From Gammaproteobacteria bacterium (GTDB taxonomy: Bacteria; Pseudomonadota; Gammaproteobacteria; Pseudomonadales; Porticoccaceae), in assembly GCA_003235325.1 (NCBI GenBank), contig QJWQ01000155.1, positions 1-41,910 on the forward strand: DNA of 41,910 nucleotides. The letters are read 5' to 3'. The position numbers were made by a program, and so were the translations under genes. Each line of letters starts with the position of its first letter. Positions within the stretch are counted from its first letter, which is position 1. Positions 1 to 41,910 of the stretch are shown piece after piece. The notes beneath the pieces were generated by a model, which worked only from the letters and a program-made list of their open reading frames with translations, was not told the origin of the DNA and did not search any database.

Positions 1-904
1 CGCCTACCTGCCAAACTACAGTTTTTTCACCATCGCTATCACGTCCCTGGTAACCGGTGCCGTGTTCATGATGTGGCTCGGCGAACAGATAACCGAACGC
101 GGTGTCGGCAACGGCATATCCATGCTTATTTTTGCCGGTATTGTCGCCGGACTGCCGGGTGCTATTGGTCAGGCTTTCGAATCGGCGCGACAGGGTGATC
201 TGCACATTCTCACCGTGCTCTTTGTCGCCATGATTGCGGTGGCGGTGATTTATTTTGTGGTATTTATCGAGCGCGGTCAGCGACGGATAACGGTGAATTA
301 TGCCCAGCGGCAGCAGGGCCGGCGCGCCATTGGTGGCACCCAGTCCAGCCATTTGCCCCTGAAAGTGAACATGGCGGGTGTCATCCCGGCCATCTTCGCC
401 AGCAGTCTGTTACTGTTCCCGTCCTCTATCGCCACCTGGTTTGGCCAGGGCGCTGACGCCCCGGACTGGTTGCAGGACGTGGCCCTGTTCCTGGGACCGG
501 GTCAGCCGTTGCATATTCTCCTGTTCGCGGGCCTGATTATATTTTTCTGTTTCTTTTACACGGCGCTGATGTTCAACCCGAAAGAAATCGCTGACAACCT
601 GAAGCGCAGTGGCGCCTACCTTCCGGGAATCCGGCCCGGTGACCAGACTGCGAAATATATCGATAGCGTGGTCACCCGTCTGACCGTGGTGGGCGCGCTT
701 TACATCACAGCCGTATGTCTGATGCCGCAATTTCTCAACGTCTATTTTAATGTGCCCTTTTATCTGGGCGGCACTTCGCTGCTGATTGCCGTGGTGGTAA
801 CCATGGATTTCATGGCCCAGGTGCAATCGCACCTGATGTCGAGTCAGTACGATTCGCTGATGAAAAAATCCAATCTGAAAGGCTATGGCAGCGGCGTCCG
901 CTGA
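1..904 (+). CDS. secY: Protein translocase subunit SecY (3' part)
   Basis: Central channel protein of the SecYEG translocon in the inner membrane. The reading frame is open from base 2 to the TGA at 902-904, giving 300 residues; full-length SecY is about 440, so roughly the first third lies outside the window. The visible part begins inside a membrane helix and carries several further hydrophobic segments, the conserved cytosolic loop with IERGQRRI and the SSHLPLKVN stretch, and ends with a short basic cytosolic tail (GYGSGVR). It sits directly before rpmJ (15-base gap with a GGAG ribosome site), the usual end of the spc operon. Truncated only by the window edge. Confidence 0.97.
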
Positions 905-919
905 TTTCTGGAGTGAGTT

Positions 920-1036
920 ATGAAAGTACGTGCATCTGTGAAAAAAGTTTGTAGAAACTGCAAGATCATCAAGCGCAAAGGCGCTCTGAGGGTCATCTGC
1001 AGTGTCGAACCCCGCCACAAGCAGCGTCAGGGTTAA
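920..1036 (+). CDS. rpmJ: 50S ribosomal protein L36
   Basis: A 38-residue basic ribosomal protein of the large subunit. The translation starts [14 protein letters not shown] and has the zinc-ribbon set C11, C14, C27 and H33, so this is the zinc-binding (C+) form of L36. A GGAG ribosome site lies 5-8 bases before the ATG. It lies between secY and rpsM, the standard position at the spc/alpha operon junction. Confidence 0.96.
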
Positions 1037-1048
1037 TACAGAAGATTC

Positions 1049-1077
1049 TTGATTTTTATTGCTTGTGCCGCTATCCT
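1049..1077 (+). promoter_or_regulatory. Candidate sigma-70 promoter before rpsM
   Basis: TTGATT at 1049-1054 and TATCCT at 1072-1077 are separated by 17 bases; each matches the sigma-70 consensus at 4 of 6 positions. The site lies in the 118-base gap between rpmJ and rpsM, where an internal promoter for the alpha operon would be expected. The start point is not determined. Confidence 0.4.
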
Positions 1078-1154
1078 CTGCCGCCTTTTTTCGCCCTGGG
1101 GCATCAGGCGCGGATAGCCATCAAGTCGAATACTGAAAATATGGAGTAACGTGA
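1078..1154 (+). promoter_or_regulatory. rpsM leader with a hairpin; possible S4 autoregulatory site
   Basis: The leader of rpsM can form a stem from CGCCCTG (1092-1098) and CAGGCG (1105-1110) with one bulged base. In Escherichia coli the alpha operon is repressed by S4 binding a pseudoknot over the rpsM start. Whether this leader folds into that pseudoknot is not shown; only the gap, the hairpin and the operon context support it. Confidence 0.25.
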
Positions 1155-1511
<357 letters not shown>

Positions 1512-1554
1512 GACGTCAGCCGCGGCTGTCGATTAGAGTGAATCAGGAAAACAT

Positions 1555-1947
1555 ATGGCCAAGACACCCAGTAAAACCGTTCGCAAAAAGGTAAAACGCA
1601 CCGTTGTCGATGGGGTAGCCCATGTCCATGCGTCCTTTAACAATACCATCATCACGATTACTGATCGCCAGGGAAACACACTCAGTTGGGCGACCTCGGG
1701 GGGTTCCGGTTTCCGCGGTTCCCGGAAAAGCACGCCCTTCGCTGCCCAGGTCGCTGCTGAGCGCGCCGGTATTGCTGCGCAGGAGTACGGATTGAAAAAT
1801 CTGGATGTTCAGGTGAAGGGTCCTGGTCCGGGCCGCGAATCGGCCGTTCGTGCCCTGAATAACGCCGGTTTTAAAATTACCAATATCACCGATGTGACGC
1901 CGATTCCTCACAACGGCTGTCGTCCGCCCAAGAAACGTCGTGTGTAA
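1555..1947 (+). CDS. rpsK: 30S ribosomal protein S11
   Basis: Platform protein of the 30S subunit, near the mRNA exit path. At 130 residues it is one longer than in E. coli. The [15 protein letters not shown] segment and the C-terminal [13 protein letters not shown] are conserved signatures. AGGA lies just upstream of the ATG. It sits between rpsM and rpsD as in most gammaproteobacteria. Confidence 0.97.
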
Positions 1948-1962
1948 CGAGGATCATTACTG

Positions 1963-2583
1963 ATGGCTAGATATATAGGCCCAACCTGCAAGCTGTCGCG
2001 CCGTGAAGGCACCGACCTGTTCCTGAAAAGTGGAATCCGACCACTGGAGTCAAAGTGTCGGGCAGAGAGCGCGCCCGGCCAACACGGTCAGCGCCGGGGC
2101 AGGCTGTCTGACTATGGTGTACAGCTTCGAGAAAAGCAAAAGGTGCGCCGTCTCTACGGCATTCTTGAAAAGCAGTTCCGCAACTACTACCACCAGGCCG
2201 CCCGGCGCAAGGGTGCCACCGGTGAAAATCTGCTGCAATTGCTGGAATGCCGCCTTGACAATGTCGCCTATCGCATGGGCTACGGTTCCACCCGGGCTGA
2301 AGCCAGGCAACTGGTTGCCCACAATGCGATTCTGGTCAATGGCAAAAAGGTCAACATCCCCTCCTACCAGGTAGCACCGGGAGATGTGGTCAGTATTCGG
2401 GAAAAGGCCAGGAACCAGCTGCGGATTCAGTCAGCCATTCAGCTGGCCACCCAGCGCGGCGCTGTCGAGTGGGTTGAAGTCGATGCCAGTAAAATGGAAG
2501 GTGCGTTCAAGCGCATTCCCGACCGCAGTGATCTGCCTGCGGAAATCAATGAAAACCTGATCGTGGAACTCTATTCCAAGTAA
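1963..2583 (+). CDS. rpsD: 30S ribosomal protein S4
   Basis: Primary 16S rRNA-binding protein of the small subunit and, in E. coli, translational repressor of the alpha operon. The 206 residues match E. coli length. The N-terminal region keeps only C9 and C32 of the zinc-site cysteines, so it looks like the zinc-free form. The S4 RNA-binding fold covers about residues 95-160 ([20 protein letters not shown]). It starts 15 bases after rpsK with an AGGA ribosome site. Confidence 0.97.
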
Positions 2584-2610
2584 GGTAAGTCACAGCTTAC
2601 AGGTACAACT

Positions 2611-3609
2611 ATGCAAACATCAGCGACTGAACTTCTCACCCCGCGTTCCATTGATGTCACCGAACTTGGTGCCAATCGTGCCCGGGTTGTTCTTGAACCA
2701 CTGGAGCGCGGCTTCGGCCATACGCTGGGCAACGCCCTGAGGCGCATCCTGCTGTCCTCTATGCCCGGATGTGCCATCGTCGAGGCGGAGATCGACGGCG
2801 TATTGCACGAATACAGCAGCATCGAGGGTGTGCAGGAGGATGTCATCGAGATCCTGCTGAACCTCAAGGATGTGGCTATCCTGCTTCAGGGCAAGGATGA
2901 GGCGGAACTTGTTCTGTCCCGCAAGGGCCCCGGCGTTGTTGTCGCTGGTGACATCCAGGTGGACAGCCATGTGGAAATTGGCAACCCCGATCATGTTATC
3001 GCCAATATCACCGGCAATTCGGACCTCAACATGCGTCTGAAAGTCAGGCGTGGGCGCGGTTACCAGCCGGCAGACATCCAGATCAGCGATGAAGAGGAAA
3101 CCCGTTCCATCGGCCGCCTGCAACTGGATGCCACTTTCAGCCCGGTACACCGGGTGGCCTATGTGGTGGAAAGCGCCCGGGTCGAGCAGCGCACCGACCT
3201 GGACAAGCTGGTCCTGGATCTTGAAACTGATGGCACCATCGAACCGGAGGAGGCCATTCGCCGCGCCGCAACCATCCTGCAACAGCAACTGGCTGTTTTC
3301 GTGGATCTGGAAAGTGAGAAGCTGGCAGAACCGGTGCAGAAGGAAGACGAGATTGATCCGATCCTGCTGCGACCTGTCGACGATCTGGAACTGACCGTAC
3401 GCTCGGCAAACTGCCTCAAGGCCGAAAGCATCTATTACATTGGCGATCTGATTCAGCGCACTGAAGTGGAACTGCTGAAGACGCCAAACCTCGGTAAAAA
3501 GTCGCTGACCGAGATCAAGGACGTCCTGGCTTCACGGGGGCTTTCCCTGGGTATGCGATTTGAAAACTGGCCCCCTGCCAGCCTCAAGGCCGAAGGCGAA
3601 TCTGTGTAA
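2611..3609 (+). CDS. rpoA: DNA-directed RNA polymerase subunit alpha
   Basis: Alpha subunit that dimerises to nucleate the polymerase and binds UP elements and activators. At 332 residues it is slightly longer than E. coli alpha (329). The N-terminal assembly domain (about 1-235) has [20 protein letters not shown]; a linker leads to the C-terminal domain (about 250-320), where [11 protein letters not shown] contains the UP-element-binding arginine near residue 264, and [16 protein letters not shown] follows. It lies between rpsD and rplQ in the alpha operon. Confidence 0.98.
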
Positions 3610-3681
3610 ATGAATCGCCGGCGCACAGTGCCGGCTCGAGCAAACATTGCTGTGACAGCAACCGTTTAAGGAATACTCGCT

Positions 3682-4092
3682 ATGCGTCATCGATACAGTG
3701 GTCGCAAACTGAACAAGACCGGCACCCATCGCCGGGCTATGTTCCGCAATATGACAGCCTCTCTGGTTGAGCACGAGGTGATCAAGACTACCCATACCAA
3801 GGCCAAGGAATTGAGAGGATTTGCCGAACCCCTGATCACCCTTGCCAAAGTAGACAGTGTTGCCAACCGGCGACTGGCGTTTAATCGTTTGCGCAGCAAA
3901 CAGGCTGTAGGCAAGTTGTTTGGTGAAATCGGACCACGCTATGAGCAGCGGCCTGGCGGTTATATTCGTATTCTCAAATGCGGCAGTCGCCCCGGAGACA
4001 ACGCGCCCATGGCCTATGTCGAACTGGTCGATCGACCGGAGAAGCAGTTTGAAGACCGGGAAGAAGCTGAAAATATAGGCGCAGCCGAGTAG
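3682..4092 (+). CDS. rplQ: 50S ribosomal protein L17
   Basis: Large-subunit protein near the peptide exit tunnel. The 136 residues begin [20 protein letters not shown], a diagnostic L17 start; the length is a little above the 127 of E. coli because of an acidic C-terminal extension ([13 protein letters not shown]). AAGGA lies upstream of the ATG. Last gene of the alpha operon, followed by a strong terminator. Confidence 0.97.
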
Positions 4093-4105
4093 GTTGACAG
4101 GTAAT

Positions 4106-4137
4106 AAAAAAGACCAGGCACAGCCTGGTTTTTTTTT
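4106..4137 (+). terminator. Intrinsic terminator of the alpha operon
   Basis: A 7-bp perfect stem ACCAGGC (4113-4119) / GCCTGGT (4123-4129) with a 3-base loop is followed by a run of nine T (4129-4137) and preceded by a run of A. It lies 20 bases after the rplQ stop. The A-run on the other side could let it work for minus-strand transcripts too, but no minus-strand gene reaches it. Confidence 0.88.
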
Positions 4138-4185
4138 GAGTCTTTGAATACCGTTCTGGACAGGAAGTAGCGGAGGAACACATCT

Positions 4186-5220
4186 ATGCAGATTCTGGTG
4201 ACTGGTGGCGCAGGGTATATCGGTAGCCACGCCTGTGTGGCGCTGCTGGAAGCGGGCTATCAGCCGGTTGTAGTCGATAATTTTTGCAACAGTAGTCCCA
4301 GGGCCATCGAAGAGGTGGAAGCCATTACCGGGGCGGCGATACCTGTCGAGGCCGGTGATATCGGAGATCGAAAGTTGCTGAACTCGATATTCGATCGCTA
4401 TGACATCGGGGCGGTCATGCATTTCGCCGGCCTCAAGGCTGTCGGCGAATCCTGTGCATTGCCCCTGATCTATTACCAGAACAATGTCGCCGGAACCCTG
4501 GTACTGTTGAAAGTGATGCAGGAGCGGGCGGTGTGTAACCTGATCTTCAGCTCTTCCGCGACGGTTTACGGCGATCCGCAGCGAGTCCCCCTCGACGAGG
4601 ACAGTCCGCTATCGCCAACCAACCCCTACGGTCGAACCAAGCTGACGATTGAGCAGATGATCGGTGATCTGGTGGCGGCGGACAGGCAAAAGCCGGGTAT
4701 GGAGTGGCGAGCGGCCCTGCTGCGTTATTTCAATCCTGTCGGCGCCCATCCCAGCGGGCGCATAGGCGAGGATCCCGGTGGAGCGCCGAACAACCTGCTG
4801 CCCTGCATAACGCAGGTCGCCATTGGCAGGCTGCCCGAACTTTGCATCTACGGCAACGACTATCCCACCCCGGACGGCACCGGGATCAGGGATTACATAC
4901 ACGTCATGGACCTGGCAGAGGGTCATGTGCTGTCTCTGCACAAACTGCTGAATCCCACCACGGAAGCCGGACTTTATACCTGGAACCTGGGTACCGGAAC
5001 CGGACTTTCAGTGATGGATATTATTTCGGCTTTTGAGGCGAGCTCGGGACGGCGCATTCCCTACCGGTTTGCACCCCGGCGCCCCGGCGACATCGCCGCT
5101 TGCTGGGCCGATCCGGCCCGGGTCCAGAGGGATCTGGGCTGGAAAGCGATTCGCAGCCTCGACCAGATGATGGCCGATGCCTGGCGCTGGCAGGAGAACA
5201 ATCCGGACGGCTATTGCTGA
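4186..5220 (+). CDS. galE: UDP-glucose 4-epimerase
   Basis: Interconverts UDP-glucose and UDP-galactose with bound NAD in the cytosol, feeding exopolysaccharide/LPS synthesis and galactose use. At 344 residues it has normal GalE length. The N-terminal NAD-binding motif is GGAGYIGSH (7-15); the short-chain dehydrogenase active site is visible as S124 in SSSAT and Y148-x3-K152 in NPYGRTK. A GGAGGA ribosome site precedes the ATG. It is a single gene after the alpha operon terminator; its last 10 bases overlap the convergent peptidase gene on the other strand. No other galactose gene is nearby. Confidence 0.95.
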   Translation: MQILVTGGAGYIGSHACVALLEAGYQPVVVDNFCNSSPRAIEEVEAITGAAIPVEAGDIGDRKLLNSIFDRYDIGAVMHFAGLKAVGESCALPLIYYQNNVAGTLVLLKVMQERAVCNLIFSSSATVYGDPQRVPLDEDSPLSPTNPYGRTKLTIEQMIGDLVAADRQKPGMEWRAALLRYFNPVGAHPSGRIGEDPGGAPNNLLPCITQVAIGRLPELCIYGNDYPTPDGTGIRDYIHVMDLAEGHVLSLHKLLNPTTEAGLYTWNLGTGTGLSVMDIISAFEASSGRRIPYRFAPRRPGDIAACWADPARVQRDLGWKAIRSLDQMMADAWRWQENNPDGYC

Positions 5221-6206
5221 GAGCGGTCTTTCGCCTTGGCCTGTATGAGCTGCTCTATGCTTTCCAGCGTGGCCCGGTATTGCTCGCCATGATTGCCGCC
5301 TATGGCCATTGCCTGCCGGGCGTGGACCAGTGCAGGATCGACCTGTCCAAGTTCAAATAGAATCTGTGCCAGGTTATTGTGGGCGGGGGCGTAGTTGTCA
5401 TCCCGGTCAATGATGGCCTGGTAAACTTCGATGGCCTTTTGTGATTCACCTTCGCTGTAATAGGCATTGCCGAGTCCCATGGCCATAAGATTGCTCCCTG
5501 GCCAACGATCAACACCGGCCCGATAGACCTCCTCCACTGCCTCAGGCGGATTCTGCGCGGCGAAGGTCGCGGCGGCAGTAAAATAGGTCCTTTCATCGGC
5601 CGCCACGGGCAGTTGGCCAGGCTTGAGTACCAACATTCCCCAGTAGTTCGCACGCCGCCAGGTATGTTCGAACAGTTGCATAGGAACCCGGTAGCGTTCG
5701 ATCGTACCGGAGCGCAGGATCAATTGTTCCTGCTCCAGGTCATAGCCGACGACAACAGCGTAGTGCCAGAAGGGCAGCCAGCTGAGACCGAGATTTTGCA
5801 GTACCAGAACCGGTCTCTCTGCCTGAAGTTCCTGAAGCAACTGCTCCAGGGATGGTTCCATAATCAAGGGGATAACGGCATATTCCCTGGCCGCAGCCAG
5901 CATCTCCAGCTGCAGACTGCCGTGACGCGATGGCAGATAGACCTTCGGTACCAGTTCATCCGGTGTCACCTCGACACCGGCGGCCTGAAGCGCTGTGGCC
6001 AGAGCCGCCGGTCCGCACTGATACTTGCGTTGAGGGAAGAAGGGTACCCAGGCCAGTTCCTTGCCCGGGTGCAACCCGGTATTGTTCTGCTGCAGCAAAT
6101 AAGTCGTCTGGGGGGTGGCGAGACACCCGCTCAGAATGGCTGTCAGCAGAATACAGCTCAGGAGGCAGCGCACGCTCGAAACGTGCGAGCGCTGCCTCCT
6201 GGTCAT
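5211..6206 (-). CDS. PA2778-family cysteine peptidase lipoprotein (C39-like domain plus TPRs)
   Basis: A 331-residue secreted lipoprotein of unknown substrate. The N-terminus has a hydrophobic signal peptide ending in the lipobox LSGC, with the lipidated cysteine at 28. A C39-type papain-like domain follows: Q-Y-Q-C-G-P-A places the catalytic cysteine at 64, and FWHYAVVVGYD places the histidine at 148. From about residue 215 onward there are tetratricopeptide-like helices (AMGLGNAYYSEGESQKAIEV, APAHNNLAQILFELGQ). The start codon overlaps the stop of the upstream small membrane protein gene in an ATGA arrangement, with no clear ribosome site, so translation is probably coupled. The pairing is typical of the PA2778/PA2779 families, whose function is not established. 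A processing role in the periplasm is only inference. Confidence 0.85.
   Translation of the reverse strand: MTRRQRSHVSSVRCLLSCILLTAILSGCLATPQTTYLLQQNNTGLHPGKELAWVPFFPQRKYQCGPAALATALQAAGVEVTPDELVPKVYLPSRHGSLQLEMLAAAREYAVIPLIMEPSLEQLLQELQAERPVLVLQNLGLSWLPFWHYAVVVGYDLEQEQLILRSGTIERYRVPMQLFEHTWRRANYWGMLVLKPGQLPVAADERTYFTAAATFAAQNPPEAVEEVYRAGVDRWPGSNLMAMGLGNAYYSEGESQKAIEVYQAIIDRDDNYAPAHNNLAQILFELGQVDPALVHARQAMAIGGNHGEQYRATLESIEQLIQAKAKDRSQQ
6160..6200 (-). other. Long inverted repeat over codons 3-16 of the PA2778-type gene
   Basis: An 11-bp perfect inverted repeat, AGGAGGCAGCG at 6160-6170 and CGCTGCCTCCT at 6190-6200, has further pairing inside (CACG/CGTG or CTCG/CGAG, two alternative ways). 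In the mRNA this stem begins at the third codon and includes an AGGAGG sequence. Confidence 0.6.
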
Positions 6207-6586
6207 ATTTTCGGAAAGATGTCGGTAATACCGGCGACATCCAGAAGGATAAGGATCAGCAGTACCAGGGCGATTGTGCCAAGGCTGTCACCACCGGCCG
6301 GCAGGCTGCCCAGCTTGTCGTACAGTGCGGAGACTTCAGCATCGGTAAGCCGGTTAACCCGGTCCAGTGCATCTGCCGGGTCAACGCCGAGGGCGGTCAT
6401 CTGCTTTGCCACATCGGCACGGCTGAGGAGATCCTGAAGGACAATTTTTTGTTGTTGCAACTCAACCTCGGCAGCCAGTTGGCCGGTATCGACCATGGCC
6501 GCTAAAGCCTGGGCCTGTATGCCACCGGTGAGGAACATGGTGATGAAGCTGTAGCAGACTAGACGCTTGAATCTGAGTGTCATCAT
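6203..6586 (-). CDS. PA2779-family small membrane protein
   Basis: A 127-residue protein with an N-terminal signal sequence (about 1-30, ending AQALAA) and a single C-terminal membrane segment at about 102-118, followed by the short tail TDIFPKI. Between them is a helical, charged region (about 32-95) that would lie in the periplasm. The start was set at 6586 because GGAG lies 8 bases upstream; earlier in-frame starts have no ribosome site, and a second ATG follows immediately. The stop overlaps the start of the peptidase gene by 4 bases. The conserved pairing suggests a joint envelope function, but none is established. Confidence 0.82.
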   Translation of the reverse strand: MMTLRFKRLVCYSFITMFLTGGIQAQALAAMVDTGQLAAEVELQQQKIVLQDLLSRADVAKQMTALGVDPADALDRVNRLTDAEVSALYDKLGSLPAGGDSLGTIALVLLILILLDVAGITDIFPKI

Positions 6587-6760
6587 GAGCTTTTCTCCTT
6601 TTTTGGCATTGGTCTTATTGGGGGTGAGCATGGTATTTAACACCAAAAAGTCATTGAGGGGTATAGCGCTGAAATCTCCGTGCTGGTCGGGGTCTGAAGC
6701 CAGGCGAGAGGGAGGACCGGAACCGCGGCAGTGAGGCCCGGGGTTTGAGCGGCTGGTCAG

Positions 6761-7567
6761 TCAGCGGCTCTGGTGGTATGTGCCGGTATCCAGTTGCATG
6801 ATCCGCAGGGGGCCGCCCCAGACACAGCCGGTGTCCAGGGGAAAAAGGTTTTCGCCGCAGTACCTGCCCTGTAATGCCGCCCAATGGCCAAATATGATCC
6901 TTTCGTCCCGGGTTTTGCGCTCCGGGTGCTGGTACCAGGGTGCATAGCCTGGTGGCGGGTGTTCCGGTCCCAGCTTGGCAGTCAGTTCCAGTCGTCCACC
7001 GCTGTCACAAAAACGCATACGGGTGAAGTAGTTGATAATCACCCGCCAGCGTTCGGCTCCCTGAAGGCTCTCATGCCAAACCACAGGATCGTTGCCATAC
7101 ATGGCATGGTAGACTGCACCCGCTTTGCCGCCGCCCAGCATTGCCTCTACCTCGGCGGCGGCAGCGGCCGCCTCGGCGATACTCCATTGCGGCGGGATGC
7201 CGGCGTGGACCATGGTATAGCCGGCATCCCGGATCAACAGCGGCTGCTGTTCCAGCCAGCTAATGAGGCTTTCCAGGTCGGGAGCCCCGAGCACCGGGTT
7301 CAGCGTGTCCTTGGGCGAGAGCCGGCGATGGTGCCGGGCGACGGCCATCAGATGCAGGTCGTGGTTGCCGAGTACCATTCGGAAGGCGCTGCCCAATCGC
7401 CGGCAGAATCTCAGGGTCTCGAGGGATTGTGGGCCGCGATTGACAATGTCGCCGACGGACCACAACTGATCAGCGGCGGGATCGAAATCAATCTGATCCA
7501 GCAGTCTTTTCAGGGAGGGCAGGCAGCCCTGAATATCGCCGACAGCGTAAAGGGTCAAGAACGGCAA
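6761..7567 (-). CDS. apaH: Symmetrical bis(5'-nucleosyl)-tetraphosphatase
   Basis: Splits Ap4A into two ADP, and in other bacteria also removes Np4-type caps from RNA. The 268 residues carry the metallophosphatase motifs GDIQG (10-14), GDIVNRG (39-45) and GNHD (67-70). It lies 20 bases after apaG on the minus strand, at the end of the lptD-surA-pdxA-rsmA-apaG-apaH string, the same order as in E. coli. A 174-base gap separates it from the PA2779-type gene downstream, so that pair may have its own promoter. Confidence 0.96.
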   Translation of the reverse strand: MPFLTLYAVGDIQGCLPSLKRLLDQIDFDPAADQLWSVGDIVNRGPQSLETLRFCRRLGSAFRMVLGNHDLHLMAVARHHRRLSPKDTLNPVLGAPDLESLISWLEQQPLLIRDAGYTMVHAGIPPQWSIAEAAAAAAEVEAMLGGGKAGAVYHAMYGNDPVVWHESLQGAERWRVIINYFTRMRFCDSGGRLELTAKLGPEHPPPGYAPWYQHPERKTRDERIIFGHWAALQGRYCGENLFPLDTGCVWGGPLRIMQLDTGTYHQSR

Positions 7568-7587
7568 CTCTCCGGTTACGGGGGATT

Positions 7588-7962
7588 TCAGTGAATGATG
7601 CCGGGGGCTGCCAGCAGGAAGGGCTTGATCTCGGTGTCAAAAGTTTCACCGTCATCGGTAATGAACTGGTAGCTGCCCTGCATGGTGCCAACGGGTGTTT
7701 GCAGGACGACGCCGCTGCGGTAACTGTAGGACTCTCCCGGTTCCAGGTGAGGCTGTTCACCCACCACCCCCAGGCCCTTGACCTCCTGCCTTTTCTCGTT
7801 GCCGTCGATAATGATCCAGTGACGGCGAATCAGCTGGGCCGGCTCGTCCCCGCGGTTTTCTATGGTGATGTGGTAGCTAAAGGCAAACTTTCCCTGGTCC
7901 GGCTGGGACTGGTCGGCCATGTAGCCGGGCTCTACGATGATGTTAATCCTTGATTTTGTCAT
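7588..7962 (-). CDS. apaG: ApaG domain protein
   Basis: A 124-residue single-domain protein of the ApaG family (fibronectin-III-like beta fold), historically linked to Co2+/Mg2+ tolerance; the molecular role is unclear. The conserved features are FSYHITIENRGDEPAQLIRRHWII, the glycine-rich GLGVVGEQP and TPVGTMQGSYQF. Its first 20 bases overlap the end of rsmA, which points to coupled expression. Confidence 0.94.
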   Translation of the reverse strand: MTKSRINIIVEPGYMADQSQPDQGKFAFSYHITIENRGDEPAQLIRRHWIIIDGNEKRQEVKGLGVVGEQPHLEPGESYSYRSGVVLQTPVGTMQGSYQFITDDGETFDTEIKPFLLAAPGIIH

Positions 7963-8755
7963 TCTTTGGCCTTAACTGATTGCTCAGATCAACAAATTCC
8001 GCAACGGTCAGCGTTTCCGGTCGCCGGCCCAGATCCAGAGTCACAGCGGCAAGTGTGTCACGATTTGCCAGCTGTTTCAGAGGATTTCTCAGGATCTTGC
8101 GCCGCTGCTGAAAGCAGGTATTGACCAGCCGGGCGAAGAAGGCCGGGTTCAGGGCGGCGGCCGGTAATTGCTCGTGCGGTCGCAATCGGACAAATGCGGA
8201 AACCACGCTGGGTGCTGGCCAAAACGCACCGGGCGGCACCTCAAACAGCGGCTCCACCCGGCAGTGATACTGGGCCATGACGCCGAGGCGACCGTAGGCT
8301 CTGGTCCCGGGCTGGGCCGCCAGGCGATCAACCACTTCTTTCTGTAACATAAAATGCATATCCCTGATGCGACTGCCAAAGGCCAGAAGGTGAAACAGCA
8401 GTGGCGTGGAAATATTATAGGGGAGATTGCCGACTACACGAATCGATGCCTCGGCATTTCCGACAGTACTGAAATCAAAATTCAGGGCGTCGCCCTGATG
8501 CAGCTGAAACTGAGGAAAGCCGGAATAGCGGTCTCGTAACAGTTGCACCAGGTCCCGGTCCAGTTCCAGTAAATGCAGTGACGGACAGCGCCGCAACAGA
8601 TGATCGGTAAGTGCGCCCCGCCCCGGGCCGACCTCGATCATGAGGTCGTCTGCTTCCGGAGCGACGGCGTCGATGATCCTGTCGACATAGCTGGCGTCGG
8701 TCAGAAAATTCTGGCCAAAGCGCTTCCGGGCCCGTCGATACTCCTGAGCGGTCAT
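7943..8755 (-). CDS. rsmA: 16S rRNA dimethyladenosine transferase (KsgA)
   Basis: Dimethylates two adjacent adenines in the 3' hairpin of 16S rRNA late in 30S assembly. The 270 residues contain FGQNFLTD (13-20), the SAM-binding EVGPGRG (41-47) and the catalytic NLPYN (110-114), all standard for RsmA. The start overlaps the pdxA stop by 4 bases (ATGA) and the end overlaps apaG by 20 bases, so the three genes are tightly coupled. Confidence 0.96.
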
Positions 8756-9723
8756 TGTCGGGACCTTGCCATCGCCGCTGCCTGGCTGATCGCCGCTGCC
8801 AGGCTGCCGGGATCAGCCCTGCCGGTACCCGCCAGGTCCAGTGCCGTGCCGTGATCCACCGAGGTGCGAATGATGGGCAGACCCAGGGTGATGTTGACGG
8901 CGCGGCCGAAGCCCCTGTATTTCAGAACCGGCAGTCCCTGATCGTGGTACATGGCCAGCACGGCATCGGTCCGGTCCAGATAACCTGGGGTGAACAGGGT
9001 GTCGGCGGGCAGCGGGCCGGTCAGGTCAAGACCTAGCTGGCGCAAGTCCTCGAGAGCCGGTTCAATGACGTCCATTTCCTCCCGCCCGAGGTGACCGCTT
9101 TCTCCCGCGTGGGGATTGAGTCCGGCCACCAGGATTCGCGGCCGAACTATGCCGAAACGCTGTTGCAGATCCTGGTGCAGGATGAGAATCACTTTCCGAA
9201 GCAGGTCTCGATTTATGGCGTCTGCTACTGCCCGCAGGGGCAGGTGCGTGGTTACCAGCGCCACCCGGAAGTCATCGACGGCCAGCATCATGACCACACG
9301 TTGCGTGCCGGTTCTGGCGGCGAGAAATTCGGTATGGCCGGTAAAGGCAATACCGGCATCGTTGATCACGGCCTTGTTGATCGGGCCGGTAACCAGGGCC
9401 TGACAGCGGTCCTCGAGGCAATGGCCGGTGGCCAGATCCAGGCTCGACAGCACGTAACCGGCATTGCCGGCAGTGGCAGTCCCCGGCTTGCAGGGTTCCG
9501 CCAGGGGTACGGGTTGTAGCGCCAGTTCTCCGGGATTCAGTCCCCGCCCATTGGCCGGGCGCAACTGCAGGGGCAGGCCCAGCAGTGCCGCCCGCTCCTC
9601 CAGCAAAACGGGGTCGGCATAGGCCACCAACTCGTGGGGACTGCCGCCCTGCACCAGCTGGATCAACAGATCGGGACCGATGCCGGCGGGTTCGCCGGGC
9701 GTGACAGCCAGTGTCAGCGTCAT
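8752..9723 (-). CDS. pdxA: 4-hydroxythreonine-4-phosphate dehydrogenase
   Basis: NAD-dependent step of the DXP-dependent pyridoxal phosphate pathway. At 323 residues it has normal length. The three metal-binding histidines are visible at about H160 (TTHLPL), H205 ([10 protein letters not shown]) and H260 (YHDQGLP), matching the spacing in E. coli PdxA. It follows surA after 57 bases and overlaps rsmA by 4 bases, as in E. coli. Confidence 0.96.
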
Positions 9724-9780
9724 GGCAGCAGTGTCAAGGATTCGGCAAATCGCGTCTCGGTTCGAATGCCGGTATTGGCG

Positions 9781-11082
9781 TCATACCTTGATTTCAACGA
9801 AAGCCTCATCCCGGATTTCCTGCAGCCAGACTTGAAGCTCTTCCTGAAACTTGCGTTGACGCAAAATGTTTTCCGCCTGATTGCGCTTGATTTCCTCACT
9901 GAAATCCTGCTCCCGCTGTTCATCGACCTCCAGGATATGCCAGCCGAAAGCGGTTCTGAAGGGTTCGCTGACGGCGCCGGGTTCGGTGGCATTCAGGGTG
10001 TTCTCAAATTCCGGAACAAATTTGCCCGGCAGTGACCAGCCGAGATCGCCGCCTCCGAGGGCCGAGCTGATATCCTCGGAATTGGCTTTGGCCAGTTCCG
10101 CAAAATCCTCGCCGTCGACAATGCGCTGGCGAATGGCTTCCAACTGAAGACGGGTATCTTCATCATTGCGGATTTCATTGGGAATCAGCAGGATGTGTCG
10201 TACCTTTTTCTGTTTCACCAGCTGCTTGTTGCTGCCGCGGCGGTCATAAAGTTTAAGAATGTGGATGCCGGCATCGCTGCGAATGGGTTCGGTGACCTGG
10301 CCCGGCTCCAGATCGGTGAGCGCGCGGGTAAAAATGTCCGGTAATTGTGCGGCCTTGCGCCAACCCAGATCCCCGCCATTGAGAGCGTTCTGTCCGGCGG
10401 AGTTGGCAACAGCCAGGCTTTTAAAATCGCCGCCGGCCTGGACCTGGGCAATGATGTCCTCAGCCTTGGTCTGTGCTGCCTGGATTTCCTCCTTGGTGGC
10501 CCCGACGGACAGGGGGATCAGGATATGCCCCAGATTGAGATCTGGCGACGACCAGAGTTTGCCCTCTTCGGAAACCAGGAAATTGGTGATTTCCTGCTCG
10601 GAAATGTAAATACGGCGATTGACCTGGGCCTGCTGGACCTGGTTCAGCATCATTTCGTCCCGCAGGTCAGCTTTCATCTGGTTAAGACTCGTTCCCGATT
10701 CCTGAATTCTGGTGACCAGCTGGTCGAGGCTGACGCCCTTGGATTGTGCCATACGAGTCAGGGCGTTGTTGAGGTCGGTGTCGGTAATCCTGACGCCGGC
10801 GCGCATGGCCATGTTCAGCTGAATCCGTTCGATGATCAGTCTCTCGAGGACCTGGGGCCTGAGAATTTCCGGGGGTGGAGCTTCGGTACCGCTTTCTTTC
10901 AAACGCTGGTAGATATTGTCCATTCGGCTCTGCAGTTCGCTGTTCATTACCACGTCGGAATCGACCACGGCAGCGATGCTGTCAAGGAGACGAAACTCCG
11001 CCTGGACCGGGCTCAGGGCCAGCAGTGAGGCAAAAGTCACCAGAACAAGCCTGGTCAAGGCTCGTGAATTATAAGAGGTCAT
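9781..11082 (-). CDS. surA: Periplasmic chaperone and peptidyl-prolyl isomerase SurA
   Basis: Escorts outer-membrane proteins across the periplasm to the BAM complex. With the start at 11082 it has 433 residues (E. coli 428): a signal peptide of about 28 residues ending SPVQA, the N-terminal chaperone domain, two parvulin domains (starting near LNLGHILIP and VRHILLIP) and the C-terminal helix. The frame stays open upstream inside lptD, but the earlier codons have no signal peptide. The ATG comes one base after the lptD stop, so translation is probably coupled; LptD is a SurA client, so the pairing is functional. Confidence 0.95.
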   Translation of the reverse strand: MTSYNSRALTRLVLVTFASLLALSPVQAEFRLLDSIAAVVDSDVVMNSELQSRMDNIYQRLKESGTEAPPPEILRPQVLERLIIERIQLNMAMRAGVRITDTDLNNALTRMAQSKGVSLDQLVTRIQESGTSLNQMKADLRDEMMLNQVQQAQVNRRIYISEQEITNFLVSEEGKLWSSPDLNLGHILIPLSVGATKEEIQAAQTKAEDIIAQVQAGGDFKSLAVANSAGQNALNGGDLGWRKAAQLPDIFTRALTDLEPGQVTEPIRSDAGIHILKLYDRRGSNKQLVKQKKVRHILLIPNEIRNDEDTRLQLEAIRQRIVDGEDFAELAKANSEDISSALGGGDLGWSLPGKFVPEFENTLNATEPGAVSEPFRTAFGWHILEVDEQREQDFSEEIKRNQAENILRQRKFQEELQVWLQEIRDEAFVEIKV

Positions 11083-11083
11083 A

Positions 11084-13792
11084 CTATCTTTCCGGTTGTT
11101 GATAGCCGTAAATACTATCGGTGAGGATGTTGTCGACGCTGCTGCTGGATCCCGCCAGCCCCTTGAACAGTACCTGGAAGAAAATACCCTTGTCGTGCAC
11201 CAGGTTTTCCTCCGGAAGTGTGGCAGTGTCATCCCGGTCCAGCCAGCGCCTGGCCACCAGGCTCGCACGCCAGCAACAGTCGTTGTATTCGAGTCCGGTA
11301 AACACCTCCAGTTCCCTGCTGTTGGTGAGATCGTGGTTCCAGCGACCAATGATTCGCCAGTTCATGCTAACGGGCAGGAAGAAGGAGGCATCGGTCTGTT
11401 CGATGTCCTGATCCGGTTCGCTCAGGGTCGGGTTTTCATCCCTGCGCGTGTAACGATACGACAGGTTGACCACACCGGTGCCCTGATTGTTGAAGCGAAA
11501 GCTGACATTGCCCTTGTTGACCAGGCCGGTGTCGCGGTCATAGAGAATATCGGTCTGGACCCGCCAGTCACCCCAGATCTGGGCGCCGAGTTCAGCGGCA
11601 TAGTCCGACTGGTCCCGTGTCAATGACTGCAGGTCATCCTGCGCCGTGAGATTGAGGTTTTCCTGAAGCGAGGGATCGTTGAACACTGCCTCGCTAATGA
11701 GGGGATTTAGTGACACCCTGCGATCGGCCAGATAGAAAATCTGGCCGATGCTGGCATGGAGCTGTTCTCTGCCGGTATCGGCATCTATCAACCTTGTGGT
11801 GATCCCCAGGGTCACCTGTTCGGCATCACCGACCCGGTCGCCACCGGTAAAGCGATCCGTGCGGAACAGTTGCTGATAGGTGAAGGTCATTTCCGATGTG
11901 TCGAAATTCGGCAGTTCGGATTGATCCTTGAAGCGGGAATTCAGGTAAAAAATCCTGGGTTCCAGGGTCTGGATGGACTCGTCGCGCCAGGGGTTGTCCC
12001 GCTCGAAATACAGGCCGGCATCGATGAAGCTGGCAGGAACAGCCAGGGTCGGCCGGGTGTCGGTGCTGTTTTTGACCGGATTTCTAAGATCGTAGGCCAG
12101 ATAACTCATCTGCACCCCGGGCCTGAAGTAGCCCCACAGCCAATGGCGATCCCAAGCCAGTTGGTAATTGGCCCGCAGGCGGTTGCCCGTTATCTGGGTG
12201 TCCTCGCTGTCCCGATTGAATCCTGCACCAGAATTGGGCGTGTCATCATCGGCGTGTTCGAAAAGGGTGAACTCGTGGTTCAGGGTCAGGGTCAGGTCTG
12301 TGCTGTTAAACCGGTAATCGCCGTTCAGCTCAAGCCTTGGCATCTGCTGGTATTGTTGCTTGAATTCCAGGATGTTCTGGGGAATACCGTTTTCGTCCAG
12401 AATCAGGGTCTTGGCAATGGTCTGGTATTTCTGTGCGGTGATGCTTGATCGCCAGTTATCGGTGCGATAACCGACGGCGACCGCCTGGTTCAGATGTGAC
12501 CTGCTGCTGACTTCGAGGGTGGCATTGTCGAGATCGAGGAAGTAGTCACTGTCGCTGACTTCGGTGTAATCAACCAGTGTCGACCAGTCCCGCTTGAGGC
12601 CGCCAATATGCTCAACATTGATTAGCCAGCGGTCACTGCCCTCGTAGGGTAACAGCCCGGTAACCGGGTCGGGGGATGTTTCGCCGAGCTTGCCGCCCTT
12701 GTCTTCCCAGAGATAGGCGCCGCTGAACTCGCTTTGGGTATAGCGGGACATGTGGCGCATTTCCACTTCCGCCATGGTGCCCCTTTCCTCCACCAGGCGC
12801 GGAGTCAGAGTGGCATCGTAGTTGGGCGCCAGGTTCAGATAAATCGGTTGGGCATAATCGAAACCGTTGTCGTTGCTGGTACTGAGGTGTGGGAACAACA
12901 GGCCCGAGGTGCGGTTTTCAGACAGGGAATAACGCATCCAGGGGAAGTAGAAGACTGGCCAGTCTTTGATATGGAGGCGCACGTGCCTGGCTTCGACAAT
13001 ATTGGTATTGACGTCGACAGAGATGTTCGAGGAGACCAGAGACCAGGCGTTGCTGCCCGGTTCACAGGAGGTATAGGTGGCATCATCGACAAAAATAACG
13101 CCATCTCCGGCCCTGGAGAGCCTGGATGCGGTGCCCCTGATACCCATTTCGTGCAGTACATAAGTGGCATCGTTCATCCTGACGTCACCACTGTCAATAT
13201 TGACGTAGGCGGAACCGCCGAGCATTAACAGGCCGGGCTCCCTGAGCTGAATATTGTCTTCAAGCTGAACCGTACGGGCTCCCTGGTCGATGACGGCGTG
13301 GTCGCTGCGTATCTGCCGATACCCCTGGGATACCTGGACATCGCCTTCGAGTCGCGCGATATTGCCCTGAGCCTCGGTGGCGCTGGCGCCTACCCGCACC
13401 GGTGCCTGTTCCGGATCCAGTTCAGAGTCCGGGTAATTTTTCACTGGCTCAATGTAGGCGCCACAGCAGCCGGAGGGCAGGTGCTGCCGCTGCTCCTCGG
13501 TCATCTGGCTGGCATTGACCCAGTCGAGATTGGTGGTCAGTCGAACCCGGGGCTCGTCCTCGGCGCGGGTGGGCAGCGCCGACGTTCTTCGGCTTCGATA
13601 GAAGGCCTTGCCCGTAACAACTTCCTCGACACACTGCCACTTGCCCTCAGCGTCGCTGGTGCAGGACCACTGGGTCAGTGTCTGCTCGGCGGCGTCAGCT
13701 GGCATCGCGGTGATTATGCCGAGGGAAAGCAAGAGATGTTGCCTGATGCCGTAATGGACAGGTCTTTTCTTGCCGTTGTGGAGTAAAGCCAT
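11084..13792 (-). CDS. lptD: LPS-assembly protein LptD
   Basis: Outer-membrane beta-barrel that inserts lipopolysaccharide into the outer leaflet together with LptE, which is also encoded in this window. The 902 residues comprise a signal peptide (about 1-34, ending MPADAA), an N-terminal cysteine-containing extension with GCCGAYIEP, the OstA-like jellyroll (about 120-250) and a C-terminal barrel. The NDCCW near the C-terminus corresponds to the paired cysteines used in the LptD disulfide exchange. The start at 13792 follows GGAT; an in-frame ATG 15 codons earlier is possible but extends past a normal signal peptide. First gene of the minus-strand string, divergent from amgK. Confidence 0.95.
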   Translation of the reverse strand: MALLHNGKKRPVHYGIRQHLLLSLGIITAMPADAAEQTLTQWSCTSDAEGKWQCVEEVVTGKAFYRSRRTSALPTRAEDEPRVRLTTNLDWVNASQMTEEQRQHLPSGCCGAYIEPVKNYPDSELDPEQAPVRVGASATEAQGNIARLEGDVQVSQGYRQIRSDHAVIDQGARTVQLEDNIQLREPGLLMLGGSAYVNIDSGDVRMNDATYVLHEMGIRGTASRLSRAGDGVIFVDDATYTSCEPGSNAWSLVSSNISVDVNTNIVEARHVRLHIKDWPVFYFPWMRYSLSENRTSGLLFPHLSTSNDNGFDYAQPIYLNLAPNYDATLTPRLVEERGTMAEVEMRHMSRYTQSEFSGAYLWEDKGGKLGETSPDPVTGLLPYEGSDRWLINVEHIGGLKRDWSTLVDYTEVSDSDYFLDLDNATLEVSSRSHLNQAVAVGYRTDNWRSSITAQKYQTIAKTLILDENGIPQNILEFKQQYQQMPRLELNGDYRFNSTDLTLTLNHEFTLFEHADDDTPNSGAGFNRDSEDTQITGNRLRANYQLAWDRHWLWGYFRPGVQMSYLAYDLRNPVKNSTDTRPTLAVPASFIDAGLYFERDNPWRDESIQTLEPRIFYLNSRFKDQSELPNFDTSEMTFTYQQLFRTDRFTGGDRVGDAEQVTLGITTRLIDADTGREQLHASIGQIFYLADRRVSLNPLISEAVFNDPSLQENLNLTAQDDLQSLTRDQSDYAAELGAQIWGDWRVQTDILYDRDTGLVNKGNVSFRFNNQGTGVVNLSYRYTRRDENPTLSEPDQDIEQTDASFFLPVSMNWRIIGRWNHDLTNSRELEVFTGLEYNDCCWRASLVARRWLDRDDTATLPEENLVHDKGIFFQVLFKGLAGSSSSVDNILTDSIYGYQQPER

Positions 13793-13931
13793 TCTTGTTA
13801 TCCGTAGTGCTGAAAGCCCGGCCGTGCAATGGGCCATTTTACCTGAACTTTTTGACGGTGCGAGCGATGAAGCTCCCCCGGCGCCAAAATTGGGCTAGAA
13901 TCAGCAACCCTTTTTTCACAATCTCGGTGCG

Positions 13932-14987
13932 ATGGACAAAACACTGGCGTTAAAGCAATGGGTCGATAGCTGGCTGCCTGCCCGCTTTCAACGACCACTG
14001 GACCTGAGCCTGGAACCACTGACCGGGGATGCCGGCTTTCGGCAATATTTCCGCGTCAACAGCCGGCCCTCCTCGATTGCCGTGTATGCGCCGCCGGCAA
14101 ATGAAAACAATCTGGCCTTCGTTGAAAAGGCCATCGCCTTCCGGCGAGGGGGAGTACATGTACCCGAGGTACATGCCGTCAATTTCCAACGGGGCTTCCT
14201 GTTGCTGGAAGATCTGGGTGACGATCTGTATTTGCCCCTGCTCAACGATCGAACGGTTTCCTGGCTCTATTCCCGGGCGGAACAGGAATTGATTTTAATT
14301 CAGCAGGTTGCACCTGATCCGGAGGTATTCTCCGCCTATGATGGCGCTCTACTGGAAGCGGAGATGGCCCTGTTCCCGCAGTGGTTCGTCAGTAAACTGA
14401 TGATGCTGGAAGAGGACGATGAGACCCTGGCGGTACTGAGGCAGACTTTTGATCTTTTAATTGCCGAAGCCCTGGCGCAACCGCAGGTTGTGGTGCACCG
14501 TGACTACCATTCGCGCAATCTGCTGTTGCTGGCCGGAAATGGCCGTGATAACCGGGTTGGCGTCGTCGATTTCCAGGATGCGGTTGTGGGAGCGGTTACC
14601 TATGACCTGGTATCCCTGCTAAAAGATTGTTACATTCGCTGGCCTCGACCCATGATCGAGCAGCGTGCCCTCGCTTTTGCCAGGTGCGCCATGGAGGCAG
14701 GCATTATCGCCGACATCAATGACGACCAGTTTATACGCTGGTTCGATCTGATGGGCCTGCAACGCCACATCAAGGTGCTGGGCATCTTTGCCCGACTCTG
14801 GTTGCGTGACGGCAAGGCCCGATATTTGCATGATTTGCCCCTGGTAATTCGCTACACACTGGAAGTCGCCAACAGATACGCTGACACTCGGGATTTTGCC
14901 CGTTGGTTTGAAAGCAGGTTGCTGCCCCTGCTACCTCAACAGTCCTGGTACCGGGCAGAGGCCATTAACACCACCGCAGACGTGTGA
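13932..14987 (+). CDS. amgK: N-acetylmuramate/N-acetylglucosamine kinase AmgK
   Basis: Phosphorylates MurNAc at the anomeric position in the peptidoglycan recycling route that bypasses de novo UDP-MurNAc synthesis. The 351 residues have the aminoglycoside phosphotransferase fold: the catalytic loop HRDYHSRN at 189-196 and the metal-binding DFQD at 213-216. The immediate downstream partner murU supports the assignment over a generic choline/aminoglycoside kinase. A TAGAAT at 13896-13901 could be a -10 element, but no -35 at proper distance is seen. Divergent from lptD. Confidence 0.88.
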   Translation: MDKTLALKQWVDSWLPARFQRPLDLSLEPLTGDAGFRQYFRVNSRPSSIAVYAPPANENNLAFVEKAIAFRRGGVHVPEVHAVNFQRGFLLLEDLGDDLYLPLLNDRTVSWLYSRAEQELILIQQVAPDPEVFSAYDGALLEAEMALFPQWFVSKLMMLEEDDETLAVLRQTFDLLIAEALAQPQVVVHRDYHSRNLLLLAGNGRDNRVGVVDFQDAVVGAVTYDLVSLLKDCYIRWPRPMIEQRALAFARCAMEAGIIADINDDQFIRWFDLMGLQRHIKVLGIFARLWLRDGKARYLHDLPLVIRYTLEVANRYADTRDFARWFESRLLPLLPQQSWYRAEAINTTADV

Positions 14988-15083
14988 GTCTCCTCATAGC
15001 ATGTACCGTGCCTTCTGTATTGGCGGGTGACGGACCGGTTCCGGTCGAAAGAATGGAGACATCACTGCGCTGAAACAACTGTA

Positions 15084-15122
15084 ACAGTACTGTCAGATGA
15101 ATCCTTTAGACTGACAGTCTGT
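15084..15122 (+). other. Inverted repeat in the amgK-murU gap
   Basis: ACAG-T-ACTGTCAG (15084-15096) pairs with CTGACAGTCTGT (15111-15122): 12 bp with one bulged T and a 14-base spacer. It is not followed by a T run. It lies about 155 bases upstream of the preferred murU start, in a 291-base gap that holds no gene I can support, and could be an operator or an RNA hairpin. Confidence 0.55.
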
Positions 15123-15278
15123 TATCCCCATTTGATTTCGACAGTTTCCGCCACGGCCTGTCACCTAGATAATACGGAGAGTCTTTTTATGACTGAACGT
15201 CCGTCCAAAACCCTGAATTCATCTGTAACGGAAAAAACATCTTTAACAGAAAGTACTGCAATAAACAGGAGGGCACCA

Positions 15279-16010
15279 ATGAAAGCCATGATACTTGCCG
15301 CCGGTTACGGCGAGCGCCTTCGCCCGCTCACGGAAAAAACACCAAAACCCCTGCTGCAGGTCAATGGCAAGCCGCTGATTCAGTACCACGTAGAACGACT
15401 CCGGGCGTCGGGGGTCGAGGAGATAGTGATCAATACCGCCTGGCTGGGAGATCAGATCGAGGCGTTCCTCGGCAACGGCTCCCGATTCGGAGTCAGCATC
15501 ACCTGGTCCCGGGAGGGCAGTCCTCTGGAAACCGGGGGTGGTATTCGCCGGGCTCTGCCCTACCTGGGTTCCGAGCCTTTTCTGCTGGTCAACAGCGATG
15601 TCTGGACCGAATACCCCTTCGAACGCCTCGTTGCCCACAAATTGCCCGAAAACATGGATGCCCACCTGGTACTGGTTCCAACCCCCCCTTTCAAGGTACA
15701 GGGGGATTTCAGCCTGGATGAGCAAGGGGTTGTCGCCTACCCGGGCGATGACCGCCGTGCCCTGACCTTCAGCGGCATCAGCATCATGCGTCCGGACATT
15801 TTTGCCCTGTATCCTTCAGCATCGGAGAAGTTCCCCCTGCGCCGGGTGCTGGAGAGCAGTATTTCTGCCCGGTGCGTCAGCGGCGAAGTATTTCAGGGCG
15901 CCTGGTGGGATATAGGTACGGTTGACCGGCTGCAACTGCTCGACAGCCTGTTGGCGGGGGAAGTGGTTTCCCCGGCAAAAAAGCCCAGAATGCGGGCGAT
16001 TAGTGTCTGA
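15279..16010 (+). CDS. murU: N-acetylmuramate alpha-1-phosphate uridylyltransferase MurU
   Basis: Converts MurNAc-1-phosphate to UDP-MurNAc, the step after AmgK. With the chosen start it has 243 residues. The nucleotidyltransferase signature AAGYGERLRPLTEKTPKPLL covers about 7-26, with the metal-site NSDVW and a C-terminal DIGTVDRL. AGGAGGG lies 5 bases upstream of this ATG. A second in-frame ATG at 15189 also has a fair ribosome site (GGAG at 15176-15179) and would add 30 Ser/Thr-rich residues not expected for the family. Confidence 0.87.
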   Translation: MKAMILAAGYGERLRPLTEKTPKPLLQVNGKPLIQYHVERLRASGVEEIVINTAWLGDQIEAFLGNGSRFGVSITWSREGSPLETGGGIRRALPYLGSEPFLLVNSDVWTEYPFERLVAHKLPENMDAHLVLVPTPPFKVQGDFSLDEQGVVAYPGDDRRALTFSGISIMRPDIFALYPSASEKFPLRRVLESSISARCVSGEVFQGAWWDIGTVDRLQLLDSLLAGEVVSPAKKPRMRAISV

Positions 16011-16078
16011 GTTCCTGCCCACCATTTTCGAATCCTTGCAACTTCTGTAAACTCTTCGATCCTTGACTGTTGACGTGT

Positions 16079-16109
16079 GGGCTGCCATTCCGAGAGTGGA
16101 TGGCAGCCA
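16079..16109 (+). other. Inverted repeat upstream of the aminotransferase gene
   Basis: GCTGCCAT (16081-16088) and ATGGCAGC (16100-16107) form an 8-bp perfect stem with an 11-base loop; the pairing can be extended with a bulged G. No T run follows, so it is not a standard terminator. It lies about 70 bases after murU and 50 bases before the next start codon. Confidence 0.5.
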
Positions 16110-16155
16110 TTGCCGTGAGCATCATTCACGCCAGAGCATTTCAGAGAGAGTACTC

Positions 16156-17352
16156 ATGTTTAATGGCCTTGAGCATTTGCCACCGGATCCCATCCTGGGA
16201 TTGTCCCTTGCCTTTCGCGACGATTCCAATCCTGACAAAGTGGATCTCGGTGTCGGTGTCTACAAGGATGAAGCGGGCAACACCACCATCGTCAATGCCA
16301 TCAAGGAAGCCGAGCGTCGCTTTCTCGAACAGGAAAATTCCAAGGCCTACATCGCCCAGGTTGGGGTGCCGGAATACAACACCGGCATTCTTGAACTGAT
16401 ACTCGGGCACAAGCACCCGGCCATGACCGCGGATCGGGTCAGGACGGTGCTGGCGCCGGGCGGCTCCGGGGCGCTCCGGATCACCGCAGGGCTGATCAAG
16501 CGCAGTGCACCCGGGACCCGGATCTGGGTCAGCGACCCGACCTGGGCCAACCATATCCCGCTGCTGGGAAGTGCCGGCGTCGATCTGCAACCATACGCCT
16601 ACTATGACAAGACGAGCGGCACACTGGTCTTTGATCGCATGCTGGCGGCGCTTGCCCAGGCCACGGCTGGCGATGTGGTCCTGTTGCACGGTTGTTGTCA
16701 CAACCCCTGTGGGGCTGACCTGAACCGGGATCAATGGAACCAGTTGGCAGAGTTCATGGCCGGCAAAAAGCTGGTACCTTTCATCGATCTGGCCTATCAG
16801 GGCTTTGGCGACGGCATGGAGCAGGATGCCTACGGTGTCCGGCTGATGGCTGAAAAATTGCCGGAGGTTCTGGTTGCCAGTTCCTGTTCCAAGAATTTTG
16901 GCCTCTACCGGGAGCGCACCGGCAGTGTCCTGGTTATTGCAGAAAGCCCCGCTGATGCAGCCAAGGCCCAGAGCCATCTGACCAACATCGCCCGAACCAT
17001 GTATTCAATGCCGCCGGCCCACGGCGCCTTCCTGGCCGGCATTGTGCTTCAGGATTCACTGCTGAAGAAGTCCTGGCTCGATGAGGTGGCGGCCATGTGT
17101 GCCAGGATGAAGGAACTCAGAAACCTGTTGGTCACCAAGCTGGCGGACAACGACGCTCCACGGGATTTTTCCTTTATCGCCGGGCAAAAAGGCATGTTTT
17201 CCTTTCTGGGGATCACGCCAACGCAGGTGACCCGGCTGAGAGATGAGTACAGTATCTATATCGTCGGCTCGAGTCGCATCAACGTTGCCGGCATCAGCCA
17301 TGCCAACATTGATTACCTGGCTAATGCCATCGTCAAAGTGCTCAAGACCTGA
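16156..17352 (+). CDS. Aromatic amino acid / aspartate aminotransferase (TyrB/AspC family)
   Basis: PLP-dependent class I aminotransferase passing amino groups between aspartate or aromatic amino acids and 2-oxoglutarate. The 398 residues match TyrB/AspC length. The N-terminus (LPPDPILGLSLAFRDD) and GVGVYKDEAG are typical; N183 of HNPCGAD, D211 of FIDLAYQGF, and K246 of SSCSKNFGLYRERTG (Schiff-base lysine) are in place. HNPCGAD has Cys where HNPTGAD is usual. The start was set at 16156; the frame is open further upstream, but the conserved N-terminus fits here. Substrate preference cannot be read from sequence alone. Confidence 0.9.
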   Translation: MFNGLEHLPPDPILGLSLAFRDDSNPDKVDLGVGVYKDEAGNTTIVNAIKEAERRFLEQENSKAYIAQVGVPEYNTGILELILGHKHPAMTADRVRTVLAPGGSGALRITAGLIKRSAPGTRIWVSDPTWANHIPLLGSAGVDLQPYAYYDKTSGTLVFDRMLAALAQATAGDVVLLHGCCHNPCGADLNRDQWNQLAEFMAGKKLVPFIDLAYQGFGDGMEQDAYGVRLMAEKLPEVLVASSCSKNFGLYRERTGSVLVIAESPADAAKAQSHLTNIARTMYSMPPAHGAFLAGIVLQDSLLKKSWLDEVAAMCARMKELRNLLVTKLADNDAPRDFSFIAGQKGMFSFLGITPTQVTRLRDEYSIYIVGSSRINVAGISHANIDYLANAIVKVLKT

Positions 17353-17412
17353 GGCGGAAAGGCCCGCTCCGTTGCTGTGCACAGGCCGGGGAGGGACGCC
17401 CGTCGCATCCGG

Positions 17413-18447
17413 TCAAACCAGGATGGCGGTCTCCATGCCATTGCCACCTTGCAGTCGCGCAACGGCCAGGGATTCTACGGCTGACCCGATCAACTGGTAA
17501 TGGTTCTCCAGACCCGTAGCCTCGGCTACGGCAATGCCAATGGACACCGTCAGTTGAACTGACTGTTCATTGACGGTAACGGGCATGTGGGCAATAGTCG
17601 CCTGGATTCTTCGGGAAATGGCCATGGCCGCCTCGTTGCTGCAATTGCCGGCAAACAGCATAAAGACATCGTCGTCATATCGTGACACCAGATCCCGTGG
17701 TCTCAGGTTTTCATAAATTCTGCGTGCCACCTCCCGCCGTACAGCATTTGCAGCATCCTGGCCGTGACCCACCGAAACCCTGGGAAAATCGTCCAGGCCC
17801 AGCATCATGGCGGCAACGGTTTCCCGGTTACCCCTGGCGCGGACCATTTCACTGGCCAGAAGCCTGTCCATACCGGACCGATTCCAGACCCCGGTGGTGG
17901 AATCAATCAGCAGTGATCGCCGGCTCGCGTCCAGGGCGTCGACAAGCGCCGCCTGCTCGGTATCCAGTTGGCGCAGATTCAGCTCGTTTTCTATCCAGCG
18001 GGCAAGATTGCGCAACGTTTCACGATCCGCATCGCTAAAGCTCCGGGGTATGCGGTCGATAATGGACAGGGTGCCGATATTGTTGCCCCTGAAACTGACC
18101 GGGTGAGCAGCGTAAAATCGAATCCCGGGGGGGCCGGTAACCAGCGGATTGTCGGCATAGTCATCGTGCTCTCGGCAATCCTCCACCACCAGGGTGTCAT
18201 GGCCGCGAATAGTGCGGGCGCAGAGGGAAAAAGCTCGGGAATATTCTTTTTCGAGGACGCCCAGCGAAGATTTGAACCACTGGCTGCGATCCGTGATCAG
18301 GGAGAACAGGGCGATAGGGACCACAAAATGTGCCTGGGCCATAGCCGTGAACTGGTCAAACCGCTGCTCTGCCGGTGTATGGACGATTCCCAGAGCTTCC
18401 AGGGCCGCCAGTCGAGCAGTCTCGTCCGGATGGGTCGTACTCTTCAT
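17413..18447 (-). CDS. GAF domain protein with degenerate GGDEF domain
   Basis: A 344-residue cytosolic signalling protein. A GAF sensor domain spans about 25-160 (VPIALFSLITDRSQWFKSSLG, ...GIRFYAAHPV), and a GGDEF fold about 178-340 beginning DSTTGVWNR. The active-site loop reads RYDDDVF at 256-262 where RYGGDEF is usual: both glycines are Asp and the catalytic Glu is Val. The family knowledge therefore predicts no diguanylate cyclase activity; it may bind nucleotides or act as an effector. The start lies within a 16-bp tandem repeat (see separate entry) and has no ribosome site. It follows the XRE-type gene by 98 bases and is convergent with the aminotransferase gene. Confidence 0.8.
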   Translation of the reverse strand: MKSTTHPDETARLAALEALGIVHTPAEQRFDQFTAMAQAHFVVPIALFSLITDRSQWFKSSLGVLEKEYSRAFSLCARTIRGHDTLVVEDCREHDDYADNPLVTGPPGIRFYAAHPVSFRGNNIGTLSIIDRIPRSFSDADRETLRNLARWIENELNLRQLDTEQAALVDALDASRRSLLIDSTTGVWNRSGMDRLLASEMVRARGNRETVAAMMLGLDDFPRVSVGHGQDAANAVRREVARRIYENLRPRDLVSRYDDDVFMLFAGNCSNEAAMAISRRIQATIAHMPVTVNEQSVQLTVSIGIAVAEATGLENHYQLIGSAVESLAVARLQGGNGMETAILV

Positions 18448-18475
18448 GAGTTATTCATGTCATGAGTCATTCATG
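18444..18475 (-). repeat. Tandem 16-bp repeat creating two mini-ORFs before the GAF gene
   Basis: Two adjacent copies on the plus strand, CATGAGTTATTCATGT and CATGAGTCATTCATGG (start 18445 and 18461), differ at two positions. On the minus strand they encode ATG-AAT-GAC-TCA-TGA (18474-18460) and ATG-AAT-AAC-TCA-TGA (18458-18444); the second stop overlaps the GAF gene ATG (18447-18445). Confidence 0.7.
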
Positions 18476-18545
18476 GCTCAGCGCCCATGACCGGGTTGCG
18501 GGGTTGCAATCTCCCTCAGGGTGCCTGGTACGCACCTGTCCGTCT

Positions 18546-19289
18546 CTATTTGGCTTTGGTCCTGGTTGAACCCGCGGTTTCATTTGACGGCTTCGCGTTT
18601 TCCTTTCGATGGTTGTCGCTGGCATCAGATGCCGCGTCGGCCGCGTCGGTCTCATCAGCTATAAAATCCAGAGCCAGGTCAAAGGCTTTTTGCATGAACG
18701 CCATCAACTTGTCGAATTGCTCGTTGTCCATTTCCCGGGCGGCATCCCGAGAGCGGTAGATATTGACGAACTTGACCTCCCTCTCGATGGTAATAAGGAA
18801 TTTGTCCATGCCACTGAGACGCAGGGTATACCAGAGAAAGGGCGCATGCTCCCGGCTGTAATCCAATAAAAACACCATGGGATCATTGCGGGAGTGGAAG
18901 GAGGCCAGGCGGTAGAGAATATCCAGGGTTATGGGTGAGCGGCCTTCCTCCATGGCCTTGAGCAATTCCGGGTTTTCCAGGTCGATGGCCCGGGCCAGGT
19001 CTTCGTGGGTCAGGCCAGCCACTTCGCGGAGGTCCTTGAGGTAGGTGCCGGCCTTGCCAGTCTGTTCCATCATCTCCGGGGTCTGTTGCCAGAACTCCAT
19101 TATCGATTTCGGCGATTGACCGGTAGTCCGGGCAACAGTCTGGGCAGCCATTTCCTGCCAACTCTTCATGATGGATTCAAACGGATTTGCAAAGGCGCGT
19201 TCCGCTCCGTATTTGCTGTCGGACGGTTTTCGGGATTGTTCAGAACCTGACTTTTTGCCCTTGCTTTCATCGGCTTTTTTGGTTGTCAT
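18546..19289 (-). CDS. XRE-type helix-turn-helix protein
   Basis: A 247-residue protein with a lysine-rich start (1-30), a helical region (about 35-80), an XRE/cro-type helix-turn-helix at about 83-137 (YLKDLREVAGLTHEDLARAI), a further conserved alpha/beta region (about 138-210) and a disordered acidic/basic tail. The role is unknown; a DNA-binding regulator is the simplest reading. It is transcribed divergently from the VanZ-like gene 41 bases away and upstream of the GAF gene on the same strand. Confidence 0.75.
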   Translation of the reverse strand: MTTKKADESKGKKSGSEQSRKPSDSKYGAERAFANPFESIMKSWQEMAAQTVARTTGQSPKSIMEFWQQTPEMMEQTGKAGTYLKDLREVAGLTHEDLARAIDLENPELLKAMEEGRSPITLDILYRLASFHSRNDPMVFLLDYSREHAPFLWYTLRLSGMDKFLITIEREVKFVNIYRSRDAAREMDNEQFDKLMAFMQKAFDLALDFIADETDAADAASDASDNHRKENAKPSNETAGSTRTKAK

Positions 19290-19330
19290 GGGCTACCCTC
19301 CTGTTTGTTCCGGATCAACGGCGTCAGTAT

Positions 19331-19762
19331 ATGCATTCATTTGTGGCAAAACATAGAAAACTTTGGCGTTTTCTGTTTGGATTATTCTTGTTTTTGGCGA
19401 CAGTGGCGGCATTGGCACCCGGAACCAGCCAGCCCTTGTTTTCCGGTATCGATAAAATCGAGCACTGCCTGGCTTACTGTATGCTGTTTGTCAGCGGCTG
19501 GCTGGCCTTTCCCAGGGCGGGATGGCACTGGCGCCTGAATGCCGGGTTGCTGGCTTACGGCGCAACCATCGAATTATTGCAGTCTTTCACCGGCTACCGG
19601 TTCATGGAGTTTGCCGACCTGGTGGCCAACATTCTGGGCTTGGGGCTTGGCAACCTGCTTGTCTCCCGATTAATTGGTGCCGGCTGGCTGCAATCTCCCG
19701 AGATTCCGGCCACCGCAGTCGTTGTCCCTGATGCCGTTTCAGGACATGACTCGGGGATCTGA
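19331..19762 (+). CDS. VanZ-like family membrane protein
   Basis: A 143-residue integral membrane protein with about four hydrophobic segments. The VanZ-family polar residues are visible: D41-K42-x2-H45, E81-x2-Q84 and D96-x3-N100. VanZ itself gives low-level teicoplanin resistance, but most relatives have no known function. The start at 19331 was chosen because the upstream frame is anti-sense to the XRE gene. No clear ribosome site is seen. It ends 46 bases before the DUF815 gene. Confidence 0.75.
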   Translation: MHSFVAKHRKLWRFLFGLFLFLATVAALAPGTSQPLFSGIDKIEHCLAYCMLFVSGWLAFPRAGWHWRLNAGLLAYGATIELLQSFTGYRFMEFADLVANILGLGLGNLLVSRLIGAGWLQSPEIPATAVVVPDAVSGHDSGI

Positions 19763-19808
19763 CGAGAAACAGCCGGTTGTCGATATCCCGCCATCAGGAG
19801 CCGAAATC

Positions 19809-20585
19809 ATGAATACGGACTGGAATAATACCCTGGCTGCCGTCTGGCGGCCTCGTACCCGGCAATTGCGTGCGGTCAAACGGCTTGATCCGGTGACGCT
19901 CGACCAGTTGCTGGGCATCGACCGCCAGAAGCAACAGCTGGTGCTCAATACCGAGAGTTTTCTTGCCGGCGGCGCCGCCAATAACGTCCTGCTCTGGGGC
20001 AGTCGCGGTACCGGCAAGTCATCCTTGATCAAGGCCCTTCTCAATGACTATGGCAACCGGGGCTTGCGAGTCATCGAAATTGACAAGAATGACCTGGTGG
20101 ACCTTCAGGAGATCGTCGATGATATCCGGGACCTGTCCCAGCGCTTTATTATTTTCTGTGATGATTTGTCTTTCGAGCAGGGAGAGAGCAGCTACAAGCA
20201 TTTGAAAAGCGTGCTCGAGGGGTCCATCGAATTGCCACCGGAGAATGTGCTGGTCTATGCCACTTCCAACCGCCGACATCTTATTCCGGAGCAACTGTCG
20301 GAAAACGCAGAGGTCGGTATTGTCGATGGCGAGATCCATTATGGTGACAGTGTCGAGGAAAAACTCTCTCTGGCGGACCGGTTCGGTCTCTGGCTATCGT
20401 TTTACCCCAACAACAGCCGGCAGTATCTGGACATCGTCGACTCCCTGTTGCCGCTTCCTGCCGCGGAGCGGCCGGTGCTGCATCGCGCCGCCGAGCAGTT
20501 CGCCATGGCACGGGCGTCAAGGAGCGGGCGCACGGCACGACAGTTCTATTGTTACTGGCTCCAGGACCTGCAAGGTCAGGAATAG
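19809..20585 (+). CDS. DUF815-family ATP-binding protein
   Basis: A 258-residue AAA-like ATPase of unknown role. The Walker A motif GSRGTGKS lies at 64-71 and the Walker B FIIFCDDLS at 113-121; YATSNRRHL looks like a sensor-1 element. AGGAG lies 8 bases before the ATG at 19809, fixing the start. It is transcribed after the VanZ-like gene and converges on holA with a 22-base gap. No substrate can be inferred. Confidence 0.82.
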   Translation: MNTDWNNTLAAVWRPRTRQLRAVKRLDPVTLDQLLGIDRQKQQLVLNTESFLAGGAANNVLLWGSRGTGKSSLIKALLNDYGNRGLRVIEIDKNDLVDLQEIVDDIRDLSQRFIIFCDDLSFEQGESSYKHLKSVLEGSIELPPENVLVYATSNRRHLIPEQLSENAEVGIVDGEIHYGDSVEEKLSLADRFGLWLSFYPNNSRQYLDIVDSLLPLPAAERPVLHRAAEQFAMARASRSGRTARQFYCYWLQDLQGQE

Positions 20586-20607
20586 CCGTGGCCACTCTCG
20601 AAGGTCT

Positions 20608-21660
20608 CTAGCGATTATCCGCCAGGGACAGTCTCAGGCTGTCGGGGACCAGTGGCGGTGAGCCGGCTGCACCCAGGGCCAACGAGGTCAGTTCCTCCCA
20701 GGGGGAGGCTACCCGCATGCCCTTGACGGCGCGGTCGACTGCGCCAGCCTGGCGCAAAAGAATGCGGATATGCCCGGGTTTAAGCCTTCTCAGGGCCGCT
20801 TTCAACAGCGGCACGCGTTTCTGCCAGACGCCCTGCTCCTGCAGCGCAGAATCAGCGCTTTTGCCCCGGAATATGGCTTCGTGGGCGACTGCCAGAATCC
20901 GCAATTCCCGGGCTATCGCCCAGAGAACTACCGTCGCCTCGGTGCCTTCCTGATGCAGGCCGCGCAAATTGCGGGCAGTTGCCTGAGCATCACCCTCGAG
21001 CATGCGGTCCACCAGATTAAAGACATTGAAGCGGGCACTGTCGGCGACAACAGAGGACATGGTGGTGGCGTTGACTTCACCATCGGCGACCAGCAGTTTC
21101 AGTTTTTCGACTTCCTGCACGGCCGCCAGCAGGTTGCCCTCTACCCTGTCGGCGAGAATAGCCACCGCCTGATCGCTGGCCCGAATCCCGGCCTGACGCA
21201 GCCGCTGGCCGATCCACTGGGGCATCTGGGCCGGTGCTACCGGCCAGACCTGCAGCAGCACCCCGGTCGATTCCAGCTTTTTGGCCCACCTGGCTCGCAG
21301 GCCGGAGCTGTCTATTTTGCCGGTAATTAACAGCAACAGGGTGTCGGGACCCGGATTGTCGAGAAAGGCTTCCAGCATGGTGGCGCCGTCCTTGCCGGGC
21401 TTGCCTGAAGGCAGGCGCACTTCCAGGACTTTTCGATTGGCAAAAAGGGACAGGCTGTTGGCTTCATTGAGTAGCCGATTCCAGTCAAAACGGGCATCGG
21501 CGTGGTACAACTCCCTCTCGGTGAATCCCCGGGTTCTGGCGCCGGCCCTGATGGCATCCGCCGCTTCCTGTACCAGCAACGGTTCATCGCCGCAGATCAG
21601 GTAGGCCGGAGCCAGCGTCGATGCCAGGTGACCGTCCAGTTGCTCAGGGCGGAGGCGCAT
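20608..21660 (-). CDS. holA: DNA polymerase III subunit delta
   Basis: Delta subunit of the clamp loader, which opens the beta sliding clamp. At 350 residues it matches HolA length (E. coli 343). The N-terminal AAA-like domain begins MRLRPEQLDGHL with YLICGDEPLLVQEA; a helical collar domain forms the C-terminal third. It overlaps lptE by 17 bases, the common lptE-holA arrangement. Confidence 0.93.
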   Translation of the reverse strand: MRLRPEQLDGHLASTLAPAYLICGDEPLLVQEAADAIRAGARTRGFTERELYHADARFDWNRLLNEANSLSLFANRKVLEVRLPSGKPGKDGATMLEAFLDNPGPDTLLLLITGKIDSSGLRARWAKKLESTGVLLQVWPVAPAQMPQWIGQRLRQAGIRASDQAVAILADRVEGNLLAAVQEVEKLKLLVADGEVNATTMSSVVADSARFNVFNLVDRMLEGDAQATARNLRGLHQEGTEATVVLWAIARELRILAVAHEAIFRGKSADSALQEQGVWQKRVPLLKAALRRLKPGHIRILLRQAGAVDRAVKGMRVASPWEELTSLALGAAGSPPLVPDSLRLSLADNR

Positions 21661-22168
21661 TCTTTGCAGCAGTTTTCAACTGCCGAAATCGGTTGAATAT
21701 CCGGTGCACCAGGTCCCGGTGCATCTCCGAAATAATCAACGCTCGCTCATCATCCGTTGCCAGCACATTGTTCTCGTTGTATTCAAAGATGCGTTCACTG
21801 ATGACGGTCGTGGCGGGGATCAGGGTGTCGCCTTCATGATTGAGGATCAGGAACTCCACGGTCTCGGTAAGTTGCAGTTCCGATACCCGGGCGCTGGCGT
21901 TGACGGAAGCAGTACGGCTCTCACTTTTCTCGTTCAGAATCACCAGGGCATACTGGGCATCGGTGGCATTGTCGGGAATTTTCACCCCCGCAGCCTTGAT
22001 TGAACGCCGAAGCATTTCGGTAAAGTCACTGCTGGGATCGCGGGTGCTGATGTGGAGGGTTCTGAGATCTGCCGGCATAAAGTCCGCGCCCCGCAGGTGC
22101 CAGCCACAGCCGCTCAGGGACACCAGCAACAGTGAGCAGGCGAGGCCGAGGGAAAGTGGTCTTGCCAT
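21644..22168 (-). CDS. lptE: LPS-assembly lipoprotein LptE
   Basis: Outer-membrane lipoprotein that plugs the LptD barrel and helps LPS export. The 174 residues have a signal peptide with the lipobox LSGC (lipid cysteine 21) followed by GWHLRGADFMP, typical of LptE. GAGG upstream supports the start at 22168; the longer open frame upstream has no signal peptide. Located between leuS (199-base gap) and holA (17-base overlap). Confidence 0.93.
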   Translation of the reverse strand: MARPLSLGLACSLLLVSLSGCGWHLRGADFMPADLRTLHISTRDPSSDFTEMLRRSIKAAGVKIPDNATDAQYALVILNEKSESRTASVNASARVSELQLTETVEFLILNHEGDTLIPATTVISERIFEYNENNVLATDDERALIISEMHRDLVHRIFNRFRQLKTAAKNAPPP

Positions 22169-22367
22169 TTTTATTGTTCCTCTTCTGTGGTCGGTGTCAT
22201 TTACCCGCAGGCTCATGCGAATAGTAGAAACAGGGGATTTCGCATCGTTCCGCCAGTGTCTAGTGGCCGGCCATCCATCAGTTCTCGACGTTCTGTTTGT
22301 TTGTAAGGTTGATAACCCTTTCGAAATTGCGCACCGCTGATGACCGGGGTGCCTAGCCGTCAGGGCT

Positions 22368-24827
22368 TCAACTGGCGACGACATTGACCAGTTTGTTGGG
22401 CACGACGATGACCTTGCGCACGGTCAAACCCTCGGTGAAGCGCAGTACGTTTTGTTCTTCCAGGGCCGAGGCTTCAACAGTTTGGCGCTCGGCATTGCTG
22501 GCCACCTGAATTCTGGCTCTGACCTTGCCGTTGACTTGCACCACCATTTCAATGGTATCACGCACCAGGGCGCCCTGATCGACTACTGGCCAGGGTGCAT
22601 CGATGATCGCTTCCTCGTGGCCCATTTCCCGCCAGAGCCGGTGGCTGATGTGGGGCACAATGGGGGCGAGCAGCAACGTCGCCGTCTCCAGGGCTTCGCG
22701 TTCGACGGCCAGGCCCAGGGCTGAGCTGTCGTCGAGTCTGGACAGGTCATTGAGGAGTTCCATCACGGCAGCTATGGCGGTGTTGAATGTTTGTCTCTGG
22801 CTGAAATCGTGGCTCACCTTGGCCAGGGTCTCGTGGGTCTTTCGGCGCAGGTTGCGCAGGTTCTCCGGCAGGTCGACAAACCGGGCGGCACCGGGCTCGC
22901 CCCGGCCCAGGTGAGCAAATACCGCTCTCCAGAGCTTGCGCAAAAACCGGTTGGCGCCGGCGACACCCTCGTCAGACCACTCCAGGGACTGTTCCGGGGG
23001 CGCGGCAAACATGGTAAACAGCCGCACCGTATCAGCACCGTACTGGTCGATGAGTCCCTGGGGGTCGACAGTATTGCCCTTTGACTTGGACATCTTGGCC
23101 CCGTCCTTGAGTACCATGCCCTGGCACAACAGCCGGGTGAACGGTTCGTCGCTGGCCACCAGCCCTTCGTCCCGCATCAGTTTGTGAAAGAATCGGGCAT
23201 AAAGCAGGTGCAGTATGGCGTGCTCGATACCGCCGACATACTGATCCACCGGCAGCCAGTAATTGGCCCGGGCACTGTCCAGCATGCCGCCGGTGTAATC
23301 CGCACAGGTAAAACGGGCGTAGTACCAGGAGGATTCCATGAAGGTGTCGAAGGTGTCGGTTTCCCGCTCCACGGCTTCCCCGTCCAGAACATCCCGACGC
23401 CAGAGAGGGTCTGCCTTGATCGGTGAATGAACCCCGTCTATGGACACATCCTCCGGAAGCAGCACCGGCAACTTGTGATCCGGCACCGGAATTTCAGTGC
23501 CATCCGGCCGGTAAAGCATGGGAATTGGTGCGCCCCAGTAGCGTTGTCGGGATACGCCCCAGTCCCGCAGGCGAAAATTGGTGGTGACCCGGCCACGGCC
23601 CGAGTCCGCCAGTCGACCGGCAATAGCGTCGAAGGCGCCCTCGAAATCCAGGCCATCGAAGTCACCTGAATGGACCAGCACCCCCTTGTCAACAAAGGCC
23701 TCTCGCTCCAGGTCACAGGTCTGGCCTGAGGTCGGTGCGATCACCTGCCTGATTGCCAGTCCGTACTTGCGGGCAAATTCCCAGTCCCGCTGGTCATGGG
23801 CAGGCACCGCCATCACCGCGCCGGAACCGTAATCCATCAGCACATAGTTGCCGACCCAGACCGGCACGGGTTCCCCGGTGATCGGGTGGGCGGCGACGAT
23901 ACCGGTGTCCATGCCCCGCTTTTCCAGTGTCGCCACGCTGGCTTCGGACACTGCCTGCTGACGACAGGAAGCGATAAAATCGGCCAGCGCCGGATTGTTT
24001 TCCGCCAGGGCCAGACTGACCGGGTGCTCGGCGGCCAGGGTCAGGTAGGTGACACCCAGGAGGGTGTCTGGCCGGGTGGTGTAGACATCGAGGCCGTCGA
24101 GACCGGCAATGGGTTGCCGCAGGGGAAAGTGCATATCGACGCCGCGGCTCTTGCCAATCCAGTTGCGCTGCATGGTGCGCACCTGGTCCGGCCAGTTGTC
24201 CAGTTTGTCCAGGGCTGCCAGCAGTTCCTCTGCATAAGCGGTGATGCGAATAAACCACTGGGGGATTTCCTTGCGTTCGACCGGCGAGTCGCAGCGCCAG
24301 CAACAGCCGTCCACCACCTGCTCATTGGCCAGCACGGTCTGGTCCTTAGGACACCAGTTGACGGCACTGGTTTTCCTGTAAACCAGACCCTTGCGGTAGA
24401 GGCGGGTAAAGAACCACTGCTCCCAGCGGTAATAGTCGGCGCTGCAGGTAGCCAGTTCCCGGCTCCAGTCGTAGCCGAAGCCCAGGGACTGAAGCTGGCC
24501 TTTCATGTAGTCAATATTGCTGTAGGTCCAGGCCGCCGGGGCTGTGTGGTGCTTGATGGCGGCATTTTCCGCCGGCAGTCCGAAGGCATCCCAGCCCATG
24601 GGTTGCAGTACATTCTTGCCCTGCATGCGCTGAAAGCGGCTGATGACGTCGGTGATAGTGTAGTTGCGCACATGGCCCATATGCAGTTTGCCGCTGGGGT
24701 AGGGAAACATGGCCAGGCAGTAATATTTTTCTCGGTCGGAATCCTCGTTCACGGAGAAACTCTTATTGTCCTGCCAGTATTGCTGGACAGCCGGTTCAAG
24801 GGTTTCGGGGTGGTAGTGTTCTTGCAT
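22368..24827 (-). CDS. leuS: Leucyl-tRNA synthetase
   Basis: Charges tRNA-Leu. With the start at 24827 it has 819 residues. The class I motifs are present: [16 protein letters not shown] at about 41-56 (HMGH at 49-52) and [14 protein letters not shown] near the C-terminal third; the editing domain ([12 protein letters not shown]) lies between. An in-frame GTG 11 codons upstream is possible, but the residues from [11 protein letters not shown] onward fit the conserved start. It is downstream of lnt (107-base gap) on the same strand. Confidence 0.97.
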
Positions 24828-24934
24828 CAGGCTCTCTGCATTGCCTCTGGGTACGTTCACTTTGGCTGTACGGGGTTACGGCGTGCGGGCAATTATAGGG
24901 GAAAGGCGGCGATCACCGGTATCCCCGTGGGAAT

Positions 24935-26470
24935 TTACCCGGAAACCGGGACTCTGTTCCTTGAGCGCTGACCTTGACGCTGCCGGAAACGGACGCTGGC
25001 GCAGCCACCTGCCACCACCAGGCCACAGAAAATCAGGACCGGCAGGGAGCCAAAGCGATTGAAGGGGGTGCTGCCGGTGCGGGGCAGGACGCTGGTGGTC
25101 AGTACACCTGGCTTGAAACTCGGCAGTACAGCAACGACCTTGCCGCGGTGATCGACAGCAGCAGTTATGCCGTCATTGGTGGCTCGCAACAGGGGCCTGG
25201 CGTTTTCAATGGCCCGCATTCTGGCCATTTGAAAATGCTGGTGGGGGCCGATGGAAGCGCCGAACCAGGTATCATTGCTGACCGTCAGCAGCAAATCTGC
25301 ATCGACGGCAGTGCTGGCCACCAGATCCTGAAAGACGATTTCATAGCAGATTAATGTGGCGACCCTGTGATCACCGGCTTGCAACAATGGCTGGTGGGCC
25401 GGTCCGCTGGAGAAGGCTGACATGGGCAGGTCAAAAAATTCTATGGTACCCCGCAGCCAGTGCTCCAGCGGCACATATTCTCCAAATGGTACCAGGTGAC
25501 GTTTGTGGTAGCTGCCGCTGGCGTTACCCAGGGCAATGACCGAGTTGTACACCTGGGTGCCCTCGCGGGTGGGGATGCCTGTCAACAGGGCCGTGTGTTC
25601 ACGTCGGGCTCGAGAGTCGACGTGGTTGATGAAGTTGTCAACCTGCTGGCGAAGGCTGGGGATGGCTGACTCGGGCCAGATAACCAGGTCGCTGTGCCAG
25701 TGCGTCTCCGTCCGGGTCAGTAGGCCGGTCAGTATTTCCTCCAGGCGGTGCCGCTCCCATTTCTGATCGATGTCAATGGCGGGTTGCACCATTGTCACTG
25801 ACAGGGGTTTTGCCACAGCGTCGGTCCACTGGCTGTCGCGCAACAGCCAGCCACCGAAGAACATGGCGCCGATGGCCAGAGCGGAAGCCAGCAATCCGGG
25901 AGACAGCGCCCGCCGGCGGCAGAGTTTTGCTGCGGTTGCGCCGGCAAAGGCGGCCATCCAGCCGATGCCAAGGACGCCAGTGACGGGTGCCCAGTAGGCC
26001 AGCCAGGTGTCGGTAAAGGCATAACCCAGGTAAAGCCAGGGGAAACCGGTAAACAACCAGCCCCGGAACCATTCACCCAGAACCCAGATTGAGGGGAACA
26101 GCAGCAGGGCCAGCCCGGGCCGGCCTCTGACAATGCTTCCGTACAGGGTAAAGGGCAAGGCGAACACCAGGGCCAGGACGAGGACAAACAGGGTCGTCAG
26201 CAATATCGCCAGCGGCGGCGAGGCGTGGCCGTAATCATGAATGCTGACGTATACCCAGCTGGCGCCGACGGCGAACAGACCAAAGCCGTAGCAGGCGCTG
26301 CGCCAGAACGCCGCCCGGGCACCGCCGTAGCCCAGCAGGAGATAGAGGCCGCCGACAGATACAATTGCCAGCGGCCACCAGTCAAATGGTGAAAGGCAAA
26401 AGGGGAACAGTCCACCGGCCAATAGGCCAAGAATGGCATTCACCACCCCGGGACTAAATCTGGCGGCCAA
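24935..26470 (-). CDS. lnt: Apolipoprotein N-acyltransferase
   Basis: Adds the third acyl chain to lipoproteins in the inner membrane. About six hydrophobic segments form the N-terminal half, followed by a nitrilase-like domain with WPESAIP (catalytic Glu), the YHKRHLVPFGEYVP loop (catalytic Lys region) and LICYEI (catalytic Cys). The start is likely a TTG at 26470, because AAGGA lies 8 bases upstream inside the corC end and the length before the first helix then fits E. coli Lnt; another TTG at 26488 is possible. One base separates it from the corC stop. Confidence 0.93.
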   Translation of the reverse strand: MAARFSPGVVNAILGLLAGGLFPFCLSPFDWWPLAIVSVGGLYLLLGYGGARAAFWRSACYGFGLFAVGASWVYVSIHDYGHASPPLAILLTTLFVLVLALVFALPFTLYGSIVRGRPGLALLLFPSIWVLGEWFRGWLFTGFPWLYLGYAFTDTWLAYWAPVTGVLGIGWMAAFAGATAAKLCRRRALSPGLLASALAIGAMFFGGWLLRDSQWTDAVAKPLSVTMVQPAIDIDQKWERHRLEEILTGLLTRTETHWHSDLVIWPESAIPSLRQQVDNFINHVDSRARREHTALLTGIPTREGTQVYNSVIALGNASGSYHKRHLVPFGEYVPLEHWLRGTIEFFDLPMSAFSSGPAHQPLLQAGDHRVATLICYEIVFQDLVASTAVDADLLLTVSNDTWFGASIGPHQHFQMARMRAIENARPLLRATNDGITAAVDHRGKVVAVLPSFKPGVLTTSVLPRTGSTPFNRFGSLPVLIFCGLVVAGGCASVRFRQRQGQRSRNRVPVSG

Positions 26471-26471
26471 A

Positions 26472-27311
26472 TCAGGTTTCCTTGGCAATGGTCATCCGCA
26501 ACTGACGAATCTGTCTTCTGTCTCCATCGATAACCTCAAAACAGAAGTGGTCGAGGTTGGTGGTTTCACCGACGGAGGGAAAATGACCGAAATTCTGTAA
26601 CAGGATGCCGCCGATGGTATCAAAGTCGTCATCGTTGAGGCCGGCATCGAACATTTCGTTAAAATCCTCTATGGGCGTCAGCGCCGCCACCTGGTAGCTG
26701 CCATCGCCGAGATCCTTGATCTGGCTGGCCTCGGTTTCATCGGTCTCGTCCTCAATTTCGCCGACGATTTCCTCAAGAATGTCCTCAATGGTGACCAGCC
26801 CGGCGGTACTGCCATACTCATCGACGACAATCGCCATGTGGTAGCGGTTTTCCCTGAATTCCCTGAGCAGAACGTTGAGTCGCTTGCTCTCGGGAATAAT
26901 GTTGGCCGGTCGGATTATCGAGTTGAGGTCAAAGCTGTCTTTGCCATTGAGCGCGACCTGGAGCAAATCCTTGGCCAGAAAAATACCCCGGATATCGTCC
27001 GGCGTATTGCCAATCACCGGAAACCTGGAGTGGTTCGATTCGATGGCCAGTTTCAGGATTTCCTCCAGGTTGGATTCGGCGCTGATCATCACCATCTGGG
27101 AGCGGGGAATCATGATTTCCCTGACCTGCTGATCCTTGACCTGGAGGGCGCCTTCCATGATTTCAAGGGCATCGCTGTCGAGAATCTTGTTCTGGTGGGC
27201 GACCTTGAGGATTTCCGCGAGGTCATCCCGGGTTTTCGGCTCAGCTGAAAACGCCTGGGCCAGTCGTTCCAGCCAGGAACGATCCTGGCTGCCTGTGACT
27301 TCGTCATTCAT
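26472..27311 (-). CDS. corC: CBS-domain protein of the CorC/HlyC family
   Basis: A 279-residue cytosolic protein linked to magnesium and cobalt efflux in other species. Two CBS domains (about 60-190) bear the start IMIPRSQMVMI and the GSTAGLVTIEDILEEIVGEI signature; a CorC/HlyC C-terminal domain follows (about 200-275). No membrane helices. It is between ybeY and lnt, the conserved order. The ATG at 27311 was preferred over an upstream TTG. Confidence 0.92.
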   Translation of the reverse strand: MNDEVTGSQDRSWLERLAQAFSAEPKTRDDLAEILKVAHQNKILDSDALEIMEGALQVKDQQVREIMIPRSQMVMISAESNLEEILKLAIESNHSRFPVIGNTPDDIRGIFLAKDLLQVALNGKDSFDLNSIIRPANIIPESKRLNVLLREFRENRYHMAIVVDEYGSTAGLVTIEDILEEIVGEIEDETDETEASQIKDLGDGSYQVAALTPIEDFNEMFDAGLNDDDFDTIGGILLQNFGHFPSVGETTNLDHFCFEVIDGDRRQIRQLRMTIAKET

Positions 27312-27325
27312 TGCGGAAGGGTCTC

Positions 27326-27832
27326 TCAATACCTGTTTCGGGACGGGGTGACCAGTTCAAAGGACTCGCTAGCGGTATCGACCGACAGGTAGGGTGGGGG
27401 AAAGCCGAGGCCGGTAACAATACTTGTTTCAAGGGCTTCCATTTGCGCAGCTTCGGTATCGTTTATATGGTCGTAGCCGAGCAGGTGCAGCGTGCCATGG
27501 ATGAGCATATGGGCCCAGTGGGCATCAATGGCTTTTTCCTGTTGCAGAGCCTCGCCAATAACCACTGGTGCGCAGATCGCCAGGTCGCCCAGCAGGGGCA
27601 ACCGGAGTTCCGGGGGCAGTCCGGCGGGGAAGGACAGGACATTGGTCGAATAATCCCGGTTTCGGTATTGACGGTTGAGCGCCCGGCCCTCGGTTTCGCC
27701 GACAATGCGAATGCAAAGCTCGGTGTCCTCGCGACCCGCAGCCTCAAGCGCTGCTGCAATCCAGCGGCGCATGGCCGAAGCTTTGGGAACCTTTTCCCCC
27801 GAAGCATTTTCGATTTCCAGCGCCAGTTTCAT
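27326..27832 (-). CDS. ybeY: Endoribonuclease YbeY
   Basis: Metal-dependent RNase that takes part in 16S rRNA 3' maturation and ribosome quality control. The 168 residues carry the HGTLHLLGYDH motif with H112, H116 and H122 as zinc ligands. The ATG overlaps the ybeZ stop (TAATG), and corC follows after 14 bases, so expression is coupled. Confidence 0.95.
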   Translation of the reverse strand: MKLALEIENASGEKVPKASAMRRWIAAALEAAGREDTELCIRIVGETEGRALNRQYRNRDYSTNVLSFPAGLPPELRLPLLGDLAICAPVVIGEALQQEKAIDAHWAHMLIHGTLHLLGYDHINDTEAAQMEALETSIVTGLGFPPPYLSVDTASESFELVTPSRNRY

Positions 27833-28905
27833 TACCTGGGTTGTAACTCTGTCTGTTCAGATTCGTGTGCCTCGTAGGCTTCGACAATTTGCTGTACCAG
27901 GGGATGGCGGACCACATCCTTGGGTTTGAAATAGGTAAATGAAATATCGTCGATTTTTTCCAGGACGCTGCAGACATGTACCAGTCCGGACAGCGTACCC
28001 CGAGGCAGGTCGATCTGGGACGTATCACCGGTGATGACGGCGGTGGAGCCAAAGCCGATGCGGGTAAGGAACATTTTCATCTGTTCCCTGGTGGTGTTCT
28101 GGCTCTCGTCGAGAATGATAAAGGAGTTGTTCAGGGTCCGTCCTCGCATGTAGGCCAGGGGCGCAATTTCGATGACATTGCGCTCGATCAGCTTGCCCAC
28201 GTTTTCCACACCAAGCATCTCGTAGAGGGCGTCGTACAGTGGCCTCAGATAGGGATCAACTTTCTGTGACAGGTCCCCGGGCAGAAAACCCAGTTTTTCT
28301 CCGGCCTCCACCGCCGGTCGCACCAGCAGTATCCGTTCAATTTCATCTCGCAGCAGGGCTTCCACCGCACAGGCTACGGCCAGGTAGGTTTTTCCAGTGC
28401 CCGCCGGCCCTACTCCGAAATTGACGTCATGGGTTTGAATGGAGCGAACATAGCGCTGCTGGTTGACTCCGCGGGGCTTGATATTGCCTTTTTTGGTGCG
28501 AATCACCGTGAAAGTTTCAACATTTTCGGCTGGATGTTGATTGGCGACAGGTCGGTCCATACGCAGTTCCAGGTCGGATTGTTGAAGGAATAAATGGATG
28601 GCATCCGGGGTCAGATCCTCGCTGGCACCAGTTTCCCTGTAAAGGTTGAACAACAGGTTGCCGGCGACCTGCGTCGATGCCGGTGCCCCGTAAAGGGCAA
28701 AGACATTGCCTCGGTTTCGTATCTCGATATCGAGGCGCTGTTCAATCTGGCGCAGGTGCTGATCAAATTGACCGCAGAGACAGGCAAGGCGACGGACGTC
28801 GTTGGGTTCGAGGGTGATGGTGAGGGCGTTGGCGCTGGTTTTCAAATCTTGTCGAAGCCGCTCCCGGCGGATAGGCAATTTACCTGAAGGATAACGGCTT
28901 TGCAC
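27832..28905 (-). CDS. ybeZ: PhoH-like ATPase YbeZ
   Basis: PhoH-family ATPase, a partner of YbeY in RNA metabolism. As drawn it has 357 residues starting at a GTG; the Walker A motif GPAGTGKTYLA and the later FIILDESQNTT (Walker B) are clear. The N-terminal 20 residues are basic and not conserved in the family, and an in-frame TTG at 28845 would give a start closer to that of E. coli YbeZ, so the start is uncertain. Situated between miaB and ybeY. Confidence 0.93.
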   Translation of the reverse strand: MQSRYPSGKLPIRRERLRQDLKTSANALTITLEPNDVRRLACLCGQFDQHLRQIEQRLDIEIRNRGNVFALYGAPASTQVAGNLLFNLYRETGASEDLTPDAIHLFLQQSDLELRMDRPVANQHPAENVETFTVIRTKKGNIKPRGVNQQRYVRSIQTHDVNFGVGPAGTGKTYLAVACAVEALLRDEIERILLVRPAVEAGEKLGFLPGDLSQKVDPYLRPLYDALYEMLGVENVGKLIERNVIEIAPLAYMRGRTLNNSFIILDESQNTTREQMKMFLTRIGFGSTAVITGDTSQIDLPRGTLSGLVHVCSVLEKIDDISFTYFKPKDVVRHPLVQQIVEAYEAHESEQTELQPR

Positions 28906-28954
28906 CTGTCTGGAAACAGTTGTATTAGCAAATAATAGAGATAAATCATCAATA

Positions 28955-30319
28955 TCAGTTGTTTTTTATAGCCATTTGATCGTCAAGTCTGCCTCTCAGG
29001 GAATGGGGCAGTGCTTCGGTTATGCTGACACTGACAAACTGGCCGATTAGAAGCCGATCGTGACAGGAAAAATTGACCACACGATTGTTTTCAGTGCGCC
29101 CCTGCAACTGCTCCGGGTCCTTGCGAGAAATACCGGTCACCAACAGGCGCTCGGTGGTGCCGACCATCTTGCGGCTGATGCTCAATGCCTGTTGTTCGAT
29201 TCGGGCCTGAAGGATTTGCAGTCGCTGCTTTTTAACCGCCTCGGGGGTGTCGTCGGTCAGATCGGCTGCCGGTGTTCCGGGCCGGGCACTGTAGATAAAA
29301 CTGAACGAACTGTCAAAGCCGATTTCCTGCACCAGTTTCATCGTGTCTTCAAAATCCTTTTCGGTCTCACCGGGAAAACCGACGATAAAATCCGAGGAAA
29401 TGCTGATATCAGGCCGGATCCGGCGCAGTCTGCGGATTCTCGATTTGTATTCCAGAACCGTGTGCCCGCGCTTCATGGCGGCGAGTATCCGGTCGGAACC
29501 GCTCTGGACCGGCAGGTGCAGGTGATTCACCAGTTGCGGCACTTCCGCGTAGACATCGATCAGCGCGTCGGAAAATTCCATCGGGTGTGACGTGGTATAG
29601 CGGATGCGATCGATGCCGTCGATGTTCGCCACATAGGTGATTAGCTCCGCCAGGTCACAAAGGGTGCCTCCGGGCATTTTGCCCCGGTAGGCGTTGACAT
29701 TTTGCCCCAGAAGATTGACCTCCCTGACGCCCTGGGCAGCCAGATGGGCAACTTCAGCCAGGACGTCGGCCACCGGGCGGCTGACTTCCTCGCCCCGGGT
29801 ATATGGCACCACACAAAAGCTGCAGTACCTGGAGCAGCCTTCGATGATGGACACGAAGGCGGTTGCACCTTCGGCCTCCGGTTGTGGCAGTCGGTCGAAT
29901 TTCTCGATCTCGGGAAAGCTGATATCGACAACCGTGGTGCCGTCCATCTGGCGATGCTGCTCGATCATCTCTGGCAGGCGGTGTAAGGTCTGGGGACCAA
30001 AGACCAGGTCGACAAAAGGAGCTCGCCTGGCAATTGCCTCGCCCTCCTGACTGGCGACACAGCCGCCGACACCAATCACAAGATCTGGCCTGAGGGTTTT
30101 CAGAGCTTTCCAGCGGCCCAGTTGATGGAACACCTTTTCCTGGGCTTTCTCTCGAATGGAGCAGGTATTGAGCAACAGGACATCGGCATCATCCGGGTTG
30201 TCGGTAGCCACCAGTTGATGGCTGGCGCCCAGCAGATCCCGCATGCGGGCGGAGTCGTACTCGTTCATTTGACAGCCGTGGGTGACGATATGCAGCTTTT
30301 TAACCGGTTTGTCGGTCAT
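28955..30319 (-). CDS. miaB: tRNA-2-methylthio-N6-dimethylallyladenosine synthase MiaB
   Basis: Radical-SAM methylthiotransferase acting at A37 of tRNAs. The 454 residues have the auxiliary-cluster cysteines C16, C53 and C87 in the N-terminal UPF0004 domain and the radical-SAM triad C162-x3-C166-x2-C169 (GCSRYCSFC). A TRAM domain forms the C-terminus. First gene of the minus-strand miaB-ybeZ-ybeY-corC-lnt run; divergent from the DUF1820 gene. Confidence 0.97.
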
Positions 30320-30483
30320 TAGTCGCTCAAAATTTGATCAGTCTTGCGGGGCAGGGGATTATAGCGACAGGACCGGATAAAGCCTACTGTTGAAACAGGC
30401 GATATAGTCCCCATTCTGTGGTTTTATCAGGGCCTGTGTTATCCTTCGCCGCCTTTTTCCAGTCAGTTCCCGGTTGAGTCAAC

Positions 30484-30816
30484 ATGACAAGCGAACCCAT
30501 CTACAAGGTAATTTTCTATAATCAGGGTCAGGTTTACGAGATCTATGCACGCAATGTCTACCAGAGTGACCTCTGGGGATTTCTGGAGATCGAGGAATTT
30601 ATTTTTGGCGAGCGAACCCAACTGATCGTCGATCCGGCAGAAGAAAAACTGAAAACCGAATTTTCCTCGATCAAACGCTGCTTCATACCGATGCATGCAG
30701 TAGTGCGTATCGATGAGGTGGAAAAAGAGGGTACTTGCAAGATAACCGAGGTCAAAGGCGGCAATATCGCACAGTTTCCCTATCCCACCGTGGCGCCTCG
30801 ACCGAAGCGGGATTAG
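30484..30816 (+). CDS. DUF1820 family protein
   Basis: A 110-residue soluble protein with no known function; the start IYKVIFYNQGQVYEIYARNV and the FIPMHAVVRIDEVEKEG stretch fit DUF1820, which occurs widely in gammaproteobacteria. A small beta-rich fold is likely. It is divergent from miaB across a 164-base gap. Confidence 0.85.
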   Translation: MTSEPIYKVIFYNQGQVYEIYARNVYQSDLWGFLEIEEFIFGERTQLIVDPAEEKLKTEFSSIKRCFIPMHAVVRIDEVEKEGTCKITEVKGGNIAQFPYPTVAPRPKRD

Positions 30817-31010
30817 ACTGGCCCAGCCCATTTTATGGCGGGCTACGTTGGCCAAAACCGTGAGCGGAAACACCCCTTATCTCCCCCGCCGTGGTTTGCA
30901 ATCAGATTTTTTAGGGTTTCGACGTATTTGATCGACCACCGGGCCCTGAAATAGGGCCTTATACCTTATCCAGGCAGGTACAGGTAAAGGAATTCAGGTT
31001 AAGGATATCA

Positions 31011-31286
31011 ATGAAAACCGTTATGATAATTCTGATCTTGATCCTGACCTACCTTTTTTACCCGTTTTATGACCTCTACACCAAGGAAGACGCCTTCTCG
31101 GAGTCATTCAGCCTGGAGGGAAAAGGGTACCGCAGTCAGGGTAAATGTGCCGAGGCTGCCGAGGCGGTGGCAGCCGAAATCTTCCGCTGCCGGAAGCGCA
31201 CCATCTGGTCAAAAATGTTCAGCACCTACACCCAGTACGACCCTGCTATTCGTGAGATTCGCCAGGAACACCCTGAATTTAATTAG
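31011..31286 (+). CDS. Hypothetical small membrane-anchored protein
   Basis: A 91-residue protein I do not recognise. It begins with one hydrophobic segment (about 4-20), which can serve as a signal anchor, followed by a soluble region with a cysteine pair at C46 and C60 that could form a disulfide. AAGGA lies 5 bases before the ATG, supporting real translation. It follows the DUF1820 gene by 194 bases that contain no other gene I can support. Confidence 0.6.
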   Translation: MKTVMIILILILTYLFYPFYDLYTKEDAFSESFSLEGKGYRSQGKCAEAAEAVAAEIFRCRKRTIWSKMFSTYTQYDPAIREIRQEHPEFN

Positions 31287-31320
31287 AGCCTGATAACACT
31301 AATGGGGTTATCGGCCCCTG

Positions 31321-31575
31321 GTGTTAACAGGCACTAACTTCATCTGGCGTCACCTCGCCATTATTGCCTTTGGCTTGCCAGTTTTAAGCGGGTGCAGTAG
31401 AGGGGCCGAAATGGTCTACCTGTCCGGGGCGTTAACTGTCTTGCTTTATTTCAATGTATCCAAGGCGCCCGGGCGGGAATGCCACTGGCTCAGCACCTGC
31501 CTTTCTTGGCTTGCCCGGGAGGGCAGAAGGTTGACTGCGGGTGGTCGTGGCTGCGAACGCTTACGTGACTGCTGA
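31321..31575 (+). CDS. Possible small lipoprotein (doubtful)
   Basis: An 84-codon frame with a GTG start. Residues 9-25 form a signal-like segment ending LSGC, which looks like a lipobox. It has no good ribosome site, and its last 86 bases overlap the convergent glycine-zipper gene, where its residues look random. It may be a real short lipoprotein whose true end has been lost, or chance. Confidence 0.2.
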   Translation: MLTGTNFIWRHLAIIAFGLPVLSGCSRGAEMVYLSGALTVLLYFNVSKAPGRECHWLSTCLSWLAREGRRLTAGGRGCERLRDC

Positions 31576-31816
31576 TTTCCGGCTGGCGGCTGTGGTGTTG
31601 CGAATCATTTTCAGTGGCTATTGCCGTGCCCACCGCAGCACCCACCGCACTGCCGACGATAGCGCCATCGCGTCCCCCGAGCTCGGCACCTATTGCGCCA
31701 CCAATAGCGCCACCGGCTCCACCACCAATGGCGGCTTCCGTGACGGTTTTGTCAGCATGGGAAATGCCTGTAATTAAAAGCAAAACTAAACCGGGTAACA
31801 GTGTGTGTCGTCTCAT
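31490..31816 (-). CDS. Glycine-zipper protein, secreted
   Basis: A 108-residue protein with a signal peptide (about 1-20, ending GISHA) and a glycine-zipper stretch at about 26-68 (repeated GxxxG/AxxxG, IGGGAGGAIGGAIGAELGG), the type found in 2TM glycine-zipper envelope proteins. A polar histidine- and serine-rich tail follows. No function can be assigned. The start at 31816 follows AGGGA; an in-frame GTG at 31885 would put the signal peptide inside the protein, so it was rejected. Confidence 0.65.
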   Translation of the reverse strand: MRRHTLLPGLVLLLITGISHADKTVTEAAIGGGAGGAIGGAIGAELGGRDGAIVGSAVGAAVGTAIATENDSQHHSRQPEISSHVSVRSHDHPQSTFCPPGQAKKGRC

Positions 31817-32025
31817 GGCGAAAAATATCCCTGTTGAAAAATCCGAGAAACTGAAGGTCTGGAAAGCATTTTTCAATTCGTGCACCTATGATCACTGAAC
31901 CACGGTCGGCATCGTATCCAACGGGCTTGTTTGGTGTAGTGAATAGGAATTTCAATTCTGGGGTAACGGCGCGGATTTTGTTGTGAATTCATTCGCAATT
32001 GTCGGTCAAGGAGGCACCGGCATTA

Positions 32026-32157
32026 ATGGCGTGGAGTAAACCCCGGCACATGCCGGTCGACAGCAAGGACGACAGTATCACCCGGATTTTGCCCGGCGCC
32101 GAAACGATCATTTTTCTGGCGCCGGGCTGCAACCGCATGGTTACATGTTCCCGATAG
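32026..32157 (+). CDS. Possible small ORF, 43 codons (doubtful)
   Basis: An ATG frame of 43 residues preceded by AAGGAGG (32008-32014) at a long 11-base spacing. The residues show no motif I know; the middle (LPGAETIIFLAPG) is encoded by the inverted repeat. The strong ribosome-site sequence is the only argument for it. Confidence 0.18.
   Translation: MAWSKPRHMPVDSKDDSITRILPGAETIIFLAPGCNRMVTCSR
32091..32127. other. 10-bp perfect inverted repeat downstream of gap
   Basis: GCCCGGCGCC (32091-32100) and GGCGCCGGGC (32118-32127) pair perfectly around a 17-base loop. It starts about 62 bases after the gap stop on the minus strand. No U run follows in that direction, so it is more likely an RNA 3'-end stabiliser or weak terminator than a classic one. 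Confidence 0.6.
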
Positions 32158-32189
32158 GCAAAGCGTCTAGTGACCCTGTAGATCAGCTT

Positions 32190-33248
<1,059 letters not shown>

Positions 33249-33279
33249 TCAATTTATTTTATCATTTTATTTTTTATTG

Positions 33280-33293
33280 TGTAATTTTGCAAC
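33280..33293 (-). promoter_or_regulatory. Candidate HexR-type site upstream of gap
   Basis: TGTAATTTTGCAAC (plus-strand reading) is identical in 13 of 14 bases to an element before zwf (34363-34376). The first six bases equal one half of the perfect palindrome before zwf. It overlaps a second palindrome, GCAACA-TTT-TGTTGC (33289-33303). It lies about 90 bases upstream of the gap start. Confidence 0.4.
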
Positions 33294-33320
33294 ATTTTGT
33301 TGCGGGTCTGGTGTGTAGCT

Positions 33321-34190
33321 TTATATTCTGTATTCGTCCTTGATATGCCGGGTGTCACGCAAGACTTCCTTGACCTGTTTCAGGTGTTGGGAAAATCGTG
33401 GACCTCGTTTTAACGCCGCCGCTGTCGCCAGAATATCGATAAGTACAAGATGAGCGATCCTGGAGGTCATTGGCGTATAGATGTCTGTATCCTCCGGTAT
33501 CTCCATAGCCAGAACTATCGAACAAATTTTCGCCAGGGGCGAATCGCCTGTGGTGATGCCTATCACGGTTGCTCCATTGTCTGCGGCAAGTTGAGCCGCC
33601 TCTGTCAAGGCGATAGTCCTCCCAGTATAGGATATACAGACGACAACATCTTTCTCGCCCAGAGCCGTACAGGCCAACCGTTGGTTCATGACATCGGTGT
33701 GGGCGATCACCGGAATGTCGAAACGCAGGAACTTGTGTTGGGCATCAAGTGCTACAGGACCAGATGCGCCAATGCCAAAAAACACGATGCTTCGCGCCTG
33801 GGACAAAACCTCCGCTGCTTTGTCTATTTCCCTGTTGTTACATTCACTTTGTACAGTATGCAGACTGGCGTGCGTGGATTCAAAGATTTTGTCAATGAGG
33901 GAATTCGTCGAATCGCCTGCTTCCACGTCCCGAGTCATGCTGGGCAGGCCCTGAGCCAGGCCCTGAGCCAGGTCCTGAGCCAGTTTGACCTTGAAGTCCG
34001 GGAAGCCTTTGCAGTCCAGGCTGCGGCAAAAACGGTTTACGGTGGGCTCGCTAACTCCTGCTTTGCGTGCGATACTGGATATTGGCGCCCTGATGACGGC
34101 TTCCGGGTCCGCAAGTATCACTTCCGAGACCTTGCGTTCGGATTTGCTGAGGCGCAAACCGGAATTTTTTAGTATGCTTAGAACGCTCAT
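33321..34190 (-). CDS. hexR: RpiR-family regulator HexR
   Basis: Transcription factor that senses 2-keto-3-deoxy-6-phosphogluconate in related bacteria and controls central sugar metabolism. The 289 residues have an N-terminal helix-turn-helix (about 37-58, ISSIARKAGVSEPTVNRFCR) and a C-terminal SIS sugar-phosphate domain (about 130-260, with VVVCISYTGRT). A short repeat (LAQ-DLAQ-GLAQ-G) lies in the linker at about 70-81. It is divergent from the zwf operon with a 211-base shared region holding a perfect palindrome, and upstream of gap. Family and location make the HexR call firm. Confidence 0.93.
   Translation of the reverse strand: MSVLSILKNSGLRLSKSERKVSEVILADPEAVIRAPISSIARKAGVSEPTVNRFCRSLDCKGFPDFKVKLAQDLAQGLAQGLPSMTRDVEAGDSTNSLIDKIFESTHASLHTVQSECNNREIDKAAEVLSQARSIVFFGIGASGPVALDAQHKFLRFDIPVIAHTDVMNQRLACTALGEKDVVVCISYTGRTIALTEAAQLAADNGATVIGITTGDSPLAKICSIVLAMEIPEDTDIYTPMTSRIAHLVLIDILATAAALKRGPRFSQHLKQVKEVLRDTRHIKDEYRI
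33945..33980 (-). repeat. Three 12-bp tandem repeats inside hexR
   Basis: CAGGCCCTGAGC occurs twice and CAGGTCCTGAGC once, back to back on the plus strand. In frame they encode a repeated LAQG/D tetrapeptide in the linker between the HTH and SIS domains of HexR. Confidence 0.8.
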
Positions 34191-34199
34191 GTGCTAGTA

Positions 34200-34236
34200 C
34201 CTTGAAACGTCGGGATCAATCACCGTTGATTCAAGG
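34200..34236. other. Inverted repeat near the hexR start
   Basis: CCTTGAA (34200-34206) and TTCAAGG (34230-34236) form a 7-bp stem starting 10 bases upstream of the hexR ATG; ATCAA/TTGAT (34215-34219/34226-34230) pairs alternatively inside. It could act as an operator or a leader hairpin. Confidence 0.35.
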
Positions 34237-34309
34237 GTGTAAACATAATAAAGCATTGGGATACCCTGAATAAGAATAATGTAACTGTCCAGCCATACCT
34301 GTTTCATTA

Positions 34310-34324
34310 TGTAATGATATTACA
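34310..34324 (+). promoter_or_regulatory. Perfect 15-bp palindrome, HexR operator candidate
   Basis: TGTAAT-GAT-ATTACA is a perfect inverted repeat and fits the published HexR box type (TGTAAT-n3-ATTACA in Shewanella). It lies 78 bases upstream of zwf and 120 upstream of hexR, so one site may serve both genes. Confidence 0.7.
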
Positions 34325-34362
34325 AAATACACCAGTTCTTATCGTCTTGTCGGGGCTAATTC

Positions 34363-34376
34363 TGTAATTTTACAAC
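34363..34376 (+). promoter_or_regulatory. Second candidate HexR-type element before zwf
   Basis: TGTAATTTTACAAC contains the close palindrome TGTAA-TT-TTACA and matches the element upstream of gap in 13 of 14 bases. It lies 26 bases before the zwf GTG, close to the likely transcription start. Confidence 0.4.
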
Positions 34377-34401
34377 CCATAACGCATGCCAGGAGACTGA
34401 A

Positions 34402-35859
34402 GTGACTTGTGACATCTTGATTTTCGGTGGGGAGGGCGACCTCGCACTGCGTAAACTTTATCCGGCGCTTTACCATTTGGACCTAGCTGGCTGTTTGGAC
34501 GAGTCGCTGAAAATTTACGGCGTTGCTCGCAATGGCGGTGATCAAGAGACCTTTGTCCCTCGGGTGCGCGACTGGTTCGAAAGAACTGTCAGTAATTCCA
34601 AAATCGACGAAGATGTCTGGACGAGATTTACCGCCCGTCTGACCACGATCGGAGCCGACGCCACTTCGTCGGAATCCCTGGGCAAAATGGCTTCCGAGTA
34701 CCTCGCCGATGAAAGTCGCGACCTGATTGTTTACCTTTCGACGCCACCGACAATCTTCTCTCCGATCTGCCAGGCGCTCAAAGCGGTCGGACTGGTGCGG
34801 CCAAATACTCGTATTGTGGTGGAAAAACCCTTGGGGGATAATCTGGAGTCCTTCAGGGAAATCAACGAAAAATTGACCTCAATTTTTGAGGAATACCAGG
34901 TATACCGAATCGACCATTACCTCGGCAAGGAGACGGTCCAGAACCTGTTGGCCATGCGCTTTGCCAATGCCCTGTTTGAGCCCCTCTGGAATAACAACTA
35001 TATCGACAACGTCCAGATTACCGTGGCTGAAACCGTTGGCGCCGAAGGGCGTTGGGATTTCTACGATGGCGCCGGTGCCATGCGTGACATGGTCCAGAAC
35101 CACCTGTTGCAGCTTTTATGCCTGGCGGCGATGGAGCCTCCATCCAATCTCAGCGCCGACGCGGTGCGGGATGAAAAGCTCAAGGTGCTCCGCTGCCTGC
35201 ATCCCATGGATAATGCCGAGATCAAAGCCAATACTGTTCGTGGCCAGTACGGTTCAGGCGCAGTGGATGGCAAGCCGGTTGTTGGCTACTGCGAAGAGAG
35301 CGGTGCTGCACCCACATCAAACACTGAAACCTTTGTCGCTATCAAGGCCAGCATTGATAACTGGCGCTGGGCCGGCGTGCCTTTTTACCTGCGGACCGGC
35401 AAGCGGTTGCCAAAAAGATATTCAGAGATTGTTATCCAGTTTAAGGACGTTCCCCATTCCATCTTTGGTAACGTCGGAACCGGTTCCTCAAATGATCTGA
35501 TCATTCGTCTGCAACCGGACGAGGGAATCAGGTTGCATGTCATGAACAAGGTGCCAGGCCTCGACGTATCCATGCCGCTGCAGGAAGTCACATTGAACCT
35601 GTCATTCTCCCAGGCCTTTGAAAGCCGGCGAGTGCCGGAGGCCTACGAACGGTTGCTGTTTGATGTCATTCGCAACAATCCCACCCTGTTCGTGCGTTCT
35701 GATGAGGTAGAGCAAGCCTGGCGCTGGGTTGACCAGATTCGCGCAGGCTGGGAAAGAAACAACATGCGACCGGAGTTCTATACTGCCGGTAGCCAGGGGC
35801 CATCACAGTCGATCGGATTGGTGGCCAGGGAAGGACGCAGTTGGCACGAGTTCCGGTAA
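34402..35859 (+). CDS. zwf: Glucose-6-phosphate 1-dehydrogenase
   Basis: Oxidises glucose 6-phosphate to 6-phosphogluconolactone with NADP or NAD. The 485 residues have the nucleotide-binding GGEGDLALRK at 9-18 (other family members have GASGDL or GALGDL), EKPLG at 141-145 and the active-site RIDHYLGKE at 169-177. The GTG start at 34402 has AGGAG 6 bases upstream. First gene of the Entner-Doudoroff operon; pgl follows after a single base, so they are probably translated together. Confidence 0.96.
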   Translation: MTCDILIFGGEGDLALRKLYPALYHLDLAGCLDESLKIYGVARNGGDQETFVPRVRDWFERTVSNSKIDEDVWTRFTARLTTIGADATSSESLGKMASEYLADESRDLIVYLSTPPTIFSPICQALKAVGLVRPNTRIVVEKPLGDNLESFREINEKLTSIFEEYQVYRIDHYLGKETVQNLLAMRFANALFEPLWNNNYIDNVQITVAETVGAEGRWDFYDGAGAMRDMVQNHLLQLLCLAAMEPPSNLSADAVRDEKLKVLRCLHPMDNAEIKANTVRGQYGSGAVDGKPVVGYCEESGAAPTSNTETFVAIKASIDNWRWAGVPFYLRTGKRLPKRYSEIVIQFKDVPHSIFGNVGTGSSNDLIIRLQPDEGIRLHVMNKVPGLDVSMPLQEVTLNLSFSQAFESRRVPEAYERLLFDVIRNNPTLFVRSDEVEQAWRWVDQIRAGWERNNMRPEFYTAGSQGPSQSIGLVAREGRSWHEFR

Positions 35860-35860
35860 G

Positions 35861-36565
35861 ATGAGTTATAACATTAATTCGTTTGAGACCAACGCCCACC
35901 TGGTCGAGTCCTTGTCTGAGGATATTGCCGCCCACTTGCGGGATGCAATTAAAAGTCGGGGTGGCGCCTCGCTCGCGGTATCCGGAGGCTCAACACCGAT
36001 ATCCCTGTTCAAGCAGTTGTCAATACTGGATGTTCCCTGGGACAAGGTCTGGATTACCCTGGTGGACGAGCGCTGGGTCAATGCTGATCACGCTGATTCC
36101 AATGCCCGTTTGGTGCAGCAGCACCTGCTGACCAATCGCGCCGTGTATGCCCATTTCATTCCGATGAAACTGGATTCTGACAGCCCTTTTGGCTCCGAAA
36201 AGGCGCTGGAGGCGCTGCTGGCGCCTCTGCCCAAACCATTTGACGTAATAATTCTGGGTATGGGCGGTGATGGCCACACGGCCTCATTTTTCCCCGGCGC
36301 CGAGACCCTCGGTATCGCCCTGGACATGGAAAATCCCGCTCTCTGCGCGGCGGTGCAACCGCTGACGGCGCCCCACGACCGCATGACCCTCACTCTGAAA
36401 ACCCTGTTACAGGCCCGGCATCTGGTCTTACATATCGTCGGCGATAGCAAGTGGCAGGTGTTACAGGAAGCTATTGAGGATGGTCCGGCTGAAATTCTGC
36501 CGGTTCGCGCGGTAATACACCAAAAGCAATCTCCACTAACCATTTTTTACGCGGCTCAGGAGTGA
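35861..36565 (+). CDS. pgl: 6-phosphogluconolactonase
   Basis: Hydrolyses 6-phosphogluconolactone to 6-phosphogluconate. The 234 residues have VSGGSTP (nucleotide-free GlcN6P isomerase-like loop), VDERWV and GMGGDGHTASFFPG, the standard Pgl signatures. The ATG follows the zwf TAA by one base with no strong ribosome site, suggesting coupling. The frame is open upstream inside zwf, but the conserved protein begins here. Confidence 0.94.
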   Translation: MSYNINSFETNAHLVESLSEDIAAHLRDAIKSRGGASLAVSGGSTPISLFKQLSILDVPWDKVWITLVDERWVNADHADSNARLVQQHLLTNRAVYAHFIPMKLDSDSPFGSEKALEALLAPLPKPFDVIILGMGGDGHTASFFPGAETLGIALDMENPALCAAVQPLTAPHDRMTLTLKTLLQARHLVLHIVGDSKWQVLQEAIEDGPAEILPVRAVIHQKQSPLTIFYAAQE

Positions 36566-36572
36566 GACATTC

Positions 36573-38381
36573 ATGAATACCGTTATCGAGCAAGTCACCG
36601 CCAAGTTGCGGGAGCGTAGCAAGGCGACCCGGCAGGATTACCTGGATCGAATGAAGCGAACCCAGGATCAGGACCCTCCGAAAAGGCGCCTGTCCTGCGG
36701 AAATCTGGCTCATGCTTACGCCGCCTGCGGCGAGGAGGAGAAGCAGACCATTCGCCTGATGCAGAGCGCCAACCTGGGTATCGTCACCTCTTACAACGAT
36801 ATGCTTTCCGCGCATCAGCCCATGGTGTCCTATCCCGACCTGATCAAGCAGGTAGCACGCCAGCATGGCAGCACGGCCCAGGTAGCCGGTGGTGTGCCAG
36901 CCATGTGCGATGGCGTAACCCAGGGACAGGCGGGCATGGAACTCAGCCTGTTCAGTCGCGATGTCATCGCCCTGGCTACGGCAGTCAGCCTCAGCCACAA
37001 TTTGTTTGACGGTGTTCTCTGTTTGGGTGTCTGCGACAAAATCGTCCCTGGCATGGTGATCGGGTCTCTGCAATTTGGTCATCTGCCAGTGGGTTTTATC
37101 CCCGCCGGACCCATGCCCACGGGTATTCCCAACAAGGAGAAAGCCTCTGTTCGCCAGCGCTACGCCGAGGGCAAGGCCAACCGCGACGAATTGCTGGCCG
37201 CCGAATCCGCTTCTTACCACAGTCCCGGCACCTGTACCTTCTATGGCACCGCCAATAGCAACCAGGTGCTGGTGGAGATGATGGGTATTCAACTGCCCGG
37301 ATCTTCTTTCATCAATCCTGAGGATCCCCTGCGGGATGCTCTGACCCGGGAAACCGTGCTCCGGGTTATCAGCCAGAGCCATGGCGGTTCAAGCTATACA
37401 CCCATGTATGAGGTGGTCAACGAGGCATCCATTATCAACGCCGTAGTTGCCCTTCTGGCAACGGGTGGTTCCACAAATCACACGATGCATATGGTCGCCA
37501 TGGCCAAGTCTGCGGGTATCGATCTCACCTGGAAGGACATGGATGATCTTTCCCGTGTCGTACCCTTGCTGGCAAGGGTCTATCCCAATGGCGAAGCAGA
37601 TATCAATGCTTTTCAGCAGGCTGGCGGTATGGCTTACCTGGTCCGCGAGCTGCGGGGCGCCGGGCTCCTTAACGAGCAAGTGGTCAATCTCATGGGAGAG
37701 GGGCTGGATTCTTACGAACTGGCGCCCGAACTCGATGAGCAGGGCGGTGCGGTATGGCGCAATAACGTCATGACATCTTCCCTGCCGGACGTGCTGGCCC
37801 CGGCCTCTATGCCCTTTGACAAGGAAGGTGGCCTGCGTCGCCTGGCCGGCAATCTCGGTGAAGGCGTGATCAAGGTTTCTGCGGTCAAGGCCCCGCATCG
37901 TGAGGTCAAGGCTCCCTGCAAGATCTTCCACTCCCAGGATCAGTTGCAAAAAGCCTTCGAGGCCGGTGAAATGAACCGGGACATCGTTGCCGTGGTGCTG
38001 TTCCAGGGCCCAATGGCCAACGGAATGCCCGAGTTACACAAGATGACGCCCTATCTCGGCGTTCTGCAGGACAAGGGTTACAAGGTGGCCCTGGTTACAG
38101 ACGGCCGTATGTCCGGGGCATCCGGCAAGGTGCCGGCGGCCATTCACATGTCTCCGGAAGCAATGGATGGCGGCCCGCTGGGGAAACTGCGGGACGGCGA
38201 TATCGTCCACCTCGATGCCAACAATGGTTCCCTGCAGGCACTGGTGGATGAGCAGGAGTGGCAAGCCCGGGAACAAACGCCAGCCTACATCGAGGACAAC
38301 ACCCTCGGTCGCAATTTGTTTGCGTCATTGCGCGCTTCCGTCAATGGCGCTCGATCAGGAGCTACCATTTTCCATGACTAG
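36573..38381 (+). CDS. edd: Phosphogluconate dehydratase
   Basis: Iron-sulfur dehydratase turning 6-phosphogluconate into KDPG, first specific step of the Entner-Doudoroff path. The 602 residues match E. coli Edd (603). Cluster cysteines C154 ([11 protein letters not shown]) and C221 (PGTCTFYG) are at E. coli positions, and the [15 protein letters not shown] motif is present. It starts 7 bases after pgl and overlaps glk by 8 bases. Confidence 0.97.
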
Positions 38382-39324
38382 CACACTTCATATCGTGGGT
38401 GACATCGGCGGCACCAATGCCCGGTTTGCCCGGGTGGGTGCCAAACGAAACAAACTGGCCGGCGTTCGTGTATTGCCCTGTGCCGATTACCCCAATCTGG
38501 GGGAGGCACTTCAGGCCTATATGGAGGCTGAGACGATAAAGGATGTAGGGCAAATCTGCCTGGCAGTGGCGGGTCCGGTGGAGTCAGACGTGATTGACCT
38601 GCCCAACAATCACTGGAAATTCAGTATCTCCAGTCTGCAGGAACGGTTCGCAGTATCGTTGAAAGTCATTAATGATTTCACTGCCCAGGCCCTGTGTATT
38701 CCCCTGCTTGAAGACAACGAACTGACCTGGGTCGGCTCGCCACGACCCAAGGGTGGACACCGGGATAACAGCCGCGTCAGGGCCGTAATGGGTCCGGGCA
38801 CCGGACTCGGCGTTGCCGCCACCATGCCTTCCGGCGAGGTGGTGCCATCCGAGGGCGGTCATGTTGCCTTTGCGCCAGTCAACCAGCACGAAATGGATCT
38901 GCTGAAGACCATGTGGGGTCGCTTCAACCGGGTCTCGGTGGAACGGTTTCTGTCCGGATCGGGTCTTGCCAATCTCTACTGGGCCAATTCCCGATTGCAA
39001 GGGAAGGGAGGAGAACTGGAGCCGCCATTGATAGTGGCTGGCGCCCTGGGCAATGATCCGATGTGTCACCAGGCACTGGACGATTTTTGCTCCATTCTCG
39101 GGTCGGTTGCCGGGGATGTGGCCATGGCAATGGGAGCAACCGGCGGGGTCTATCTGTCAGGGGGCATCCTGCCCAGAATCAAGGACTATTTTCTGGCGAG
39201 CAATTTCAGGAACCGCTTTGAAGACAAAGGACGTTTTCACGAATACTGTCAGCAAATTCCCGTGGCCATGGTGCTGGCAGAACATCCCGGACTCCTGGGT
39301 TGTGCCGCCGCGTTGGAACCCTGA
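38374..39324 (+). CDS. glk: Glucokinase
   Basis: Phosphorylates free glucose with ATP to glucose 6-phosphate, the Zwf substrate. The 316 residues have the phosphate loop GDIGGTNARFA (9-19), the INDFTAQA catalytic segment and GPGTGLG, typical of the bacterial Glk family (ROK-independent). The ATG at 38374 lies 8 bases before the edd end; AGGAG is upstream at a long spacing. Its position between edd and eda makes one operon able to take glucose to pyruvate and triose phosphate. Confidence 0.94.
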   Translation: MTSTLHIVGDIGGTNARFARVGAKRNKLAGVRVLPCADYPNLGEALQAYMEAETIKDVGQICLAVAGPVESDVIDLPNNHWKFSISSLQERFAVSLKVINDFTAQALCIPLLEDNELTWVGSPRPKGGHRDNSRVRAVMGPGTGLGVAATMPSGEVVPSEGGHVAFAPVNQHEMDLLKTMWGRFNRVSVERFLSGSGLANLYWANSRLQGKGGELEPPLIVAGALGNDPMCHQALDDFCSILGSVAGDVAMAMGATGGVYLSGGILPRIKDYFLASNFRNRFEDKGRFHEYCQQIPVAMVLAEHPGLLGCAAALEP

Positions 39325-39358
39325 TTTTTTATCAATATAAAAACGTGAGGATAGAACT

Positions 39359-39985
39359 GTGACAACGATGCTGCAAAGAATGCAAAGTGCAAAAGTCCTG
39401 CCGGTGGTGCTGGTCGAAACGGTAGATTCAGCGATCAAGCTGGCTGAAGCCCTGAAACGCGGGGGAATCAAGACTGTCGAGATAACCCTGCGCACCGCCT
39501 GTGCCCTCGATGCCATGAAAGCCGTCAAGGAGGCGGTGCCCGATGTGGTTGTCTGTGCCGGCACTATCCTCAAGCAGTCCGATCTGGACGACGTGGCCAA
39601 GATCGGGGTCGATTTTGCTGTCAGCCCGGGCATGACCGTCAATCTGATCAAACACGCCCAGGAGATCGGTATGCCTTTCTTGCCCGGGCTGTCCACCCCC
39701 AGTGAAATGATGGCTGGCATGGAACTGGGTCTCGATTGTTTCAAGCTGTTTCCCGCCACTGCTGTCGGCGGCTATAACCTGTTAAAGGCGCTAGCCAGTC
39801 CTCTCGCCGGCATCAATTTCTGTCCCACCGGTGGGCTCAACCCGGATAACTACACAGATTTTCTGGCACTGCCCAACGTCGCCTGCATCGGCGGATCCTG
39901 GATGGCGAGCCCCGAGCTGATAAACGCCGGCGAGTGGGACAAGATCGAGGAAATTGCCCGCCAGACCATGTCCCGAATCGACTGA
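39359..39985 (+). CDS. eda: KDPG aldolase (2-dehydro-3-deoxy-phosphogluconate aldolase)
   Basis: Cleaves KDPG to pyruvate and glyceraldehyde 3-phosphate. The 208 residues place E41 (VEITLRT) and the Schiff-base K129 (DCFKLFPA) at the expected spacing. A GTG start at 39359 is supported by GAGG 8 bases upstream; an ATG three codons later is an alternative. It follows glk after 34 bases and closes the Entner-Doudoroff set. Confidence 0.96.
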   Translation: MTTMLQRMQSAKVLPVVLVETVDSAIKLAEALKRGGIKTVEITLRTACALDAMKAVKEAVPDVVVCAGTILKQSDLDDVAKIGVDFAVSPGMTVNLIKHAQEIGMPFLPGLSTPSEMMAGMELGLDCFKLFPATAVGGYNLLKALASPLAGINFCPTGGLNPDNYTDFLALPNVACIGGSWMASPELINAGEWDKIEEIARQTMSRID

Positions 39986-40005
39986 TTTTATTGCCATTCC
40001 CGGCT

Positions 40006-40023
40006 CGGCGGCTGCGGCCGCCG
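40006..40023 (+). other. GC-rich hairpin in front of malQ
   Basis: CGGCGGC (40006-40012) and GCCGCCG (40017-40023) form a 7-bp perfect stem with a 4-base loop, 13 bases before the malQ ATG. No T run follows, so termination is unlikely; it sits close enough to the ribosome site to affect malQ translation. Confidence 0.5.
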
Positions 40024-40036
40024 CGAGGACTCCCTG

Positions 40037-41910
40037 ATGGATAAACTTGAGAAGTTTCTCAGCCTCCAGGGTGTTGCTCCGGAGTATTACAATTATTCCG
40101 GACAGCTTACCCCTGTCAGGCTCGAGGATCGGGCACACCTGCTGGAAGCCTGCGGTTACAGTCTGTTCGATGAGCAGAAGTTGAACGACTATATTTTCGA
40201 ACTGGATGCCAGGCCCTGGCAGACATGGTTGCCCCCCGCCTCCATCCTGACCGAGGGTCAAAACAGCCATGTCGAGGTGCGCATCCATCCTGATGACTAT
40301 TACACCCGGTTTGATTGGTTTGTCGAAACCGAGCAACACCAGCACTTCAATGGCAGCTTTGTACCTGGCGATCTCGAGGAGACAGGAAACTACTACGTTG
40401 GATCAGACCGGTATTTCGCCGTTAAAGTGGACCTTGGGGAACTGCCAACCGGCTATCATGTTTTGACCCTGAGGGCTAATGACCTGGAGCAGCAGGCACG
40501 CCTGATTGTTGCGCCACCCCGTTGCTGGGGCTTTGGCGAAGAAAAGATCTGGGGCTTTACCTGCCAGGTCTATACGTTGCGGTCAGCACGAAACTGGGGT
40601 GTCGGTGATTTTACCGATCTGCAGGAGTTGATACGGCTGTCGGCTGCCGCTGGCGCTGACCTGATCGGTATCAACCCCCTGCATGCGTCCCTCGATTTTT
40701 CCCAGGAACAGATCAGCCCGTACAGCCCGTCAGACCGGTTGCGACTGGACCCCATTTATATCGACCCCGAAGCGGAAGCGGATTACCAGGACAACCCGCA
40801 GCTGAACAAGAGGGCCTCTGATGGCAGTTGGAAGAGACGGCTGAAGGATTTGCGTAAAACGCCGTTTGTCGACTACACGGCAGTGAGCCGATTGAAGTAC
40901 GAAGTTTTTGAGGAAATGTACCGTTTTTTCAGAATTCACCATCTGGAGGCCGGTACTTCAAGAGCCCGGGATTTCGCCCGCTTTATCGAGAGCCAGGGAT
41001 TACCTTTACAGCAGTTTGCCACATTTGAAGCCGATCGGGCCCCTGGTCGGGGGATGCCGGGAGACTCAGGCCTCTATCTCTATCTTCAGTGGCTAGCCGA
41101 TCGACAGCTGGAAAAATGCAACAAGCTGGCTGAAGAGGTGGGCATGAAAATTGGTCTCATGCGCGATCTTGCGGTGGGTGCCCAGGGTGGGGGTGCCGAA
41201 GTACAGGGTAACCTGGAGCTGTTCTGTCCAAGGGTTAACTTCGGTGCGCCGGCCGATCCTCTGGGACCCCTCGGGCAGGACTGGGGATTGCCTCCGCCGA
41301 ACCCGGTAATTTTGAAAAAGCAGGGCTACAGCCATTTTATCGGCTTGTTACAGACCAATATGGCCCATTGCGGGGCCTTGCGCATCGATCATGCCATGGC
41401 ACTGATGCGATTATGGTGGTGTCCGCAGGATCGACCTTCCAGCCAGGGTGCTTATGTCTACTACCCCTTCAAGGCGTTGCTGGCTATTCTCTGCCTGGAG
41501 AGCCACCGCAACCAGTGTGCGGTAGTCGGTGAGGACCTGGGTGTGGTCCCCGATGACTTTCGAGCCTACCTGCATGGGGCCGGGGTGTTGTCCAACAAGA
41601 TGTTTTATTTTGAACACTACGATGGCTGGCATTTCAAGCTGCCCTGGGACCATGAGCCACAGGCGATGTTGATGATCACCAATCATGACGTGCCGACATT
41701 GGCAGGCTGGTGGAACCGGGCTGATCTTTCCCTGCGGAGAAAGCTGGGTTTGATTGGTTCCGATCAGGAATTTCAGGAGCAGAATAACCTTCGGGACGGC
41801 CAAAAACTGGAAGTGTTGAACTGGCTCGAAAAACAGCATTTGTTGCCGGGGCCCTATGGAGACAAGAATGTTGACCGGCCGCTGGACGAGGCCCTGTGCG
41901 GGGCCATTCT
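40037..41910 (+). CDS. malQ: 4-alpha-glucanotransferase MalQ (3' end outside the window)
   Basis: Amylomaltase that shuffles maltodextrins and releases glucose. From the ATG at 40037, 624 codons are open to the window edge; full-length E. coli MalQ is 694 residues, so about 10 percent is missing. The GH77 catalytic residues fit: D451 in LRIDH (nucleophile), E499 in GEDLG (acid/base) and D551 in NHDVPT (transition-state residue), all three positions later than in E. coli. An N-terminal extension (about 1-165) precedes the GH77 barrel, as in E. coli-type MalQ. It follows eda by 51 bases; released glucose would feed Glk. Confidence 0.94.
   Translation, partial: MDKLEKFLSLQGVAPEYYNYSGQLTPVRLEDRAHLLEACGYSLFDEQKLNDYIFELDARPWQTWLPPASILTEGQNSHVEVRIHPDDYYTRFDWFVETEQHQHFNGSFVPGDLEETGNYYVGSDRYFAVKVDLGELPTGYHVLTLRANDLEQQARLIVAPPRCWGFGEEKIWGFTCQVYTLRSARNWGVGDFTDLQELIRLSAAAGADLIGINPLHASLDFSQEQISPYSPSDRLRLDPIYIDPEAEADYQDNPQLNKRASDGSWKRRLKDLRKTPFVDYTAVSRLKYEVFEEMYRFFRIHHLEAGTSRARDFARFIESQGLPLQQFATFEADRAPGRGMPGDSGLYLYLQWLADRQLEKCNKLAEEVGMKIGLMRDLAVGAQGGGAEVQGNLELFCPRVNFGAPADPLGPLGQDWGLPPPNPVILKKQGYSHFIGLLQTNMAHCGALRIDHAMALMRLWWCPQDRPSSQGAYVYYPFKALLAILCLESHRNQCAVVGEDLGVVPDDFRAYLHGAGVLSNKMFYFEHYDGWHFKLPWDHEPQAMLMITNHDVPTLAGWWNRADLSLRRKLGLIGSDQEFQEQNNLRDGQKLEVLNWLEKQHLLPGPYGDKNVDRPLDEALCGAI

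Follow-up and report, generated by a model that had tools for sequence, protein, structure and literature searches.

The perfect inverted repeat TGTAATGATATTACA, which occupies positions 34310-34324 of the window (the whole stretch of 41,910 nucleotides analysed here) between the divergent hexR and zwf genes, very probably binds the sugar-sensing repressor HexR next to hexR and the Entner–Doudoroff genes, and is most likely the main HexR operator, designated O1. We are confident, short of certainty, that O1 acts as the strong HexR operator of the hexR/zwf region, that a second dimer, or the second half of a tetramer, at a weaker site (O2) blocks the zwf gene run, and that KDPG releases the repressor. 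The site is conserved across genera, pairs of such sites recur in other genomes at spacings of whole helical turns, and the pairs co-occur with hexR. The original prediction of a HexR operator at this place holds in kind, as regards the gene, the sequence, and its conservation; it needs revision in form, since O1 is probably one member of a phased pair.

The identity of hexR and of its neighbours zwf, pgl, edd, glk, eda, and gap was given by NCBIfam models, all matched above their cut-offs. The hexR gene (33321-34190, minus strand) codes for an RpiR-family repressor that scored 373 bits against the curated model NF008451 (cut-off 296), with an N-terminal HTH_6 domain (PF01418, residues 1-76) and a C-terminal SIS domain (PF01380, residues 129-257). 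The recognition-helix arginines of Pseudomonas putida HexR are Arg54 and Arg57 (PMC5902321); in the protein encoded here R53 and R56, located in the segment VSEPTVNRFCR and conserved with PDB chain 8ju9, may be their counterparts. No other HexR-like protein was found in the genome (94.5% complete) at E values up to 1e-30. Within hexR, the sequence CCTGAGCCAG is present three times at window positions 33950-33983, 12 bp apart and in frame; the triplicate reads AQDLAQGLAQGL on the minus strand and lies at about the end of the HTH domain. On the plus strand are zwf (glucose-6-phosphate dehydrogenase, GTG start, 34402-35859, TIGR00871, 585 bits), pgl (6-phosphogluconolactonase, 35861-36565, TIGR01198, 191 bits), edd (phosphogluconate dehydratase, 36573-38381, TIGR01196, 929 bits), glk (glucokinase, 38374-39324, TIGR00749, 286 bits), and eda (KDPG aldolase, 39359-39985, TIGR01182, 247 bits), which are presumably co-transcribed. 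The gap gene (glyceraldehyde-3-phosphate dehydrogenase, 32190-33194, minus strand, TIGR01534, 438 bits) lies downstream of hexR and has an AT-rich upstream region of its own.

O1, TGTAAT-GAT-ATTACA, is indeed a perfect 15-bp inverted repeat, more exactly a 6-3-6 arrangement: its 6-bp arms match each other perfectly and enclose the 3-bp spacer GAT, which is not itself symmetric. Its distance upstream of the start codon is 119 bp for hexR (34190, minus strand) and 77 bp for zwf (GTG, 34402). Because the window contains 29 perfect 6-3-6 palindromes (ca. 11 are expected from base composition), a bare palindrome of this kind is unremarkable, and what stands out is the sequence of O1 and its place. 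All 12 of the 12 arm bases of the HexR operator TGTAAT-N3-ATTACA are present, and we take the 15-mer to match the HexR boxes of Shewanella. In the 3.26-Mb genome (94.5% complete) the pattern TGTAATNNNATTACA occurs with perfect arms at two sites and with two mismatches at 33; there are no one-mismatch sites. The same pattern read backward, used as a control, has no exact site and 20 at two mismatches or fewer, versus 35 for the true pattern. With a weight matrix derived from 45 sites at pair loci in another order, the window's 15-mer and all hexR loci being left out, the best score of the hexR–zwf interval was equalled in one of 2000 Markov shuffles. O1 is the predicted primary operator on account of this score, the best in the window, and of its conservation at the locus. 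No sigma-70 promoter in 34150-34450 passed a simple scan.

A genome-wide scan had been proposed as a check that the motif lies before central carbon genes, and it revealed no larger regulon: the two perfect sites are O1 and a site before lpxC. Twenty-eight of the 33 two-mismatch sites fall inside ORFs of at least 70 amino acids (four of these being short ORFs of 74-105 amino acids) and five are intergenic; by eye, no carbon gene was recognised downstream of the nine sites whose flanks were translated (the five intergenic ones and the four in short ORFs). One two-mismatch site (L121) adjoins a gene named by eye as triosephosphate isomerase but is situated on its 3' side, and no other near-perfect site precedes a recognised carbon gene in the 94.5% complete genome. 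HexR of Enterobacteriales is said to regulate zwf locally (PMC5343134); the lack of a wider regulon fits such a role, and enrichment of strong sites before carbon genes is therefore not a defining property of a HexR operator. The second perfect site (C25:9402-9416, equivalent to L001:1501-1515) begins 181 bp before the lpxC ORF. In 29 family relatives, no sequence with fewer than three mismatches turned up within 650 bp upstream of lpxC (377 bp in one genome), and lpxC was dropped as a second HexR target. The lpxC site may be due to chance or may reflect a lineage-specific link to lipid A synthesis.

The prediction had spoken of a single site controlling both hexR and the Entner–Doudoroff genes. 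This had to be corrected: a weaker second site is found 53 bp further on, and a weak pair is found at gap. The four best matches of the 45-site matrix in the window start at 34310 (22.3 bits), 34363 (14.3), 33280 (12.2), and 33229 (9.9), the last being barely ahead of the fifth and sixth scores (9.6 and 9.2). The same four places lead with a 49-site matrix (22.2, 14.2, 12.3, and 11.0 bits, followed by 9.2), which includes one hexR locus of the test set described below (L159, the same place as L130). The second best, TGTAATTTTACAACC at 34363-34377, is the candidate second operator O2. It is located 24 bp upstream of the zwf GTG and covers a putative −10 element, TAATTT, recognised by eye, and the spacing of 53 bp turned up independently in a plain repeat search, as the direct repeat ATTNTGTAAT shared by O1 and O2. 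O2 is imperfect, its palindrome, TGTAATTTTACA, being 12 bp long with a shortened spacer, and HexR may occupy it.

At gap, the candidate operator TGTAATTTTGCAACA (33280-33294) and a weak second candidate, TGTGCTTTATTTACA (33229-33243), are 51 bp apart. The former covers the −35 element of a predicted gap promoter (TTGCAA, 33292-33287; −10 TAAAAT, 33269-33264), while the latter lies past the promoter. The better gap score was equalled in 45 of 2000 shuffles of the region, compared with one of 2000 for the hexR–zwf interval, and the gap sites are for this reason the weaker claim. Gap pairs at 50 bp are also present in two other loci, L032 and L033. A possible second local target of HexR is gap.

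A site with no more than two arm mismatches is found between hexR and zwf at 11 of 13 other loci, and with no more than one mismatch at five of 13; the remaining two loci, L022 and L035, have no site at two mismatches or fewer. The 11 loci include those of Lonsdalea, two Idiomarina, an unclassified gammaproteobacterium, and three genomes of the window's family. Perfect-arm matches occur in 20 of 58 kin genomes (the window's own included), compared with three for the backward control, and many of them fall just before hexR, gap, or edd. When one mismatch was allowed, 213 of 244 genomes of the order had a match, but the counts in many were close to those of the backward control (in G070, 32 versus 31), and they were therefore not used as evidence. 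Among the window's closest relatives, the second zwf site scores low: 6.4 bits in G007, at a spacing of 62 bp, and 6.9 bits in G010, at 50 bp. Both spacings are near whole helical turns. The hexR/zwf arms read TTTAAT/ATTAAA in L021, L023, and L024 (Aestuariicella albida, a Cellvibrionaceae genome, and Pseudomaricurvus), yet these loci, too, have their second site at 52-53 bp, next to a TATAAT that precedes zwf.

Paired sites, defined as a strict site with a looser one 20-80 bp away, start to start, were searched for in two orders, and ORFs were called around each pair. Matches were found in 15 of 194 genomes of the window's order (backward control, 8 of 194) and in 71 of 247 genomes of the second order (backward control, 22 of 247), the control counts and the spacings having been taken by hand. 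Grouping of the intergenic pairs by family, genus, and neighbouring gene yielded 36 groups; pairs in coding sequence, where matches are expected by chance, yielded 10. The spacings of the intergenic groups concentrate around 52, 62, and 72 bp, although a few are close to 22, 32, or 41 bp, and they are phased at 10.5 bp (R = 0.76; exp(−nR2) = 8e-10; none of 20,000 uniform draws as high), with a best period of ca. 10.25 bp. The coding groups are not phased (R = 0.13, p = 0.86). With one group taken per family (18 families) the mean R was 0.68 and the median p was 1.3e-4, though shared ancestry among the groups extends beyond what such thinning removes. The 36 groups include convergent and 3'-end pairs, without which 27 groups remain (R = 0.79), as well as the out-of-phase hexR group of family f234, at 65-66 bp. 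One locus, L205, was counted as intergenic because the ORF called over it is an over-extended hexR.

Phasing was also seen when hexR loci alone were scored with the 45-site matrix. Twenty-two of 46 loci have a pair, the other 24 having none at the thresholds used, and the best pair per locus gave R = 0.71 (p = 1.6e-5), an outcome that leaving out the shared locus L159 did not alter. The value was the same without the window (n = 21, R = 0.71) and remained similar after near-duplicates were thinned (n = 15, R = 0.69, p = 9e-4). When all 38 pairs obtained with the 49-site matrix were considered, R was 0.52; 30 column-shuffled matrices produced 2.7 pairs on average and 15 at most. Pairs 81-141 bp apart were no commoner than in the backward control (36 of 247 genomes for both) and were unphased (11 groups, R = 0.27, p = 0.45), and the claim is therefore limited to spacings of ca. 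20-80 bp.

The pairs accompany hexR. The gene is carried by 156 of the 247 genomes of the second order, that is, by 61 of the 64 with an intergenic pair versus 95 of the 183 others (Fisher p = 1.7e-11, uncorrected for kinship); in genomes with coding pairs only, it is found in one of seven. The three genomes that have an intergenic pair but lack hexR are all of one family, and their pair adjoins a different RpiR-like gene (26% identity). Among the genes at these pairs, BLAST to the window's proteins identified hexR, zwf, edd, and gap; GrcA, a Sir2-type deacetylase, and a dipeptidase pass NCBIfam cut-offs, and a phosphoglycerate-kinase-like protein falls below the cut-off of its two-domain model. 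Translations read by eye added aceE, pgi, glgP, ppc, and phosphoketolase.

Three families present further arrangements. In f179 (L150-L156), a phased pair (50-53 bp; ca. 1346-1600, minus strand) located after polA, as recognised by eye, precedes a Spot 42-like RNA (RF00021, 61 bits, E = 2.4e-11, at L150:1346-1466, against a gathering score of 80). No Spot 42 match attained the gathering threshold; the score in L152 was 29.7 bits, and L151, L153, and L155 gave no match, yet the 5' part is common to them in the alignment. The literature that names both HexR and Spot 42, on Neisseria, draws no link between the two in the portions considered here. In f225 (L215, L216, L218-L225, and L227; from ca. 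1501, in the direction leading away from the peptidase gene), a phased pair at 51-53 bp, following what by eye is an aminopeptidase-like gene, precedes a conserved leader of ca. 250 nt, which ends in an ORF of ca. 30 codons (in L216, L219, and L222, among others); L219 carries the window's exact 15-mer. In four genomes of f44 (L142-L145), a TGTAAT-type and a TGTAGT-type site are 72 bp apart before aceE, identified by eye.

The arrangement in the window suggests how control might be exerted. Ligand-free HexR, a dimer of an HTH-SIS protein, would bind O1 strongly, and the weaker O2, five helical turns (53 bp) away, would be occupied either by another dimer or by the remaining half of a tetramer. 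Occupancy of O2, over the likely zwf −10, would block the zwf-pgl-edd-glk-eda run, and at gap the similar but weaker pair, 51 bp apart, may enclose the promoter. Upon entry of sugar, KDPG, the pathway intermediate made by Edd, would bind the SIS domains, HexR would be released, and the genes would open. KDPG is reported to free HexR from DNA in Pseudomonas (PMC5902321), and P. fluorescens HexR is reported to repress zwf, edd, and gap-1 while leaving its own gene unregulated (PMC5489143). Because of the latter report, control of hexR by its own product, which had also been suggested for this site, appears doubtful. A tetramer that bridges O1 and O2 would be in line with the full-length crystal structures of RpiR proteins, which are tetramers, and with the looping proposed for pneumococcal NanR (PMC12713135).

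The strongest rival reading has O1 as the sole HexR operator; the other elements would then belong to the promoters, as the zwf −10 and the gap −35, or be chance matches, with no bridging. It is a plausible explanation that we hold to be rather less than evenly probable. O2 does contain TAATTT, a plausible −10; GTAATTT-like strings precede zwf in G007 and G010 without the full palindrome; the gap sites are weak; and one operator is listed for the zwf promoter of Pseudomonas (PMC5902321). However, the second to fourth matrix scores of the whole window all fall within the two control regions, at spacings of 53 and 51 bp, and the spacings elsewhere are quantised at ca. 41, 52, 62, and 72 bp and do not keep to one value, as they would if set by a promoter. 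The same putative −10 (TAATTT at ca. 34365-34370, by eye) would place O1 near −60, from where HexR, bound ca. 60 bp before the zwf start point, might assist RNA polymerase; HexR bound upstream of a promoter is generally seen as an activator, and this is reported for glgX (PMC11906056). We consider such a role for O1 unlikely, as O2 overlaps the −10 in a blocking position, the zwf promoter itself is putative, and zwf is under HexR repression in those Pseudomonas species that were examined (PMC5489143, PMC5902321).

The remaining explanations carry little weight. RccR, a KDPG-sensing paralogue of HexR, binds TGTAGT-N3-ACTACA, a sequence with the same 15-bp layout and near-identical arms (PMC5489143), and the pairs before aceE in f44 mix both arm types; nevertheless, O1 is very improbable as an RccR site, since its arms are of the TGTAAT and not the TGTAGT type, so that two arm positions of the whole site differ, and since the sole HexR-like protein of the genome (94.5% complete, E up to 1e-30) scores as HexR. 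A candidate RccR site elsewhere in the genome, TGTAGTGTCACTACA in C173, was rejected, being located by eye between gspE and gspF and not at aceE. Least probable of all is that O1 is a chance palindrome or a piece of an RNA hairpin or terminator. Although 29 perfect 6-3-6 palindromes in one window make accidental symmetry common, the sequence and position of O1 are conserved, and the region folds no better than its shuffles (z = 0.40 and −0.16). An intrinsic terminator at O1, consisting of a G+C-rich hairpin and a T run, was rejected, as no terminator was called and the folding was like that of shuffles.

The reading of O1 as the strong member of a HexR operator pair can be extended, with rather more hesitation. 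Gammaproteobacterial HexR could be a DNA-bridging tetramer whose operators are paired on one face of the helix, four, five, six, or seven turns apart, with KDPG controlling the bridge and not only a single contact; the five-turn pair would act at the Entner–Doudoroff run and perhaps at gap, and the f179 pair before a Spot 42-like RNA gene. We regard this generalisation as nearly as likely to be right as wrong. If it is true, the f179 pair would couple KDPG sensing to an RNA that adjusts carbon metabolism. While the O1 operator itself was to be expected, the phased pairing, which suggests a bridging tetramer, is the new part. Prediction of regulons could also improve, as the phase relative to a strong site might reveal weak ones such as that at 34363. 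Titles and opening lines of abstracts concerning HexR tandem sites, helical phase, or tetramers mention no phased pairs; the main regulon paper (Leyn 2011) was not among them, and we do not claim that such pairs are unreported.

Looping tetrameric repressors of the LacI or AraC type use two operators on one face of the helix. Compared with these and with NanR, the HexR pairs are short, at four to seven turns, and looping by HexR would be an extrapolation from their phase. The SIS tetramers formed by RpiR proteins, as described for Streptococcus pneumoniae NanR (PMC12713135), are the likeness on which such bridging would draw. A parallel to a pair of sites is offered by RccR at the Pseudomonas aceE gene, where two 15-bp sites show apparent cooperativity and hypersensitive bands that suggest DNA bending (PMC5489143). 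These sites are given as “68 bp apart”, start-to-start distance or gap being left unstated, versus 72 bp start to start in f44; RccR differs from the case of O1 in its TGTAGT arms and in its targets (PMC5489143). In Pseudomonas, hexR is likewise divergent from zwf, gap and edd are targets, and KDPG releases the protein, but the sites are of the form TTGT-N7/8-ACAA, from which O1 with its flanks, ATGT-N9-ACAA, differs in the spacer and the first base (PMC5902321, PMC5489143). Agreement is also seen with HexR of Vibrio and other gammaproteobacteria. The V. parahaemolyticus motif is TGTAATTAAATTACA (PMC11906056), all 12 arm bases of the operators are the same as in O1 (PMC11906056, PMC3223726, PMC5343134), and carbon targets are held in common, including zwf-pgl, edd, eda, and glk. 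The portions of these accounts considered here make no mention of phased pairing. The window differs from those systems in that the whole pathway forms one gene run beside hexR, with no wider set of strong sites.
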